NCBI GenBank assembly: GCA_027483605.1
Contig: JAIXUE010000042.1
Coordinates: forward strand, 1-64,000
From: Cryomorphaceae bacterium
GTDB taxonomy: Bacteria; Bacteroidota; Bacteroidia; Flavobacteriales_D; Crocinitomicaceae
DNA length: 64,000 bases
Direction of reading: 5' to 3'
Part shown: one piece after another, positions 1 through 64,000 of the stretch
Layout: each line of letters starts with the position of its first letter
Position numbering within the stretch: the first letter of the stretch is position 1
Notes under the pieces: generated by a model
The model's database searches: none
What the model saw: only the letters and a program-made list of their open reading frames with translations
Told to the model about the DNA's origin: nothing
Position numbers and translations under genes: made by a program

Positions 1-687
1 AAATATGTTGCCGACGACACGCTCCGCTCAGTACACCGGATTATTATTGGCAAAATAGACCACCCCACCCCTGAATTGAGCTCTAAAATTTACCAAATTG
101 TGAGTTTACCGTATTGGCGTGTGCCGAGTTCTATCGCCAAAAAAGAAATATTGCCAGCACTCAAGCGCAACTCAGGTTACCTTCAAAAAGAACACATGCG
201 CATCTACGGTGCTGGAAAAAAAGAAATTGATCCGCGGACAGTGAAATGGAAGAAAATCAAAAACAACACATTTCCATATCAAATAGAACAAGACCCGGGC
301 CCATGGAATAGTTTGGGCTTGATCAAATTTGAATTTGCCAATCATTTCTCTGTCTATGTGCACGACACCCCTAGCAGAGGGCTGTTTGGGCAAAACTTCA
401 GAAGCTTCTCTCACGGTTGCATGCGCGCTCAAAATCCAATTGAACTTGGCAAACTTATCCTGACACACGATAAAAAAGGAGACAAGCCGAATAAAGTGAG
501 TGCAGACTCTCTTCAGGTTTTGATCAACAAGCAGCTTCATCAACGCATCACTTTGCTACAACCCATCCCTATTTTTATCGAATACAACTCGGTTACCGCA
601 GACCAAAACGGCATGTATTTTCACCTTGACCTCTATCAAAAGGAACAAGCCCTTATGGCGCTATTTCATTCGGGAAATAATGGCTAA
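1..687 (+). CDS. L,D-transpeptidase (YkuD/YcbB type), 5' truncated
   Basis: The reading frame is open from base 1, so the start lies outside the window. The visible part is the C-terminal catalytic domain of a YcbB-like L,D-transpeptidase, which makes 3-3 cross-links in peptidoglycan or attaches proteins to it in the periplasm. The first residues read like the YcbB sequence just before the catalytic core (a GKIDHPTPE stretch, then YWRVPSSIAKKEILP). The YkuD signature follows as HDTPSRGLF and SFSHGCMR, with Cys as the nucleophile and His and Arg as active-site partners. A TTG at base 76 is only an internal codon. The rpe gene follows 20 bases later. Family assignment is firm; the physiological substrate is unknown. 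Confidence 0.9.
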   Translation, partial: KYVADDTLRSVHRIIIGKIDHPTPELSSKIYQIVSLPYWRVPSSIAKKEILPALKRNSGYLQKEHMRIYGAGKKEIDPRTVKWKKIKNNTFPYQIEQDPGPWNSLGLIKFEFANHFSVYVHDTPSRGLFGQNFRSFSHGCMRAQNPIELGKLILTHDKKGDKPNKVSADSLQVLINKQLHQRITLLQPIPIFIEYNSVTADQNGMYFHLDLYQKEQALMALFHSGNNG

Positions 688-707
688 TTTTACAAAAAAT
701 TAAGACC

Positions 708-1352
708 ATGCTCGTTTCTCCATCTGTACTTTCCTGTGATTTTGGCAATATCCAACGCGATACCCTCATGTTACACCATTCCGTTGCAGATTGGTTGCAC
801 ATCGATGTCATGGATGGTGTATTTGTGCCTAATATTTCTTTTGGTTTTCCGGTTTTGCAAGCCATCCGTAAGCATACTGACAAAACACTAGATGTGCACC
901 TCATGATCGCCAACCCAGATGCCTACCTTGAAGATTTTAAAAAGGCCGGCGCCGACATCCTTACCGTACATTACGAAGCCTGCCCCCACCTTCATCGCAC
1001 CCTGAGCCGTATTCAAGAACTCGGCATGAAAGCCGGCGTTGCACTCAACCCGCATACACCAATTGAGGTTTTGAGCGAGGTAGCCCACATGCTAGACCTC
1101 GTCCTGATCATGAGCGTTAATCCAGGTTTTGGTGGTCAAAAATTCATTGCTGCTGCTACCGATAAAGTAGCGCGCCTCAAAGCCTTGCGCACTGCCCACA
1201 ACGCTCACTTTTTGATTGAGGTTGATGGCGGTGTAAACTTGGAAACGGGTGCACAACTAGCGGCGGCCGGAGCTGACGCATTGGTTGCAGGTAGCTTTGT
1301 TTTTGGTGCTGCCGATCCAGCTGCTACTATTGCCTCGCTAAAAAGCTTGTAA
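708..1352 (+). CDS. rpe: ribulose-phosphate 3-epimerase
   Basis: A 214-residue protein that interconverts D-ribulose 5-phosphate and D-xylulose 5-phosphate in the cytosolic pentose phosphate pathway. The length is normal for the family. Family motifs are visible: SPSVLSCDF at the N-terminus, HIDVMDGVFVPN (metal and substrate binding) near residues 33-44, DVHLMI near 65, MSVNPGFGGQ near 139, and a phosphate-binding end EVDGGVN followed by GADALVAGS. It is a TIM-barrel enzyme. It lies 20 bases after the L,D-transpeptidase on the same strand and may be co-transcribed with it. Confidence 0.97.
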   Translation: MLVSPSVLSCDFGNIQRDTLMLHHSVADWLHIDVMDGVFVPNISFGFPVLQAIRKHTDKTLDVHLMIANPDAYLEDFKKAGADILTVHYEACPHLHRTLSRIQELGMKAGVALNPHTPIEVLSEVAHMLDLVLIMSVNPGFGGQKFIAAATDKVARLKALRTAHNAHFLIEVDGGVNLETGAQLAAAGADALVAGSFVFGAADPAATIASLKSL

Positions 1353-1390
1353 TTACGTAACCAAACAGCACTTATCGCGTTAAACGCCAC

Positions 1391-2449
1391 ATGAAGCACC
1401 TTATTGCTTTACTCTTCTTTACGTTGTTGCTTTTGCCGTTTTTGAGCCAAGCACAAGGGCTTGCCCAAAAAGAACAAGAAGCTTTCCAACTCCTGACAGC
1501 GCTCCGCTCGAGCAAAGAAGACACCCAAACCCAAAAATTGCATGCCGAATTCAAAAAAGTAATGTCAGCGCTTGTGCGCAGCAAAGATTTCTTTGATTTC
1601 CCTTTACAAGCCCTCAAAATTGCCGACATCAAGAGCAATGACCAAACCGTTCGCCTGCTCACTTGGAATGTTGAGTTTTCTGACCTTTCCAATACCTACG
1701 GTGGCTTCGTTTTGCGCAGAGAAGAAGGAAAAGATCGGGTGCTTGTGCTTGAACTCAGCGATATCCTAGACCCCTACAGTAGCAAACCCGAAAATGTGAT
1801 CGATACCAAAAATTGGTATGGTGCCATTTATTACAAAATCATCGACTTCTCCTTTCAAGGCAAAACCCAATATTTGCTTTTTGGCTACGATGCCGGGACC
1901 ACGATGAGCAATTTCAAGTTGTTAGATGTCTTGAGTTTCTCAGGGCAGGGTGCCAAATTTGGCAGCCCCGTATTCAAAGATGCCAAAACAATCAAAAAAC
2001 GCGTGGTTTTTGAATATGCGAACATGGCGAGCATGTCCCTGGAATTTGAACCCAAACGCGCGCGCATCGTTTTTGACCATCTTTCGCCAGAAGCGCCTGC
2101 GCTCGAAGGCGTATACGCATACTACTTTCCTGACATGTCCTACGATGCTTACATCTATGACTACGACCGCGAAATCTGGACCCTAGAAGCAGATGTCATT
2201 GCCACCAATCCAGAAGATGTGGGCGAGCGCTATTATTACGCGCTGAACAAAAAAACAGGAAAAGTAGAAAAGAACCGCATGCGTGGCGACTGGATGAACC
2301 CCTCTGACGAACAAAATCCAGACAACGGCATGCATCAAGCTGCACTCCCAAACAATGACGACCCCAAAGAAAGTTTGACCGCAAACAAGAAGCGGCGACG
2401 GTTTCGACTATTTAGAAAACCAATCAATCCAGAATCTTACCAAGAATAA
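1391..2449 (+). CDS. secreted protein of unknown function
   Basis: I do not recognise a characterised family in this 352-residue protein. It begins with a clear signal peptide (MKHLIALLFFTLLLLPFLSQAQ, cleavage probable after AQA or AQ), so it is exported to the periplasm or beyond. The mature part is soluble, without membrane segments. It has a helical N-terminal third, then an aromatic-rich, probably beta-rich middle (WYGAIYYKIIDF, LLFGYDAG, YAYYFPDMSYDAYIYDYD), and ends in a basic tail KKRRRFRLFRKP. Such proteins occur next to housekeeping genes in Bacteroidota, but I know of no assigned role. It follows rpe by 38 bases and precedes the CvfB-like gene by 5, so it is probably in one operon with them. 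Confidence 0.8.
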   Translation: MKHLIALLFFTLLLLPFLSQAQGLAQKEQEAFQLLTALRSSKEDTQTQKLHAEFKKVMSALVRSKDFFDFPLQALKIADIKSNDQTVRLLTWNVEFSDLSNTYGGFVLRREEGKDRVLVLELSDILDPYSSKPENVIDTKNWYGAIYYKIIDFSFQGKTQYLLFGYDAGTTMSNFKLLDVLSFSGQGAKFGSPVFKDAKTIKKRVVFEYANMASMSLEFEPKRARIVFDHLSPEAPALEGVYAYYFPDMSYDAYIYDYDREIWTLEADVIATNPEDVGERYYYALNKKTGKVEKNRMRGDWMNPSDEQNPDNGMHQAALPNNDDPKESLTANKKRRRFRLFRKPINPESYQE

Positions 2450-2454
2450 GCCCT

Positions 2455-3300
2455 ATGCAACTCGGAAAAATCAATACCCTTACCATCAAACGCTTTGCAC
2501 CTCCAGGAGCTTATCTGATTGATCTACAAGAAAACGAAATCTTGCTACCAAATAAGTACCTCACGCCAGATATGGAAGAAGGCACTGAGGTAGATGTTTT
2601 TGTCATGAGAGACTCTTCGGAGCGCATGGTGGCCGTTACCGAAAGACCACATATTTTACTAGGTGATTTCGCATTTTTAAATGTTGTTGAAGTCAACCCT
2701 TACGGTGCATTTGTAGACTGGGGTCTAGACAAAGATTTGTTCGTCCCCTTTGCCGAACAGCGCCAGCGCTTAGCAATTGGCGACCGCTATTTATTTACAC
2801 TGCTCTACGACTTTGAAACCGACCGCTTGTTTGGCAGCATGAAAATTAAAAAAGTACTGACCCCTTGCCAAGACATGAGCTTGGAAGGCCAAGAAGTTGA
2901 TTTACTGATCTGCGACGAAGGAAAATTAGGCCGAAACGTCATTGTAAACAACCGCTATGAGGGGCTCATATTCAAGGACCACCAAAGCCAACTACTAGAA
3001 AGCGAACAAGTTTGCAAAGGTTATGTGGCAAAGGTGCGCGAAGATGGCAAATTAGATATTCGTTTGGAAGTTCCCAACGATAGCCGCTACGATGCCGCAG
3101 AACAGAAGATACTCGATATGTTGGCCAGCAATGACGGCTTTTTAGCCCTCACGGACAAAAGCGACCCCGAAGAAGTACGAGCCATATTGGGCTTGAGTAA
3201 AAAGACTTTCAAGCAAGCCATCGGGAAATTGTACAAGCACCGCCGCATTGCGTTAGAAGCCGACGGCTTGCGCTCACTTAACAACCCCAGAACGACCTAA
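2455..3300 (+). CDS. CvfB/YitL-family S1 RNA-binding protein
   Basis: A 281-residue cytosolic protein of the CvfB (conserved virulence factor B) family, which has tandem S1-like domains and a C-terminal winged helix. The S1 signature is visible as [27 protein letters not shown] around residues 75-101. Further S1-like segments follow, and a winged-helix tail ([24 protein letters not shown]) lies near residues 243-267. CvfB homologues bind RNA and affect gene expression after transcription; the exact targets here are unknown. The stop codon overlaps the stop codon of the convergent AIM24-family gene by four bases. Confidence 0.9.
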
Positions 3301-4085
3301 CGCCCATCGCCATCGAGCAGATTTCCTAAACCACCTAGAATGCTTCCCTCCTCTTTGCGGGTAGTGGTGCCGTAAGCCAAAATTCTGCCAGCAAGTCTCG
3401 AAATTGGTAAGCTTTGCAGCCAAACCTTTCCCGGGCCTTTGAGCGTGGCAAAAAACAAGCCCTCGCCACCAAATATGGTATTTTTGATGCCGCCGACAAA
3501 TTGGATGTCATAATCTACATCTTGTGTGTAGGCCACAATACAACCTGTATCTACGCGCAATACTTCGCCAGGCTGCAAAGTTCTTTCCGTGATGTAACCA
3601 CCTGCGTGGCAAAAAGCCATGCCGTCGCCCTCGAGCTTTTGCATGATGAAACCCTCACCGCCAAACAATCCGGTCCCGAGTTTGCGCTGAAATTCGATGC
3701 CAACGCTCACGCCTTTTGCCGCACACAAAAACGCATCTTTTTGACAGATAACTTTGCCGTTGTATTGCAAGAGGTCAAAAGCGATGATCTTACCGGGATA
3801 CGGAGAAGCAAAAGCCACGCGCGCCTTGCCAAAACCTTGATTGGTAAAAGCGGTCATGAATAAACTCTCACCTGTAAGTAAGCGCTTTCCTGCACTGAAT
3901 ATTTTGCCCATGAAGCCCGTCTGTGCAGAGCCGTCGCCAAAAATAGTTTGCATCTCAATGGCCTGATCCATGTACATAAAAGCACCTGCCTCGGCAATAG
4001 CGGTTTCTTGCGGATCGAGCTCAATTTCGATGAGCTGCATTTCTTCACCTTTGATAAAGTAGTCGATTTCGTGGTTGCTGCGCAT
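3297..4085 (-). CDS. AIM24 / TIGR00266 family protein
   Basis: A 262-residue protein of the AIM24 family (TIGR00266, formerly DUF124). The family folds as a beta-prism-like structure and is widespread in bacteria, with poorly defined function. Visible family features are an N-terminal [22 protein letters not shown]-like stretch, glycine-rich repeats such as FGGEGF and [15 protein letters not shown], and a C-terminal [11 protein letters not shown]-like end. There is no signal peptide or membrane segment. It is transcribed divergently from gpsA and convergently with the CvfB-like gene. The family is certain; a function cannot be stated. Confidence 0.9.
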
Positions 4086-4133
4086 GTTTTTTTTGTTGTA
4101 AAATTAGCAACAAAGTAGTTGTCTAGGATTGTT

Positions 4134-4141
4134 TAACTTTG
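4134..4141 (+). promoter_or_regulatory. candidate -7 element (TAACTTTG) of gpsA
   Basis: TAACTTTG matches the Bacteroidota -7 consensus TAnnTTTG and ends only 4 bases before the ATG of gpsA. A transcript starting at the usual distance would have almost no leader. I do not see a convincing TTG -33 element at the expected 17-21 base spacing. Confidence 0.5.
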
Positions 4142-4145
4142 CCAA

Positions 4146-5144
4146 ATGGAAACACCACAAAAAATTGCGGTTATCGGAGGGGGCAGTTGGGCCACCGCCT
4201 TGGTCAAAATTCTTTGCAACAATTGCACGCAAGTCCATTGGTGGATGCGCAGTGAAGAGGCGATTGTACACATCCAGCAATTTGGACATAATCCTAAATA
4301 CCTCCAATCGGTATCTTTTGATACCAAGCAATTAGTTTTAAGTGCCAACCTAGAAAGTACCTTGAACGCCGCAGATTGGATTATCATTGCCACGCCAGCC
4401 GCTTTTCTAGAAGAAGCTTTTGCCGGCATAGGCGAAAGTCATTTTGCCAATAAAATTGTTTTTTCTGCGGTCAAAGGAATTGTACCTACCTACAATGCCA
4501 TTCCCGCGCGTTTTATTCACAAAAGTTTTGGTGTTCCCTACGACCAAATTGGAATCATTTCAGGCCCCTGCCACGCAGAAGAAGTAGCGATGGAGCGTCT
4601 TTCTTACTTGACATTGGCTTGTCCGAATGCGCAGTATGCCCAGCAAATGGCTGCTGCACTCAGTTGTCGTTATATCAAAACAACGACCAGCGACGACCTC
4701 TTCGGCACCGAATTCTCAGCTGTACTCAAAAACGTATATGCTTTGGCAGCTGGTATTTGCCATGGCTTGGGCTATGGCGATAACTTTCAAGCGGTATTGG
4801 TCTCCAACGCCATTCAAGAAATTGAACGCTTCATCGATGTATTGCACCCCGTGCACCGCGACACCAAAACAAGCGCCTACCTTGGAGACTTACTCGTGAC
4901 CGCCTATTCCAACTTTTCGCGCAATCGCACTTTTGGCTTTATGATTGGAAAAGGATATTCCGTCAAAACTGCTCAACTCGAGATGAACATGATTGCAGAA
5001 GGATACTACGCGACCAAAAGCCTATATGAAATCAATCAAAAATTTGAGGTGGAAATGCCCATCCTCACGGCTGTTTATCGCATTGTTTACGATCAAATTG
5101 CCCCTGGTGTAGAAATGAAAATTTTAGCTGAAAAACTTGCCTAA
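4146..5144 (+). CDS. gpsA: NAD(P)-dependent glycerol-3-phosphate dehydrogenase
   Basis: A 332-residue cytosolic enzyme that reduces dihydroxyacetone phosphate to sn-glycerol 3-phosphate for phospholipid synthesis. The nucleotide-binding motif IAVIGGGSWATAL is at residues 7-19. The family motifs SAVKGI near residue 107 and ISGPCHAEEVA near 138 follow. The catalytic lysine segment is EFSAVLKNVYALAAGICHGLGYGDN near 189-213. Length is normal. The aspartokinase gene begins one base after its stop, so the two are probably translationally coupled. Its own -7-like element sits immediately upstream of the ATG. Confidence 0.97.
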   Translation: METPQKIAVIGGGSWATALVKILCNNCTQVHWWMRSEEAIVHIQQFGHNPKYLQSVSFDTKQLVLSANLESTLNAADWIIIATPAAFLEEAFAGIGESHFANKIVFSAVKGIVPTYNAIPARFIHKSFGVPYDQIGIISGPCHAEEVAMERLSYLTLACPNAQYAQQMAAALSCRYIKTTTSDDLFGTEFSAVLKNVYALAAGICHGLGYGDNFQAVLVSNAIQEIERFIDVLHPVHRDTKTSAYLGDLLVTAYSNFSRNRTFGFMIGKGYSVKTAQLEMNMIAEGYYATKSLYEINQKFEVEMPILTAVYRIVYDQIAPGVEMKILAEKLA

Positions 5145-5145
5145 C

Positions 5146-6420
5146 ATGAAGGTTTTTAAATTCGGAGGCGCGTCGGTAAAAGATGCCGCTGCTGTCAAAA
5201 ATGTAAGCGCCATTTTAACGCGCTACCCCAATCAAAAGCTACTTGTTGTGGTGTCTGCCATGGGTAAAACCACCAACAAACTAGAAGAACTTGTCAGTGC
5301 ACTTTACGCCAAAGACCACCGCGTCTATGCTGGCCTACTCGATGAGCTCAAAGCGTATCACCACGAAATTTTAGCAGGTCTGTTTGCCGAAAAACATTTT
5401 CACATCTATCACGAACTCGAAGATATCTTTGAACAACTGGCTCAGCTTTTCATTAAGCCCTTAGCAGAGAACCGTTCTTTTCTTTACGACCAACTCGTTT
5501 CTTGCGGTGAACTCATTTCAAGTAAGATTTTGGGAGCTTACCTCACGGATCAAAACTACAGCAGTACTTGGCTAGACGCTAAAGGGCTCATCCGTACAGA
5601 CAACCAATACCAAGAAGCACAAGTAGATTGGCAAAAAACCAATGAATTATGCCAACAACACATCAAACAAGTATTTGAAAAGGTTGATATCGCCATTACA
5701 CAAGGTTTTATTGGTCACACAGCGGAGGGTTTTACCACTACCTTAGGTAGGGAAGGATCGGATTACACCGCAGGTATTTTAGCTTATTGCTGCGAGGCTG
5801 AAAGCGTGACCATCTGGAAAGACGTTCCTGGAATGCTTAATGCCGATCCAAAATACTTTGAACAAACACAGTTGCTCACGCAAATCTCTTTTAAAGAAGC
5901 AATTGAGTTATCATACTACGGCGCTAGTGTCATTCATCCAAAAACGGTTCAACCCCTGCAACAAAAGAACATCCCCTTATATGTTCGTTCGTTTATAGAT
6001 CCGACAGCACCAGGCACAACCATTTCTGCCAATGCAGAGCGCGATGCGCAAATTGCGTCATATATCGTGAAGTTCAACCAAGTTTTGGTTACGTTTAGCT
6101 CCAAGGACTTCTCGTTTATTGCCGAAAAACAACTCGCTGAACTTTTCGCTGCACTTGCCAGTCTTCATGCGCGCATCAACCTGATGCAAAATTCGGCACT
6201 TAATTTCTCAGTCCTGATTGATCGCGATAAAATGGAAGTAGAAAGTTTGCAGCAGACACTCGGTGCAAATTACCATATTCGCTACAACGAAAATGTGGAG
6301 CTTGTGACCATTCGACACTACAATGATGAGATTCTCGCTCAAATGAGTGCAGGCAAAACTAAACTCGTAAGTCAACTCACACGCACAACTGCCCGCTTGG
6401 TTTTGCAGCCAAATGCTTGA
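5146..6420 (+). CDS. aspartate kinase, monofunctional
   Basis: Aspartokinase of 424 residues, catalysing ATP-dependent phosphorylation of L-aspartate, the first step toward lysine/diaminopimelate, threonine and methionine. Diagnostic motifs are MKVFKFGGASV at the N-terminus, FTTLGREGSDYTA near residue 207, and SYYGASVIHPKT near 265-276. The last 130 residues look like ACT regulatory domains (VTFSSKDFSFIAEKQLAELF; INLMQNSALNFSVLID). No homoserine dehydrogenase domain is attached. I chose the ATG at 5146 over a TTG at 5137 because it gives the family N-terminus exactly and sits one base after the gpsA stop. Supplying diaminopimelate would fit the DAP-type MurE in this window. Confidence 0.95.
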   Translation: MKVFKFGGASVKDAAAVKNVSAILTRYPNQKLLVVVSAMGKTTNKLEELVSALYAKDHRVYAGLLDELKAYHHEILAGLFAEKHFHIYHELEDIFEQLAQLFIKPLAENRSFLYDQLVSCGELISSKILGAYLTDQNYSSTWLDAKGLIRTDNQYQEAQVDWQKTNELCQQHIKQVFEKVDIAITQGFIGHTAEGFTTTLGREGSDYTAGILAYCCEAESVTIWKDVPGMLNADPKYFEQTQLLTQISFKEAIELSYYGASVIHPKTVQPLQQKNIPLYVRSFIDPTAPGTTISANAERDAQIASYIVKFNQVLVTFSSKDFSFIAEKQLAELFAALASLHARINLMQNSALNFSVLIDRDKMEVESLQQTLGANYHIRYNENVELVTIRHYNDEILAQMSAGKTKLVSQLTRTTARLVLQPNA

Positions 6421-6483
6421 TTTTTTATTTAGAAAGATTCAAAATACCACAAAAATGGTATGTGTTTTTTCTCTAAATGAACT

Positions 6484-6491
6484 TACTTTTG
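6484..6491 (+). promoter_or_regulatory. candidate -7 element (TACTTTTG) of feoA
   Basis: TACTTTTG fits TAnnTTTG and ends 3 bases before the ATG at 6495. It lies downstream of an alternative in-frame ATG at 6477, which argues that 6495 is the true start if this promoter is used. No clear TTG at -33 is seen. Confidence 0.45.
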
Positions 6492-6494
6492 CAT

Positions 6495-6722
6495 ATGTCC
6501 CAAACCTTGGATTCCATTTCACTCAACGAGCTCGTAGAAATCGCGGCTATTTCCAATAACGCCATTGCGCCCAAACTCACTGAAATGGGCCTCACCAAAG
6601 GTCAAAAAATCAAGGCCATTTTCAAAGCGCCTTTTGGTGATCCTATTGCTTACGAAATCAATGGGAATATCATCTCTATGCGCAGAGAAGAAGCGATGCA
6701 AGTAGAAGTTGAAATGGCTTAA
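6495..6722 (+). CDS. feoA: FeoA-family ferrous iron transport protein
   Basis: A 75-residue SH3-fold protein of the FeoA family, a cytosolic accessory of the FeoB ferrous-iron permease. The family core is visible: an N-terminal LNELVEIAAI segment, KLTEMGLTKGQKIKAIFKAPFGDPIAYEINGNIISMRREEA, which matches the usual LxxxGLxxGxxIxVxxxxPxGDPIxxxxxGxxxxLRxxEA pattern. An in-frame ATG at 6477 would add six residues; 6495 is preferred because a promoter-like -7 element lies between them. FeoB follows 26 bases later. Confidence 0.93.
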   Translation: MSQTLDSISLNELVEIAAISNNAIAPKLTEMGLTKGQKIKAIFKAPFGDPIAYEINGNIISMRREEAMQVEVEMA

Positions 6723-6734
6723 TGCAAATTTCAG

Positions 6735-6742
6735 TAGCTTTG
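6735..6742 (+). promoter_or_regulatory. candidate -7 element (TAGCTTTG) of feoB
   Basis: TAGCTTTG lies in the short feoA-feoB gap and ends 6 bases before the feoB ATG. A TTG at 6709-6711 is 23 bases upstream, slightly longer than the usual spacing. It could give feoB a separate, nearly leaderless transcript. Confidence 0.35.
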
Positions 6743-6748
6743 TAAGTC

Positions 6749-8689
6749 ATGAAAATCGCATTATTTGGCAACCCCAACACTGGCAAAAGCTCTATCTTCA
6801 ATATGCTTACGGGCCTGCGTCAGCAGGTAGGCAACTTTCCAGGGGTCACCGTAGACAAAAAAAAGGGCAGTATCAAAACTGCACAAGCAGTGCACCAACT
6901 CACCGACTTCCCCGGTACCTACAGTATTTTTGCCCGCTCTTTAGACGAGCAGGTGGTCAAGGAAGTACTCAACAATCCTTCACACCCCGATTACCCAGAA
7001 GCCATTATTTATGTAGCCGATGCAGCCAATCTAGAGCGCAATCTTTTGTTTTTTAGTCAGCTCTATGATCTCGGCTTTCCGATTCTCTTGGTGCTCAATA
7101 TGTGGGATCGCGCCCAGCAAAAAGGCCTCGATATCCAACTCGACCTACTCCAAAAACACTTCCCTGCTGCTGCTGTAGTGACTGCCAATGCACGCATTTC
7201 TTTGGGCAAAGACCGCATTATCGCAGCACTCGACCAACTTCAAAGTGGAGAGAGAACTGCTTTCAATGACCACCACTTTCAAACGCTACAATCAGATGCT
7301 GAACAAACTCAAAACTCCGACGAACGCCTCCAAAAAATAAGAGCTATCGGTCTTGTGACCAACACTCAGCGCAAGGTAGCAAATACATCTACGCGCCTAG
7401 ACCGCATCCTCACACACCGCCTATACGGCTACCTGATCTTTTCGGCAATATTACTCGTCATTTTTCAGTTCATATTCAGCTTTGCGAGTATCCCAATGGA
7501 CTTTATCGACGGCCAATTTGTACGCCTCAGTAGCTGGAGCGCTGCTCATTTACCTGATGGTGTGCTCAGCAAACTCCTGACCCAAGGGCTCATTCCCGGA
7601 ATAGGTGGCGTTTTGGTTTTTGTACCCCAAATTGCCATCTTGTTTTTCTTTATCGCCCTTTTAGAAGAAAGCGGTTACTTATCGCGGGTTGTATTCATCA
7701 TGGACCGCCTAATGCGCCCCTTCGGACTCAATGGCAAAAGTGTGGTGCCGTTGCTATCTAGTGTGGCCTGCGCCATCCCTGGCATTATGTCAGCTAGAAC
7801 AATTTCAGATTGGAAGGAACGGCTGATCACCATTTTGGTGGCGCCTTTCATGAGTTGCTCAGCAAGAATACCCGTCTATACTTTGCTGATCAGTTTGGTG
7901 ATTCCCAAAATTTATATCGGCGGTTTTATAAGTTTGCAAGGACTGGTATTGTTTGGCTTGTATACGCTCGGCATCTTATTCGCATTAGGCACTGCTTTGC
8001 TGCTCAAGTTGCTCGTCAGGAGCCGCACACCAGGTTTTCATTTAATGGAGTTACCAGACTACAAAACACCAAGATTAGCCAACGTAGGGTATACGGTCTT
8101 TGAAAAAGTTAAAGTTTTCATCCTTGATGCCGGTAAAATTATTGTAGCCATTTCCATTATTTTATGGGCGCTTGCCAGCTATGGCCCCTCTTCCAGAGAG
8201 CAAGCCCTTCGGACACTACATCAAGAACAAACCTACCAACAAGCCGATCCTACCAAACAACAAGAACTAGACAACGCTTTATTGCTCTCTGAATCTTATA
8301 TTGGACATTTTGGCAAATGGATGGAGCCTGCTATTGCGCCACTCGGATACGATTGGAAGATTGGAATTGCCTTACTGAGCTCTTTTGCGGCTCGCGAGGT
8401 TTTTGTTGGTTCTTTAGCCACTATTTACGCTGTTGGCGACGACACCAACATCCAAAAACGCCTGATCGAGAAACTCAAAGAAGAACAAAACGATAAAGGG
8501 CAAGCAACCTACAGCCTGGCAACTGGCGCCTCTTTACTTGTGTTTTATGTTTTTGCTATGCAATGTATGGCTACGCTCGCCGTTGTGAAGCGAGAGACCA
8601 ATTCATGGAAATGGCCTTTAATTCAGCTGGCGTTCATGGGAGTAATTGCCTACCTATGTGCCTTTTTGGTCTATCAATTATTGGTTTAA
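6749..8689 (+). CDS. feoB: ferrous iron transport protein B
   Basis: A 646-residue inner-membrane Fe(II) permease with an N-terminal GTPase domain. The G motifs are visible: G1 GNPNTGKSS at residues 7-15, G3 DFPGTYS near 53-59, and G4 NMWD near 118-121. After a helical linker, the membrane part contains the two Gate segments (VPQIAILFFFIALLEESGYLSR; and the second around LLSSFAAREVFVGSLATIY) with about eight membrane helices. It belongs to a feoA-feoB-Cys-rich-peptide cluster. Length is shorter than the enterobacterial protein but usual for the phylum. Confidence 0.97.
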   Translation: MKIALFGNPNTGKSSIFNMLTGLRQQVGNFPGVTVDKKKGSIKTAQAVHQLTDFPGTYSIFARSLDEQVVKEVLNNPSHPDYPEAIIYVADAANLERNLLFFSQLYDLGFPILLVLNMWDRAQQKGLDIQLDLLQKHFPAAAVVTANARISLGKDRIIAALDQLQSGERTAFNDHHFQTLQSDAEQTQNSDERLQKIRAIGLVTNTQRKVANTSTRLDRILTHRLYGYLIFSAILLVIFQFIFSFASIPMDFIDGQFVRLSSWSAAHLPDGVLSKLLTQGLIPGIGGVLVFVPQIAILFFFIALLEESGYLSRVVFIMDRLMRPFGLNGKSVVPLLSSVACAIPGIMSARTISDWKERLITILVAPFMSCSARIPVYTLLISLVIPKIYIGGFISLQGLVLFGLYTLGILFALGTALLLKLLVRSRTPGFHLMELPDYKTPRLANVGYTVFEKVKVFILDAGKIIVAISIILWALASYGPSSREQALRTLHQEQTYQQADPTKQQELDNALLLSESYIGHFGKWMEPAIAPLGYDWKIGIALLSSFAAREVFVGSLATIYAVGDDTNIQKRLIEKLKEEQNDKGQATYSLATGASLLVFYVFAMQCMATLAVVKRETNSWKWPLIQLAFMGVIAYLCAFLVYQLLV

Positions 8690-8713
8690 GTACTTAATCG
8701 TTATCTTTCAGTG

Positions 8714-8878
8714 ATGCAACAAATTTTGGTCTTGCTAGTCGTACTCTTCGCAGCTTTCTACCTGCTCCGACACATTTACCAGTTATTTTTTGCCGCGCAA
8801 AGCAATTGCAAAGGTTGCGGACTAACGCCTAAAGAACAACATGAAACCAACACAAAAAACACAAGCTTACCAATATAG
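8714..8878 (+). CDS. FeoB-associated Cys-rich membrane protein
   Basis: A 54-residue gene that is easy to miss. It starts at ATG 8714 (a GTG at 8711 is also in frame), 24 bases after feoB. The product has one N-terminal membrane helix (MQQILVLLVVLFAAFYLL) followed by a short tail with the motif NCKGCG. This is the architecture of the small FeoB-associated Cys-rich proteins often encoded just after feoB, which may bind iron or redox-sense through the CxxC pair. Its last 38 bases overlap the start of corA in another frame, suggesting translational coupling. The assignment rests on size, layout and position. Confidence 0.8.
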   Translation: MQQILVLLVVLFAAFYLLRHIYQLFFAAQSNCKGCGLTPKEQHETNTKNTSLPI

Positions 8879-9848
8879 CCATGATTTCTTTGGGGTAAAG
8901 ACTGCTACTGCCTCAGAGTTTGCCGATGAATTTGATACGCAGCTCATCGATCCAGATAAAGTCTATTGGCTCAATTACCATGGCTTAGCAGACCGCGAGA
9001 GCATCGAAAAACTTGGTCAAAAAATAGGACTCGATAAACTCAGTATTGAGAGTATTTTCTTGCCCTTGCGCCGTGCAAAAGTAGAAGAATACCCTACCTA
9101 TCTTTTTTTTCAATTACATACGCTTCAAAATCCGTGTCGCGATACCGAACGAACCGATCAAATTACCTTTGTTTTGGGTTCTCATTTCTTGCTCTCTTTT
9201 CAGAACAATGAGGGCTTGCATTTTGGGGAGGTAAGAGAGCGCATCGAAAAATCAAAAGGTAAAATCAGAAATCAAAAAGCTGACTTCTTGCTTTTTCGTT
9301 TACTCGATACCCTTCTCGATGAAATTTTTCTCTTCAACACCGGAGTCTCAGACGAAATAGACCGCATAGACCGTCGCATTCATACTCAAATGCAAACCGA
9401 CTTGTTGCGATCTATCGAAGAACAGAAAAGAATATTGATCAATCTCAGAAAAATTGTTCAACCTATAAAGGACCTACTCTCTTCACTTGAGTCCATGGAC
9501 AACGATTTAATTGATGCTGCCAATAAACACTATTACAAAAACTTGAGAAATAGTTGCCTGAGTTTACTTGAGGACATCGATGCCCACAAACAAATTTTAG
9601 AGGGACTAGCCAATCTTTATTACGCAGTCCAAGGGCAACGCATGAACCACATCATGAAAGTGTTAACCGTCGTGAGCAGTATCTTCATTCCACTGACTTT
9701 CATTGTTGGCGTTTATGGAATGAATTTTAAATATATGCCCGAACTGGAATATCCTTATGGTTATTACACAGTTGTAGGACTCATGTTTGCTTTGGCTTTG
9801 GGCTTACTTATTTTCTTTATCAAGCGCGGTTGGCTCAAGCGCGACTAG
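8841..9848 (+). CDS. corA: CorA-family magnesium/cobalt transporter
   Basis: A 335-residue inner-membrane divalent-cation channel, expected to form a pentamer that admits Mg2+ (or Co2+/Ni2+). A large cytosolic N-terminal funnel domain is followed by two C-terminal membrane helices (residues about 275-295 and 305-325). The signature YGMN stands at the end of the first helix (GVYGMNFKYMPELEYPYGY), and the protein ends with the usual basic tail KRGWLKRD. The start overlaps the upstream Cys-rich membrane protein by 38 bases, so the iron and magnesium transport genes are probably one operon. Confidence 0.96.
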   Translation: MKPTQKTQAYQYSHDFFGVKTATASEFADEFDTQLIDPDKVYWLNYHGLADRESIEKLGQKIGLDKLSIESIFLPLRRAKVEEYPTYLFFQLHTLQNPCRDTERTDQITFVLGSHFLLSFQNNEGLHFGEVRERIEKSKGKIRNQKADFLLFRLLDTLLDEIFLFNTGVSDEIDRIDRRIHTQMQTDLLRSIEEQKRILINLRKIVQPIKDLLSSLESMDNDLIDAANKHYYKNLRNSCLSLLEDIDAHKQILEGLANLYYAVQGQRMNHIMKVLTVVSSIFIPLTFIVGVYGMNFKYMPELEYPYGYYTVVGLMFALALGLLIFFIKRGWLKRD

Positions 9849-9921
9849 ATGTTAATGAAGTGTTAAATACAAAAAACACCTAAAGAAGCTCCTTATCTTT
9901 CGGAAAGTTAAACTGATAAAT

Positions 9922-10365
9922 ATGAAAAAATTATTGCTTTCTTTTGGTGTTGTTTTCATGGCTGTACTCGGCCTTAACAGCGTCAATGCACAAATTGAAA
10001 AAGGTGCCAAAATTGAATTCAACAAAGAAGTACACGACTACGGGAACATCAAATATGGTGGTGAGCCTTATTGTTCTTTTGAATTCAAAAACACAGGCGA
10101 TGAGCCATTGATCATTTCCAACGCAAAAGGATCTTGTGGTTGTACAGTTCCTGAATGGCCAAAAGAGCCAATTGCACCAGGAGCAAAAGGTTCTATTCGT
10201 GTCAAATACGACACCAACCGTCCAGGCCCAATCAACAAGAGCGTTACCATCACCTCAAACGCGATCAACGAACCAAACAAAGTGATCCGCATCAAAGGTG
10301 AAGTTGGTCCGGCTCCAGAAAGCGGCATGCCTGTCAACAATGCAGGTGCTCCTACCAACAACTAA
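9922..10365 (+). CDS. DUF1573 domain secreted protein
   Basis: A 147-residue exported protein with a signal peptide (MKKLLLSFGVVFMAVLGLNSVNAQ) and one DUF1573 domain, an immunoglobulin-like beta-sandwich common in Bacteroidota. Domain hallmarks are VHDYGNIKYGGEPYCSFEFKNTGDEPLIISN, then the conserved GSCGCTVPEWPKEPIAPG and IRVKYDT. The tail after about residue 125 is low in complexity (Pro, Gly, Asn, Ala). Function is unknown; the domain is thought to be structural or protein-binding. It is followed at once by a strong terminator hairpin. Confidence 0.92.
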   Translation: MKKLLLSFGVVFMAVLGLNSVNAQIEKGAKIEFNKEVHDYGNIKYGGEPYCSFEFKNTGDEPLIISNAKGSCGCTVPEWPKEPIAPGAKGSIRVKYDTNRPGPINKSVTITSNAINEPNKVIRIKGEVGPAPESGMPVNNAGAPTNN

Positions 10366-10381
10366 GATTTTTAATACCATC

Positions 10382-10411
10382 AAAAAAGCCACTTCTCGGA
10401 GTGGCTTTTTT
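10382..10411. terminator. bidirectional intrinsic terminator
   Basis: A perfect 12-bp inverted repeat (AAAAAAGCCACT / AGTGGCTTTTTT) with a 6-base loop. It has A-run and T-run flanks, so it can stop transcription from the DUF1573 gene (plus) and from mtnC (minus). Confidence 0.93.
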
Positions 10412-10424
10412 CTGTTTACAAGTT

Positions 10425-11108
10425 TTATATTTCCAAGAAATGTGCAGCTGTACTTGGCCAATTAGCTGTTGTGCCAGGTCGCACTAGCTGAATGGTGTGC
10501 AAGCCAACCTGAGCTGCAGCCGAGAGTTCCTCTGTAATATCAGACAAAAACAAAATTTGTTCAGGTGCCAAACCCAACAGCTGGCTTATTTTTACATAAG
10601 TATTTGACTCTTTTTTGGGCCCTGTTGTGGTATCAAAATGATTAGAAAAGTGACCTGATAAATCGCCAAAATCGCTGTACTTGAACAATAACTTTTGTGC
10701 CGCTACAGAACCCGAGGAAAACACACCGATTTTTAAGCCAAGCGAGCGCCATTGATTGAGTGCAGTAGGGACATCATCGTAGACATGACCCGTTATCTGC
10801 GCAGATTCATAGCCGCTTTTCCAAATGACTCCTTGTACTGTTTTGAGCGGCGTGAGCTTTCGATCTTCATTGCTCCATTGCTTTAGACAGGCTAAAACTT
10901 CTTCTGTCGTGGTGAGGTGCTTGCCCTCTTCTTTGGCTGCAATTTCGATGACATCGGCAAACGCCTGCTTGACCTCATTGATTTGCGCATGCTTGGTAAG
11001 GTCATTGAGGTGCTCTCGAAAATAGGGAAACAACACCTCATAAACAAAATGAATTGAGCTGGTTGTACCTTCAATATCGGTAAGGATATACTTGATTTGC
11101 TTATCCAA
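10425..11108 (-). CDS. mtnC: 2,3-diketo-5-methylthiopentyl-1-phosphate enolase-phosphatase (E1)
   Basis: A 227-residue HAD-superfamily enzyme that enolises and dephosphorylates 2,3-diketo-5-methylthiopentyl 1-phosphate to the acireductone of the methionine salvage pathway. HAD motif I is YILTDIEGTTSSIHFV at residues 7-22, with the family DxEGTT form. The motif II region is FSSGSVAAQKLLF near 128-140. Further hallmarks are the segment GPKKESNTYVKI with its lysine and LFLSDITEEL near 194-203. The start overlaps mtnD by 8 bases. It is the last gene of a minus-strand series that begins with the dcw cluster. Confidence 0.95.
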   Translation of the reverse strand: MDKQIKYILTDIEGTTSSIHFVYEVLFPYFREHLNDLTKHAQINEVKQAFADVIEIAAKEEGKHLTTTEEVLACLKQWSNEDRKLTPLKTVQGVIWKSGYESAQITGHVYDDVPTALNQWRSLGLKIGVFSSGSVAAQKLLFKYSDFGDLSGHFSNHFDTTTGPKKESNTYVKISQLLGLAPEQILFLSDITEELSAAAQVGLHTIQLVRPGTTANWPSTAAHFLEI

Positions 11109-11646
11109 GGGTTGGCGCTTTAAAATGTTGGTAACTTGTTTCGATGCCCGATTGGGTATAGTGAGGTGTCCAGCCAGATATATCAGTAAAGATACGAATG
11201 GCTTTTACAAATGGGTTTTCAGAACCGGCATCGAACCAATGCTTGGTACCTGTTGGTACACTAATGAGGTCACCGCGCTGACAAAGCACATTGAAAACAG
11301 GTGCTGTATCTAAATGAAACCAGAATAAGCCTTGCCCATCTACAAAGAAGCGAATTTCATCTTCGTCGTGGATATGCTCGGCTAAGAATTTAGCTCGAAT
11401 CGCATCATAGTTAGGAGTCAGTGCATTGATAGAAATGACATCTGCGGTTTGATAACCACCTTCAGCCATAAATGGTTTCAAGTCCTTGGCGTAGGCCGCC
11501 AGAATTTCTTCTTGACTCGCGCTGTCATCGAAATGGACTTCACAATTCCATTGTTCAAAAAAGACGCCGTATTGAGCCAAAAATTCTTTGATTTGGAGGG
11601 GTTCATGAATTTGAACACCTTGATCAGGGATGGAAAGAATTGCCAT
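11101..11646 (-). CDS. mtnD: acireductone dioxygenase
   Basis: A 181-residue cupin enzyme that oxidises the acireductone to 2-keto-4-methylthiobutyrate and formate (Fe form) in methionine salvage. The metal-binding cupin motif is EHIHDEDEIRFFVDGQGLFWFH near residues 90-111 (His-x-His, Glu), and the fourth ligand His is in GTKHWFD near 130-136. Length is typical. It sits between mtnB (4-base gap) and mtnC (8-base overlap), so the three act in sequence on one intermediate and are surely co-translated. Confidence 0.96.
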   Translation of the reverse strand: MAILSIPDQGVQIHEPLQIKEFLAQYGVFFEQWNCEVHFDDSASQEEILAAYAKDLKPFMAEGGYQTADVISINALTPNYDAIRAKFLAEHIHDEDEIRFFVDGQGLFWFHLDTAPVFNVLCQRGDLISVPTGTKHWFDAGSENPFVKAIRIFTDISGWTPHYTQSGIETSYQHFKAPTLG

Positions 11647-11650
11647 TTTT

Positions 11651-12232
11651 TTAGAGTAAAAATTCGCACTCGCAAAGATAATCCAAGGTCTCTAGATGTT
11701 TCTGCGCTTCAAAAAGAGTTGCCCCCCACGCGTAGGTACCATGACCTGCAATGATAAAACAATGGTGCAGTATATCGCTATATCTGGTATCGAGGAGCGC
11801 GCAGAGTGCAGACATGTCTTGGTGATTATCGATAATTGGGATTTGTATGCTGTCGAGATGACTTTTACAACCTTTAAATCCTTTTTGAAGTTCATAGCCC
11901 TGTACGGCAAAAAAATCTTCATTAAACTGTGAAATCAAAACAGGAAACTTTCCGTGGCTATGCAGAATTACCTGAGCATCGGGAAAGTGCTCGTAAATCC
12001 AAAGATGAATTTGGGTTTCGTCAGAAGGTTTAGTGCCGTGAAAAACGCCTGTACCCATTCCGTTTTGATCAATGCTCATGAAGTCTTGTTCCGTGAATTC
12101 CGCTTTATTTACACCTGAGCGAGATACCCAACATTGTTGATGTTCGTCTTTGAAGGAATAATTGGTAGAGGTAGCCGGAGACCAACCTCGGGCATTGAGG
12201 GTTCTAATGAGTTGAGCTAAGTCTGTTTTCAT
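11651..12232 (-). CDS. mtnB: methylthioribulose-1-phosphate dehydratase
   Basis: A 193-residue class II aldolase/adducin-fold enzyme that dehydrates 5-methylthioribulose 1-phosphate to the diketone used by MtnC. The zinc-binding HxH appears in VILHSHGKFPV near residues 89-99, with the third His in IIAGHGTYAWG near 164-174. An N-terminal GWSPATSTNYSF stretch is the family's typical GWxxATSGNxS motif. Its ATG overlaps the stop of the upstream YqeY-like gene (ATGA), tying the salvage genes to the end of the division cluster. The window does not contain mtnA, mtnK, mtnN or mtnP, so the early steps must be elsewhere. Confidence 0.95.
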   Translation of the reverse strand: MKTDLAQLIRTLNARGWSPATSTNYSFKDEHQQCWVSRSGVNKAEFTEQDFMSIDQNGMGTGVFHGTKPSDETQIHLWIYEHFPDAQVILHSHGKFPVLISQFNEDFFAVQGYELQKGFKGCKSHLDSIQIPIIDNHQDMSALCALLDTRYSDILHHCFIIAGHGTYAWGATLFEAQKHLETLDYLCECEFLL

Positions 12233-12681
12233 GAGTTAGCAAGCGTCTGCTTCACTAGCTCAGCAATGACTTTACCGTCAGCTTTACCAGCTAATTTTCC
12301 TGATAAGACCCCCATGACTTTACCCATGTCTTGCGGACCACTTGCTCCCGTTTGGACAATTACAGCTTTTACTTCTGAACGGATTTCCTCTTCGGTAAGC
12401 ATTTTGGGTAGGTATGCTTCGATAACTTGGGCTTGAAATAATTCTTCGGCTGCTAGGTCCTCGCGCTGTTGCGCTTGATACAGGGCGTAAGTCTCCATAC
12501 GCTGTTTGTGGAGTTTCATGCAGATTTTGATAGCCGTCTCGTCTGAAACTTCTGTTGCACCACCAGAGGTGGCCTCAAGCAAGAGTTTAGACTTGATATC
12601 GCGTAGGGCAGCCAGCTTCTCCTTTTCTCGGGCAAGCATGGCGTTTTTGATATCGAGGTTAATGCGTTCTGTGAAGCTCAT
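12229..12681 (-). CDS. GatB/YqeY domain protein
   Basis: A 150-residue cytosolic protein of the YqeY family, resembling the C-terminal tRNA-interacting domain of GatB. The family pattern is visible: an N-terminal LDIKNAMLAREKEKLAALRDIKSKLL, a middle AEELFQAQVIEAYLPKMLTEEEI, and the end MGKVMGVLSGKLAGKADGKVIAELVKQ. Function in free form is not established, although a role in tRNA-linked metabolism is often proposed. It starts 2 bases after the ftsZ stop, a position commonly seen in this phylum. Confidence 0.92.
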   Translation of the reverse strand: MSFTERINLDIKNAMLAREKEKLAALRDIKSKLLLEATSGGATEVSDETAIKICMKLHKQRMETYALYQAQQREDLAAEELFQAQVIEAYLPKMLTEEEIRSEVKAVIVQTGASGPQDMGKVMGVLSGKLAGKADGKVIAELVKQTLANS

Positions 12682-12683
12682 GA

Positions 12684-14333
12684 TCAGTCGACGTTGTCGT
12701 GAAGGAAGTTGTTCTGACGCAAAGTGCTGTTGCCACTCGCGTCTTTACCAATTCCAAAACGAGAAATGGCATCTTGCGTACTTGGCTCTTGCTGTTGTAA
12801 TTGAATGTTTCTGCGCACAAAAGCTGGTTCGTTCTCGAATTCAAGTAGGCCATCTGGCTTTTTGAGTTTAGATGTAAATTCTTGAATACGTGAAACACGC
12901 TCTTGGTTTTTACGTTGCTGTTCTTCAGGGCTCAAGATGCGTTTGGGTGTCTCCATTTCAACGCTCATGTGGCTGTCGTCTTCCAACACATGTTTCACAA
13001 CTTCTTGCTGAATTGGCGTTGCTGATACAGGAGCCGACTGAACAACCTCAGGTTGTACATCAAATACTTCCCAGCTGATAGAGGTTTGAGTAGCCGCAAC
13101 AACTTCATCTTGCTCATCATAGAGATTGAATGTAGTTTTTGGGGTGGCGGCAACTGCATCTATTGGTGCTTCTACTACTGTTTGAAACGGATTGGCAAGT
13201 GGAGCCTCTACTTGCTTCATGAAGGGCTCTTCGGTGATTGTGGAAATAGGTGCGGAGGCAATTGACTCAAACGGAGAGTTGAGCGGTGCTGTAATTTCTT
13301 GTTTCTTTTCTTCCTCCAACACAACTACAGTACGTTCCGGACTTTTTTCAAAACCCGTTAGCGGTGAGGAACTGAAGCCAGTGGCAATGATCGTAAGGCT
13401 GAGTTGGTCTCCGAGCGAGGCATCGTGGCCATGACCCCAAATGACGTCAGCTGTAGAGCCTGCTGCTTCTTGAATATAATCAGTGATATCGGTGATTTCA
13501 TCCATCATGACTTCGCGGTCTCCGTATGAGATATTGAGCAAGACATAACGTGCACCATTGATATCGTTGTCGTAGAGCAATGGTGAGTTGAGAGCGTTTT
13601 TGACAGCCACAACTGCGCGGTCTTCGCCTGCAGCAGCTGCGCTCCCCATGATGGCGTGGCCAGAGTTGCGCATAACTGTATTCACATCGTTGAAGTCGAC
13701 GTTGATCGCACCAGTGACAGAAATGACTTCCGCAATACCTTTGGCAGCAACTGTCAAGACGTCATCGGCATGAGAAAACGCCTCGGAAAGGGACATGTTC
13801 TTGCCAAACTCACGCAAACGCTCGTTGTTGATGATCAGTAAGGTGTCGACATTTTGGCGCATGCGCTCCAAACCTTCTTCTGCTTGTTGGCGTCTTTTAC
13901 GGCCTTCAAAATTAAATGGAACCGTAACAATACCAACCGTTAAGATACCGAGATCTTTGGCTACTTGGGCAATCACTGGCGCAGCACCTGTACCTGTTCC
14001 TCCGCCCATGCCGGCAGTTACAAAAACCATTTTGGTGTCTTTGGATAGCAATTCATGGATCTCTTGGATGTTTTCCATTGCTGCATTCATGCCAACTTCT
14101 GGAATCATGCCTGCGCCACGACCTTCTGTTAAGTTCGGACCTAATTGTATTTTGTGCGGAACCGGAGACAAGTCTAGTGCTTGACAATCTGTGTTGCATA
14201 CAATAAAATCTACTCCTGCAATACCTTGTAAATACATGTGGTTGACGGCATTTGAGCCGCCGCCGCCAACGCCGATCACTTTGATGATAGAGGCTGCTTG
14301 AGGGGTGTCGTGTTTTGGTAAATCAAATTCCAT
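12684..14333 (-). CDS. ftsZ: cell division protein FtsZ
   Basis: A 549-residue tubulin homologue that polymerises with GTP into the division ring. The G-box GGGTGTG is at residues 110-116, the N-terminal GVGGGGSNAV at 21-30, and the T7 loop NVDFNDV near 205-211. After the globular part (about residue 325) comes a long, low-complexity tail of more than 200 residues rich in Glu, Val, Pro and Gln. It ends in NNFLHDNVD, a Bacteroidota-type C-terminus rather than the proteobacterial FtsA-binding peptide. The ATG at 14333 is preferred over an in-frame start seven codons earlier. It follows ftsA by 36 bases. Confidence 0.97.
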   Translation of the reverse strand: MEFDLPKHDTPQAASIIKVIGVGGGGSNAVNHMYLQGIAGVDFIVCNTDCQALDLSPVPHKIQLGPNLTEGRGAGMIPEVGMNAAMENIQEIHELLSKDTKMVFVTAGMGGGTGTGAAPVIAQVAKDLGILTVGIVTVPFNFEGRKRRQQAEEGLERMRQNVDTLLIINNERLREFGKNMSLSEAFSHADDVLTVAAKGIAEVISVTGAINVDFNDVNTVMRNSGHAIMGSAAAAGEDRAVVAVKNALNSPLLYDNDINGARYVLLNISYGDREVMMDEITDITDYIQEAAGSTADVIWGHGHDASLGDQLSLTIIATGFSSSPLTGFEKSPERTVVVLEEEKKQEITAPLNSPFESIASAPISTITEEPFMKQVEAPLANPFQTVVEAPIDAVAATPKTTFNLYDEQDEVVAATQTSISWEVFDVQPEVVQSAPVSATPIQQEVVKHVLEDDSHMSVEMETPKRILSPEEQQRKNQERVSRIQEFTSKLKKPDGLLEFENEPAFVRRNIQLQQQEPSTQDAISRFGIGKDASGNSTLRQNNFLHDNVD

Positions 14334-14369
14334 AATACTGCTTTGTATAACCAATTTTGTCTTTAAATA

Positions 14370-15752
14370 TTAATCTTCTGAATCGTCAAAGAATTTCCTG
14401 ACCGGTCCTAAAATACGGTCAAAGAATTCGCCTCTGCGCTCAGCATTTGAATGTGTTTTGATTTTTTCTTGCTTGTCTGCGATTGCTTTCTCAATCAGCG
14501 GGTCTTCTTGTTTGGAGCTAGGTTGTTGCTCCCATGGTTGGGCTGCCTCAAAATGCTCAAAGCCTTTCAAGACCAAACCAATGCCCGTAGCATATTTTGG
14601 ACTAGACAAGACGTCGATGTCATTGGTATTGGCCAGGTGCTCAGTTGGGTAACCGATACGCGCATCCATACCTGTTAGGTACTCAATGAGTTGAGTAAGG
14701 TGCTTGAGTTGAGAGCCTCCGCCCGTCACTACAATTCCGCCAATAAGCTTTTTTTCGTAATCGGTACTTTTGATTTCGAGATTGACAAGCTCGATGATTT
14801 CTTCCATACGCGCCTGGATGATACTCGCCAAGTTGCGCAAGGTGATTTCTTTAGGGTCGCGGCCGCGCAATCCAGGAATGCAAACTACTTCGTTTTCTTT
14901 GCTTTCTGAAGCCAGTGCGCTGCCGAATTTCACTTTCAGCATTTCGGCTTGGCGCTGCATGATACGGCAACCTTCTTTGATATCTTGTGTAATGACGTTG
15001 CCACCAAATGGAATCACAGCAGTATGGCGAATAAGACCATCGTGGAAAACAGCGACGTCGGTGGTTCCACCGCCAATATCGACAAGCACCACACCCGCTT
15101 CTTTTTCTTCTTCGGAAAGGACGGCTTCAGCCGAGGCAATGGGTTCTAGGATGATGTCCTTGACACTTAGACCGGAACGATCTACGCAACGGGTAATATT
15201 TTGAACGTTTGTTACCTGACCAGTGATGATGTGAAAATTTGCCTCTAGTCGCACACCAGCCATTCCGATTGGGTCTTTGATTTCTGGCTCTCCATCTACG
15301 ATATATTCTTGTGGAATTACCGTAATAATTTCCTCACCCGGATTCATCACCATTTGGTACATGTCGTCTACAAAGGCGTCGATATCTACCTGAGAAATTT
15401 CTCCGTTGGTGGTGCGGCGCGTGTAAATCCCGCGGTGCTGCATGCTTCTGATGTGCTGTCCGGCAATGCCTACATGCACATTTTTAATTTTGAGGGCGCC
15501 TTCAACGGCTTCTTGTGTAGCTTCTACAGCGGTATTGATCGACTGAACTGTGCGCTCAATGTTGGATACCACACCGCGCATCACGCCCAAAGATTCGCTT
15601 TTGCCCATGGCAATGATTTCGATTTTGTCGTGTTCGTTTTTACGACCGACAAAGCAAGCGATTTTTGTGGTGCCAATATCCAAACCGACAACCACACGCG
15701 TACGCTTCACTTCGGGATTGTTATTTTTTTCTGCAAACGATTTGTCCTTCAT
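14370..15752 (-). CDS. ftsA: cell division protein FtsA
   Basis: A 460-residue actin-like ATPase that tethers FtsZ to the membrane. The ATPase fold shows VVVGLDIGTTKIACFVG near residues 22-38, the 1C/SHS2 insert (NGEISQVDIDAFVDDMYQM), the phosphate-2 motif VVLVDIGGGTTDVAVF near 210-225, and the adenosine motif GIVVTGGGSQLKHL near 330-343. It ends with a short amphipathic helix (RRGEFFDRILGPVRKFFDD) that fits a membrane-targeting sequence. The ATG at 15752 lies 32 bases inside the end of ftsQ in another frame; no later Met gives a full domain. Confidence 0.96.
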   Translation of the reverse strand: MKDKSFAEKNNNPEVKRTRVVVGLDIGTTKIACFVGRKNEHDKIEIIAMGKSESLGVMRGVVSNIERTVQSINTAVEATQEAVEGALKIKNVHVGIAGQHIRSMQHRGIYTRRTTNGEISQVDIDAFVDDMYQMVMNPGEEIITVIPQEYIVDGEPEIKDPIGMAGVRLEANFHIITGQVTNVQNITRCVDRSGLSVKDIILEPIASAEAVLSEEEKEAGVVLVDIGGGTTDVAVFHDGLIRHTAVIPFGGNVITQDIKEGCRIMQRQAEMLKVKFGSALASESKENEVVCIPGLRGRDPKEITLRNLASIIQARMEEIIELVNLEIKSTDYEKKLIGGIVVTGGGSQLKHLTQLIEYLTGMDARIGYPTEHLANTNDIDVLSSPKYATGIGLVLKGFEHFEAAQPWEQQPSSKQEDPLIEKAIADKQEKIKTHSNAERRGEFFDRILGPVRKFFDDSED

Positions 15753-16515
15753 ATTTGACACTTATTTCTTTGTATTTATTCCAGCCTTCATGAGGCAGGG
15801 CTTCTTTGTAAAAATGGCTCAGACGTTCAAACTTGTCTGCAACCTCTTTGGCCGTTCGCGCCTGACCAAAGATGATTTGTTGTTCACCAAGCAAGGGAAT
15901 GAGGATGAAATCTCCGTCGGCTTCTAGGTAAACTTGACCTATCAATTGATGCATTAATGGATCATTACAAACATAATTTGAAATGCGGTAGATTTGACCA
16001 ATTTTTTGAGAACTTTTCAAATTTGAATTGTTAATAAAATCACAGTGAAGACGGGGGTTATAGGCATCTGAAATATGACCCGAAAAGACCAGCGTTCTGG
16101 CCGTATGCAAAGCAGAGCGATACATCATAAATCCGTCTTGATCAAGGTAATAGCTTTGGCCTTTTGAATTAAAAATTCGGGCAATTGGTTTGCGGAGTTC
16201 TAGTTTGATTTCCCAAGAGGCACCCAAATGCTTAAATACCTCGACCTTCTTGACCTCTGCCATTGCTGCAATTGATCGTTCAATTCGGTGTATATTGAGC
16301 TCATTTACGTGCATATCTCGTCTAAACAATCTGCTCAACTGAAGACGCGCTAGTAATTCTGGCCGGGTTAAAAAAGCATTTTCGTCAGCGGCATGAATAG
16401 AGATTTTTGGAGCATGGAGGATTTGACGCTGTTGAGACACGTTAGCAAAGTAAAAGACTACCGCTACGCCTGTAGCGATCAAAATCCAAAAAATCCTGTA
16501 GAGCCAAATTTTCAT
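15721..16515 (-). CDS. ftsQ: cell division protein FtsQ/DivIB
   Basis: A 264-residue bitopic membrane protein of the divisome. A short cytosolic N-terminus is followed by one membrane helix (residues about 6-25, YRIFWILIATGVAVVFYFA). The periplasmic part starts with a POTRA-like region (ENAFLTRPELLARLQL, then HRIERSIAAMAEVKKVEVFKH), followed by the FtsQ beta domain including PIARIFNSKGQSYYLDQDGFMM. Sequence conservation is low, as is usual for the family, but topology and position between murC and ftsA make the call solid. It overlaps murC by 4 bases. Confidence 0.9.
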   Translation of the reverse strand: MKIWLYRIFWILIATGVAVVFYFANVSQQRQILHAPKISIHAADENAFLTRPELLARLQLSRLFRRDMHVNELNIHRIERSIAAMAEVKKVEVFKHLGASWEIKLELRKPIARIFNSKGQSYYLDQDGFMMYRSALHTARTLVFSGHISDAYNPRLHCDFINNSNLKSSQKIGQIYRISNYVCNDPLMHQLIGQVYLEADGDFILIPLLGEQQIIFGQARTAKEVADKFERLSHFYKEALPHEGWNKYKEISVKYEGQIVCRKK

Positions 16516-17891
16516 CGGTTTAGCGTTTGCATTTGAAGTAAAGCAGTCAGTGGTCCGACCAAGCGGTCAATATCGCCAGCACCAATAGTGAGCACTACAC
16601 CTTCTTGGGGTTTTTGAAGTGCCGTCAGCACCTCATGTGGTTGCAACACTATCTTGTTTTGGATGGGTGTAAGGGCAGCCAACCACTCGCTGCTCACGCC
16701 GGGAATTGGCAGTTCGCGTGCTGGGTAAATTGGCAATAAATAAAGGGAATCTAGTTGCGCTAATGCCTGCGCAAATTCTGCTGCAAAATCTTGCGTGCGC
16801 GAGAACAAATGGGGCTGAAAAACACCGGTTATTTTTTGACCAGGATAGATTGCACGTACCGAGGAAATCAAGGCATTGATTTCGGTCGGATGATGCGCGT
16901 AGTCGTCTATATACACCAAGTTGTCTGTACGCAAATGGTATTCAAAACGTCTTTTGACTCCTTTGAAGCTCTTGAGTGCAGGCCGCAAAGCTGCAATGTC
17001 AAAACCCAAACAATGCAGCATGGCAATACAACCAAGTGCATTTTCAGCATTGTGAATACCAGGTAAACCCAATTCAAAACCTTCTTGTACTTGGTCGCCG
17101 ATTTTCAAATCGGCTACTTGAAAACCATTCACATAGCGCAGGTTTATGAAACTGTAATGTGCTGTTTTAGAATCAATTGCATAGGTAAATACAGGTGCTA
17201 AACTCTGCAGCTGCAAACCTTCTTTTTGAATGCAGAATCCTTTAGGATCAATACGCATGGTGAACTGACGAAAACCAGCTGCGAATGCTTCTTGACTACC
17301 ATAAATATCTAGGTGATCAGGGTCTGCAGCTGTTACAATTGCAGCAAACGGTGAGAGCTGTAAAAAGCTACGGTCAAATTCATCAGCTTCTATCACCGCA
17401 TAAGGACTTTGAGCATGCAAGACCAAGTTGGAATCGAAATTACTTGCAATTCCACCCAGAAATGAGGTGCAACCTACTTCCAATTGTGTCAAAAGATGTG
17501 TCAGCAACGAACTGGTTGTCGTTTTGCCGTGAGTACCTGCTACACAAAGACCTTTATATGTTTGGGTCAGTGCACCGAGTACTTCTGCGCGTTTGAGAAT
17601 GGTAAATGAGTGCGCTTGGAAAAAAGCTAATTCTTGGAGTTCTTTTATGGCAGGTGTATAAACAACAAGCGTTTGCACAGGATCTTGATACGCTGATGGA
17701 ATATCGGAGCCAAGGTCTTCGTAATGAATGGCAATGCCTTCTTGACTCAATTGTTGTGTGAGCGCTGTTTCAACCTTATCATAACCTGCCACTTGCTTGC
17801 CACTAAACTTGAAAAAACGCGCTAAAGCACTCATGCCAATGCCGCCAATACCGACAAAATAGACCCGATCAAACGCTGCTAACTGTTTCAT
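16512..17891 (-). CDS. murC: UDP-N-acetylmuramate--L-alanine ligase
   Basis: A 459-residue cytosolic Mur ligase that adds L-alanine to UDP-MurNAc using ATP. The N-terminal UDP-binding domain shows VYFVGIGGIGMSALA near residues 10-24, the ATP loop is AGTHGKTTTSSLL near 118-130, and the central domain has the EADEFDRSFL motif near 174. The C-terminal domain carries YIDDYAHHPTEI near 329-340 and GVFQPHLFSRTQDF. Length is typical. It overlaps murG and ftsQ by 4 bases each. Confidence 0.97.
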   Translation of the reverse strand: MKQLAAFDRVYFVGIGGIGMSALARFFKFSGKQVAGYDKVETALTQQLSQEGIAIHYEDLGSDIPSAYQDPVQTLVVYTPAIKELQELAFFQAHSFTILKRAEVLGALTQTYKGLCVAGTHGKTTTSSLLTHLLTQLEVGCTSFLGGIASNFDSNLVLHAQSPYAVIEADEFDRSFLQLSPFAAIVTAADPDHLDIYGSQEAFAAGFRQFTMRIDPKGFCIQKEGLQLQSLAPVFTYAIDSKTAHYSFINLRYVNGFQVADLKIGDQVQEGFELGLPGIHNAENALGCIAMLHCLGFDIAALRPALKSFKGVKRRFEYHLRTDNLVYIDDYAHHPTEINALISSVRAIYPGQKITGVFQPHLFSRTQDFAAEFAQALAQLDSLYLLPIYPARELPIPGVSSEWLAALTPIQNKIVLQPHEVLTALQKPQEGVVLTIGAGDIDRLVGPLTALLQMQTLNR

Positions 17892-18991
17892 ATCCTTGCC
17901 ACATTTAAACAGACATCTACAATATCTTTTGTTGCGTTCGGTAGCGCAAATGCTTGAATAGCCTGAGCAAGTGCTTGTTGCTGCAAAGGATTTGACAACA
18001 GCTCAAGCGCCAATGGAACCAATTTTTCTTGCGCCTGCCCATCGGTAACCAAAACTGCTGCATCGCGGTTGACAAGCGCGCGGGCATTCTTCGTTTGGTG
18101 GTCTTCGGCGACATTTGGCGAAGGCACCAAAATAGTTGGCTTACCAACCAAAGCCAGCTCACTGACGGAGAGCGCACCTGCTCTTGAAACAATTACAGTC
18201 GCTAAGGCATAAGCAAGATCCATTCGTTGGATAAAAGGAAAAACCTTGACGTTTTCTGGTAAAGTTTGCTGGAAATTGGCCAATTCTTGCTCATATGATT
18301 TACCACATTGCCAAAGTAGCTGAACAGACCCAGATTCAAAATGATGACCTGCTGACTTCATGGCCAAATTGAGGGTTCTGGCACCTAAACTACCACCCAT
18401 CACAAATAAAGTCGGTTTGTCAGCATCTAGACCAAAATGAAGTGCTGCTTCGTTTTTTAGACCAGCAAGCGCAGAAAGGAGATTTGCACGAACCGGGTTG
18501 CCCGTTAAACTGATTGCTGCCGCAGGAAAGAACGCATCCATCCCTGGATAGGCCACACAAATGGCCTTGGCTTTTTTCGCCAACAGCTGATTGGTCTTGC
18601 CGGGATAAGAATTTTGCTCTTGTAACAAAGTTGGAATACCTAATAACTGTGCCATTTTAAGCGTTGGGCCACTGGCATAACCCCCTACTCCAATGACCAA
18701 CTCTGGCTTGAATCTGCTCATGACAAAATATACTTTTGTCAAACTCATGATTAATTTGAAAGGAAGTAACAGGTTTTTAAGTGTCAGCTTGCGCTGCAAA
18801 CCTACAATTGGCAGGCCAACAATTTGATACCCCGCCTGCGGTACCTTTTCCATTTCCATCTTGCCCTTTGCCCCAATAAAAAGCAAGTCCGCCTCGGGAT
18901 TTCGACGCTTGATTTCATCGGCAATTGCCAATGCCGGAAAAATATGGCCGCCTGTACCGCCGCCCGAAATCATAATCTTAGTCAATTTCAT
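17888..18991 (-). CDS. murG: UDP-GlcNAc:undecaprenyl-PP-MurNAc-pentapeptide GlcNAc transferase
   Basis: A 367-residue GT28 glycosyltransferase that converts lipid I to lipid II on the inner face of the inner membrane. Markers are the N-terminal MISGGGTGGHIFPALAIAD near residues 6-24, GVGGYASGP near 102-110, LLQEQNSYPGKTNQLLAKKA near 122-141, FVMGGSLGARTLN near 197-209, and VSRAGALSVSELALVGKPTILVPSP near 268-292. The ATG at 18991 overlaps the end of ftsW by 14 bases; an in-frame upstream start would add 19 atypical residues. Confidence 0.97.
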   Translation of the reverse strand: MKLTKIMISGGGTGGHIFPALAIADEIKRRNPEADLLFIGAKGKMEMEKVPQAGYQIVGLPIVGLQRKLTLKNLLLPFKLIMSLTKVYFVMSRFKPELVIGVGGYASGPTLKMAQLLGIPTLLQEQNSYPGKTNQLLAKKAKAICVAYPGMDAFFPAAAISLTGNPVRANLLSALAGLKNEAALHFGLDADKPTLFVMGGSLGARTLNLAMKSAGHHFESGSVQLLWQCGKSYEQELANFQQTLPENVKVFPFIQRMDLAYALATVIVSRAGALSVSELALVGKPTILVPSPNVAEDHQTKNARALVNRDAAVLVTDGQAQEKLVPLALELLSNPLQQQALAQAIQAFALPNATKDIVDVCLNVARI

Positions 18992-20171
18992 TTTGTACTT
19001 GGCTAGCAAATTGATTCTCTTGTTCGTTTTTGGGAAGTTCTTTAGCAAAAGACTGCACCACTCCTATAGAGACACAGGCCATTACCAATGCAGAGCCGCC
19101 CATGGCTAAAAAGGGCATATTCTGGCCTGTAACAGGAAAGACACCCGTGCACACCAGCATATTCACACTCGCCTGAGTAAGCAGGTGGATGCCGATTCCC
19201 ATCGCTACATAACTCTGAAACAAATCTTGGGTTTTCAGTGCAAAACGGATCATGCGATAAAGCAGAATCAAGTAGAGCAAAACCAAAATAAAAGCTGATA
19301 CAAATCCAAATTCTTCCACAAAAGTAGCGTAGTAGAAATCGGCATAAGCCTCAGGTAAAAATTCTTTTAATTTGCCATCGCCCACTCCTTGTCCGAAAAC
19401 TGCACCCACTGATATGGCTAACTTGGCATTATTTGCCTGCTGATTGGCTTGTAAACTTTCAATACTTTGGTCTTTTGTGTCTACCCTATTATTGATGCGG
19501 TTCATCCAAGTATCGTAGCGCGGTAAAATATTTGCTTTTGGAACTGCCAAGTGTAAGCCGACAATGAGCAGTACTAGTGCAAGACCAACACCGGCCATTG
19601 TAAAGAGCTTGAGCAAGGGCACCTTGCCAATAAAAAGCAGCAGCATGCTCAGCATAAACACCATCGCTGAGGTCGAGAAGTTGTCTTTTAAAATGAGCAA
19701 ACAAATGGCACCAATAGGAATCAATAAAGGAAATATTCCCTCTCGCCAATTATCAAATTTTTGTTGCTTTTTAACCAACAACTTACTCAAATAGATGAGC
19801 AATGCGAGCTTGGCAAAGTCAGAAGACTGAAACGTGAGGTTGACAAACGGAATGCGGATCCAGCGACCGGCACCATTTACTTGAGCACCAAAAAACCACG
19901 TAAAAATAAGCAGCGCCAAGCCCAAATAATAGGCAAATTTAGCCAACTGACTAATGTATTTTGCAGGCACCCGATGAATTGCAAACATGGCAGCAAAACC
20001 AAGCACGACATATATAAGATGCTTGAAAAGATATAAAAATGGAGAACCACCCTCAATCTTGATCAAGATGGGCACAAAACTATACACCGTAACCAACGAA
20101 AAAGCCATCATTAACAAAGTAATGATCCAAATAACGGGGTCGCCCTTCAGATAAGATAAATAGGTTCTCAT
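18978..20171 (-). CDS. ftsW: peptidoglycan polymerase FtsW (SEDS family)
   Basis: A 397-residue polytopic inner-membrane protein of the SEDS family, the septal glycosyltransferase working with the FtsI-type PBP. About ten membrane helices are visible. SEDS signatures include AKYISQLAKF, GAGRWI near residues 100-105, LTFQSSDFAKLALLIYLSKLL near 112-132, LILKDNFSTSAMVFMLSMLLLF, and late motifs FGQGVGDGKLKEFLPEAYADFYYATFVEEFGF near 255-286 and MNMLVCTGVFPVTGQNMPFLAMGGSAL-like text near 345. It lies between murD and murG. Confidence 0.95.
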   Translation of the reverse strand: MRTYLSYLKGDPVIWIITLLMMAFSLVTVYSFVPILIKIEGGSPFLYLFKHLIYVVLGFAAMFAIHRVPAKYISQLAKFAYYLGLALLIFTWFFGAQVNGAGRWIRIPFVNLTFQSSDFAKLALLIYLSKLLVKKQQKFDNWREGIFPLLIPIGAICLLILKDNFSTSAMVFMLSMLLLFIGKVPLLKLFTMAGVGLALVLLIVGLHLAVPKANILPRYDTWMNRINNRVDTKDQSIESLQANQQANNAKLAISVGAVFGQGVGDGKLKEFLPEAYADFYYATFVEEFGFVSAFILVLLYLILLYRMIRFALKTQDLFQSYVAMGIGIHLLTQASVNMLVCTGVFPVTGQNMPFLAMGGSALVMACVSIGVVQSFAKELPKNEQENQFASQVQNEID

Positions 20172-20179
20172 CGTTGCAA

Positions 20180-21526
20180 TTATAACATGCGTACTGCTTG
20201 TTTAAATTGCTGACCGCGGTCTTCGTAGCTGCTAAACAAATCAAAACTAGCGCAAGCCGGAGACAACAAAACTGCATCGTCATTGTTGGCAAGCTGATAA
20301 GCAAACGAAACCGCTTCATGCGCAGATTTCGCCTCAACGATGACCTCAACCATATCTTTGTATGCAGCGATGATTTTTTGATTATCCAAACCAAGACATA
20401 CGATGGCTTTTACCTTTTGTGCCACTAAGTCTTGCAGCTCGCTATAATCATTGCCCTTGTCCACACCACCGACAATCCAGACGGTTGACTTTTCCATTGA
20501 TTCGAGCGCAAACCAAGCTGCATTAATGTTGGTTGCTTTGGAGTCGTTGATGAATTCAATACCATTGACTTTGGCGACAAACTCCATGCGGTGTTCGACA
20601 TTGACAAAATCTTGAAGGCTTTCGCGCACGACATCGGTGCGGATTTCAACTAGCCTTGCTGCAATACCTGCTGCAAGCGCATTTTGGGTGTTGTGTTTCC
20701 CTTTGAGAGCTAATTCGTGAATAGACATGGTGAGTTGTTGTTTGTTTATATTGATGTATAGTTGTTGCTGGTCTGCGTAAGCGCCGTATGACTGTACTGT
20801 TTTGATTGAAAATGGCACGAGTTGGGCTGCTGTTTGTATTTGCCCGAGTTGGGCGCTGATCGTGGTGTCGTCTGCATTGTAGATGAAATAATCGCTTGCC
20901 AATTGATTTTGAAGGATACGGAACTTTGCGTTCACGTAGTTTTCCATTTGATAGTTATAGCGATCGAGGTGATCAGGCGAAATATTCGTTAGAATGGCAA
21001 TATCTGCCTTGAAAGCATACATGTCGTCGAGCTGAAAAGAACTGAGCTCCAACACATAATAATCAAATTCTTCGGTAGCCACTTGCTTTGCAAAACTCTG
21101 CCCCACATTGCCGGCAAGGCCCACGTTCAAACCTGCTTTTTTAAGTATGTGATAACACCACATGGTTGTCGTGGTTTTGCCGTTGCTACCGCTAATACAA
21201 ATATGCTTGGCCTTAGAATAATACCCAGCAAATTCAATTTCAGAAATGACTTTGATTCCTTTTGCGCGAATGGCCTGCATGAGGTCCGTTTTCTCGGGAA
21301 TTCCTGGAGATTTGATGATTAAATCGGCGCAAAGAATTCGAGATAAATCATGAGAACCTGACTCAAAAGCGATGTGCTGTTCGTTTAATTCTTGTTGAAA
21401 AGAAGGTTTTACACTTGCGCTGTCAGAAACAAACACGCGCCATCCTTTTGCCTTGGCTAAAATAGCAGCTCCAACGCCTGATTCACCAGCGCCTAAAATG
21501 ACAAGCATGCGATTTTGGCCCTCCAT
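20180..21526 (-). CDS. murD: UDP-N-acetylmuramoylalanine--D-glutamate ligase
   Basis: A 448-residue cytosolic Mur ligase adding D-glutamate to UDP-MurNAc-L-Ala. Markers are VILGAGESGVGAAILAKAKG near residues 9-28, KSPGIPE near 73-79, the ATP loop ISGSNGKTTTTMW near 110-122, LTNISPDHLDRY near 179-190 and the C-terminal INDSKATNINAAWFALES near 310-327 with GGVDKGNDYSEL. Length is normal. It starts 1 base after the mraY stop and precedes ftsW by 8 bases. Confidence 0.97.
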   Translation of the reverse strand: MEGQNRMLVILGAGESGVGAAILAKAKGWRVFVSDSASVKPSFQQELNEQHIAFESGSHDLSRILCADLIIKSPGIPEKTDLMQAIRAKGIKVISEIEFAGYYSKAKHICISGSNGKTTTTMWCYHILKKAGLNVGLAGNVGQSFAKQVATEEFDYYVLELSSFQLDDMYAFKADIAILTNISPDHLDRYNYQMENYVNAKFRILQNQLASDYFIYNADDTTISAQLGQIQTAAQLVPFSIKTVQSYGAYADQQQLYININKQQLTMSIHELALKGKHNTQNALAAGIAARLVEIRTDVVRESLQDFVNVEHRMEFVAKVNGIEFINDSKATNINAAWFALESMEKSTVWIVGGVDKGNDYSELQDLVAQKVKAIVCLGLDNQKIIAAYKDMVEVIVEAKSAHEAVSFAYQLANNDDAVLLSPACASFDLFSSYEDRGQQFKQAVRML

Positions 21527-21527
21527 T

Positions 21528-22772
21528 TTATCTTAGTTTGAGCGTGACAATGGTAACTACAGCCAAGAGTACAGCGACAATCCAAAAGCGCGCAACAATT
21601 TTTGCTTCGTGAATGCCTTGCTTTTGGTAATGATGATGCAGCGGAGCCATCAAGAAGATGCGCCTTCCCTCTCCATATTGCCGCTTGGTGAACTTAAAGT
21701 AGCCTACTTGCAGCATCACCGAAACATTCTCAATCAGGAAAATTCCGCATAAGACAGGAATCAGTAGCTCTTTGCGAATCGCAATAGCAAATACTGCAAT
21801 AATGCCACCGAGCGCCAAGCTACCGGTGTCGCCCATGAACACTTGTGCAGGAAAAGCATTGTACCATAAAAAGCCGACACAAGCACCTACAAATGCAGCG
21901 ATAAAAATCACGAGCTCTTCGGCCTCAGGAATGTACATCACGTTCAGGTAGTCGGCGAATTTGGCATGAGAGCTCACATAAGCCAACACAGCGAGTGCCA
22001 AACCAACTATTGCTGAAGTACCCGTTGCCAAACCGTCTAGGCCATCGGTCATGTTGGCTCCATTCGAAACGGCTATGACAATAAAAATGACAATAGGAAT
22101 AAATATAAGCCAGCCATATGACTTATTGACATCGCCAATAAGCCAATTGTAATTGAATTCATTTCCCTTGAAAAATGGAATGGTAGTGGTCATGTCGTCG
22201 GTGCGTATCCATTTGTAATTTTCACCAGCATTTTGGGCGTGTTCATGGGTTACAAAAGTTTCATCTGCCTGCAACTTGTAGTTGGCAGAAACTCTTTTGT
22301 GAACCACCACATCATTTGAAAAGTACAGTATGCCACCAACAATGAGTCCGACGCCAATTTGCCCGATGACCTTAGAAGTACCTTTTAAACCTTCTTTGTT
22401 CTTTTTGAAAACCTTGATGTAATCGTCTAAAAAACCAATCAGACCCAACCAAACAGTAGCAATGAGCATGGTAACCACATACACATTTTGCAATTTTGCA
22501 AATAAGAGGGTCGGTACCAAAATGGCAGCAAGAATAATAAGACCGCCCATTGTCGGCGTTCCAGACTTCTCTAATTGCCCTGCCAAACCGAGGTCGCGGA
22601 CGGTTTCTCCGATTTGTTGGCGACGCAAACGCGCAATAATACGCTTTCCGATGATCACCGAAACCACCAAAGAAGTGATCAACGCCAGGGAAGCGCGGAA
22701 TGAAATGAACTGAAATAGCCCTGCGCCAGGAAAATTCTGTTGATCGAGCCAGGAAAACAAATAATAGAGCAT
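21528..22772 (-). CDS. mraY: phospho-MurNAc-pentapeptide transferase
   Basis: A 414-residue polytopic inner-membrane enzyme that links UDP-MurNAc-pentapeptide to undecaprenyl phosphate, giving lipid I. Family motifs are [15 protein letters not shown] near residues 67-81, [19 protein letters not shown] (the DDxxK region) near 115-133, [19 protein letters not shown] near 235-253 and the cytosolic [24 protein letters not shown] near 375-398. An approximately 60-residue extra-membrane insert (around residues 155-220) makes it longer than the E. coli protein, as in other Bacteroidota. The ATG at 22772 lies one base after the murE stop; an upstream in-frame start would overlap murE by 131 bases. 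Confidence 0.96.
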
Positions 22773-22773
22773 G

Positions 22774-24231
22774 TTATTTATCGAGTTGGTTAAAAAGTTC
22801 TTTGGTAATGGCAACATCATCAAAATCGCTGCGAACGCCGTTGATTTCTTGATACGTTTCGTGGCCCTTGCCTGCAATGAGCAAAATATCGCCAGGTTGC
22901 GCAAGTAGCAATGCCGTCTTGATGGCTTGTTTGCGGTCGAGTACTGCTAAAGTGCGGCTTGCCGCTGCAGCATCTAAACCCGCTTCCATATCGGCAATAA
23001 TTTGTTGCGGATCTTCGGTTCGAGGGTTGTCTGAGGTAAGCACTACTTGCTGGCTGCGCGCTGCCGCAATGGCGGCCATTTGAGGACGCTTTGCTTTGTC
23101 GCGATCGCCTCCACAGCCCACAACAGTAATGACTTTATTATGCTGCTGAAAAGCTGCAATAGTTGCCAAAACATTCTCGAGCGCGTCTGGGGTGTGGGCA
23201 TAGTCTACAATTGCCGTAATGCCTTTGGCACTGCGCAAGTGCTCAAAGCGACCTGCCACGTGCGTGAGTTGGCTCAGCGCGCGCAATACCTCTTGCGGCT
23301 CCTGACCCAAGCCTACGGCCAAACCATAAACCAAAAGCAAATTGGAAGCATTGAAAGCACCTACTAAACGGGTATGTACTTCTTGCCCATTGATTTGCAT
23401 GACCAATCCACTAAGGCTGTTCTCCATGATTTTCCCTTTGAAATCGGCAGGAGTTTTGAGTGCGTAAGTTTGGCGCTTGGCACAAGTATTTTGTAGCATC
23501 ACCATGCCATTTCGGTCATCGGAATTGACCAAAGCAAAAGCATTAGTGGGTAAATTGTCAAAAAAGGTCTTTTTGGCGCGTAAGTACGCTGCAAATGTAT
23601 GGTGGTAATCTAGGTGGTCATGTGTGATGTTTGTGAAGCCTGCAGCAGCAAAATGCAAACCACCAATTCTGCCTTGGTCAATGGCGTGCGAGCTCACTTC
23701 CATAAAGCAATACTGACAACCTGCTGCAACCATTTCGCGTAGCAATGCATTGAGCGCAACAGGATCAGGTGTCGTGTGGGTAGCTGCAATCGCTTGCGTG
23801 CCAATTTTATTGACTACCGTGGAAAGCAAGCCACAATAAAAACCCAATTGACTAAACAAATCATGGAGTAAGGTAGCGGTGGTGGTTTTGCCATTGGTAC
23901 CTGTAATGCCAACCAAAGTCAATTCTTTCGAAGGATGTCCATAAAAAGCGCAGGCTAATTGCGCGAGCGCGGTATTGGTGTTTTCAACCAAAACAACAGT
24001 AGCATCTGAAGGAAGTTCAATCTCTTGCTGCACCAAAAACAAACGACAACCCTGCTCGTATGCTAGTGGTGCATAGAGATGGCCATCTGTTTGCGTACCA
24101 ACTATACAACAAAACAAAACTCCCGGCGCTGCTTTACGCGAATCAAATACAAGTGCGGTAGGCAGCTCGCTCAATTCACCCTGAAGCAAGGTGTAGGGAA
24201 GTTCTGAAAATAACTGCTTGAACTGACTCAT
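22774..24231 (-). CDS. murE: UDP-MurNAc-L-Ala-D-Glu--2,6-diaminopimelate ligase
   Basis: A 485-residue cytosolic Mur ligase that adds the third amino acid of the stem peptide. Markers are [15 protein letters not shown] near residues 28-42, the ATP loop [15 protein letters not shown] near 107-121, [15 protein letters not shown] near 180-194 and [15 protein letters not shown] near 332-346. The substrate motif is DNPRTEDP near 394-401. The DNPR form is typical of enzymes that use meso-diaminopimelate rather than lysine, so a DAP-type wall is inferred. It starts 4 bases after the ftsI stop. Confidence 0.97.
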
Positions 24232-24235
24232 TTTT

Positions 24236-26344
24236 TTATTGTAATTTGATTTGAATCAACTGCCCCTTGACTAAAGGCTGCCCGGGTGAAATAGACTGGC
24301 TGTAAACCTGACCTTTGCCCACAAGTCGTACAATTAGGCCCCGAGATTCCAATAAGTAAACAGCATCTTTGGCACTCATGCCGCTGACGTTAGGTACCTT
24401 TTTATCGAGGATGGGTTTGCGCTGTACCTGCAAACGTTGATTGGTGGTATCGGCCTGCACCCATTCACTTGATGAATTGAGCTGGTAACGCACATTGAGT
24501 TGTTTGAGCAAAAATGTGAGGTCTTTGCTGTTGCCGCTTTTGAACTTGGGAACATCGGTTGCTAACGGATTGCGCGGATCATTGACAGCGCGATGATACT
24601 GTAATGCAGATGCGTAAATTTTGTTGGCAATTTCGGCAAACACTGTTCCTGAAACAGCGGCTCCATAATAGGCTTTTACCGGTCTCGAAATCACGACGAT
24701 ACAAGAGTAAATTGGTTTTTTTGCAGGGAAATAACCCACAAAAGATGCTTGAGAGGCCTTTATTTTCTGATCTCGATATCCACTTTCACCTCTCAATTGA
24801 GCCGTTCCTGTTTTTCCCGCAATGCTAAATAGGGAGCTTTTGAGCTGTTTACCCGTACCGCGGATCATGACACCCTCTAAACACTTTTGTAAAATCTTGA
24901 GCGTATGAGTAGAACAAATCTCAGCATTGAGTACTACAGGCTTGAAAGTTTTGATGACCTGGCCATGTCTTTTGATTTGCTCGACAAAGAGCGGTCTAAC
25001 CAGCTTTCCTTTATTGGCAACTGCATTGTAAAATGCCAGTGTTTGTAGGGGTGTCTGCATCACCTCATAGCCAACCGATTGCCATGGCAAGGAAAGTGCC
25101 GACCAATTCGGATCACCAGGTTTGGTGACCTTGGGTATGGGCTCTCCTTCGAGGTCGATACCTAATTTTTCGGTGAGTCCAAATTGCTTCAAGCGCTCAA
25201 TGAAAACTTCTGGATCATTTCGGTAACTGCGGTTGATGAGTTGTAAGATGACATTCGACGATTTTTCAAATGCTTGTTGGATTGTGATGACACCATAACC
25301 CATGCCGTGATTGGAGTCCGACATGCCGTCGCCACCCACAGTGTAGCGACCTGTAGCATTAACTTTATCGGTGATCTTGAAACGCTCGTCTTCTAGACCT
25401 GCCATGATAGACGCCAATTTAAAGGTCGAGCCTGGCACTTCGAGATGTCCGATGGCATAATTGAAGCTCTCTGAATACTTGCCTTTACTGATTTTGGTCA
25501 GATTGGCAATTGCCCTCACATACCCGGTCTGAACCTCCATTAAGATCACACTGCCGTGCTGCGCATCCATAAAAATCATTTGTTTTTCAAGCTCTGAGTG
25601 CGCAACCTCCTGAATTTCTTTATCAATAGTGGTCACGACATCAGCACCCTCTACAGCATCTTTGATGATTTTACCGGTGCGTTTCCAGCCCGAAGAAATG
25701 CGTTGTTCGATCTCCTTGCCTTGCTCACCCTTTAGGTAGTCATAGAAAGCCCCTTCGATGCCAACGCGCAGCGTATCTTTTTCATTCTGAACCTTGTAAT
25801 AGCCAAGCGTGCGGTTGAGTAAGTTGCCAAAAGGCTTTTTGCGCATGATGACCTCGATGTTGTCAATGATGCCACCCTTCATTTGACCTAATTCAAAAAT
25901 CGGCAACTTGCGGAGTTTTTTGCGTGCCGCATTGGTGACCTTTCTGCGGATCAATAAATAGCGGACATTATTGGCGCGTGCTTTTCTGATTTGCGCTTCG
26001 TATTCGTATGCAGATTTTTCAGGATACAAACGATGTAAGCCTTCGCAAAGCCCGCTGATTTGCGCATCAAATATTTCATCGTCAACAACCGTTGGATCCA
26101 TGTAGATGTCATAGAACGTCACACTGGTTACGAGCGGCACTTCATTGCGGTCTAAAATTTGACCCATGCGCGGAATGCGATCAGCAACGCGTGTAGGTAG
26201 CTCTCCTTTTTGGGTGGCATAAGCGACGCCAGGACCATTGAACTGTAAATCGAGTGTGGAGTACAACACCAACATCATGATGGCTACAAACCCGAAGTAA
26301 ACCAGGTAAGCACGGTAATAGAGGTGTTTTCTATCCTTACTCAT
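24236..26344 (-). CDS. ftsI: division-specific penicillin-binding protein (FtsI/PBP3 type) with PASTA domain
   Basis: A 702-residue class B penicillin-binding protein, the septal D,D-transpeptidase. A short cytosolic tail and one membrane helix (residues about 13-32) are followed by the dimerisation domain and the transpeptidase domain. Active-site motifs are STFK at 306-309 (nucleophile Ser306), SSN at 362-364 and KTGT at 511-514. A C-terminal PASTA domain (VPNVSGMSAKDAVYLLESRG, about residues 640-702) is present, which E. coli FtsI lacks but Bacteroidota proteins often have. It overlaps the ftsL-like gene by 8 bases. Confidence 0.96.
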   Translation of the reverse strand: MSKDRKHLYYRAYLVYFGFVAIMMLVLYSTLDLQFNGPGVAYATQKGELPTRVADRIPRMGQILDRNEVPLVTSVTFYDIYMDPTVVDDEIFDAQISGLCEGLHRLYPEKSAYEYEAQIRKARANNVRYLLIRRKVTNAARKKLRKLPIFELGQMKGGIIDNIEVIMRKKPFGNLLNRTLGYYKVQNEKDTLRVGIEGAFYDYLKGEQGKEIEQRISSGWKRTGKIIKDAVEGADVVTTIDKEIQEVAHSELEKQMIFMDAQHGSVILMEVQTGYVRAIANLTKISKGKYSESFNYAIGHLEVPGSTFKLASIMAGLEDERFKITDKVNATGRYTVGGDGMSDSNHGMGYGVITIQQAFEKSSNVILQLINRSYRNDPEVFIERLKQFGLTEKLGIDLEGEPIPKVTKPGDPNWSALSLPWQSVGYEVMQTPLQTLAFYNAVANKGKLVRPLFVEQIKRHGQVIKTFKPVVLNAEICSTHTLKILQKCLEGVMIRGTGKQLKSSLFSIAGKTGTAQLRGESGYRDQKIKASQASFVGYFPAKKPIYSCIVVISRPVKAYYGAAVSGTVFAEIANKIYASALQYHRAVNDPRNPLATDVPKFKSGNSKDLTFLLKQLNVRYQLNSSSEWVQADTTNQRLQVQRKPILDKKVPNVSGMSAKDAVYLLESRGLIVRLVGKGQVYSQSISPGQPLVKGQLIQIKLQ

Positions 26345-26705
26345 TGATTTGTTGTTTGATGCGGATTACTTTGGTTGCGTTCTGGGTTTCTTTGAGTTCT
26401 CGGCTAGCGAGGCGTTCGGCCATTTTGAAACGGCGCGTAACGAGCTCTAAGCGGGCTTTTGCCTCAATAAATTCAGCTGCGTGCTGATCGAGGTTGCGCT
26501 GTGCTGCGTCGGTATCTTTGGTGAGCTGCTTTCCGTAGTAACCCTTAGAGATGAGCACCAACAGCAGAAGCATGATGAAAAAGATATAATTGAGGTTATC
26601 CAACACAAAAGACTTGGTCAAAAACTCTCCATTGAGAATTTGGGCAAAAGCATTGACTTTGCTTCCCTTGCGGTCCTTTGGTGGTGTTGCCTGCGTTTTA
26701 GCCAT
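26337..26705 (-). CDS. FtsL-like cell division protein
   Basis: A 122-residue bitopic protein between rsmH and ftsI, the usual place of ftsL. It has a basic cytosolic N-terminus (MAKTQATPPKDRKGSK), one membrane helix (residues about 36-56, LNYIFFIMLLLLVLISKGYYG) and a periplasmic coiled-coil-like helix ending in QQINE. FtsL proteins are very divergent, so the name rests on topology and position. The ATG at 26705 overlaps the rsmH stop by 8 bases; a longer in-frame start would overlap rsmH by 77 bases and is less likely. Confidence 0.85.
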   Translation of the reverse strand: MAKTQATPPKDRKGSKVNAFAQILNGEFLTKSFVLDNLNYIFFIMLLLLVLISKGYYGKQLTKDTDAAQRNLDQHAAEFIEAKARLELVTRRFKMAERLASRELKETQNATKVIRIKQQINE

Positions 26706-27612
26706 TTCTTTTTGCAATTCTAAGTTTGGCACTACGCGCTCTGGAATTGCGCTCGCATTCTTGCGCATCGGCAACTATTGGATGGCGATTCACTTCTGTC
26801 AAGGGCTTTTGGACATTGCCAAAAAAGTCTTTTTCGATTTCGCCAGAAAAGCTTCCTCTTTTCATGAAGTTCTTTACTAAGCGGTCTTCCAAGGAATGAT
26901 AAGACATGACCACCAAGCGGCCATCGGGCTTCAGCACCTGTGCGGCTTGCTCTAAAAAATCCTTGAGTACTTGCATTTCTTGATTGACCTCAATGCGAAA
27001 GGCTTGAAAAACCTGTGCATAAAATTTGTGATCTTTGAATTTGGGTGCAAAACGCTCGAGCGCCTTGATGAGGTCAAAAGTGGTGAGAATCGGAGCGTTA
27101 TCGCGTTGGCGCACTAAAGCAGCAGCTAAAGCTCTGGAGTTGCGCAATTCACCATATTCGTATAATATGGAGGCTAATTTTTGTTCATCGGCGCTGGCAA
27201 TAAGTGCTGCAGCAGACTGCCCGCCATTGCGGTTCATGCGCATGTCTAAAGGTGCATCTTCGCGTATAGAAAACCCTCGTTGCGCAGTATCAAATTGATG
27301 TGAAGACACGCCTAAGTCAGCAATAATGCCATCGACCTGAGGCAGGCCAAGCGCGCGCAAATGATTCCTTAAAAACGCAAAATTAGCCGGGACAAAATGA
27401 AAATTTGGGGCCTCCCAAGCATTGTTGCGCGCATCTGGATCTTGATCAAAAACAACAAGTTGTCCTTTTGGGCTCAATTGCTCAAAAATTGCACGGGCAT
27501 GACCGCCACCGCCAAAGGTAACATCGACATAACTGCCATTTGCTTGGATGTCTAGACCTTCCAAGCAGGGTTGTAACATGACGGGGATGTGGTAGTCAGT
27601 ATTAATCTTCAT
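26698..27612 (-). CDS. rsmH: 16S rRNA (cytosine(1402)-N4)-methyltransferase
   Basis: A 304-residue S-adenosylmethionine-dependent methyltransferase (formerly MraW) that modifies C1402 of 16S rRNA. Markers are YHIPVMLQPCLEGL near residues 7-20, the SAM motif YVDVTFGGGGHARAIFEQL near 28-46, IIADLGVSSHQFDTAQRGFSIREDAPLDMRM near 95-125, and the C-terminal VMSYHSLEDRLVKNFMKRG near 236-254. Length is typical. It overlaps the mraZ stop by 11 bases and ftsL by 8. Confidence 0.97.
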   Translation of the reverse strand: MKINTDYHIPVMLQPCLEGLDIQANGSYVDVTFGGGGHARAIFEQLSPKGQLVVFDQDPDARNNAWEAPNFHFVPANFAFLRNHLRALGLPQVDGIIADLGVSSHQFDTAQRGFSIREDAPLDMRMNRNGGQSAAALIASADEQKLASILYEYGELRNSRALAAALVRQRDNAPILTTFDLIKALERFAPKFKDHKFYAQVFQAFRIEVNQEMQVLKDFLEQAAQVLKPDGRLVVMSYHSLEDRLVKNFMKRGSFSGEIEKDFFGNVQKPLTEVNRHPIVADAQECERNSRARSAKLRIAKRNG

Positions 27613-28060
27613 TGTCTAAATCACCCATTACTTCATCCGCTAAATCAGCGAAATCCGCCATGTTGCCTTCGATCATTTCGAAGTACTTAGACTTATCCCA
27701 GATTTCAATGCGATCGTTGTAGGCAATCAGCATCAGCTCAGCAACCAATCCAACCCGCTCCATTAGAGCAGATGGCACCAAAATGCGTCCAGCGTTGTCT
27801 AGGGCTACCTGCTTGGCACCCTGATGGAACAACCTGTAAAACATTCGGTTTTTTGGCTTGAACAAGTTCATTTTAGAAAGCTTCTGACTGATGCGCTCCC
27901 ACTCTGGCAGTGGGAAGAGCGTCAGGCAATCTTCAAAACCCTTGTTGAGCATGAAATCGCGCTGGGAAACAGCAGGCAATTGCTTGCGCAAACCAGATGG
28001 AAAAAGGAAGCGCCCCTTTTCATCCATTTTGACCTCAAATTCACCTACTAGTCCTGACAT
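27602..28060 (-). CDS. mraZ: transcriptional regulator MraZ
   Basis: A 152-residue protein with two SpoVT/AbrB-like domains, the DNA-binding repressor of the dcw cluster in bacteria where it has been studied. The N-terminal repeat reads GEFEVKMDEKGRFLFPSGLRKQLP (residues 5-28), and the second contains QVALDNAGRILVPSALMERVGL (about 84-105), both matching the family DxKGRxxxPxxxR pattern. It is the first gene of the cluster. The ATG at 28060 gives the standard N-terminus. Two GTGGTA repeats with 10-base period lie 33-48 bases upstream. Confidence 0.95.
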   Translation of the reverse strand: MSGLVGEFEVKMDEKGRFLFPSGLRKQLPAVSQRDFMLNKGFEDCLTLFPLPEWERISQKLSKMNLFKPKNRMFYRLFHQGAKQVALDNAGRILVPSALMERVGLVAELMLIAYNDRIEIWDKSKYFEMIEGNMADFADLADEVMGDLDNED

Positions 28061-28092
28061 AGCGTTAATAATGGGTAAAATTAGTAGATTCC

Positions 28093-28108
28093 TACCACTT
28101 TTTACCAC
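28093..28108 (-). promoter_or_regulatory. pair of MraZ-box-like repeats upstream of mraZ
   Basis: On the minus strand two copies of GTGGTA are spaced with a 10-base period (28108-28103 and 28098-28093, spacer AAAA). MraZ of E. coli binds direct repeats of a TGGGN-type box separated by 5 bases, that is with a 10-base period, just upstream of mraZ. Spacing and position match; the third G of the box is replaced by T. Confidence 0.5.
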
Positions 28109-28218
28109 AGCTGTTTTGTATTGTTGATAACTTCTAACGTACAGAGCCAATAAAGGTTACATATCAACAATTATAAACAGGTTAATTTCCTTGTATTTCA
28201 ATACTTTAACACCTTATA

Positions 28219-28234
28219 GTGGGAATTTGTGGGA
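28219..28234 (+). promoter_or_regulatory. second pair of MraZ-box-like repeats (GTGGGA x2)
   Basis: On the plus strand GTGGGA occurs at 28219-28224 and 28229-28234, again with a 10-base period, an exact match to TGGGA-N5-TGGGA. It lies about 160 bases upstream of mraZ and 40 bases upstream of the -33 element of the divergent EamA gene. Confidence 0.45.
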
Positions 28235-28273
28235 GTTTTTTCAACAATTTGTTAATATCCGATTTTGAACCCG

Positions 28274-28303
28274 TTTGTTCACAACGCATTTACACTAAAT
28301 TTG
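28274..28303 (+). promoter_or_regulatory. complete Bacteroidota-type promoter of the EamA gene
   Basis: TTTG at 28274-28277, an 18-base spacer and TAAATTTG at 28296-28303 form a near-perfect -33/-7 pair. The -7 element ends 3 bases before the ATG at 28307, so the expected transcription start falls at or next to the start codon. Confidence 0.75.
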
Positions 28304-28306
28304 CAT

Positions 28307-29215
28307 ATGCAAAATAAACAACTCGGCTACCTGCTCATTCCCTTACTCGCATGCATTTGGGGCAGTTCTTTTATCCTGATGAAACGCGGCATGTTTACAA
28401 CCGATGGCGAAGTTGTTTTTAGCGCTGCCCAAGTTGCGAGCATTCGCATTTTTATAGCTAGCGTGGTTTTCTTACCTCTTCTCCCAAGACTACTTGGCCG
28501 ACTAGAACGAAAGAGCGACTTATTTTTCTTTGCAATAGTAGGTTTGGGCGGAAACCTCATTCCCGCTTTTCTATTTACATACGCTGAACAAACACTAGAT
28601 TCCGGCGTGGCAGGTATCATGAATAGCTTCACTCCTATTTTCACAATCATTGTTGGCGTGCTCTTGTTTCAAACAAAAATCAATTCACAACAAGTCATCG
28701 GTACACTGATTGGTTTTAGCGGTATTTCTTGGCTGATCAGGCTGAGCAGTCCGGTAAGTGGTAATTTTCAACTCGCTCCGGCAATGGCCATCCTTCTCGC
28801 CACGTTATTATACGGATTCAGCTTAAACACCATCAAGCACAAACTCTCCAAATACAACCCCATTGAAATTGCCACTGGCGGTTTCAGCATCGCCTTCTTA
28901 CCAGCCGTATTATCATTTTTCTATTTCGACACACCGCGCGTTTTTACCCATAATACCCATGCCATTGAAAGCTTTACTTACATTCTCATCTTGGGCCTGA
29001 TCGGTACCGCATTTGCCGTCATTCTTTTCAATCGGATCATTGCCCAAACCACGGCCTTGGCAGCGAGTACAGTGACCTATTTTATCCCAATTATTGCTGT
29101 TGCCATTGGGATTTACACTGGCGAACGCTTTGTATGGCCGCAGCTCTTAGCCATGCTTGTGATCATTACCGGTGTGCTTTTAGTCAATTTAAAAGGCAGA
29201 AAAAGCAACAAATAA
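28307..29215 (+). CDS. EamA/DMT-superfamily transporter
   Basis: A 302-residue inner-membrane protein with about ten membrane helices in two EamA repeats. The opening LLIPLLACIWGSSFILMKRGM is the usual EamA start, and the repeat signature LGLIGTAFAVILFNRIIAQTTALAASTVTYFIPIIAV appears near residues 228-264. Members export amino acids, nucleotides or other metabolites; the substrate here cannot be inferred. I use the ATG at 28307; an in-frame TTG at 28265 would place the promoter inside the gene. It is divergent from mraZ. Confidence 0.93.
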   Translation: MQNKQLGYLLIPLLACIWGSSFILMKRGMFTTDGEVVFSAAQVASIRIFIASVVFLPLLPRLLGRLERKSDLFFFAIVGLGGNLIPAFLFTYAEQTLDSGVAGIMNSFTPIFTIIVGVLLFQTKINSQQVIGTLIGFSGISWLIRLSSPVSGNFQLAPAMAILLATLLYGFSLNTIKHKLSKYNPIEIATGGFSIAFLPAVLSFFYFDTPRVFTHNTHAIESFTYILILGLIGTAFAVILFNRIIAQTTALAASTVTYFIPIIAVAIGIYTGERFVWPQLLAMLVIITGVLLVNLKGRKSNK

Positions 29216-29247
29216 TAGCAAAAACCGTAAGAAAAGCCCGGTAAATC

Positions 29248-29278
29248 TTTGGAGGACACGCAGAAATCACTATATTTG
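29248..29278 (+). promoter_or_regulatory. promoter of rplU-rpmA
   Basis: TTTG at 29248-29251, a 19-base spacer and TATATTTG at 29271-29278 form a textbook Bacteroidota promoter. The leader to rplU would be about 35 bases. Confidence 0.8.
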
Positions 29279-29318
29279 CACTCCAATTTTGGATTAGTTA
29301 ACAATTAAATAAAGCTAT

Positions 29319-29630
29319 ATGTACGCAATTGTAGAGATAGCAGGGCAGCAGTTTAAAGTGCAAAAAGACCAAAAGGTTTTTGTACACCGTCTTGACGCCG
29401 AAGCAGGTCAGAAAGTAGAATTTGACCGTGTTTTATTGATCGAAGACGCTGGCAAAGTAACCCTTGGCGCCCCAGCTATAGAAGGTGCTCAAATCACCGC
29501 AGAAGTTCTTGACCACGTAAAAGGTGACAAAGTCATCATTTTCAAGAAAAAACGCCGTAAAGGTTACCGTGTTAAAAACGGTCACCGTCAGCAGTTCACT
29601 GCAATCACTATCAAAAGTATCAAAGCATAA
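29319..29630 (+). CDS. rplU: 50S ribosomal protein L21
   Basis: A 103-residue ribosomal protein that binds 23S rRNA. The N-terminal [18 protein letters not shown] and the C-terminal [25 protein letters not shown] are the conserved L21 ends. It is followed after 32 bases by rpmA, the standard L21-L27 pair, and has a strong promoter directly upstream. Confidence 0.98.
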
Positions 29631-29662
29631 CTTCCTTTTACAGGAACTAAATAAAAGAAACC

Positions 29663-29932
29663 ATGGCACACAAGAAAGGAGTCGGTAGTTCGAAAAACGG
29701 TCGCGAATCACATAGCAAGCGCTTAGGTGTTAAAATCTTTGGTGGTCAAGCTGCCATCTCAGGTAACATCATCGTTCGCCAACGTGGCACTCAGCATCAT
29801 CCAGGCAACAACGTAGGTATTGGAAAAGACCACACCTTGTTTGCGCTCACCGATGGTTTGGTCGAATTCCGCAAAAAGAAAGACAATCGTTCATTTGTAT
29901 CTGTTGTTCCATTCGAAACCACAGAAGCATAA
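29663..29932 (+). CDS. rpmA: 50S ribosomal protein L27
   Basis: An 89-residue ribosomal protein near the peptidyl-transferase centre. [24 protein letters not shown] and [29 protein letters not shown] are diagnostic. The N-terminus starts directly with the mature AHKKG form, without the cleavable leader seen in Firmicutes. A terminator follows 18 bases after the stop. Confidence 0.98.
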
Positions 29933-29950
29933 TTCAACGAATTCAGTTTG

Positions 29951-29977
29951 AAAAGCTCCTCTACGGGAGCTTTTTTT
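29951..29977 (+). terminator. intrinsic terminator after rpmA
   Basis: A 9-bp stem AAAAGCTCC / GGAGCTTTT with a 6-base loop, continued by a run of seven T bases. Confidence 0.93.
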
Positions 29978-30096
29978 ATGCCCATCATTTTCGAAAAATC
30001 TTGCCTCACCTAGCATATCCAAGATCGATTTTTATCAAATGAAAAGAAAGTGCGCTTCTCAGTTAATTCCTTAATTTTGAACTGACGATTCCTAGA

Positions 30097-31704
30097 ATGA
30101 AAAATTATCTTCTCGTACTCTTAGCAAGCTCCTTGCTCATTTTGAGTTTTCCTCATACAGGTAGTTTTACGCCATTTGTGTTTATTGGCTTGGTGCCACT
30201 TTTATTGTTGCGCCAACAACTTTTAGGTAGTGGCAACAAACTATGGAAACTCTGGCTCTGGACCTACCTCACTTTTTTATTGTGGAATATCGGTACCACC
30301 TGGTGGGTGGCCAATGCATCGGTCAGTGGCGGCATTTTTGCATTTACAGTGAACGCACTACTGATGACCCTCGCCTTCGGACTCTGGAGTTTCATTGACC
30401 GCAAAATGAATACGCGTTATTCCTTTTTCATGCTGATCCCGATCTGGATCCTTTTTGAATTTGGTCACCAACGCTGGGATCTCTCCTGGCCTTGGCTCAC
30501 ACTCGGTAATTATTTTTCGGTGCGCACAGGTTGGGTGCAATGGTATGAGTGGACGGGTACATTTGGTGGAAGTGCCTGGATTTTATTCGTGAATATTTTG
30601 GTGTTTCGTTTGTATCAGGTGTACAAAGAAGTAGCCAAAAGAAATCAGTATATTTTCACCATTTTAGGCGTTTTGCTTATACCAATTGTGGTGAGTCAAA
30701 TCCTACAGGTATTTGCCATCCCAACACTACAACCCAAGCAACTCCACGCAGTGATTGTTCAGCCTAATATTGATCCATACAAAGAAAAATTTACCATCTC
30801 AGCTACAAACGAAGCCTTTGCCGACTCCATTGTTGTCTTGGCCAACCGACACGTGACCTCCCAAACAGATTTAGTTTTGACCCCAGAGACCACCTTGCCG
30901 CTTTCCTTTCAAGAAGAACGCTTTCAAAACTTCGCATTTGGACAAAATCTCCTCAACCAAGTCCAAAAATGGCCAAATGCCAACTTACTCATCGGAGCAA
31001 GTACTGTTCGTATTTTTGACTACAAAAATTCGCTCGCCAGCACACCTATTCCCGGCGAACAAAATTGGTATGAGAGTTACAATTCATCACTCTTGCTCAC
31101 CAAAAAAGACCCGCCTCAGTTTGTGCACAAATCAAAACTGGTACCCGGCGTAGAACTCGTTCCTTTTTCTAACTACTTCCCTTTTCTTTCCGCACTGGCT
31201 ATTGAAAATGGAGGATCTTCCGGAACCCTAGGGGTAGAACAAGAGCCAAAGATTTTAACGATGCAAACTAAAAAAGCACAAACGGTTACTTTGGCACCAA
31301 TCATTTGTTATGAATCTATTTATGGAGAATTTGTATCCAAACAAGTCAAAAAAGGAGCAGAATTGCTATGTATACTAACCAATGATGGTTGGTGGGGCGA
31401 TACCCCTGGCTATAAACAGCATTTCTCCTTTGCGCGGTTGAGAGCCATCGAAAACCGCAGATGGGTGTTGCGCAGTGGCAATACTGGCACAAGCGGCAGC
31501 ATTGACCCAAGTGGCAAAATCATCAAAAAAACACCTTATTGGGTCAAAACAGCATTTTCACAAACGATTCAATTGCGCACCGATCAAACTTTTTACACAA
31601 CCTATGGCGATTGGCTAGCAGGTATTTCTATCTCTTGGATTTTACTTTGCTTCAGTATATTTCTCAGACATCTTGGCAAGAAATCACGTAACTTGCAAGT
31701 ATGA
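30097..31704 (+). CDS. lnt: apolipoprotein N-acyltransferase
   Basis: A 535-residue inner-membrane enzyme that adds the third acyl chain to the N-terminal Cys of lipoproteins. About six N-terminal membrane helices precede a periplasmic nitrilase-like domain, and a last helix lies near the C-terminus. The catalytic triad is visible: Glu in LTPETTLPL, Lys in VHKSKLVPGVELVPF and Cys in IICYESIYGEF, followed by the family NDGWWGDTPGYKQHF. A TAATTTTG -7-like element lies at 30072-30079. The stop overlaps the ATG of a CotH-type gene (ATGA), so lnt heads a four-gene operon. Confidence 0.96.
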   Translation: MKNYLLVLLASSLLILSFPHTGSFTPFVFIGLVPLLLLRQQLLGSGNKLWKLWLWTYLTFLLWNIGTTWWVANASVSGGIFAFTVNALLMTLAFGLWSFIDRKMNTRYSFFMLIPIWILFEFGHQRWDLSWPWLTLGNYFSVRTGWVQWYEWTGTFGGSAWILFVNILVFRLYQVYKEVAKRNQYIFTILGVLLIPIVVSQILQVFAIPTLQPKQLHAVIVQPNIDPYKEKFTISATNEAFADSIVVLANRHVTSQTDLVLTPETTLPLSFQEERFQNFAFGQNLLNQVQKWPNANLLIGASTVRIFDYKNSLASTPIPGEQNWYESYNSSLLLTKKDPPQFVHKSKLVPGVELVPFSNYFPFLSALAIENGGSSGTLGVEQEPKILTMQTKKAQTVTLAPIICYESIYGEFVSKQVKKGAELLCILTNDGWWGDTPGYKQHFSFARLRAIENRRWVLRSGNTGTSGSIDPSGKIIKKTPYWVKTAFSQTIQLRTDQTFYTTYGDWLAGISISWILLCFSIFLRHLGKKSRNLQV

Positions 31705-33296
31705 AGAAGTGTTTTGTTTTTTTGCTCCTCTTGATTTCTTGTGTTGATGCACAAGCACAAGTAAACCTAACAAGCTCCACACTTCCTATTGTCGTACTAG
31801 ACACCGACGGTGTCAATATTCCAGACGAACCAAAAATTGATGCCATAATGGGCATCATCTATAACGGGCCTGGGCAAGTCAACCAAATTACGGATCCATT
31901 CAATGAATTTTATGGTCAAATTGCCATTGAGACACGCGGCTCCTCTTCCAACAGTTTTCCACAGAAATCCTACGGCATAGAAACCCGAGGGCCAGACTCC
32001 GTTAATTACAATGTTTCGCTTTTTGATTGGCCTTCAGACAACGACTGGATACTCTATGCGCCCTATACCGACAAAGCGCTGATGCGCAACGTACTCACCT
32101 ACAAATTAGGCAATGAACTTGGGCGTTGGGCGCCGCGCACGCAGTTTTGCGAGGTGGTTCTCAATGGTAATTATATCGGTGTATATGTCATGATGGAGCG
32201 CATCAAGACGAACCCTGGCAGAGTCAATATTGATGAACTCAACTACACGGACACCCTAGACAACCACATTACTGGCGGTTACATTGTTAAAGTCGATAAA
32301 ACAACCGCTGGTGGCGTCATCGCCTGGACCTCTCCTTACACCTGCCAAGCTCCAGGAACAGGCCCCATTCGCTTTCAACTCCACGATCCAACAATAGATA
32401 CCATTCATCCGCTACAAAAAGCTTATATCCAAGACTACATAACGGATTGGGAAGTAGCGCTCAAGAGCAGCAATTTTACTGATCCCGTTTCGGGCTATAA
32501 ATCATATATCGACGTCGCATCTTTTATCGACTTCTTTTTGATCAACGAACTCTCCAAAAATGTCGACGGCTACCGCATCTCTACTTATTTACACAAACAG
32601 CGCTTCAGCGAAGGAGGCAAACTAGTAGCTGGACCACTCTGGGATTTCAATATTGCTTGGGGTAATTCAAACTACTGCCAAGGCGGCAATACTTCGGGCT
32701 GGGAAATCAACTTTAACAGCGTTTGTGGTGGTGGTGGCGAATTACAAAATCCATTTTGGTGGAACCGCATGCTTCAAGATCCATTATTTGCCAATGAGGT
32801 GAAGTGTCGTTGGACCACCTTGCGTCAAAGTTCGCTTAGTGATGCTGCACTGACTTCTTACATAGATTCTGTCGCTACGCTACTTTCCGTACCAGCGGCA
32901 CGTCATTACCAAAAATGGCCCATCCTTGGCGTCTACGTTTGGCCTAATAATTTTATTGGTCAAAGTTACCAAGCCGAAGTCAACTACCTCAAAACTTGGA
33001 TACAAAACAGAACAGCCTGGATGGATGCCAACATGTTTGGCACCTGCACAGCAAGTCTATCTAAAATCAACGCCAATCAGATCATTATTGCGCCAAATCC
33101 GGCACAAATAAAAATTGATGTTAGCGGCTTGTCTGGCAATGGAACGCTGCAAATAATAGATCTCTTCGGGAAAACAATTCATCAAATTGTATATGATCAA
33201 ACTTCTGTAGAAATAGAACTGCAGCAACTACAAAACGGCATTTATTTTATATCTGAACCAACTAAAGGAATTTATGAAAAGTTTATCAAAAATTAA
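31701..33296 (+). CDS. secreted CotH-type kinase-like protein with T9SS sorting domain
   Basis: A 531-residue exported protein. A signal peptide (MKKCFVFLLLLISCVDAQAQ) is followed by a CotH domain: IAIETRGSSSNSFPQKSYGIETRG (residues 75-97), APYTDKALMRNVLTYKLGNELG, NYIGVYVMMERIK (157-169), and the metal/active-site segment VDGYRISTYLHK with GPLWDFNIAWGN (311-322, Asp315). CotH of Bacillus is an atypical protein kinase of spore-coat proteins. The last 65 residues, with IIIAPNPAQIKIDVSG and LQNGIYFI, form a type A T9SS sorting domain, so surface export is expected. Activity is inferred from the family only. It overlaps lnt by 4 bases and the next lipoprotein gene by 23. Confidence 0.88.
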   Translation: MKKCFVFLLLLISCVDAQAQVNLTSSTLPIVVLDTDGVNIPDEPKIDAIMGIIYNGPGQVNQITDPFNEFYGQIAIETRGSSSNSFPQKSYGIETRGPDSVNYNVSLFDWPSDNDWILYAPYTDKALMRNVLTYKLGNELGRWAPRTQFCEVVLNGNYIGVYVMMERIKTNPGRVNIDELNYTDTLDNHITGGYIVKVDKTTAGGVIAWTSPYTCQAPGTGPIRFQLHDPTIDTIHPLQKAYIQDYITDWEVALKSSNFTDPVSGYKSYIDVASFIDFFLINELSKNVDGYRISTYLHKQRFSEGGKLVAGPLWDFNIAWGNSNYCQGGNTSGWEINFNSVCGGGGELQNPFWWNRMLQDPLFANEVKCRWTTLRQSSLSDAALTSYIDSVATLLSVPAARHYQKWPILGVYVWPNNFIGQSYQAEVNYLKTWIQNRTAWMDANMFGTCTASLSKINANQIIIAPNPAQIKIDVSGLSGNGTLQIIDLFGKTIHQIVYDQTSVEIELQQLQNGIYFISEPTKGIYEKFIKN

Positions 33297-34065
33297 GTTC
33301 ACGCCGCTCGTTTTAGGCTTATCACTTCTCATGATCTCGACTGCCTGTGTTAAGAAAAACCCGGGGCCCGGTGGCACCTCTGCCATCACTGGAAAAATCA
33401 TTGGTCAAGAATTCAAGCCGGGTCAAGTAGAAATTCAGCAAATCATGTTCACTGGTGGTGACCAACTCGAACATGGGGATTATTTCTTACTCAACAAACT
33501 AACTGGTCTCAATAATAACTACTACGTCTATTTTAAAAATCCCAATTGGGTATCACCTGCTGACCCTGGCTTACAAGGAAGGATTGGCATTGAAGTCCTG
33601 TTTAACTACAGCGATTCCAATATAGACATTGCGCAAGCCGTTAAAAACAAATTGAGTGCTTTGAGCTCTTCGGTCGTTACTTATGCACTCTATCAAGACA
33701 TACTTACTATTACCTGGGGGCAAGTTGGAAATGTAGCAGACCCCGATAACGGCACCACTAATTTTGGGTTAGATGTCGTCAATCAAGGGGAAGCAAATTA
33801 CTTTAGTCCTTTGGTCCAAAATATGGTAGAACAGCGCGTATATTTATGTTACGGCGACGACAAATTTCCAAGTGAAGACGTCAGAACAAATCAACACGGA
33901 GAATTTCAGTTCAAAAACCTCCAAACAGGAAGTTATAGGGTATATGTCATTAGCGAAGATGTCGATTTCACGCCATATGGCAATTACGAAGAAGTCGGTA
34001 AAGTTGTGCAGATTACTGAAAAAGAAAGCATCCAGGATATTGGCACGCTTCAAATGTATAATTAA
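33274..34065 (+). CDS. putative lipoprotein of unknown function
   Basis: A 263-residue protein with a signal sequence ending in LMISTACVKKN, compatible with lipidation at Cys25 although the -3 residue is not the usual Leu. The N-terminal region after the Cys has a carboxypeptidase-regulatory-like look (ITGKIIGQEFKPGQVEIQQI). The C-terminal third (residues 205-260) reads DVRTNQHGEFQFKNLQTGSYRVYVISED, a typical SpaA/CarboxypepD-reg-like fold. No catalytic motif is seen. It overlaps the CotH-type gene by 23 bases and shares one base with the next gene, so the three are translated together. Confidence 0.8.
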   Translation: MKSLSKIKFTPLVLGLSLLMISTACVKKNPGPGGTSAITGKIIGQEFKPGQVEIQQIMFTGGDQLEHGDYFLLNKLTGLNNNYYVYFKNPNWVSPADPGLQGRIGIEVLFNYSDSNIDIAQAVKNKLSALSSSVVTYALYQDILTITWGQVGNVADPDNGTTNFGLDVVNQGEANYFSPLVQNMVEQRVYLCYGDDKFPSEDVRTNQHGEFQFKNLQTGSYRVYVISEDVDFTPYGNYEEVGKVVQITEKESIQDIGTLQMYN

Positions 34066-34745
34066 TGATGAAATTAGTATTTCCACTTCTCCTATTGACA
34101 AGAATTTCATTCGCCCAAACCGGACTTTGGCTTGACGCAGGCCTCACCAAAAAATGGGCAAAAACCCAAGCGACGAGCTTAGACCTTGGCCTGCGGCAAA
34201 ATTTAGGGACGGGTTTTGACCGTCTTTACCTAGATTTGAGCCATTCCGCTTCTATATTTGATGGCTTTAAATTGGAAGGCGCTTACCGCGTGGTCCTCAA
34301 TGAGAAAGGTGATCAATTACAACTTGCAAGCAACTTGTTTTCAAACCGCTATCAGCTTGGTTTTGATTTCTCCATACTAGATGCCTTTGATATTGGCCCA
34401 AAAAGACTAGAAATTTCTTGGAGCTCTACCCAGCAATGGGCAACACAAACAGGAAAGCGTAACAGTAGTATTTGGAGAAACAAACTCAGCCTCAGCTACG
34501 ACATCAAGAATTTTCCGCTTACCCCCGTACTCAGTGCCGAGCATTTTTACCGTTGGAATGCCAATGTTGTTTATACCCCAACAGATGTATTTGTCACAGG
34601 CGCAACAGTTCAATGGCGCTATTTTTTTGGCGCTGAGATAGAATTACCGAAGTCGCATTCTTTAAGACTATTATTTGGCTTCCGAGAAAGAGCTTCAGGC
34701 GTTCAGCCTTTGCTTCGCGCTTCTTATCAATACACCTTAAAATAA
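34065..34745 (+). CDS. DUF2490-family putative outer-membrane protein
   Basis: A 226-residue protein with a signal peptide (MMKLVFPLLLLTRISFAQ) and an alternating, aromatic-rich pattern of a small beta-barrel. The start of the mature part (TGLWLDAGLTKKW), the middle (KRLEISWSSTQQWATQTGK...SIWRNKLSLSYDI) and the end (RASYQYTLK) fit the DUF2490 family of presumed outer-membrane proteins. Function is unknown. It is the last gene of the lnt-CotH-lipoprotein unit and may form the outer-membrane element of that set. Confidence 0.78.
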   Translation: MMKLVFPLLLLTRISFAQTGLWLDAGLTKKWAKTQATSLDLGLRQNLGTGFDRLYLDLSHSASIFDGFKLEGAYRVVLNEKGDQLQLASNLFSNRYQLGFDFSILDAFDIGPKRLEISWSSTQQWATQTGKRNSSIWRNKLSLSYDIKNFPLTPVLSAEHFYRWNANVVYTPTDVFVTGATVQWRYFFGAEIELPKSHSLRLLFGFRERASGVQPLLRASYQYTLK

Positions 34746-34780
34746 AATGGGTCAAGCTGTTGCGCTTGAAGCAGCTCCAT

Positions 34781-34809
34781 AAAAAAAGGGAGAGTCCGAA
34801 AACTCCCCC
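34781..34809 (-). terminator. intrinsic terminator after susD
   Basis: On the minus strand an 8-bp stem GGGGGAGT / ACTCTCCC (one G-T wobble) with a 6-base loop is followed by seven T bases. It ends the susC-susD unit and may also slow readthrough from the convergent DUF2490 gene. Confidence 0.8.
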
Positions 34810-34835
34810 CTTTCCATCAATCAACACGTTGAATA

Positions 34836-36404
34836 TTAGAAGCCCGGATTCTGTTGTAAGTTCGGGTTAAGTACAATATCAGAAGTTGGAATAGGATATA
34901 GGTTGTATTTATCATCTACTCCAGCACCAGCTACATCTCCGCCCTTAAATGGCCATACATAGTCAGATCCTGTAAAGAGACCAAAGCGGATGAGGTCAGT
35001 ACGGCGCGTACACTCCCAATTGAGTTCACGTGCGCGTTCGTCAATGAAATCGTTGAGCACCAAAGAAGTGTAATTATGTGTCGCGTTTCCGTAAGCACGT
35101 TCACGGATATAATTCATATAGGTAAGTGCCGTGGCTTGATCTCCAGTTCTGAACTTCGCCTCAGCATACATCAAGTATACATCCCCTAAACGGAACATCG
35201 GAAAATCAACATCTGTATGGGCAGTAGTTGCATTATTTGATCCATTCAAACCATCTTTGGTTTTATTCTTGTATTTAGGATTTGCATACCCTTGTGTAAA
35301 GGTGCTCATGGAAGTAATGTCAATTTGTTGGCCCGCGGTATAGAACATCCAACGAGAATCTTCTGTAGAATCTGTAAACTTCTCAATAAATGGACGTGTT
35401 GCACGATTGCCAGCCCATTTGCCATTTACACCATAGTCTGCCGCAACCATTGATCCGCCCAATGCAGAACAAATCATGAAGGTGGTACCACCCCATGTCT
35501 GCGCATAGAGCCCGTCGTAAACAATCGGGAAGATAATTTCTGGTGAGGTATGATTATCTGCTAAAAACACCTCTTGATAGACATCATCTAACTGGAAGTT
35601 GTTTGTATTAATGATTTTCTCACAATAAGTTGCACAATCGGAATAGCGAGCAGTACCTGTATAAACCTCAGCATTCAAGTACATTTTTGCCATGAGCGCG
35701 TGTGCGGCACTGCGAGAAGCACGGCCATATGCAACTGTTGCTGCTGGCGTGAGCTCATCTTCGATTGCTTTGATTTCAGACTCGATGTAGTCAAACAAGT
35801 CGGCGCGCATGATTTGCTCCGGGTTGAAAGCTCCAACGCGGTCTTCTTCTGTTACAAAAGGAACATTGCCAAATAAATCCATAGCGTGGTAGTAAGCTAA
35901 GGCACGCAAGAAACGAGCTTCATTGCGCATCATGACAATATTTGAAACCTGAGCAGCTGTAAAGCCACGCTCATTGAGTTTTTCATCGCGAGCCTGCCAA
36001 ATAAACTCATTACAAAGTGTAATTTGGTAAAATATGCGGTAATACATTCCTTTTACCCAAACGTTGTCTGCATTCCATTGGGTCTTATTGAGGTCGGGAA
36101 TACCTGGGTCATTCCAGCCACAAATTGCTTCGTCGGTAGGGAGCTCTTGCATGTTCCACAATACGCGCACATAAGCAGAGAAGCCCTCGTCGATTCCGGC
36201 GATATCTGCTTGCCCTGCAGGACCTTGGTTGCCCGTCATGGACATGCCTGAGTACAATTTTGCGAGAACTTTAATATAGTTATTGGCATCGCTGTAGACA
36301 GCCTCTGCATTGAGGCCATATTTAGGCGATTGATTTAAGTTTTTGCCACAGGCTCCTAATAAAAGTGCGCTGGCAATAAAGGTATAAGCTGCTAATCTTT
36401 TCAT
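34836..36404 (-). CDS. SusD/RagB-family glycan-binding lipoprotein
   Basis: A 522-residue outer-membrane surface lipoprotein that lids the SusC channel and binds oligosaccharides. The signal peptide ends in LLLGACGKN (Cys19 lipidated). The SusD family start NLNQSPKYGLNAEAVYSDANNYIKVLAKLYSGM, the TPR-like RNEARFLRALAYYHAMDLFGNVPF (near residues 150-175) and the C-terminal DERARELNWECTRRTDLIRFG with LYPIPTSDIVLNPNLQQNPGF are all diagnostic. It follows susC by 10 bases. Location beside amylases suggests starch or another alpha-glucan as substrate. Confidence 0.95.
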   Translation of the reverse strand: MKRLAAYTFIASALLLGACGKNLNQSPKYGLNAEAVYSDANNYIKVLAKLYSGMSMTGNQGPAGQADIAGIDEGFSAYVRVLWNMQELPTDEAICGWNDPGIPDLNKTQWNADNVWVKGMYYRIFYQITLCNEFIWQARDEKLNERGFTAAQVSNIVMMRNEARFLRALAYYHAMDLFGNVPFVTEEDRVGAFNPEQIMRADLFDYIESEIKAIEDELTPAATVAYGRASRSAAHALMAKMYLNAEVYTGTARYSDCATYCEKIINTNNFQLDDVYQEVFLADNHTSPEIIFPIVYDGLYAQTWGGTTFMICSALGGSMVAADYGVNGKWAGNRATRPFIEKFTDSTEDSRWMFYTAGQQIDITSMSTFTQGYANPKYKNKTKDGLNGSNNATTAHTDVDFPMFRLGDVYLMYAEAKFRTGDQATALTYMNYIRERAYGNATHNYTSLVLNDFIDERARELNWECTRRTDLIRFGLFTGSDYVWPFKGGDVAGAGVDDKYNLYPIPTSDIVLNPNLQQNPGF

Positions 36405-36414
36405 GGTTCAAAAA

Positions 36415-39400
36415 TTAGAAATCAAATGTTAAGTTCACTGAATATACGCGCGGACGTGGGTAGAAATTGTTGTCGATCCCGCCTCCAATCTCAGGGTCTT
36501 GACCTGAATATTTGGTAATGACAAAAGCATTTTGCACTACGAAACTGGCATTGAGCCCCACTTTTTCTTTGGCAAAACCAAGCTTTCCAAAGTTGTAGCC
36601 TACATTGATGAAGTCCATGCGCAAGAAGTTGGCTTTCTCTAGATAGTGATCACTCATTAGCTGGTTGGCCGTAACACGTTGCACTTCGTCTTGGTAATAC
36701 AAAGAGCTGATGTTATTGAGGTATTTTTTGGTACCGTCAATGGTTTGGAAAACAGCACTATTGGAGTGGATGTTATTGTAGATAGTAGCACCCAATTCTG
36801 CACGAGCAGAGAAACCAGCATACCATTTTTTATATTGGAAATTTAGGGCTGTTCCAAAGAACATTAAAGGCGCTGCCTGACCAGAGTAATAGCGGTCTTT
36901 CACGTTGATGATGCCGTCTCCATTACGGTCTACAAATGCGTTGGTATCTTTCCATTTGTCTGCAGCGGTCACTTGACCGTCGCCGTTCATATCGATTTCA
37001 GCCAAAGAACCAACTTCGATCACACGACCTTGTGAGTCATACTGCTGTTCTAAAACAAAGAAAGAAAAAGTTGGGTAACCAATTTGGTGTGCTTGAATGG
37101 TGTTACCAATACCGCCACCAATACCACCAATCAAGACACCTGGTGAGGTTGTATCTACAACTTGAGATAACTTAACTACCGTGTTGATGTTGTACGTACC
37201 GTTGATGCTCCAGTCTAGTCTCATGTCCTTTTTTGCGATCAAGCCCGTATTGATTGAAACCTCAACCCCGCGGTTTTGCATGGCACCAACGTTTGTCAAG
37301 ATTTCATTCGTAAAGTTGGTACCTGCCGGAACAGGAACAGTGGCGAGGAGGTCGCGGGTATCTTTTTGGTAAACATCTACACTTCCTGAAAAACGGTCGT
37401 TCTTGAAACCGAAATCTAAACCAAGGTTATAAGAAGTGGTGGTTTCCCAACGAAGGCTCGCATCAAAACCTGCCGGACGCAATACTTGGTAGTACTGACC
37501 GCCGAAGGCATACTGAGCTGTTGTTGCACCTTCAAAATAGTTGCCAATGTAAGCGTAATCTCCGATGCCGTCTTGCTGACCTGTAATACCCCAACCTGCA
37601 CGAAGCTTTAACATATTGATGGTTTTGCTATTCTTCAAAAATGCTTCTTCGGAAATGAGCCATGCCGCAGACGCTGCCGGGAACACACCCCAACGAGTCT
37701 CTGGGCTGAAGCGAGACGAACCATCACGACGAACAGAAACGTTCACTACATATTTACCAGCATAATTGTAAATAGCGCGTCCATAATATGACATGAGTAC
37801 ATTGCGCGTGTAGAAAGGAAATGCTGTCGCAGCTTCAATAATACTGTCTTGCGCTTCGTTGAGCGCTGGATTGTTTGGGCTATAGGTATCCCAATCTTGG
37901 TAAGAGTAACCGGCAACAACTTCTAAGGTTTGTTTTTCCCACTTAGCACCAGAGTTGTAGCTCAAGTAAGATTCAAAAAGTTTGTTGGTTTTAGTAGTGC
38001 GGTAATTTGTGTAGCGCCCTTGGGTGTAAAAACCTGAGGCAGATGAAGCAGGGGTAATGGTAAAACCAGTTCCTTCTGAGAAGTCACCACCTGCGTTTAC
38101 CGTTGCTTTCAATGCAGGCAACGAAGGTAAGTTGTAAGTGAGTTTGGCGTTTGCAATGGCACGGTTCACTTTACTTTGGTCTGTAGATTGTTCAATGAGA
38201 CCCAGTGGATTACGAGCAGAAAGCACGTTTGGTTTATTGTTATCAATCCATTCGAAATAACCACCATAAGCCTCCGATCCAGAATAAATTGGTTGGGTTG
38301 GGTCAAAAAATGCAGCACCCAGCGCTCCGCGGTTGGCAAAGAAAGAAGCCGTTTGAACGTATTTCATGTTGGCCTCTACTTGAAGTGTTTTATCTAGAAA
38401 ACTTGGATTCATGTTCAAGCTCACTGAAGTACGTGCAAATTGATCTCTTTTAAGGATCCCGTTATCGATGCGGTTTCCGACAGATAAGCGATAAGGTAAA
38501 TTTTTGATACCACCGGTGATCGACACGTTGTTGTCGGTAACGACCGCTGAGCGGAATACTTGTCTTTGCCAATCTGTAGAGGAGTCGCCAAGTAGTGCTT
38601 TTTGAGCATTGGTACCTTTTGCATTGACAAGGTTGCGAAGGGAGTCAGCACTGAGGACATCAAAGTACTTTGCAATTGTAGAAACTGACGTTTTGGAGTC
38701 CAGGACAACCTTAACCGCATTTGAAGATGAACCGCGTTTGGTAGTAATGAGGATGACGCCATTTGCTGCTCTTGAACCGTAGATTGCAGTTGCAGATGCG
38801 TCTTTGAGTACCACAAATGAAGCGATATCATTAGGGTTGATCAAAGAAAGGGGATTAGCTGCACCTGCGATACCACCGTTATCTAGTGGGACGCCATCGA
38901 CAACAATTAAGGGGTCGTTTGAGGCATTTATTGAAGTTCCACCGCGCAAGCGAAGTGTAGAACCAGATCCGGGAGCACCGTCGTTGGAAGTAACTTTTAA
39001 ACCAGCAACCTTACCCATAACGAGTTGCTCCGGCGAAGCAAGTGAACCTTGAACAAAATTCTTCTCATTGATAACTGTTGCTGAACCCGTGAGGTCTTTG
39101 GTGCGTTGTGTACCATAGCCAATCACAACGACATCACTTACATCTTGTGTTTTTGAAGCAAACTGAAAATCGTTGGTCACCATTTGGTTGGCCACCACTG
39201 TGACTTGATCAGTTTGCGGGCTGAAACCCATAAACTTGTAAATGACATTGTAGGTTCCGGCTTTGAGGCCTGTGATCTCGTAGTATCCTTTATCGTCGGA
39301 TACGGCGCCCTTGCCCTGACCATCCACCAATACCGAAGCATTGAATAGCGGAACACCAGCTGCGTCTGTGATGATTCCTCGAATACCGGTCTGGGCTATT

Positions 39401-39465
39401 GCCACCACCGAAAGTCCAAAAAACATCAAGAAGGCAAAAAAACTTGTAGTAGTTTGTTTTTGCAT
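36415..39465 (-). CDS. SusC/RagA-family TonB-dependent transporter
   Basis: A 1016-residue outer-membrane barrel that imports oligosaccharides with energy from TonB. Order of domains: signal peptide (residues 1-24), CarboxypepD-reg-like domain (GIRGIITDAAGVPLFNASVLV, 27-100), the SusC box VVVIGYGTQRTKDLTGS near 112-128, the plug with LRLRGGTSINASNDPLIVVDGVPLD near 170-194 and DASATAIYGSRAANGVILITTKRG near 220-243, then the 22-strand barrel ending in NLTFDF with terminal Phe. It heads a susC-susD unit with its own promoter carrying two palindromes. Confidence 0.96.
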   Translation of the reverse strand: MQKQTTTSFFAFLMFFGLSVVAIAQTGIRGIITDAAGVPLFNASVLVDGQGKGAVSDDKGYYEITGLKAGTYNVIYKFMGFSPQTDQVTVVANQMVTNDFQFASKTQDVSDVVVIGYGTQRTKDLTGSATVINEKNFVQGSLASPEQLVMGKVAGLKVTSNDGAPGSGSTLRLRGGTSINASNDPLIVVDGVPLDNGGIAGAANPLSLINPNDIASFVVLKDASATAIYGSRAANGVILITTKRGSSSNAVKVVLDSKTSVSTIAKYFDVLSADSLRNLVNAKGTNAQKALLGDSSTDWQRQVFRSAVVTDNNVSITGGIKNLPYRLSVGNRIDNGILKRDQFARTSVSLNMNPSFLDKTLQVEANMKYVQTASFFANRGALGAAFFDPTQPIYSGSEAYGGYFEWIDNNKPNVLSARNPLGLIEQSTDQSKVNRAIANAKLTYNLPSLPALKATVNAGGDFSEGTGFTITPASSASGFYTQGRYTNYRTTKTNKLFESYLSYNSGAKWEKQTLEVVAGYSYQDWDTYSPNNPALNEAQDSIIEAATAFPFYTRNVLMSYYGRAIYNYAGKYVVNVSVRRDGSSRFSPETRWGVFPAASAAWLISEEAFLKNSKTINMLKLRAGWGITGQQDGIGDYAYIGNYFEGATTAQYAFGGQYYQVLRPAGFDASLRWETTTSYNLGLDFGFKNDRFSGSVDVYQKDTRDLLATVPVPAGTNFTNEILTNVGAMQNRGVEVSINTGLIAKKDMRLDWSINGTYNINTVVKLSQVVDTTSPGVLIGGIGGGIGNTIQAHQIGYPTFSFFVLEQQYDSQGRVIEVGSLAEIDMNGDGQVTAADKWKDTNAFVDRNGDGIINVKDRYYSGQAAPLMFFGTALNFQYKKWYAGFSARAELGATIYNNIHSNSAVFQTIDGTKKYLNNISSLYYQDEVQRVTANQLMSDHYLEKANFLRMDFINVGYNFGKLGFAKEKVGLNASFVVQNAFVITKYSGQDPEIGGGIDNNFYPRPRVYSVNLTFDF

Positions 39466-39487
39466 AGTTCTCGTTTTAGCGTTAAAT

Positions 39488-39501
39488 ACAGATTAATCTG
39501 T
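39488..39501 (-). repeat. perfect 14-bp palindrome at the susC transcription start
   Basis: ACAGATTAATCTGT is its own reverse complement. It begins at the base following the susC -7 element in the minus-strand direction, so it should cover the transcription start, a typical operator position. Confidence 0.6.
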
Positions 39502-39531
39502 CAAATATATTTTATTTTTTGTTAATGTCAA
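39502..39531 (-). promoter_or_regulatory. promoter of susC-susD
   Basis: On the minus strand TTG (39531-39529), a 19-base spacer and TATATTTG (39509-39502) make a strong Bacteroidota promoter, with a leader of about 30 bases to the susC ATG. The -33 TTG lies inside the 13-bp palindrome TGTCA-N3-TGACA. Confidence 0.8.
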
Positions 39532-39538
39532 GTTGACA
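39526..39538. promoter_or_regulatory. 13-bp operator-like palindrome overlapping the susC -33 element
   Basis: TGTCAAGTTGACA has 6-base arms (TGTCAA / TTGACA) around one base. The same TGTCA-N3-TGACA form recurs at 49243-49255 next to the promoter of the SusE/F-like gene of the same locus. This suggests a binding site for a shared regulator. Confidence 0.6.
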
Positions 39539-39552
39539 CAAAGAAAAGTTTT

Positions 39553-42012
39553 TCACCATTTCAACTCTAAAAGGAAAGGATTTTGAGCAATTCGCAATTT
39601 TGGAGACTTGCTCAAACGCAAAGTACCCGATTTCTTGTCGAAATCAAACTTGACCTTCGTTCCATTTAAATAAACTTCCTTTGGAGCGCTTGGCGCATGG
39701 ATCAAAAGTGAAAAATGAAAGTACTTTTCCCAAATCTTTTCTCCAATTTCTGCTTTAAACTGAAGTGTACATACTTCATTTTGTGTTGAGGCCTGACACC
39801 ATAATTTTTTAGACAAGCCCTTCGCCTCTGCATCAAAGGAGGCACCGTCATCTTCGTACCAAATAAACTCATTCAAGGAGTCGTTGGACTTAGGATCAAG
39901 ATATACATGCAAGACTACTGCTGTATCTCTGTATTGCTCCGTGCTTTGGACCACTGGCGTCATTGGAACAAAAGAGCCCGCTTTTACAAAAACCGGAATT
40001 TCTCGGAGTGTCTTTGTGGTTTCAACCATTTGGAATTCGGCTGAGCTGCCTTTTGACGCAGCTGAATAGACCAATTTTCCCGTATGAAAGTCAAACCATG
40101 ATGAACTGGTAGGGAGCTTTGTTTTGTATTTTGATGCTTTAGTTGCATCCATTGAATCTGTAATGGCGTGCACCAAAAATGCGCTCCCCCACATATACGT
40201 TTCACTTTCAGCAAAAGACCATTTCGCTCGAGGAAACTCCATGAAAATTGGTCTCATCAAGGGTATTCCCTTTTGATGATTTTCATAGGCTATGCTATAG
40301 TTATAAGGTAAGAGCTGGTAGCGCAATTCGATTGCAGATTTAGCCAACGCTTTCGTTTTTGCATCTTTGAAAACTGCTTCGCTTGCTACTTCTTGTTGGG
40401 CATGCGGCCTAAATACAGGCTGAAAGACGCCATATTGCAACCAACGCACATACAACTCTGGATCGTTATTCGCTCCGGCAAAACCACCTAAATCGGAGTG
40501 CATGTAGGCCATTCCTTGCAGACCCATTTGCATGGATATTTCCATTTGTGGTTTGAGGCCGCCCCAAGTGCGGTTGACGTCTCCTGACCAAGGCACCATG
40601 CCATATTTTTGAGAGCCCGAATAACCAGCGCGCATCAAAATGAATGGGCGTTCTGTCGAAAAATCTTTGCGGTAGCCTTCGTATACCAACCTTGCCCAGT
40701 CGTGGCCATAAATGTTGTGTACTTCATCAGCCCATTTATCGCCGTGCTTTAATTTGGTTGGATGTACTTCTGGTTCGCCTAAATCGCCCCAAAAACCCGC
40801 AACACCATAACCATGCAGATTCTTGTAGATATCCCAAAACCACGTTCTTGCTGCTGGTTTGTATAAGTCAATCAAGCCCGTGTTGCCAAAATAAAAATCG
40901 TAGCGGTAAGAATTACCAATAGAATCAGTGCCGAGCAATTTGAAGCGATCGGCTTCGGACCATTTTTTTGAGGTTGTTAGTACGAATGGTTCGGTGATCA
41001 AAATGGTCTTGACATTCTCACTTCTAAAATCAGCAATCATTTGTTCTGCATTGGGAAACGAATCCTTGAAGAATTCAAAATTGCCGAGCGTTCCTTGAAT
41101 GTCTTTACCAAACCAATAGAGGTCAAAAACAATCGCATCCAACGGAATTTGTTCTTTTTTAAATGCCGCAACAACCGCTTTCGCTTCCGCTTCAGAATGA
41201 TAGCCAAAGCGGCTTGCAAAATTTCCGAGTGTCCAGCGAGCGGGAAGCGGCTGTCTGCCTAGCAAGGATGTTAGGGAATTGGTGAGGTCTTTCCAATCGT
41301 CTGAAAAAACAACCTGATAACGCAAAGGCCCTCCAATGACTTCATAGGTAAGTTTGTTTTGCTTTTTTGAATCGAGGTCGAGCCAACCAATTTGTGGATT
41401 GTCAAAATGAAGCGCGTAGCCCTTATCTGAAAGTACAATTGGCATCGTGAAATTCATGAGCTCTGAATGGGTCTCGTAACCGTAGTGTGCACGGTTGTAC
41501 AATTGCAAGCGATAGCCACGGCGATTCATGCCCAATACGCGCGCACCTGCACCCATCAGTTGTTCCTCAGTACTTAAATCAAATTCAATTTTTGAGGTTT
41601 GGTCAAAATAATAGCCTTGCGCCTCGGATACTTCCGTGGTTTTGTAGAAATAAGAAATGTCAAACGGCTTTGTAATGATCTTAACACCGACAGCACCACT
41701 TTTAAGAATATACATTTTAGATTTACCTTCTTTTAAGGCTACGGTTTCTATTTCTAGAAGTTCCCAAGGATTGGCTTGCGCTTGCAAAAGCACCGCATGA
41801 GAACTATCGATTTTTACAGCGCTTCCTTGCGGAAAAAAAGTGGTTTGAATGATCTGCTCAGCAAGCAAAGCCACAACATATTTTCCATCAGAAACCTGAA
41901 TATCTACGCCTTGTTCGGTGAGTTCGATTTTTACAAACTGGCGGTTCAAATTTTGGGCAGTAACGCTATTCCGCCCAAATAAAACGACAAATAAAACTAA
42001 AGTGAAACGCAT
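39553..42012 (-). CDS. GH31 alpha-glucosidase, secreted
   Basis: An 819-residue glycoside hydrolase of family 31 that removes alpha-linked glucose from oligosaccharide ends. A signal peptide (residues 1-20, ending SVTAQ) precedes an N-terminal beta-domain (galactose-mutarotase-like), the (beta/alpha)8 barrel and C-terminal beta-domains with a DUF5110-like end. The nucleophile is Asp410 in VAGFWGDLGEPE and the acid/base is Asp478 in WSGDVNRTWGG; FDLYWFGKDIQG near 296-307 is also typical. No sorting domain is seen, so it is probably periplasmic. The ATG at 42012 lies one base after the stop of the upstream amylase. Confidence 0.94.
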   Translation of the reverse strand: MRFTLVLFVVLFGRNSVTAQNLNRQFVKIELTEQGVDIQVSDGKYVVALLAEQIIQTTFFPQGSAVKIDSSHAVLLQAQANPWELLEIETVALKEGKSKMYILKSGAVGVKIITKPFDISYFYKTTEVSEAQGYYFDQTSKIEFDLSTEEQLMGAGARVLGMNRRGYRLQLYNRAHYGYETHSELMNFTMPIVLSDKGYALHFDNPQIGWLDLDSKKQNKLTYEVIGGPLRYQVVFSDDWKDLTNSLTSLLGRQPLPARWTLGNFASRFGYHSEAEAKAVVAAFKKEQIPLDAIVFDLYWFGKDIQGTLGNFEFFKDSFPNAEQMIADFRSENVKTILITEPFVLTTSKKWSEADRFKLLGTDSIGNSYRYDFYFGNTGLIDLYKPAARTWFWDIYKNLHGYGVAGFWGDLGEPEVHPTKLKHGDKWADEVHNIYGHDWARLVYEGYRKDFSTERPFILMRAGYSGSQKYGMVPWSGDVNRTWGGLKPQMEISMQMGLQGMAYMHSDLGGFAGANNDPELYVRWLQYGVFQPVFRPHAQQEVASEAVFKDAKTKALAKSAIELRYQLLPYNYSIAYENHQKGIPLMRPIFMEFPRAKWSFAESETYMWGSAFLVHAITDSMDATKASKYKTKLPTSSSWFDFHTGKLVYSAASKGSSAEFQMVETTKTLREIPVFVKAGSFVPMTPVVQSTEQYRDTAVVLHVYLDPKSNDSLNEFIWYEDDGASFDAEAKGLSKKLWCQASTQNEVCTLQFKAEIGEKIWEKYFHFSLLIHAPSAPKEVYLNGTKVKFDFDKKSGTLRLSKSPKLRIAQNPFLLELKW

Positions 42013-42013
42013 A

Positions 42014-43909
42014 TCAATGATGTAGTTGAATGATGTAGGCTGTTTTTGCCGGAATACTCCCGTTTGGCACTTCAAAATCAAAGGTTTGATTGGTGAGTAC
42101 ATCTTTGCCTTTGTCATAGCCTCTGAAACCTTCTGCAAAGCGAGACCATGAAAACGTTTGTTCCTTGGTTGAGTTATTGATGATCACCATAATGACCTCA
42201 GCAGGTTGCGCCATTTCTTTTACGGGCTCTAGGTAGCGGAAATACACGTACACATTGTTTTGCGGCACATACTGCAACAGCTTACCTTGGTGAATGACCT
42301 TTTGGCCTTTTCTCCAATTCAATAAAGATTTGGTAAACTGAAAATATGCTTCTTCTTCTGGGGTTCTTCCGGTTTGATACGCCCTACATTTGGTGTCTTC
42401 ATTGCTGCAAAATGCCGTGTGCTGATCTGCAGCCCAGCCGCCAGGAAAGTCTCTGCGGATATCGGCATCGCCTACTGCTTTACTGCCTTTCATACCGATT
42501 TCAGAACCGTAGTAAATTTGTGGAATTCCTCTGGTGGTGGCAATTAAAGTCAAGGCCATTTTGTAAGCTGCAATATCTGGATAAGATTCATTGAATCTTT
42601 GGGTGTCATGGTTTTCCATGAATACCAATAAATTTTGTGGATTGGCATATAGGTAGTCATTGGCAAAGTTTTCATAAAAGCGAACCATTCCTTGGTCCCA
42701 ACCTTGCTCCTGCTCCTTCCATGCCTGCATCATGGCGTCGTGTAAGGTGAAATCCATGACAGAAGGCATGTGGCTATTGTAACCTTGGAGTGCGCCAATT
42801 GGGCTATCTTTTTGCCAAAACGCCATTTGCGCTTGGTCGTGCATCCAAACTTCTCCTACGATATTCAAATTGGGATATTCGGTCATGATGGCTTTTGTCC
42901 ATTTTGCAGCTGCATCTTTGTCGTTGTAAGAGTAGGTATCCACGCGCAAGCCGTCTAATTGCGCATATTCAATCCACCAAATGGTATTTTGAATCAAGTA
43001 AGTCAGCAACAACGGATTTTGCTGGTTCATGTCCGGCATGGTGGTGTCAAACCAACCATCGGCAGATGCTTTTTGATCTGTTTTGGACGCATAAGGATCG
43101 AATTGGGTGCTGGTGCGGTAACTCGATCGTGTGAACTGATCAAACTGATGGATCCAGGTGGCGGTAGGCAAATCTTGGATCATCCAGTGCTTGCTCGACC
43201 AGTGGTTAGGGACTTCGTCTTTGATGACTTTCAATCCTTGTCGATGTGCCTCCAAAACCATTTCCTTGTACCAAGAATTGTTGCCATAACGCGGGTCAAT
43301 TTTATACAAATCGGATTGCGCATAGCCGTGATAAGAATAGGTTGGTTCGTTGTCCTCGAGCATGGGCGTAGTCCAGATGGTAGTGGCGCCTAATTCTTTG
43401 ATGTAACTCAGACGTTGAATAATCCCCATGATGTCACCTCCATGCCGACCACTCGGATTCGAACGATCAGTTGCTTCTTTGGTGTCAGGATGCTTGTCTA
43501 AGCCCTCGTTGGCATTGGCAAAACGGTCTGGCATTAACAAATACATCACATCTGAACTATTGAAACTCTGACGGTACTTGCTGTTTTGAATGCGCTCTTC
43601 GAGCTTGAATTCATGGGTAGCAAGTACTTTCTTTTTATCCATCAATCTGATTGGATAAATACCTGCAACTTTATCTTTGGTCTCCAGCGTGACAAAAATA
43701 TAATTCGGGTTTTCGGTGCGGATTTCTTCGAGAATTTGAAGGCCCACAACCTCCACTTTGTACTTTGCGATGTCTTGTCCGTGCAGCAATACTTGTACTT
43801 GATGGTGCTCCATTCCTACCCACCAGTTTGCAGGTTCTACATGTTTGAATACTTGTGAGTAAGCTAAGGAAGTGAAAAGAAGACAAAAGGCGAGGTTAAT
43901 CCATTTCAT
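42014..43909 (-). CDS. GH13 alpha-amylase / neopullulanase-type enzyme, secreted
   Basis: A 631-residue GH13 enzyme with a signal peptide (MKWINLAFCLLFTSLAYSQ), an N-terminal beta-sandwich (residues 20-110), the TIM barrel and a C-terminal beta-domain. Catalytic residues are Asp324 (GLRVDTYSYND), Glu353 (NIVGEVW) and Asp435 (FMENHDTQRF). The layout fits the cyclomaltodextrinase/neopullulanase group, to which Bacteroides SusA belongs, acting on malto-oligosaccharides or pullulan in the periplasm. The ATG at 43909 overlaps the end of the upstream CotH-type gene by 14 bases; a TTG nine codons earlier is possible but unneeded. Confidence 0.93.
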   Translation of the reverse strand: MKWINLAFCLLFTSLAYSQVFKHVEPANWWVGMEHHQVQVLLHGQDIAKYKVEVVGLQILEEIRTENPNYIFVTLETKDKVAGIYPIRLMDKKKVLATHEFKLEERIQNSKYRQSFNSSDVMYLLMPDRFANANEGLDKHPDTKEATDRSNPSGRHGGDIMGIIQRLSYIKELGATTIWTTPMLEDNEPTYSYHGYAQSDLYKIDPRYGNNSWYKEMVLEAHRQGLKVIKDEVPNHWSSKHWMIQDLPTATWIHQFDQFTRSSYRTSTQFDPYASKTDQKASADGWFDTTMPDMNQQNPLLLTYLIQNTIWWIEYAQLDGLRVDTYSYNDKDAAAKWTKAIMTEYPNLNIVGEVWMHDQAQMAFWQKDSPIGALQGYNSHMPSVMDFTLHDAMMQAWKEQEQGWDQGMVRFYENFANDYLYANPQNLLVFMENHDTQRFNESYPDIAAYKMALTLIATTRGIPQIYYGSEIGMKGSKAVGDADIRRDFPGGWAADQHTAFCSNEDTKCRAYQTGRTPEEEAYFQFTKSLLNWRKGQKVIHQGKLLQYVPQNNVYVYFRYLEPVKEMAQPAEVIMVIINNSTKEQTFSWSRFAEGFRGYDKGKDVLTNQTFDFEVPNGSIPAKTAYIIQLHH

Positions 43910-45320
43910 AAACACGTTGTTGAGTTCCGTTTTCAAAGTTCAAAATTTTAATACAATTTTTAGTACTTGGGTCAATTTCTCTACCCAAAATATCGGTCAC
44001 GAAAAGCAATTTGCCCTTCGTTGCAGCATTTTCATCCAAACCAATTGTACAAGGATTTGGCAAGGCCTGATAAGCACTTAATTGCGAAAGTGCGCTTGTT
44101 TTACGGTTTTGTAAATAGGGAATGATGCCACTCTTGACATGTGCGCCCCAAGTTACTTGCAGTGCATTGATAAAATCTTGATCTGAAAATCCATAGTCTA
44201 AACCTTTGTAGTCGTCATCCAATGCAGCTGGTGTGATCAATGCTTGTTGGGCCTCGAGTTGTGTTTGGAGGTTACTCACGTTCCAAATATTGGAAAGGAT
44301 GTCATTGAGGTGAAAAGTGAAGCGGTCCCTGAAGTAAGGAACTGCTAAGAGTTTGGTATACAACGGTCTGCTTTGATTGCCCGGAGACCACGTGTAAATG
44401 TTGCGCAACGCCCAATTGATATTGAACCAATCTATGCCGAATGTATTATCTAAATCATAAGAAATGTAAACGATTTTTCCGTCGCTCTCCCTTTGATATA
44501 AGTAGTAATTATTTTTATTGTAGGCATAGCCATCCCACTGGCCCATGAGAATTTCTAAGGCAATATTGCGCAAAAACAAATCGACATCAAAGACATCTTG
44601 GATGGCACAAACAAAATTACTAGCAGGTGTATTGTTCAGCACGTCAATGAAATGAATGAGTGCACTGAAATCTGCACTATCCTTATTCGTTTTCAGTTCA
44701 TAAATACTGTTGTAGCTGCTTGGGTTTGAACCCCACCAGGTCAAATCGGCTCCGTAAGCACATTTCCATAAATTACCATTGGCCTGTCCCGGAAAACGCA
44801 AATCGAGAAATTCGTCATCGAGGTGCTCTACATTAATGTACAAGCCTTTATAGGCATTGTTGATATAGAGTTTGATATAACTCGTGCGCGCCGCAGGAAG
44901 TGCTGCAGACCTTAGTAATTGCTGTGCAAGATATGATCGCATGATCGATACATCGTTGTGTTCGCCATTCAGATTTAATTCTTCAAGACCCTGAAATTTT
45001 TGGGTTGGAACAAAACGATTGAAATCGACCTTAAAAGATTTTTTTTGCGAGGCCAAGGAAGTGTTTCCTCTCGCTCTAAAACCAATGCTATCGATTGTAA
45101 CATTCAAAGAAGCGCTCTGATAGGAAACCGTTGCCATAAACTCATGGCCACTGTATAAACTATCTCCAAGAAGTAAATCCAGCGAGTCAGGATGAATATC
45201 CACGTACACACTCGCGAGCTCATTTTGTAGAAAAGCTAAGTTGTAAGGTGGTTGAGGAATTTGGGCAAAAACCGATTGAAGTCCAAGAAAAATGAATAAG
45301 ATAAACCGGATATGCTGCAT
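43896..45320 (-). CDS. secreted CotH-type kinase-like protein within the starch locus
   Basis: A 474-residue exported protein with a signal peptide (MQHIRFILFIFLGLQSVFAQ) and a CotH domain. Motifs are IGFRARGNTSLASQKKSFKVDF (residues 79-100), ELNLNGEHNDVSIMRSYLAQQLL (114-136), YINNAYKGLYINVEHLDDEFL (152-172), QWDGYAYNKNNYYLY (261-275) and the metal-binding YDLDNTFG (288-295; Asp289 and Asp291). CotH homologues are atypical secretory protein kinases. The tail (TDILGREIDPSTKN then NGTQQRVYEMD) resembles a shortened, unusual sorting-domain-like end. It lies between two GH13 genes, 10 bases after one and overlapping the next by 14. The kinase role is inference. Confidence 0.87.
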   Translation of the reverse strand: MQHIRFILFIFLGLQSVFAQIPQPPYNLAFLQNELASVYVDIHPDSLDLLLGDSLYSGHEFMATVSYQSASLNVTIDSIGFRARGNTSLASQKKSFKVDFNRFVPTQKFQGLEELNLNGEHNDVSIMRSYLAQQLLRSAALPAARTSYIKLYINNAYKGLYINVEHLDDEFLDLRFPGQANGNLWKCAYGADLTWWGSNPSSYNSIYELKTNKDSADFSALIHFIDVLNNTPASNFVCAIQDVFDVDLFLRNIALEILMGQWDGYAYNKNNYYLYQRESDGKIVYISYDLDNTFGIDWFNINWALRNIYTWSPGNQSRPLYTKLLAVPYFRDRFTFHLNDILSNIWNVSNLQTQLEAQQALITPAALDDDYKGLDYGFSDQDFINALQVTWGAHVKSGIIPYLQNRKTSALSQLSAYQALPNPCTIGLDENAATKGKLLFVTDILGREIDPSTKNCIKILNFENGTQQRVYEMD

Positions 45321-45330
45321 CCAAATTGCT

Positions 45331-48117
45331 TTAATCAACTTTTACAAACCCTTCATTAGCCATGGCTGTTCCAACTTTGATCAAAAAGTGATAGTTGCCT
45401 GACGGCAGATCCTTTACATCAAATGGGATTTCATTGTCACCACTTGCGGAGGTGCCTTTTCTTTCCATGACGACCTGACCAGCTTCATTCAATAACAGTA
45501 CCTTATATGGTTCAATTGCTAGCGCCTGGAAACGCAGTGTAGCCAATTGCGAAGAAGGATTGGGAAATACCTTCAACTCAAAAGAGGAGTTCAAGACTTC
45601 TTCAATCGAAACAGGTGCTTCAGTAATTTCTGGTTGAGCTAATTTAACATCCGTGTAAATACGGTATTCACCTGCAATAAGGCTAATTGGAGCAAGCGCA
45701 TTAGTGACATTGATGCTATCACCAGTAAAATATTCATACCACCAACCGGCATGCTGAAAAGCAGGAATGACACTTTGTGTAGTCACGGCAAAATTCGCCA
45801 TTGAAACACCATTCATGCTGGCGTGGCTCATGGTCATTCTTTTGGCTGCTCCTGTTAGGTTGTATTGAAAGTTGAGCGAGCGAAAAGTTTCGTAATTATT
45901 TCGCAAGGCAAGCGTTGCCGCGTAGACATCATAGAGTTGTCGGCGTCGCGCTTGGGTGTAGTAATTCCACAAAATAGGTTTATTACAAACACGGCAAGGG
46001 TTATCTATAGAAATGTCGTAACCCAATTCCTGGAACTGCCACAACATTTTAGGGCCGGGTTGTGTCAATAAGATGACGGCGATACCTTGTGCACGACCTA
46101 AAGCTGTATAAAGATTGCGCGCGTTGTGTGCAGGATTGGTATTATTTCCATAAGTAAGCGCTTCAAACATCGTGCGCTCTTCATCATGGCTTTCTGCGTA
46201 AGAAATCAAATGCGGGACGGACCAACCTCTGTTACTATGAATTCCTGAGCTGATATTACTTGAATTGGTAAAGCCCATAAGCGCTTGTTGATACCCGTGG
46301 GTCACGTTACCCCAAAGCATCATGCCATGGTCTGCCAATTGTTCTTCTTCGGCGTTGTCGCACCAGTGTTCTAAAATAATATACGCATCGGATTTATAAG
46401 TCCAGATTTCGTCGACCATTCTCTTGAGCAAGTTGATGCGCTCCATGCTGTAACCATTTCCGTTATTGATAAAACCCTTTGTATAATCAAAACGAAAACC
46501 GTCAATATTGTAGGTCTCGATCCAATAGCGATTGATTTGATCGATATATTGCTGAGTGGCCAAGCGGGTGTGGTCATAATCATAACCCCAGCAATAAGGT
46601 TCATGCGGGCAAATGGCATTGAACCAAGGGCTATTCGCTGCGGGGCGTGCATTTGCGGCGTCCCAATACATACGGACCATTGGGCTCTGACCGAATGCAT
46701 GATTGAGTACCATGTCTACAATCACTGCAATACCACGGCCGTGGCAAGAATCTACAAACTCCTTGAATTTTTCTGGCGTACCATAATACTTATCAAGAGC
46801 CATGTGAAATGACGGGTTGTAGCCCCAACTCTCGTTGTTTTCAAACTCTCCAGGAGGCATGAGTTCAATTGCATTGATTCCGAGTTTAGTCAGGTAGTCT
46901 AGGGTATCAATAAGCGTTTGGTAATTTCTTTTGGCGACAAAATCGCGAACCAATAGCTCGTAAATGACTAAATCCTTCTTTTGCGTGGCGGTGAAGTTGG
47001 TGTTGGTCCAAACATAAGGAGTGGCAGCCGTTTGTAAAACCGTTACAAAACCTGTTGTTTGTCCGATAGGGTATGGATGCGGATTTGGATAAGTTTGAGC
47101 ATTGATGCTGTTGTCATTGTTCGGGTCCAAAATGAGTGTACTCATTGGATCTGCCAAGCGCAAATTGCCATCAATGAGGTATTGATAACCGTATTTTTGG
47201 CCGGGTGTTAGCCCGGTGATTTCTAGCCACCAAGTTTGGTTGTTGGTAGATAGATGCATATGATAGTTGGTCGTTGGCGTCCAGTTGTTGAAGTCGCCAA
47301 TGACGTAAATATGTTCTTTTTGAGGGGCGAATAACTGCAATACAACAGTTGTGTCGTTGATGTAATTGATGCCATTTTGTAAATTGGCATAAGTGGGGTC
47401 TTGCGGAACCACTAGCGGGTTAACCGTAAAATAAGTTGAGTCAATGACTTGTGTGGTGCCGTTGTCGGCAATGAATTCAAGTAAGTGCGTGCCAGCTTGT
47501 GTAGCCGTTAAAGTATAGTTGAGCTGCGTAGCATTGGGTAGTGTCTGAAGTACAATTCCATCCTGTTTGAGTGTTAGGCTTGCATTCTGATTGGCTGCCG
47601 CTTCCACGTGCAGTTGCTCATTTAAATCCAAAATAGCACCCGAGTTCGGATGAAAAAATTGGGCTAGCAAACCTGCATTGACCGGATAAACATCGTAATA
47701 GATATCGCTGCCATCTGCCGAACGGCCAACAATTGTTCCGGCTGCATTTCTAAATACAAAAGCAAACTTTAAAACATTTGTTCCTGCAGGAAAGCCATAA
47801 TATTGATCGATATCGATGGTGATAGTGTGTTTGTTGTTGCCAATATTGGTCATGGCAACTTCGGGGTCTACGGTTCCCCAATTGCCTTGCACAAATTGCC
47901 AATTGGTTGGCGATGTACTTGCAGAGGTAATGAGTCCGGCGTGGGCATAGATCTGGTTTTGACCTACTAACGCAGCATTTCCTTGTGTTGCATCATAGGT
48001 GATGGTTACTACATCGTTTACCGTGGGAAATGCAGGATTCACCTCTAAGATTTGTGCATTCACAAACCCATCGAGGAGCATCAAAACAATAGATAAAAGA
48101 AGCTGCTTTTTCATCAC
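45331..48117 (-). CDS. GH13 alpha-amylase with N-terminal modules, CBM48 and T9SS sorting domain
   Basis: A 928-residue secreted enzyme. After the signal peptide (residues 1-22) come a beta-sandwich possibly of the starch-binding CBM25/26 type (about 25-145), a second beta-sandwich (150-235), a CBM48-like module (250-345, with IYVIGDFNNWTP), and the GH13 barrel (380-760). Catalytic residues are Asp544 (IDGFRFDYTKGF), Glu583 (YIILEHWCD) and Asp645 (YAESHDEERTM). The C-terminal 75 residues (FELKVFPNPSSQLATLRF ... LPSGNYHFLIKVG) are a type A T9SS sorting domain. It is therefore the likely surface amylase of the locus, comparable in role to SusG but exported by T9SS rather than lipid-anchored. 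Confidence 0.94.
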   Translation of the reverse strand: MMKKQLLLSIVLMLLDGFVNAQILEVNPAFPTVNDVVTITYDATQGNAALVGQNQIYAHAGLITSASTSPTNWQFVQGNWGTVDPEVAMTNIGNNKHTITIDIDQYYGFPAGTNVLKFAFVFRNAAGTIVGRSADGSDIYYDVYPVNAGLLAQFFHPNSGAILDLNEQLHVEAAANQNASLTLKQDGIVLQTLPNATQLNYTLTATQAGTHLLEFIADNGTTQVIDSTYFTVNPLVVPQDPTYANLQNGINYINDTTVVLQLFAPQKEHIYVIGDFNNWTPTTNYHMHLSTNNQTWWLEITGLTPGQKYGYQYLIDGNLRLADPMSTLILDPNNDNSINAQTYPNPHPYPIGQTTGFVTVLQTAATPYVWTNTNFTATQKKDLVIYELLVRDFVAKRNYQTLIDTLDYLTKLGINAIELMPPGEFENNESWGYNPSFHMALDKYYGTPEKFKEFVDSCHGRGIAVIVDMVLNHAFGQSPMVRMYWDAANARPAANSPWFNAICPHEPYCWGYDYDHTRLATQQYIDQINRYWIETYNIDGFRFDYTKGFINNGNGYSMERINLLKRMVDEIWTYKSDAYIILEHWCDNAEEEQLADHGMMLWGNVTHGYQQALMGFTNSSNISSGIHSNRGWSVPHLISYAESHDEERTMFEALTYGNNTNPAHNARNLYTALGRAQGIAVILLTQPGPKMLWQFQELGYDISIDNPCRVCNKPILWNYYTQARRRQLYDVYAATLALRNNYETFRSLNFQYNLTGAAKRMTMSHASMNGVSMANFAVTTQSVIPAFQHAGWWYEYFTGDSINVTNALAPISLIAGEYRIYTDVKLAQPEITEAPVSIEEVLNSSFELKVFPNPSSQLATLRFQALAIEPYKVLLLNEAGQVVMERKGTSASGDNEIPFDVKDLPSGNYHFLIKVGTAMANEGFVKVD

Positions 48118-48150
48118 ACAAAAATTTATAAAAAGGTTGAACTAAAGACT

Positions 48151-48183
48151 AAAAAAGCCCGGGTGAAACTCACCCAGGCTTTT
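48151..48183 (-). terminator. terminator between the SusE/F-like gene and the amylase operon
   Basis: A hairpin AGCC-C-GGGTG / CACCC-A-GGCT with a 5-base loop and one internal mismatch. On the minus strand it is followed by six T bases. It should uncouple the abundant binding-protein transcript from the enzyme genes. Confidence 0.85.
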
Positions 48184-48202
48184 GAAATCATTTTTTTGAG
48201 GC

Positions 48203-49210
48203 TTATTGCTTGATCAATTTACCAGTAGCAACTTTGTCACCTGCAACAACGTTGTAGATATAAGAACCAGCCTGCAAAGCAGTTGTATTCATTTCTACAG
48301 TTGTAGTAGCAGAAGTAGCGACAGTTTGTGTAGCAACTACTTTACCAGTAAGGTCGAACAATGTAACGGTTGCAGTTGCAGCGTTGTTTGCGTCGAATGT
48401 GAAGTTCACAACATCAGATGCAGGGTTCGGCGCTACAGTAAGGTTAGCAATTGCGTTTTCAGCAACAGAAACACCACATGCTGTACAAGCATCCCAAACG
48501 TAACATACAGTACCAGGAAGCAAAGTGTACGTACGGTTGATGTTACCAGCACCGTCATCTACACCACAAGAGTCAACTGCAATTGTGTTAGCAGCATCTG
48601 TACCTTCGTTTGAACCCCAGTCGCCGTTTACGAACTTGTAAAATTGAGTAGCACCCAAAGAAGCAACAGGATAAGATACAGTAATTGCCCAAATGTTGTT
48701 GCCTTCGTCTGTCATTGCAGAGTTTGCATCACCAGGAGACCAGTTTGCAACCGGACCAGCTGCTACAGTAGCACCGTTGTCTGTGAAGTTACCTCCAACA
48801 CGGATACCATTTGCAGCCAACGTAGCGCCACCAGCAAGGTAGTTAGTGATGTCCACTTTGTAAGTTACGTCAAAGTTAGTTTGAAAGCTATACATACCTG
48901 TTGTGCGGTTAAAAATAACCATGTAAGTACCAGCAGGAACAGGAATGTTAGGGCCTCCTTGAACACCAACTCCAGTAGGAAAGTCAACAGCACCCCAGTT
49001 GATAGCCCAATCGTCGTCTTGACGGAATTTAGCTTCACCAGCCGTACAGGTAACAATTGCGCCATACATTTCACCGTCTACAGTGACCATGTCAACATCA
49101 GCAGACCAACCAGATGGCAAAGCCGAACCGATGATACCTACCGCAGGGAATTGTGCGAAGGCAGAAGCTCCTAAAACGAGAGCCGTTAAGAGTGTAAAAA
49201 TTTTCTTCAT
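48203..49210 (-). CDS. SusE/SusF-like starch-binding protein with T9SS sorting domain
   Basis: A 335-residue exported protein. The signal peptide is MKKIFTLLTALVLGASAFAQ with no lipobox Cys. Residues 21-115 (LPSGWSADVDM, GEAKFRQDDDWAINWGAVDFPTGVG, NIPVPAGTYMVIFNRTTGMYSF) match SusE/SusF-type binding modules. Residues 116-245 form a second beta-module with aromatic residues (WSPGDANSAM, FYKFVNGDWGSNEG) and paired cysteines (VCYVWDACTACG). Residues 255-335 (LTVAPNPASDVVNFTFDA ... LQAGSYIYNVVAG) are a type A T9SS sorting domain. It has its own promoter and terminator and probably serves as an abundant surface glucan binder. Confidence 0.87.
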   Translation of the reverse strand: MKKIFTLLTALVLGASAFAQFPAVGIIGSALPSGWSADVDMVTVDGEMYGAIVTCTAGEAKFRQDDDWAINWGAVDFPTGVGVQGGPNIPVPAGTYMVIFNRTTGMYSFQTNFDVTYKVDITNYLAGGATLAANGIRVGGNFTDNGATVAAGPVANWSPGDANSAMTDEGNNIWAITVSYPVASLGATQFYKFVNGDWGSNEGTDAANTIAVDSCGVDDGAGNINRTYTLLPGTVCYVWDACTACGVSVAENAIANLTVAPNPASDVVNFTFDANNAATATVTLFDLTGKVVATQTVATSATTTVEMNTTALQAGSYIYNVVAGDKVATGKLIKQ

Positions 49211-49242
49211 ACTTAATTAATTAATAGGTTAATAATACTTAG

Positions 49243-49255
49243 TGTCAGATTGACA
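49243..49255. promoter_or_regulatory. 13-bp operator-like palindrome at the SusE/F-like gene start
   Basis: TGTCAGATTGACA (TGTCA-N3-TGACA) lies 4 bases downstream of the -7 element in the minus-strand sense, over the expected transcription start. It shares both half-sites and spacing with the palindrome overlapping the susC -33 element. Confidence 0.6.
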
Positions 49256-49259
49256 AGTT

Positions 49260-49288
49260 CAAAAATATAAAAATATTTTTTAATCCAA
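49260..49288 (-). promoter_or_regulatory. promoter of the SusE/F-like gene
   Basis: On the minus strand TTG (49288-49286), an 18-base spacer and TATTTTTG (49267-49260) make a good Bacteroidota promoter. The leader to the ATG at 49210 is about 45 bases. Confidence 0.7.
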
Positions 49289-49294
49289 TAAATT

Positions 49295-49313
49295 CAAGGT
49301 GAATTTCACCTTG
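49295..49313. repeat. 19-bp perfect palindrome between ispE and the SusE/F-like promoter
   Basis: CAAGGTGAATTTCACCTTG has perfect 9-base arms around one central T. It lies 7 bases upstream of the -33 element of the SusE/F-like gene. No T-run follows on the ispE strand, so an activator or operator site is more likely than a terminator. Confidence 0.55.
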
Positions 49314-49338
49314 TTTTCTGTGAAAAATAACAACCGCT

Positions 49339-50142
49339 TCAATAGTGCCAAGGACCCTTGTAGATGACTAGAGCGCTCAAATCATCGGACAATTCGGGTT
49401 CAGTGTCAAAAATTCCAAAAACACTAGAGCCACTGCCGGACATGGAAGTGTAAGTTGCTCCGGCAGCATAAAGCTTGTTTTTTAGGACTTGAATGGCTGG
49501 GAAAGACTCAAAAACAGAAGTTTCAAAATCATTCTGAAGCCCTTTGATTCCTTCATTTTTGAAATTTTCCAATAAAGATGAACGACTATTATCAGGTTGA
49601 ACACCCGCATATGCTGTAGCCGTAGCAACATGAATCTGAGGATTACACAAAACCAAATAAACAGTTTTTCCGAGTGGCTCTAATTTAGACAAGAGTTCCC
49701 CTCGTCCTTTGGCAAGTTGCAAACCACCTTCAACAAAAAATGGGCAATCGCTGCCAAGTTGAGCAGCAAAATCTTCTAATTCAGCAACTGAGTAACCTAA
49801 ATCAAACAGCGAATTGACGCCCAAGAGCATGTAACTTGCATCGGCAGAGCCACCTCCCAATCCGGCACCAACAGGAATTTGCTTACGCAAATGAATCTGC
49901 AATTTTGGAAATTCTTTGTGTTCACGAAGTAAGTTGACCGCGCGCTGACACAAATTCGGTTTGCCATCAGAAGGCACTTGAATGCCCGACTGCATAAAGC
50001 TATCGCTGGCTGCTTCAGTAATTTCCAAGATATCACAAAGGGGCGTCTCTGCCATTATGGTTTCTATCTCATGATAGCCATCGGGGCGCTTGGCAAGAAT
50101 ATGCAAACCAAGATTGATTTTGGCAGGAGGGTACAAGATCAT
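49339..50142 (-). CDS. ispE: 4-diphosphocytidyl-2-C-methyl-D-erythritol kinase
   Basis: A 267-residue GHMP-family kinase that phosphorylates the 2-hydroxyl of CDP-methylerythritol in the MEP isoprenoid pathway. Markers are PAKINLGLHILAKRPDGYHEIETIM at residues 6-30, the ATP-binding PVGAGLGGGSADASYML near 91-107 and the C-terminal MSGSGSSVFGIF near 233-244. Length is typical. It is divergent from accA with a 59-base gap and is followed by the regulatory region of the SusE/F-like gene. Confidence 0.96.
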   Translation of the reverse strand: MILYPPAKINLGLHILAKRPDGYHEIETIMAETPLCDILEITEAASDSFMQSGIQVPSDGKPNLCQRAVNLLREHKEFPKLQIHLRKQIPVGAGLGGGSADASYMLLGVNSLFDLGYSVAELEDFAAQLGSDCPFFVEGGLQLAKGRGELLSKLEPLGKTVYLVLCNPQIHVATATAYAGVQPDNSRSSLLENFKNEGIKGLQNDFETSVFESFPAIQVLKNKLYAAGATYTSMSGSGSSVFGIFDTEPELSDDLSALVIYKGPWHY

Positions 50143-50173
50143 GATGTAAAGATAAGCAATTGCCGAAAATCCT

Positions 50174-50181
50174 TATTTTTG
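50174..50181 (+). promoter_or_regulatory. candidate -7 element (TATTTTTG) of accA
   Basis: TATTTTTG fits TAnnTTTG and ends 20 bases before the accA ATG. No TTG at the standard spacing is seen upstream. Confidence 0.4.
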
Positions 50182-50201
50182 TTGCACCAAACAAGATAAC
50201 T

Positions 50202-51158
50202 ATGAGCACAACCTATTTGGATTTTGAAGAGCCCCTGCGCGAACTTGAAGAACAAATTCAGCAAACCAAAGAATTAGGCGAGCAAACTCAAGTGGATATG
50301 CAAGCGCAAATCACCGCCCTTGAAGCAGTCCTTGCCGACAAAACCAAAGAAGTTTTTGCCAACCTCACACCTTGGCAGCGTGTTCAACTCTCTCGTCATC
50401 CAGACCGTCCTTACACTTTAGCGTATATCAACGCACTTACCAATGGTCAGTTCCAAGAACTGCACGGCGACCGCAATGTCAAAGACGACAAAGCAATGGT
50501 TGGCGGTTTTGGTTTATTAGATGGTCGAACTGTCATGTTTATTGGCCAACAAAAAGGAATCAATACCAAAATGCGTCAGTACCGCAATTTCGGTATGCCG
50601 AACCCTGAAGGTTATCGCAAAGCGTTGCGACTCATGAAACTCGCTGAAAAATTCAACAAACCAATTGTCACCTTCATAGATACACCTGGTGCGTTTCCTG
50701 GCCTTGAAGCCGAAGAGCGTGGACAAGGAGAAGCAATTGCGCGCAATATTTATGAAATGATGCGCCTCAAAGTTCCCGTCATTTGCATCATCATCGGTGA
50801 AGGTGCTTCTGGTGGCGCACTTGGCATTGGTGTAGGTGATAAAGTCGTGATGTTAGAAAATACCTGGTATTCTGTTATTTCGCCAGAAAGTTGCTCTTCA
50901 ATCCTATGGCGCTCATGGAACTACAAAGAAATAGCGGCCTCTGCACTCAAACTGACTTCCACAGACATGAAGCAAAATGGTTTGGTAGACGATGTCATCA
51001 GCGAGCCAAGCAGCGGTGCACACCGTGATCAAGAGCAAATGTTTAGTATCCTTCGGGACAAATTGCATGGTTACCTACAAGAACTTGATCAAAAGCAGCC
51101 TGAAGAGCGCATCAATGAACGCATCGAGAAGTTCAATCAAATGGGCTTCTGGAAATAA
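50202..51158 (+). CDS. accA: acetyl-CoA carboxylase carboxyltransferase subunit alpha
   Basis: A 318-residue subunit that, with AccD, transfers the carboxyl group from biotin to acetyl-CoA to give malonyl-CoA. Markers are [16 protein letters not shown] at the N-terminus, [16 protein letters not shown] near 65-80, [21 protein letters not shown] near 101-121, [15 protein letters not shown] and [16 protein letters not shown] near residues 180-220, and [16 protein letters not shown] near 225-240. The ATG at 50202 gives the standard N-terminus; an upstream in-frame start would add 14 residues. recG starts 8 bases after its stop. Confidence 0.97.
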
Positions 51159-51166
51159 GCGAACGA

Positions 51167-53263
51167 ATGAACGCGCTCCTCGCTACGCCCATTGCTTACC
51201 TCAAAGGAGTTGGACCGCAAAAAGCGCAAACACTACAAGAAGAGCTCGGAATTTACACCTTCCAGGACTTACTCAATCATTTCCCTTATCGCTACCAAGA
51301 CCGCAGTAGTTTTCACGACATCGCACTCATCAGAGCCGAAGACCAATACGTTCAGCTCAAAGGAAAGCTAACTCATATCAGTGAAATAGGCAGCGGTCGG
51401 CACAAAAAGCTACAAGCGCGCTTCACTGACGGATCTGGTTCTATCGACTTAGTTTGGTTTCAGGGCTTTCAATGGATCAAAGGAAACCTCAATATCCAAG
51501 ATGAATTCATCGTTTTTGGCAAGCCCAAATTTTTTCAAAACAACTGGAACATACCTCACCCTGAATTACTTAAAGTTGTACCAGGCATGGACAGAAAAGG
51601 GTTTGAAGCTTTTTATCCTAGCACCGAAAGATGTCAGCACAAAGGACTGCACAGTAAAGGTTTGAGTAAACTCATCGCTAATCTGTTTGAGCATATAGCC
51701 AATCAAATTCCTGAAACACTGCCCTACTCAATTTGTACTGAACTGAACTTGCTCGCACGCATCAAAGCACTGCGAGAAATCCATCAACCGAGTTCTGAAA
51801 TCCTGATGAAGGCCGCTCGCTATCGTTTGAAATGGGAAGAACTATTTTTTTTACAACTCGAATTACTGCTGCGTAAAGGTCTTCAAAACAAAAAACTTAA
51901 AGGTTATTCATTCAAGGAAGTAGGAGCCGCTTTCAACGAATTTTACCTAAATCACCTGCCATTTGAATTGACAAACGCACAAAAACGGGTCTTGAAGGAA
52001 ATCCGTAAAGATCTTGGTGCAGGCAGTCATATGAATCGCTTGCTTCAAGGCGATGTAGGGAGTGGCAAAACACTCGTTGCTTTGTTGAGTATACTTTTAG
52101 CTATCGGCAACGGGCTACAGGGTGCATTAATGGCCCCCACTGAAATTTTAGCCACACAACATTTCATCGGAATCAGTGAATTACTTGAAAAAATGAATAT
52201 TCGGGTGGCGCTGCTTACAGGTTCTACCAAAAAAGCGGAGCGCAGCCAAATTCACGAAGGACTGCTCAATGGTGATATACAGTTGTTGATCGGGACACAC
52301 GCCTTACTTGAAGATACAGTTCAATTCAAGCACTTAGGTTTGGTAGTTATCGATGAACAACACCGCTTTGGCGTGGCGCAACGCGCAAAAATGTGGCGCA
52401 AAAATAGCATTCCACCGCATGTCTTGATCATGACCGCAACCCCTATCCCGAGAACCTTGGCCATGACTTTTTACGGAGATCTTGATGTATCGGTTATCGA
52501 CGAATTGCCACCAGGAAGAAAACCCATACATACCATTCACCGCCGAGAAAACCACCGAGAAAAGCTTTTTTCATTCATTAACGAACAACTACAACTCGGC
52601 AGACAGGCCTATGTTGTATATCCACTCATCCAGGAATCCGAAAAACTTGACTTCAAAAATTTGGAAGACGGCTATGCACAAGTTGAAGCATTTTTCAAAC
52701 CTAAAGGGTTTCAGATCAGCATGGTGCACGGCAAAATGAAGCCTGCCGACAAAGAAGCTGAAATGCAGCAATTTGTTCAAGGCCATACACATATTATGGT
52801 CGCAACAACTGTAATTGAAGTTGGGGTGAATGTTCCTAACGCATCGGTGATGGTCATTGAGAGCGCAGAACGCTTTGGCCTTTCGCAGTTACACCAATTG
52901 CGCGGTCGCGTAGGGCGCGGTGCGGAGAAATCGTATTGTATTTTGATGACTGGCGATGGCATTTCCAAAGAAGCTCAAAAACGCATGGATACCATGGTAG
53001 GGAGCAACGATGGTTTTGTCCTCGCAGAAGTGGACTTGCAATTGCGCGGACCAGGAGACCTCATGGGTACGCAACAGAGCGGTGCGCTGGCTTTAAAAAT
53101 TGCCGATCTAGCAAAAGACGGCCAACTCGTGCAATTAGCGCGCGACAAAGCGCGTGAAATTCTAGCAGCAGACCCTCAGTTGATTTCACCCGAAAATATC
53201 CTATTGAATCAAGCCCTACGAGAAGTACTCAAAAACAAACCCAATTGGGGTAGGATTTCATAA
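51167..53263 (+). CDS. recG: ATP-dependent DNA helicase RecG
   Basis: A 698-residue branch-migration helicase that remodels stalled forks and Holliday junctions. An N-terminal wedge domain with an OB fold (KGVGPQKAQTL, FPYRYQDRS, then ARFTDGSGSIDLVWFQG) precedes the helicase lobes. Walker A GDVGSGKTLVA begins at residue 295, the DEQH box is at 396-399, motif III is MTATPIPRTLAM, and motif VI is QLRGRVGRGAEKSYCIL. Length is typical. A terminator follows. Confidence 0.97.
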   Translation: MNALLATPIAYLKGVGPQKAQTLQEELGIYTFQDLLNHFPYRYQDRSSFHDIALIRAEDQYVQLKGKLTHISEIGSGRHKKLQARFTDGSGSIDLVWFQGFQWIKGNLNIQDEFIVFGKPKFFQNNWNIPHPELLKVVPGMDRKGFEAFYPSTERCQHKGLHSKGLSKLIANLFEHIANQIPETLPYSICTELNLLARIKALREIHQPSSEILMKAARYRLKWEELFFLQLELLLRKGLQNKKLKGYSFKEVGAAFNEFYLNHLPFELTNAQKRVLKEIRKDLGAGSHMNRLLQGDVGSGKTLVALLSILLAIGNGLQGALMAPTEILATQHFIGISELLEKMNIRVALLTGSTKKAERSQIHEGLLNGDIQLLIGTHALLEDTVQFKHLGLVVIDEQHRFGVAQRAKMWRKNSIPPHVLIMTATPIPRTLAMTFYGDLDVSVIDELPPGRKPIHTIHRRENHREKLFSFINEQLQLGRQAYVVYPLIQESEKLDFKNLEDGYAQVEAFFKPKGFQISMVHGKMKPADKEAEMQQFVQGHTHIMVATTVIEVGVNVPNASVMVIESAERFGLSQLHQLRGRVGRGAEKSYCILMTGDGISKEAQKRMDTMVGSNDGFVLAEVDLQLRGPGDLMGTQQSGALALKIADLAKDGQLVQLARDKAREILAADPQLISPENILLNQALREVLKNKPNWGRIS

Positions 53264-53318
53264 ATGAAACCGATCAACAATCAATAACTAGTCTCGGTAA
53301 ATTTTATTGTTTGAACAA

Positions 53319-53346
53319 AAAAGGCGGTCTTGATAGACCGCCTTTT
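53319..53346. terminator. bidirectional terminator between recG and rpoC
   Basis: A perfect 12-bp stem AAAAGGCGGTCT / AGACCGCCTTTT with a 4-base loop, A-rich on the left and T-rich on the right. It separates the convergent recG and rpoC. Confidence 0.93.
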
Positions 53347-53366
53347 GAATTTACATTTGTAATGGC

Positions 53367-57665
<4,299 letters not shown>

Positions 57666-57697
57666 TTGATCTCGACTATTTACGTTAGTATTTTGAA

Positions 57698-60600
57698 TTA
57701 ATCCATTGATACGTTAAGGCATAAGCCACGTAATTCGTGTAACAATACATTGAAGGACTCAGGAATACCTGGTTCTGGAATGTTATCGCCTTTCACAATA
57801 GATTCATATGCCTTGGCACGACCCATGACGTCGTCAGATTTCACGGTAAGGATTTCTTGAAGGATATTGGCTGCACCAAATGCTTCCAATGCCCATACTT
57901 CCATCTCACCAAAACGCTGACCACCAAACTGAGCCTTACCACCCAAAGGTTGTTGGGTAATAAGTGAGTATGGTCCGATAGAACGTGCGTGCATTTTGTC
58001 GTCTACCATGTGAGATAATTTCAACATGTAGATGATACCGACAGTTGCAGGTTGGTGGAAACGCTCACCGGTTCCGCCATCGTAGAGGTAAGTTTTACCT
58101 GAGCGTGGAACACCAGCTTTGTCTGTCCACTCGTTGATTTCTTCTGGTTTTGCACCATCAAAAATTGGCGTAGCAAACTTGACACCTAGTTTTTCACCCG
58201 CCCATGCAAGTACGGTCTCATAAATCTGACCAAGGTTCATACGAGATGGTACCCCTAGTGGATTCAAAACGATATCAACAGGCGTTCCGTCTTCAAGGAA
58301 CGGCATGTCTTCTTGACGTACGATGTTGGCAACAATACCTTTGTTACCGTGACGTCCCGCCATCTTGTCACCGACTTTCAACTTGCGTTTTTTGGCAACA
58401 TATACTTTCGCTAATTTCACGATTCCGGCAGGGAGTTCGTCACCAACAGAAATATGGAATTTTTTGCGTTTGTAGATGCCAAGTAAGTCGTTGGCTTTGA
58501 TATTGAAGTTGTGGATGACACGAGAAATCAGTTGATTGGTCTCTATATCGGCTGTCCAGTTCAGTGGATTGACAATTGAGTAATCAAGTGCACTCAACGA
58601 TTTATTACTGAACTTAGATCCTTTTTTGATCAGCTCCTCTTTGAAGTTATTGAATACCCCTGAAGATTTTTGCTCTCCGAGGATAAGCAATAATTTATCT
58701 ACAAGTTTATCGCGCAACACAGAAAGATCTCTTTGGTAATCTGCATCGAGTGCCTCGAGTACAGGTTTGTCTTGTGATTTCGATTTGCGATCTTTGACAG
58801 CTCTTGAGAAGAGTTTTTTCTCGATCACTACTCCGCGAAGTGAAGGGCCAGCCTTCAAGGAAGCATCTTTGACATCGCCTGCTTTGTCTCCGAAGATAGC
58901 GCGCAAGAGTTTTTCTTCTGGTGAAGGGTCTGTTTCTCCTTTCGGTGTGATTTTTCCGATAAGGATATCACCTTCTTTGATCTCTGCACCAATGCGGATC
59001 AGACCATTTTCATCGAGGTCTTTGGTTGCTTCTTCCGAAACATTAGGAATATCAGAAGTCAATTCTTCCATACCTCGTTTGGTATCGCGTACTTCCAAAG
59101 AATATTCATCGATGTGAATAGAGGTGAAGATGTCGTCGCGGACTACTTTCTCAGAGATAACAATCGCATCCTCGAAGTTGTAACCTTTCCACGGCATGAA
59201 TGCTACTTTGAGGTTTTGGCCGAGTGCAAGCTCTCCGGATTGTGTTGCATAACCTTCGCAAAGTACTTGACCTCTTTCTACGCGGTCGCCTTTTTGGACA
59301 ATCGGTTTGAGGTTGATACAAGTGCTTTGGTTGGTCTTCATAAATTTCGTAAGCGAGTAACGCATGACTTCGCTGTCAAAGCTTACGAGTTTATCTTGGT
59401 CATTCCAGTCGTAACGGATGACGATTTCGTTAGCGTCCACGTATTCTACAGTACCAGAACCTTCTGCGTTGATCAAAACGCGAGAGTCTCTGGCAACAAG
59501 TTGCTCGATTCCTGTACCAACGATTGGTGCATTAGGACGCAACAATGGCACCGCTTGGCGCTGCATGTTGGAGCCCATGAGTGCACGGTTGGCATCGTCG
59601 TGCTCGAGGAAAGGAATAGAAGAGGCCGCAATTGAGGCAATTTGGTTGGCACCTACGTCCATCAAGCTGAGGTCGCCAGGAGCTACCACAGGGAAGTCAC
59701 CTTCGTAACGCGCTTTAACCAAGTCAGAAAGGAAATTTCCTTTTTCGTCTATTTTGGCGTTGGCCTGTGCAATTGTTTTTGAATCTTCCTCTTCAGCTGC
59801 CAAGTAGATTGGGCTCTCCTCGAATACCACACGACCGTTGTCTACACGACGGTATGGTGTTTCGATGAAACCAAGCTTGTTTACTTTGGCGAATACACAA
59901 AGTGAAGAGATGAGTCCGATGTTCGGACCTTCTGGTGTTTCAATGGTACACAAACGACCGTAGTGCGTGTAGTGAACGTCACGAACCTCGAATCCGGCGC
60001 GTTCGCGCGATAGACCGCCTGGCCCGAGTGCAGAAAGGCGACGCTTGTGCGTGACTTCCGAAAGCGGGTTGGTTTGGTCCATGAACTGAGAAAGTTGGTT
60101 GGTACCGAAGAAAGAGTTGATAACCGAAGACAAAGTCTTGGCATTGATCAGGTCGATAGGTGTAAATACTTCATTGTCGCGGACATTCATGCGTTCACGA
60201 ATGGTGCGAGCCATGCGCGCCAAACCTACGCCAAATTGTGAGTAAAGTTGCTCTCCAACGGTACGTACACGGCGATTAGATAAGTGGTCGATGTCGTCGA
60301 TATCTGCCTTAGAGTTGATGAGTTCAATAAGGTATTTGATGATCGAAATAATGTCGTTTTTCGTAAGAACACGAGACTCCTCTGCAGTATCTAGGTTGAG
60401 CTTTTTGTTGATGCGGTAGCGTCCTACTTCACCTAAATCATAACGTGCATCTGAGAAGAATAACTTCTCAAATACACCTTTAGCAGTTTCGTAGTCTGGT
60501 GGATCTGCATTACGCAATTGACGGTAGATGTGCTCGACCGCTTCTTTTTCAGAGTTGGACGTATCTTTTTGTAAAGTATTGTAGATGATCGTGTAATCCG

Positions 60601-61507
60601 TAGAGTTACCATCTTCTTTGTGCAAGATCAAAGATTTTGCGCCTGAATCCATAATTGAATCGAGGTGCTCCTCGCCGATTAGTAATTCGCGGTCTAAAAT
60701 AACTTCATTGCGCTCGATAGAAACCACTTCTCCAGTGTCTTCATCTACAAAATCTTCAATCCAAGTTTTAAGCACCCTTGCCGCCAAACGACGACCGATG
60801 AGTTTCTTGAGATTGGTTTTACTCACCTTTACTTCGTCAGCTAGACCAAAGATATCCAAGATATCGCGGTCTGTTTCGTAGCCAATAGCACGGAAAAGGG
60901 TTGTAACCGGTAATTTCTTTTTGCGGTCGATGTAAGCGTACATGATATTGTTGATATCTGTCGCGAATTCAATCCATGATCCTTTGAAAGGAATAATTCT
61001 GGCCGAATATAACTTCGTGCCATTTGCATGGCGAGACTGTCCAAAGAAAACGCCCGGCGAACGGTGCAATTGGGATACAATGACACGTTCTGCGCCATTG
61101 ACCACAAATGAACCTTTCGGAGTCATATAAGGAATTGTACCTAAGTAAACATCCTGAACAATGGTTTCGAAATCCTCGTGCTCAGGGTCTGTACAATACA
61201 GTTTCAGTTTTGCTTTGAGAGGAACACTGTAAGTGAGACCTCTTTCGATACACTCTTCAATGGTGTAACGAGGTGGATCAATGAAATAATCCAGGAATTC
61301 TAGAACAAATTGATTGCGGGTATCCGTAATGGGGAAATTTTCAGCAAACACTTTGAAAAGTCCTTCGCTTTCGCGATTTTCCGGGGTTGTTTCCAACTGG
61401 AAAAATTCTTGAAAAGACTTTAACTGAATCTCCAAAAAATCTGGATATTCAAACTGGTTTTTGCTTGAAGCAAAATTAATTCTGGTTGAATTAGTTGTTG
61501 TTGCCAA
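57698..61507 (-). CDS. rpoB: DNA-directed RNA polymerase subunit beta
   Basis: The 1269-residue beta subunit. The rifampicin-binding region is [47 protein letters not shown], with unmodified Gln, Asp, His and Ser at the usual contact positions. Further hallmarks are [42 protein letters not shown] and the end [15 protein letters not shown]. It lies after rplL with a hairpin and T-run in between. Confidence 0.98.
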
Positions 61508-61552
61508 GGCTTGTTTTTTTTAATGTTTTGTACTCTGTTGAAATCAACATGC

Positions 61553-61597
61553 AAAAAACAGGACAAGGCACCCGCCTTTCAGCGGTGCCTTTCCTGT
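61553..61597 (-). terminator. rplL-rpoB intercistronic attenuator
   Basis: In the 105-base gap a long hairpin is seen: outer arms ACAGGA / TCCTGT, inner arms AGGCAC-C-CGC / GCGGTGCCT. On the minus strand it is followed by six T bases. Such partial terminators between rplL and rpoB are known from E. coli, where they lower polymerase-subunit synthesis relative to ribosomal proteins. Confidence 0.85.
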
Positions 61598-61612
61598 ATA
61601 TCCTGAATCGAA

Positions 61613-61990
61613 TTACTTAACTTCTACTTCAGCACCAGCCTCTTCAAGAGACTTTTTGAGGCCTTCAGCCTCGTCTTTTGAAACGCCTTCTTTCAATGTA
61701 GAAGGTGCTGCATCAACTAGGTCTTTTGATTCTTTCAAACCATTACCAGTCAATTCTTTTACAAGTTTAACTACTGCAAGTTTGTTAGGACCACCAGATT
61801 TGAGGATCACATCAAATTCAGTCTGCTCTGCAGCAGCTTCACCAGCACCAGCAGCAGCACCAGCTACCATTACTGGAGCGGCAGCAGCAGGCTCGATGCC
61901 ATACTCGTCTTTCATAATTGTTGCTAATTCGCTTACTTCTTTTACTGTAAGGTTAACTAACGTTTCTGCAATTTGCTTTAAATCAGCCAT
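61613..61990 (-). CDS. rplL: 50S ribosomal protein L7/L12
   Basis: A 125-residue stalk protein that recruits translation factors. The N-terminal dimerisation helix pair ([34 protein letters not shown]), an Ala/Gly-rich hinge (about residues 35-55) and the C-terminal domain with [28 protein letters not shown] are typical. It follows rplJ by 36 bases and precedes the attenuator before rpoB. Confidence 0.98.
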
Positions 61991-62026
61991 TTTATTTAAA
62001 TTTAAAAAGGTTTAAAAATAATTTGA

Positions 62027-62548
62027 TTATGCTCTTTCTTCGAGCGTTTTAAGGATGCCAGCAATTTTGCCACCAGCTCCTTGAAGACCAGACAATACAT
62101 TTTTCGCTGGGCTTTGCAACAAGGCAATGAGGTCACCGATAAGCTCTTCTTTGCTTTTGAGTGATTCTAATGCACTAAGTTGTTCGTCACCAATAAAGAT
62201 TGCTTCGTCGATGTATGCGCCTTTCAAAAGTGGTTTTGGAGACTTCTTACGGAAGTCAGCAATCAATTTTGCAGGGGCATTAGCAACTTCAGAGATCATC
62301 ACGGAGGTAGAACCTTTCAATACGTCTCTCAACGCACCAAAATCTTTACCTTCAACTTGATCCATTGCTTTTTCTAGCAAAGCGTTCTTTACTACACGCA
62401 TAGAGATGTTTGATTGAAAACATCTTCTGCGGAGGGTGTTAACAGCCTCAACGGTCAAATCTGCAGTGTCTGTTAAATACACAACTTGGCTAGCAGACAA
62501 TTGTGCTGCTAAATCGCTGATGTACTGTGCTTTTTCTTCTCTTGTCAT
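62027..62548 (-). CDS. rplJ: 50S ribosomal protein L10
   Basis: A 173-residue protein that anchors the L7/L12 stalk to 23S rRNA. Markers are the N-terminal MTREEKAQYISDLAAQLSASQVVYLTDTADLTVEAVNTLRR, VVKNALLEKA near residues 53-62 and the C-terminal helix with VLSGLQGAGGKIAGILKTLEERA, which carries the L7/L12 binding sites. Only 12 bases separate it from rplA, leaving no space for a separate L10 leader. Confidence 0.97.
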   Translation of the reverse strand: MTREEKAQYISDLAAQLSASQVVYLTDTADLTVEAVNTLRRRCFQSNISMRVVKNALLEKAMDQVEGKDFGALRDVLKGSTSVMISEVANAPAKLIADFRKKSPKPLLKGAYIDEAIFIGDEQLSALESLKSKEELIGDLIALLQSPAKNVLSGLQGAGGKIAGILKTLEERA

Positions 62549-62560
62549 GTGTTCTAAGTA

Positions 62561-63256
62561 TTAAGCAGTAACAGACTTCGCGTCAATTTGTATTCCGGGA
62601 CTCATTGTAGAGCTCAAGTAGATACTTTTAATGTATGTACCTTTTGCTGCAGAAGGCTTGAGTTTGATAAGAGTAGAAACCAATTCGGAAGCATTCTCAC
62701 GAATTTTATCACCATCAAAACTTACACGACCGATTCCAGCGTGGATGATACCGTATTTATCGACTTTAAAGTCAATTTTACCGGCTTTCACCTCTTCTAC
62801 GGCTTTACCAATTTCCATGGTAACAGTTCCTGTCTTCGGGTTTGGCATCAAGCCGCGCGGACCGAGGATACGACCAAGCGCACCAACTTTACCCATTACA
62901 GAAGGCATCGTGATGATCACGTCAACGTCTGTCCAGCCACCTTTGATCTTTGCGATGAAATCGTCAAGACCAACGTAGTCTGCACCTGCGTCTTGCGCTT
63001 CTTTCTCTTTGTCTGGTGTGCAAAGTACAAGTACTTTAACATCTTTACCAGTACCGTGAGGTAAGGCAACGGTTCCACGTACCATTTGATTCGCTTTACG
63101 CGGGTCTACACCCAAACGAACACAAATATCTACAGAGGCATCGAATTTAGTGGTAGAAATTCCCTTCACCAAATCACATGCTTCTGTTAGAGTGAAAGTT
63201 TTTGACAAATCGTATTTTGCCAAAATCTCTTTTCTTTTTTTAGAAACTCTTTTCAT
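62561..63256 (-). CDS. rplA: 50S ribosomal protein L1
   Basis: A 231-residue protein of the L1 stalk and a translational autoregulator of the L11-L1 unit in many bacteria. Markers are [35 protein letters not shown] near residues 37-71, [19 protein letters not shown] near 131-149 and [17 protein letters not shown] near 163-179. It follows rplK by 9 bases. A candidate L1-binding hairpin lies in front of rplK. Confidence 0.98.
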
Positions 63257-63265
63257 AATGTATGA

Positions 63266-63712
63266 TTATTTGGATTTTGGAGCTTCGCCACCTTTAACGG
63301 TAACCCCCATACTTCTTGCTGTTCCTGCAACCATGCGCATAGCAGAGTCTACCGTAAAACAATTCAAATCAGGAAGTTTGTCTTCGGCAATCGCACGAAC
63401 TTGATCCCAGGTAACGGAACCAACTTTTACGCGGTTTGGCTCAGACGAACCTTTCTTAATTTTTGAATGTTCAATGATTTGTACCGCTGCTGGCGGGGTT
63501 TTGAGAACGAAATCAAAAGATTTGTCACCGTAAACGGTGATCACAACCGGCACCACCTTACCCATTTTGTCTTGTGTACGCGCGTTGAACTGCTTACAAA
63601 ACTCCATGATGTTCACACCTTTGGCACCGAGAGCCGGACCAATTGGCGGGGATGGATTGGCTGCGCCTCCTTTGATCTGTAACTTGATCAATGCTGCTAC
63701 TTCTTTAGCCAT
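63266..63712 (-). CDS. rplK: 50S ribosomal protein L11
   Basis: A 148-residue protein of the GTPase-associated centre. Markers are the N-terminal [35 protein letters not shown] (residues 7-41) and the RNA-binding end with [26 protein letters not shown] (116-141). Length is typical. It precedes rplA by 9 bases and follows nusG by 83 bases that contain a structured leader. Confidence 0.98.
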
Positions 63713-63737
63713 ATATATACAAATTATGTAGTTAAAC

Positions 63738-63776
63738 GTGGGCTTCTCGACGGGAAGCTTTAGTCATCAGGCCCAC
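63738..63776 (-). ncRNA. structured rplK leader, candidate L1-binding site
   Basis: On the minus strand, between nusG and rplK, an outer stem GTGGG / CCCAC encloses an asymmetric loop with CTGATGACTAAA and an inner stem GCTTC / GAAGC. Two short helices around a one-sided loop with a TGATG motif resemble the L1 site of 23S rRNA, and L1 is known to repress its own L11-L1 mRNA through such mimics. The assignment is by structure and place only. Confidence 0.5.
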
Positions 63777-63795
63777 TCCTACGGTTAATACAACT

Positions 63796-64000
63796 TTAAG
63801 ACTCTTTCTCAACCTGCATATAGTTGAGTTCGAGCAAGTTCTTGCGGCCAAAAATTTTGACCATTACCTTTAGCTTCTTTTTCTCTTCGTTGATTTCATC
63901 AACGACACCACTAAAGTTATTAAATGGACCATCAATTACCTTGACAGACTCACCAACCACAAACGGGATTTTGAGTTCTTCTTCAGTAATTGAAAGTTCA
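63796..64000 (-). CDS. nusG: transcription termination/antitermination protein NusG, 5' truncated
   Basis: Only the last 68 residues are in the window; the start lies beyond base 64000. The translated end contains the NusG KOW domain: GESVKVIDGPFNNFSGVVDEI followed by KLKVMVKIFGRKNLLELNYMQVEKES and a TAA. This is the standard NusG C-terminus, which contacts Rho or ribosomal protein S10. Position in front of rplK is the usual one; secE would be expected just outside the window. Confidence 0.95.
   Translation of the reverse strand, partial: ELSITEEELKIPFVVGESVKVIDGPFNNFSGVVDEINEEKKKLKVMVKIFGRKNLLELNYMQVEKES

Follow-up and report, generated by a model that had tools for sequence, protein, structure and literature searches.

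How is a starch utilization locus controlled when it has no regulator gene of its own? We addressed this question, which such loci leave, in a Cryomorphaceae genome, and can now name a candidate protein, its probable operator, and predicted target promoters. Within the window (the whole stretch of 64,000 nucleotides that was analyzed), a run of seven genes on the minus strand, from 49210 to 34836, makes up an alpha-glucan utilization locus (Table 1). A preliminary description of the susC promoter had reported two different palindromes, interpreted them as binding sites for two factors, and stated that no regulator gene sits in the locus. The last statement holds for the locus in this genome but not in two relatives (G005 and G060), where a candidate regulator gene directly adjoins susD of the orthologous locus. 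The part of the locus between 43896 and 49210 includes a CotH-kinase-like gene, and the SusE/F-like and GH13 proteins encoded there carry type IX secretion tails.

Table 1. Features of the alpha-glucan locus and of its two operator-bearing promoters (positions in the window)
Feature	Position	Strand	Basis or remark
SusE/F-like protein, type IX secretion tail, first gene of locus	48203..49210	-	PF18962 above cut-off; PF16411 (SusF_SusE) 23.2 bits, below cut-off of 27.5
GH13/CBM48 protein, type IX secretion tail	45331..48117	-	PF00128, PF02922, PF18962
CotH-kinase-like gene	43896..45338	-	PF08757
GH13 cyclomaltodextrinase-like gene	42014..43936	-	PF00128, PF09087, PF10438
GH31 glucosidase gene	39553..42138	-	PF01055
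susC, TonB-linked outer-membrane importer	36415..39465	-	TIGR04056, 644.8 bits
susD-like gene	34836..36404	-	PF07980
Operator of susC promoter, GTGTCAACTTGACAT, over -33 element	39525..39539	-	About -42 to -28; conserved arms, variable middle
-7 box of susC promoter, TATATTTG	39502..39509	-	TAnnTTTG kept, 36/36
14-bp palindrome over +1, ACAGATTAATCTGT; probably chance, inside partly conserved leader	39488..39501	-	
Second operator, TTGTCAATCTGACAC, core about +1 to +13 of first gene's promoter	49242..49256	-	Exact in relatives
-7 box of first gene's promoter, TATTTTTG	49260..49267	-	Sequence; kept in relatives

Layout of the susC promoter

The susC promoter lies in the interval that separates the GH31 gene from susC, whose ATG is at 39465. 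Read 5' to 3' on the minus strand, it consists of TGTCAACTTGACA (39538-39526), TTAACAAAAAATAAAA, TATATTTG (39509-39502), and ACAGATTAATCTGT (39501-39488). The TTG and TATATTTG are separated by a spacer of 19 bases, and the gap from the end of the 15-bp form of the palindrome (GTGTCAACTTGACAT) to TATATTTG is 15 A/T-rich bases. The accessible text of PMC9723704 places the -7 box at -12 to -5, which puts the susC +1 at about 39497, with the 13-mer at approximately -41 to -29 and the 14-mer at approximately -4 to +10. The promoter and both palindromes are located as first described, with the coordinates, the TTG, and the 19-base spacer all correct on the minus strand.

Palindromes of these sizes occur in the window at the number expected by chance. 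We counted 6 perfect 14-bp palindromes, against a mean of 6.5 in order-1 Markov sequences; 20 palindromes of the 6-1-6 type, against 21.5; and 85 of the 5-3-5 type, against 82.1. Symmetry by itself is therefore no proof of function. The first palindrome is raised above chance by its conservation and its recurrence.

The palindrome over the -33 element is conserved

SusC orthologues are present in the genus and beyond, and the nearest named loci are mostly those of Crocinitomicaceae or Flavobacteriales metagenome-assembled genomes (MAGs). We compared 36 distinct full susC upstream regions from SusC proteins of 62 to 100% identity. Duplicates among the upstream regions were discarded, only loci with an N-terminal match were used, and four upstream regions were excluded, two because they were cut short (L046 and L038) and two that belong to SusC proteins of 25 to 29% identity (L072 and L074). 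The preliminary description had suggested aligning this promoter in relatives, and the alignment confirmed the first palindrome as a conserved element: TGTCA-N3-TGACA is exact in 33 of the 36 promoters, and TGTCA-N3-TGAC is present in all 36. The middle three bases vary (ACT, ATT, AAT, TTT, TAA, or TTA). Among the 21 promoters below 75% identity, the GTGTCA and TGAC columns each reach 2.00 bits and the middle base has 0.42 bits. TAnnTTTG follows the operator core at a distance of 13 to 18 nt in 36/36 promoters.

Of the 36 promoters, 31 retain the TTG of the -33 element, and the other five have lost it but still have the operator. Since the TTG is kept in just these 31, the constraint falls on the palindrome arms and not on the sigma element alone. 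Persistence of the site where the TTG has been lost makes it very likely, on this comparative evidence, that a factor binds over the -33 element, as the preliminary description had held. We considered whether the palindrome is merely the by-product of a consensus-like TTGACA element, which forms part of it, in a window where palindromes of this size are no more frequent than chance. There is next to no likelihood of this, because the mirror arm TGTCA is invariant in all 36 promoters and the TTG is not, and because the motif is found elsewhere too, at +1 of a second promoter and close to other genes.

The susC promoters share one further feature. A T and a C at 39543-39544 (minus strand), which precede the operator core by 5 to 6 nt, are the same in 36/36 promoters, and the operator does not account for them.

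The palindrome over +1 looks like a chance feature

In the preliminary description, a factor different from the one at -33 was assigned to the palindrome over +1. In this genome that palindrome is indeed perfect, and all 15 close relatives retain its right half, ATTAATCTGT; however, 11 of these have only a half-kept palindrome, and the left arm changes without matching changes in the right arm. The perfect form of ACAGATTAATCTGT is confined to 4 of the 36 susC promoters, all from SusC proteins of at least 93% identity, and the palindrome is absent from all 21 of the more distant promoters. A search of the bacterium's own genome returned a single exact copy and no one-mismatch copy. Together with the chance number of such palindromes in the window, these results make an arrangement of two different factors, acting at -33 and +1 respectively, very improbable. 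The conservation pattern marks the first site, and not the second, as an operator; judged by its sequence, the second looks like a chance feature.

The operator motif recurs near starch and central carbon genes

A second TGTCA-N3-TGACA is found within the starch locus itself, at 49243-49255, 4 nt past the -7 box of the first gene and at approximately +1. This operator of the SusE/F-like gene is exact, and 3 to 4 nt past the -7 box, in 16/16 distinct upstream regions, a count that excludes three tblastn pieces (internal segments from L058 and L350 and a distant L350 homologue with a degenerate site).

The genome search that had also been suggested for the first motif gave 8 exact copies of TGTCA-N3-TGACA in the bacterium's own genome and 0 of the reversed control. 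Across 61 genomes of the genus, there were 195 exact copies, many of them within genes, against 41 for the control. Allowing one mismatch gave 13 places in the own genome, of which those inside genes were set aside after their context was read. The form GTGTMANNNTKACA occurs at 13 distinct places (16 rows) in the own genome, against 1 for the reversed control. Nine of the 13 are at gene starts, namely those of susC, the SusE/F-like gene, zwf, pdhA, pdhB, eda, gdhA, the pair formed by the candidate regulator and a divergent kinase-like gene, and a TPR gene; the other four are inside genes. NCBIfam models identified zwf (541.2 bits; cut-off, 400.6), pdhA (446; cut-off, 393.85), pdhB (512.8; cut-off, 454), eda (TIGR01182, 202.8; cut-off, 156.05), and gdhA (781; cut-off, 536), the gdhA copy scanned being that of a relative.

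The sites at gdhA, eda, the TPR gene, and the SusE/F-like gene recur in close relatives. Among 14 distant genus members with both the regulator and zwf, 13 have a zwf site with at least 10/12 consensus bases; two of the matched sites, those of G005 and G051, are over 130 nt away from the start, and the one in G005 belongs to a neighboring SusE/F-like gene. The gdhA site is found in only 3/15 analyzable distant members with a regulator orthologue, with the unreadable loci L320 and L324 left out. Both the gdhA and the pdhA sites are upstream of likely promoters. We rejected the GTGTCACCTTGACA matches (L281, L298, and the best zwf match of G052) as operators, since their sequence context makes them look like tRNA genes.

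Two further sets of sites, each conserved across part of the genus, do not fit a sugar regulon. One is a conserved TGTCA-N3-TGACA upstream of the gene for a TPR protein that starts with MFDDDEEE (L107, L146, L150, L164, and L194). The other is found in more distant genus members (L155, L167, L174, L176, and L303), where the motif is upstream of a clpB-type chaperone gene that is divergent from another gene.

A Nudix-winged-helix protein is the candidate regulator

One of the own-genome sites is between a gene for a Nudix and winged-helix protein (G000:C22:1191-1943), which is unlinked to the starch locus and carries the motif in its own promoter, and a divergent kinase-like gene (PF01869, 24.9 bits, below the cut-off of 31.5) that is followed by an amylase-like gene. 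The protein has a Nudix-like N-terminal domain (PF00293, 29.4 bits; cut-off, 21.1) and a C-terminal winged helix that matches both PF21906 (NrtR_WHD, 89.4 bits; cut-off, 27) and PF19368 (AraR_C, 45.6 bits; cut-off, 23.8). Its nearest solved structure is BtAraR (E value, 4.4e-48). The helix DKRNFRR keeps the BtAraR contact triad Lys179-Arg180-Asn181; at the remaining contact positions, the candidate has Arg for Lys184 and His-Lys aligned with the wing residues Lys204-Arg205.

An orthologue of the regulator is present in 48 of the 61 genus genomes, one of them partial, and GTGTCA-N5-ACAC lies between it and the divergent kinase in 30/30 genus loci read. Where it does not adjoin susD, as it does in G005 and G060, its neighbors are zwf-pgl, GAPDH, pfkA, kinase, and GH13 amylase genes.

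The same genomes encode a paralogue, TF2, a second Nudix-winged-helix regulator with the helix DKANFRK (G000:C9:20347-20970, locus L245, and 11 relatives, L246-L256). In most loci read, TF2 adjoins a sugar permease and another susCD-like pair. Twenty rows were selected from the listing of orthologues. We compared site occurrence with helix sequence, leaving out the row TF1_L208 (wrong reading frame). A strong site within 260 nt was found at 14/18 of the DKRN loci and 0/3 of the DNRN loci among 21 further orthologue loci, and a GTGT-type site within 260 nt at 0/12 of the TF2 loci; the loci are related, so these counts are not independent. The pattern amounts to a specificity contrast within one family, in which the helix DKRN goes with GTGT sites, and DKAN (TF2) and DNRN go without them.

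Regulator presence, set against that of zwf sites, discriminates poorly as a test of the binder. We found no orthologue in 13/61 genus genomes. Ten of these 13 have zwf, and six of the ten keep the zwf site (G001, G018, G020, G031, G033, and G043); a seventh orthologue-lacking genome, G052, was not counted because its match was to a tRNA-like stretch. Most of the six are incomplete MAGs, for which an assembly gap would be a simple explanation. G020 is rated 100% complete, and it has sites at zwf, susC, the SusE/F-like gene, eda, and gdhA. The near-complete genomes G038 and G044, also without an orthologue, have no strong zwf site. Since presence and absence leave the identity of the binder undecided, the case is carried by the promoter site, the helix, and synteny.

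The genomes with sites and no orthologue found, G020 above all, raise the alternative that another protein, such as TF2 or an unrelated regulator, binds the operator and simply counts the Nudix gene among its targets. We consider this unlikely, given the match of both the GTGT-N7-ACAC frame and the contact triad to BtAraR, the site at the regulator gene in 30/30 genus loci, the synteny with susCD in two relatives, and the lack of a site at all 12 TF2 loci.

In three genomes (G012, G041, and G054), the regulator, TF2, and zwf are all missing, which suggests that sugar oxidation and its regulators were lost together.

Proposed mode of control

We propose, with a probability of roughly 0.8, that 39526-39538 is the operator (a 15-bp GTGTCA-N3-TGACAC element with a GTGT-N7-ACAC frame) of the unlinked NrtR/AraR-family regulator, which would be a likely repressor with a central-carbon regulon. 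The sites, their conservation and gene neighbors, and the family of the protein are observed; we infer that this protein is the binder, that it represses, and what its ligand is. One regulator of a starch-to-central-carbon regulon is likely, instead of two factors.

By analogy with AraR and NrtR, the regulator is probably a repressor. At susC it would cover the -33 element, and at the SusE/F-like gene and its own divergent kinase/amylase operon it would cover approximately +1. With the operator over -33 or +1, RNA polymerase would be blocked; binding of an alpha-glucan breakdown product, either a sugar or a sugar phosphate, to the Nudix domain would release the block. Operators near zwf, eda, pdhA, pdhB, and gdhA would place starch import within the central-carbon regulon. 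If this is true, polymer uptake at the outer membrane would be tied to central metabolism via one site.

The regulator might instead activate susC, replacing the -33 contact of sigma from its position at -41 to -29, and repress only where its site covers +1. The five susC promoters that have the site and lack the TTG would fit such a dual regulator, as would the gdhA and pdhA sites, whose position upstream of likely promoters makes a dual role as activator and repressor possible. Activation at susC nevertheless appears rather unlikely: the TTG is kept in most of the promoters, the distance from site to -7 box, at 13 to 18 nt, is loose for a contact-dependent activator, and the accessible portion of PMC4666351 describes AraR and NrtR as repressors.

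Repression at susC remains our preferred reading, and we extend it only tentatively, as a wider scheme that is somewhat doubtful as a whole. In many Flavobacteriales, this Nudix regulator, and not Crp, LacI, RpiR, or SusR, might be the central regulator of carbon flux. It might sense a glucose-derived metabolite and control a path from the outer-membrane starch importer to glutamate dehydrogenase by way of glucose-6-phosphate oxidation, KDPG aldolase, and pyruvate dehydrogenase, with repression at -33 or +1 and activation from upstream.

Relation to known regulators

LacI, Crp, GntR-FadR, and RpiR regulators were weighed by motif geometry only and were dropped when a Nudix gene turned up that has the motif in its promoter. 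HexR of the Gammaproteobacteria, an RpiR-family protein, controls zwf, eda, and further genes of central carbon metabolism; its likeness to the candidate, a Nudix protein, is one of role only. Cur/BT4338, a Crp-like protein of Bacteroides, likewise has a global sugar regulon and a palindromic site, for which the accessible portions of PMC6989115 and PMC3878776 print the consensus wwwTATGTTnTAnAACATAwww. We rejected it as the binder because this printed consensus (TATGTTnTAnAACATA) differs from the susC element in both half-site and spacing. SusR, the maltose regulator of the Bacteroides thetaiotaomicron sus locus, also controls starch genes; its predicted sites, in the part of PMC3878776 available, are direct repeats whose centers are 67 or 77 bp from each other. 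This published direct-repeat motif differs from the 15-bp palindrome at susC, and SusR was also rejected.

NrtR of NAD metabolism (SoNrtR, 3gz5) has the same domain pair as the candidate (PDB match E value, 1.5e-19). We rejected an NAD-metabolism identity because the candidate's score with the NCBIfam equivalog NF050029 (ADP-ribose-responsive repressor) is 123.7 bits, below the cut-off of 400. No NAD genes were noticed beside the sites among those read.

The closest counterpart is BtAraR (BT0354), which the accessible text of PMC4666351 presents as the NrtR-family L-arabinose regulator of B. thetaiotaomicron; the DNA in its crystal holds GTGTTACTTTTACAC, and the contacts define GTGT. The two proteins have in common the Nudix domain and winged helix, the GTGT-N7-ACAC operator frame, and the Lys-Arg-Asn triad. 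They differ in that they are 38 to 43% identical over the aligned part and part of the contact residues are changed. The targets of BtAraR are arabinose genes, whereas those predicted here from sites are starch and central carbon genes. We did not file the candidate as an AraR because it does not cluster with arabinose utilization genes, its neighbors being kinase, GH13 amylase, zwf-pgl, GAPDH, pfkA, and susCD genes. The family and the operator frame are already known; what would be new is the predicted range of targets, which extends from starch import to central carbon. Among the open-access papers that our searches listed, none has a title or abstract describing control of starch or central carbon genes by a Nudix/NrtR protein in this group.

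The BtAraR regulon, as far as the same portion of PMC4666351 describes it, also includes SusC/SusD genes and has semipalindromic sites that are at times in tandem. The operator of the SusE/F-like gene is doubled in one relative (L198, G008:C23, locus positions 1501-1530), with two copies of TGTCAAGTTGACA 17 nt apart, an arrangement that resembles the tandem AraR sites described in Bacteroides.

Follow-up and report, generated by a model that had tools for sequence, protein, structure and literature searches.

A CotH-family kinase-like gene conserved within a Sus-type alpha-glucan locus suggests phosphate tagging of exported starch-handling proteins

A gene for a kinase-like protein of the CotH family, here called CotH1, is kept by selection together with an alpha-glucan system, and this linkage is limited to a lineage that falls mainly within one bacterial order. 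The stable joining of a CotH kinase(-like) gene to a Sus-type alpha-glucan locus is what is new here. The conserved pairing in relatives suggests that exported starch-handling proteins receive phosphate tags. Specifically, CotH1 may be a competent CotH-type kinase phosphorylating Ser/Thr on co-exported alpha-glucan proteins and altering their assembly, anchoring or activity, a reading held with a probability of about one half.

Organization of the locus

The DNA comes from an aquatic, starch-using bacterium, an uncultured member of the Flavobacteriales with Crocinitomicaceae and Flavobacteriales MAGs as its closest named records. The window, that is, the whole 64,000-nucleotide stretch of DNA analysed, carries a seven-gene alpha-glucan cluster on the minus strand, in the order SusE/F-like, GH13b, CotH1, GH13a, GH31, SusC and SusD:

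48203..49210, minus strand: SusE/F-like protein ending in a T9SS tail, heading the cluster (Por_Secre_tail 47.6 bits; SusF_SusE below threshold at 23.2 bits)
45331..48117, minus strand: GH13b, exported GH13 enzyme with DUF4961, CBM48, GH13 and a T9SS sorting tail (Pfam; co-occurrence with CotH1)
43896..45320, minus strand: CotH1, exported CotH-family kinase-like protein, 474 aa (Pfam CotH; Z 38.1 to 5jd9)
42014..43909, minus strand: GH13a, exported cyclomaltodextrinase-like GH13 (Pfam Cyc-maltodext_N, Alpha-amylase, Cyc-maltodext_C)
39553..42012, minus strand: GH31 alpha-glucosidase-like enzyme (Pfam GH31; likely ATG start at 42012, from the ORF)
36415..39465, minus strand: SusC-type TonB-dependent transporter (TIGR04056, 644.8 bits)
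34836..36404, minus strand: SusD-type starch-binding lipoprotein (Pfam SusD_RagB; NCBIfam SusD E = 1.8e-122, under that model's cut-off)

With susC adjoining susD and GH13 enzymes alongside, this is a Sus-type locus. The CotH1 frame opens with an ATG at 45320 and closes with a stop ending at 43896; the stop of GH13b at 45331 leaves a 10-bp gap before it, and the ATG of GH13a at 43909 produces a 14-bp overlap. A sequence-only reading of the same DNA had placed a CotH gene between two GH13 genes with exactly this spacing, and its coordinates are exact. Two further GH13 genes lie on another contig, the window holding half of those in the genome, while CotH genes scoring over the Pfam cut-off number five in 2.4 Mb.

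As in the Bacteroides Sus system, SusC, SusD, SusE/F-like, GH13 and GH31 proteins are encoded in one locus. Compared with the classical Bacteroides system, the present locus adds a CotH kinase-like gene and T9SS tails on GH13 and SusE/F-like proteins.

Family, fold and catalytic residues of CotH1

The match of CotH1 to the CotH family PF08757 is not a chance one, as its score of 214.5 bits (E = 3.5e-63) far exceeds the curated cut-off, which is 23.8 bits, and the family is also matched by 31 of 31 CotH1 homologues from the genus. The signal peptide and the three CotH motifs that the sequence-only reading had picked out are present in the frame, the motifs being RARGNTSLASQKKSFKVDF (residues 82–100), NKNNYYLY (268–275) and YDLDNTFG (288–295). 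Bacillus cereus CotH is the only solved relative found by sequence (E = 7.4e-18). An AlphaFold prediction based on 42 homologues, with a mean pLDDT of 89, gives a kinase-like fold at approximately residues 34–418 and a short C-terminal beta tail at 438–472, and superposes on B. cereus CotH (5jd9) with Z 38.1 and an rmsd of 2.6 over 348 residues (Foldseek E = 1.5e-21). The next fold families, PI4KII, CtkA, HipA and Fam20, reach approximately Z 13 or below.

Fam20-family structures appear among these distant fold matches at Z of about 10–11, and the gene sits amid glycan-handling genes, which would fit an enzyme phosphorylating a malto-oligosaccharide or an O-glycan of exported proteins, like the distant relatives Fam20B and POMK. 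Both of the latter are sugar kinases. The Fam20 matches, however, are far weaker than those to CotH (Z 11 versus 38), and the biochemically known CotH substrates described are proteins only (PMC7821199), so that glycan phosphorylation by CotH1 is regarded as very improbable.

The mutations D228Q and D251A inactivate CotH of B. subtilis (PMC7821199). In CotH1, D263 aligns with D222 of the B. cereus protein (equivalent to B. subtilis D228) and D289 with D245 (equivalent to D251), the numbering having been carried from B. subtilis to B. cereus by the 23-residue spacing. These two residues do not vary in any of the 42 aligned homologues, which are drawn from several families at identities down to 37%, and the same holds for D291, K93, K94 and E165. 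The ATP-site residues, which the sequence-only reading had proposed to compare with those of Bacillus CotH, are thus retained. On the grounds of sequence and predicted fold, CotH1 is classed as a kinase, with a decayed remnant excluded, and is quite probably an active phosphotransferase. Pairwise dN/dS of CotH1 against near relatives, taken at unsaturated dS only, is 0.03–0.06 and is similar for the neighbouring enzyme genes, showing strong purifying selection on CotH1.

The conserved active site also bears on a structural role, in which CotH1 would scaffold exported glucan-handling proteins or help them to assemble, with phosphotransfer incidental or serving only its own assembly, as has been proposed for the cellulosomal protein CseP. 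Such a role finds some encouragement in the naming of CseP as a possible structural component of the cellulosome, in a review allowing cellulosomal CotH proteins either a structural or a regulatory function (PMC12484212), and in the lamin-tail domains borne by CotH relatives. Yet catalytic Lys and Asp residues unchanged across 42 sequences would be needless in a pure scaffold. Moreover, the D228Q variant of B. subtilis CotH enters the coat at a near wild-type level and still gives a mutant coat pattern, so it is the activity of the protein that matters there (PMC7821199). Such a structural role for CotH1 appears unlikely.

Export and the C-terminal tail

The N-terminus of CotH1, MQHIRFILFIFLGLQSVFAQ, reads as a Sec-type signal without a lipobox Cys. 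No Pfam or NCBIfam match to a T9SS sorting domain (Por_Secre_tail/TIGR04183) was obtained for CotH1 or the tested genus homologues at E values up to 10, and the last 50 residues (NPC...DILGREI...KN...NG) weakly resemble local T9SS tails, with an hhalign probability of 37% between home-made profiles. CotH1 relatives from other families are longer, at 735–780 aa, and mostly contain lamin-tail and T9SS sorting domains (L076 9947–12184, L078, L081, L085, L087 and others); those of L076 and L081 match the sorting domain. Compared with them, the genus form of about 474 aa has a shortened tail. PorU is present in the genome. Taken together, these observations make a periplasmic or surface location of CotH1 likely.

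Conservation of the linkage within the genus

A search for relatives with their flanks returned 29 same-genus loci, and in all 29 CotH1 adjoins GH13b and/or GH13a up to the contig limits; the same is true of almost every MAG locus from this genus. As in the genome itself, the place of CotH1 in these 29 loci is between the two GH13 genes wherever the contig extends far enough. The most consistent partner is GH13b. When the genome itself and 60 others of the genus were tallied, CotH1 and GH13b were both found in 38, CotH1 only in one, GH13b only in none and neither in 22 (Fisher p = 1e-15, a value that overstates independence because the genomes are related and synteny with rpoC-recG-accA-ispE is partly regional). 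Chance is excluded as the origin of the CotH1–GH13 adjacency in the genus.

The region around rpoC-recG-accA-ispE is often syntenic in the genus, and regional synteny alone was considered as an explanation for the linkage. It is ruled out, since the pairing persists outside the rpoC-recG context and, rearranged, in other genera of the order.

The cluster of locus L074 (5025–10775) is itself rearranged: GH13b and the SusE/F-like gene lie on the opposite strand, and CotH1 still heads GH13a-GH31-SusC-SusD.

Linkage in the order and the class

In genomes from other genera of the order, CotH and GH13b occur together in 15, CotH alone in 0, GH13b alone in three and neither in 21. The three GH13b genomes without a clear CotH1 are G077, G084 and G091, the first being a fragmented assembly. 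The CotH gene lies directly upstream of the GH13b homologue in seven other-genus genomes (G063, G068, G078, G081, G090, G092 and G096) and likewise in MAG loci L076 and L090, which is the reverse of the order found in the genus; in G096 a longer GH13 stands first. Where the contig is long enough, different SusC/SusD genes follow in these other-genus loci, and a GH65 gene is often nearby. The link is not absolute, because in at least one genome (G074) CotH and GH13b occupy the interiors of different contigs. Other arrangements include GH65/GH77 or GH13/GH97 genes near the CotH gene in L078 and L081, and GH97-GH13-CotH in L087, which belongs to an uncultured bacterium; its CotH clusters with those of Ignavibacteria.

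At the class level, alpha-glucan genes were found within 9.5 kb of two of 25 CotH1-like loci, and within the same distance of none of 20 control loci with other CotH types; a universal link between CotH and starch is ruled out by these counts. A tree of 86 CotH domains places the linked genes mainly in one lineage (32 of 41 rows) within a well-supported CotH1 subfamily, and the linkage label changes 10 times, compared with a mean of 28 after shuffling. The class-level and control counts and this clustering therefore make the linkage a trait of one lineage, and not of CotH in general, although a few other cases may be separate. As glucan genes are missing from the vicinity of most CotH1-like genes in the class, the core function of the CotH1-like family need not concern starch. 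The neighbourhood of homologues, which the sequence-only reading had offered as a check, proved non-random in the genus and the order, but the association does not extend across the CotH1-like subfamily.

This lineage-limited distribution may be set beside the possibility that CotH1 has an unrelated job in the envelope and sits in the operon only as a passenger. CotH genes are indeed common in Bacteroidota, as the five copies in this 2.4-Mb genome illustrate, most CotH1-like genes at class level lack a link to glucan genes, and the conservation of the rpoC-recG-accA-ispE region is partly regional. A mere passenger, however, would not be expected to stay with the cluster in loci lacking rpoC/recG synteny (L055, L056, L070) or where GH13b has moved to the opposite strand (L074), nor to be lost together with GH13b within the genus, nor to adjoin it in another order and next to different SusC/SusD genes in other genera. 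An unrelated function is accordingly held to be improbable.

Proposed function

Association with the glucan genes somewhat favours the view that CotH1 acts within the glucan system. Given its position in the operon, CotH1 would be produced together with the alpha-glucan-utilization proteins and, given its signal sequence, would be exported by the Sec pathway. Outside the cytoplasm it would be active with a nucleoside triphosphate as donor and would most likely phosphorylate Ser/Thr of at least one protein of the system that is exported alongside it. The sequence-only reading had suggested amylases, SusD, the SusE/F-like protein or T9SS cargo as possible targets. The first candidate substrate is the adjacent T9SS-tailed GH13b, since no other gene accompanies CotH1 so consistently, although it is doubtful that this enzyme would be the main one. 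Phosphorylation would then change the assembly, anchoring or activity of its targets.

Several considerations count against this proposal. No Ser/Lys/Arg-rich repeats of the Bacillus type, which are the CotH targets in Bacillus, were found in the operon proteins. The Gram-negative periplasm holds little ATP, whereas Bacillus CotH acts on the mother-cell side. The mostly unlinked CotH1-like genes at class level and the three genomes of the order with GH13b alone also weigh against it.

It can be hypothesized more broadly, and more tentatively, that in Flavobacteriales of this lineage an extracytoplasmic CotH kinase phosphorylates components of a Sus-like glucan-degrading machine, thereby regulating polysaccharide capture or assembling the machinery for it, in a case independent of the cellulosomal CotH proteins. 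If true, extracytoplasmic protein phosphorylation would be added to the Sus paradigm, and the CotH proteins of Bacteroidota, widespread but functionally unassigned, would gain a testable setting in which the operon is defined, the candidate substrates are few and the growth phenotype is easy to score. The proposal also raises a concrete biochemical question, namely the phosphate donor of an exported kinase.

Relation to known CotH systems

CotH1 shares with Bacillus CotH (B. subtilis; B. cereus 5jd9/5jda) the same fold (Z 38, about 348 residues, 26% identity) and the positions of the catalytic Asp and Lys. It differs in having a signal peptide for export from a Gram-negative cytoplasm, in its starch locus, in a short extra C-terminal tail, in the loop RGNTS where B. 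cereus CotH has RGAHI, and in an operon without a CotB/CotG-like substrate.

The cellulosome offers a second comparison. Clostridium thermocellum has the cellulosomal CotH proteins CseP (Cthe_0044) and Cthe_0239, the latter with the architecture LTD-LTD-Fn3-CotH (PMC6083626), and dockerin-bearing CotH proteins occur in anaerobic fungi (PMC10978972). In both settings a CotH module is attached to an extracellular polysaccharide-degrading machine, and the combination of lamin-tail and CotH domains in Cthe_0239 is that of the CotH1 relatives of about 740 aa. The cellulosomal proteins are recruited to cellulose machines by dockerins, whereas CotH1, which has no dockerin, is tied to an alpha-glucan Sus-type locus by its operon and by shared export. 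Since the clostridial and fungal examples are published, a kinase on a machine for glycan degradation is not entirely without precedent; the sequence-only reading was fair in placing such phosphorylation outside the classical Sus model, although CotH on another such machine had already been described. In the largely open-access literature searched, no paper joins CotH with SusC and SusD or with a Sus-type locus, and the titles and abstracts on CotH with polysaccharide utilization and amylase, or with type IX secretion, describe no such locus. Taken with the cellulosomal proteins, the proposed role would point to a repeated use of CotH kinases in machines that degrade glycans outside the cell.

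Other CotH genes and database records

A second CotH gene of the window, CotH2 (31701–33296, plus strand), has a T9SS sorting tail and lies 1.5 kb beyond susD in convergent orientation. Its cluster comprises an lnt-like gene, CotH2, a gene for a 263-aa protein with weak SdrD_B/carboxypeptidase-regulatory-like matches, and DUF2490; a homologue of the 263-aa protein is also encoded just downstream of a CotH gene in the class-level loci L133, L138 and L144. One family (f60), represented by L104 (6506–11273) and L107 (164–3703), has tandem CotH genes as well as very long CotH ORFs of about 1140–1180 aa.

Several public MAG records that bear the name Sphingomonadales, Chryseobacterium gleum or Chitinophaga pinensis in their titles (L043, L048, L050, L056, L058, L074 and L080) contain the operon or a CotH1 relative, with CotH1 at 79–84% protein identity in L043 and L048; the titles of these seven records are probably wrong.
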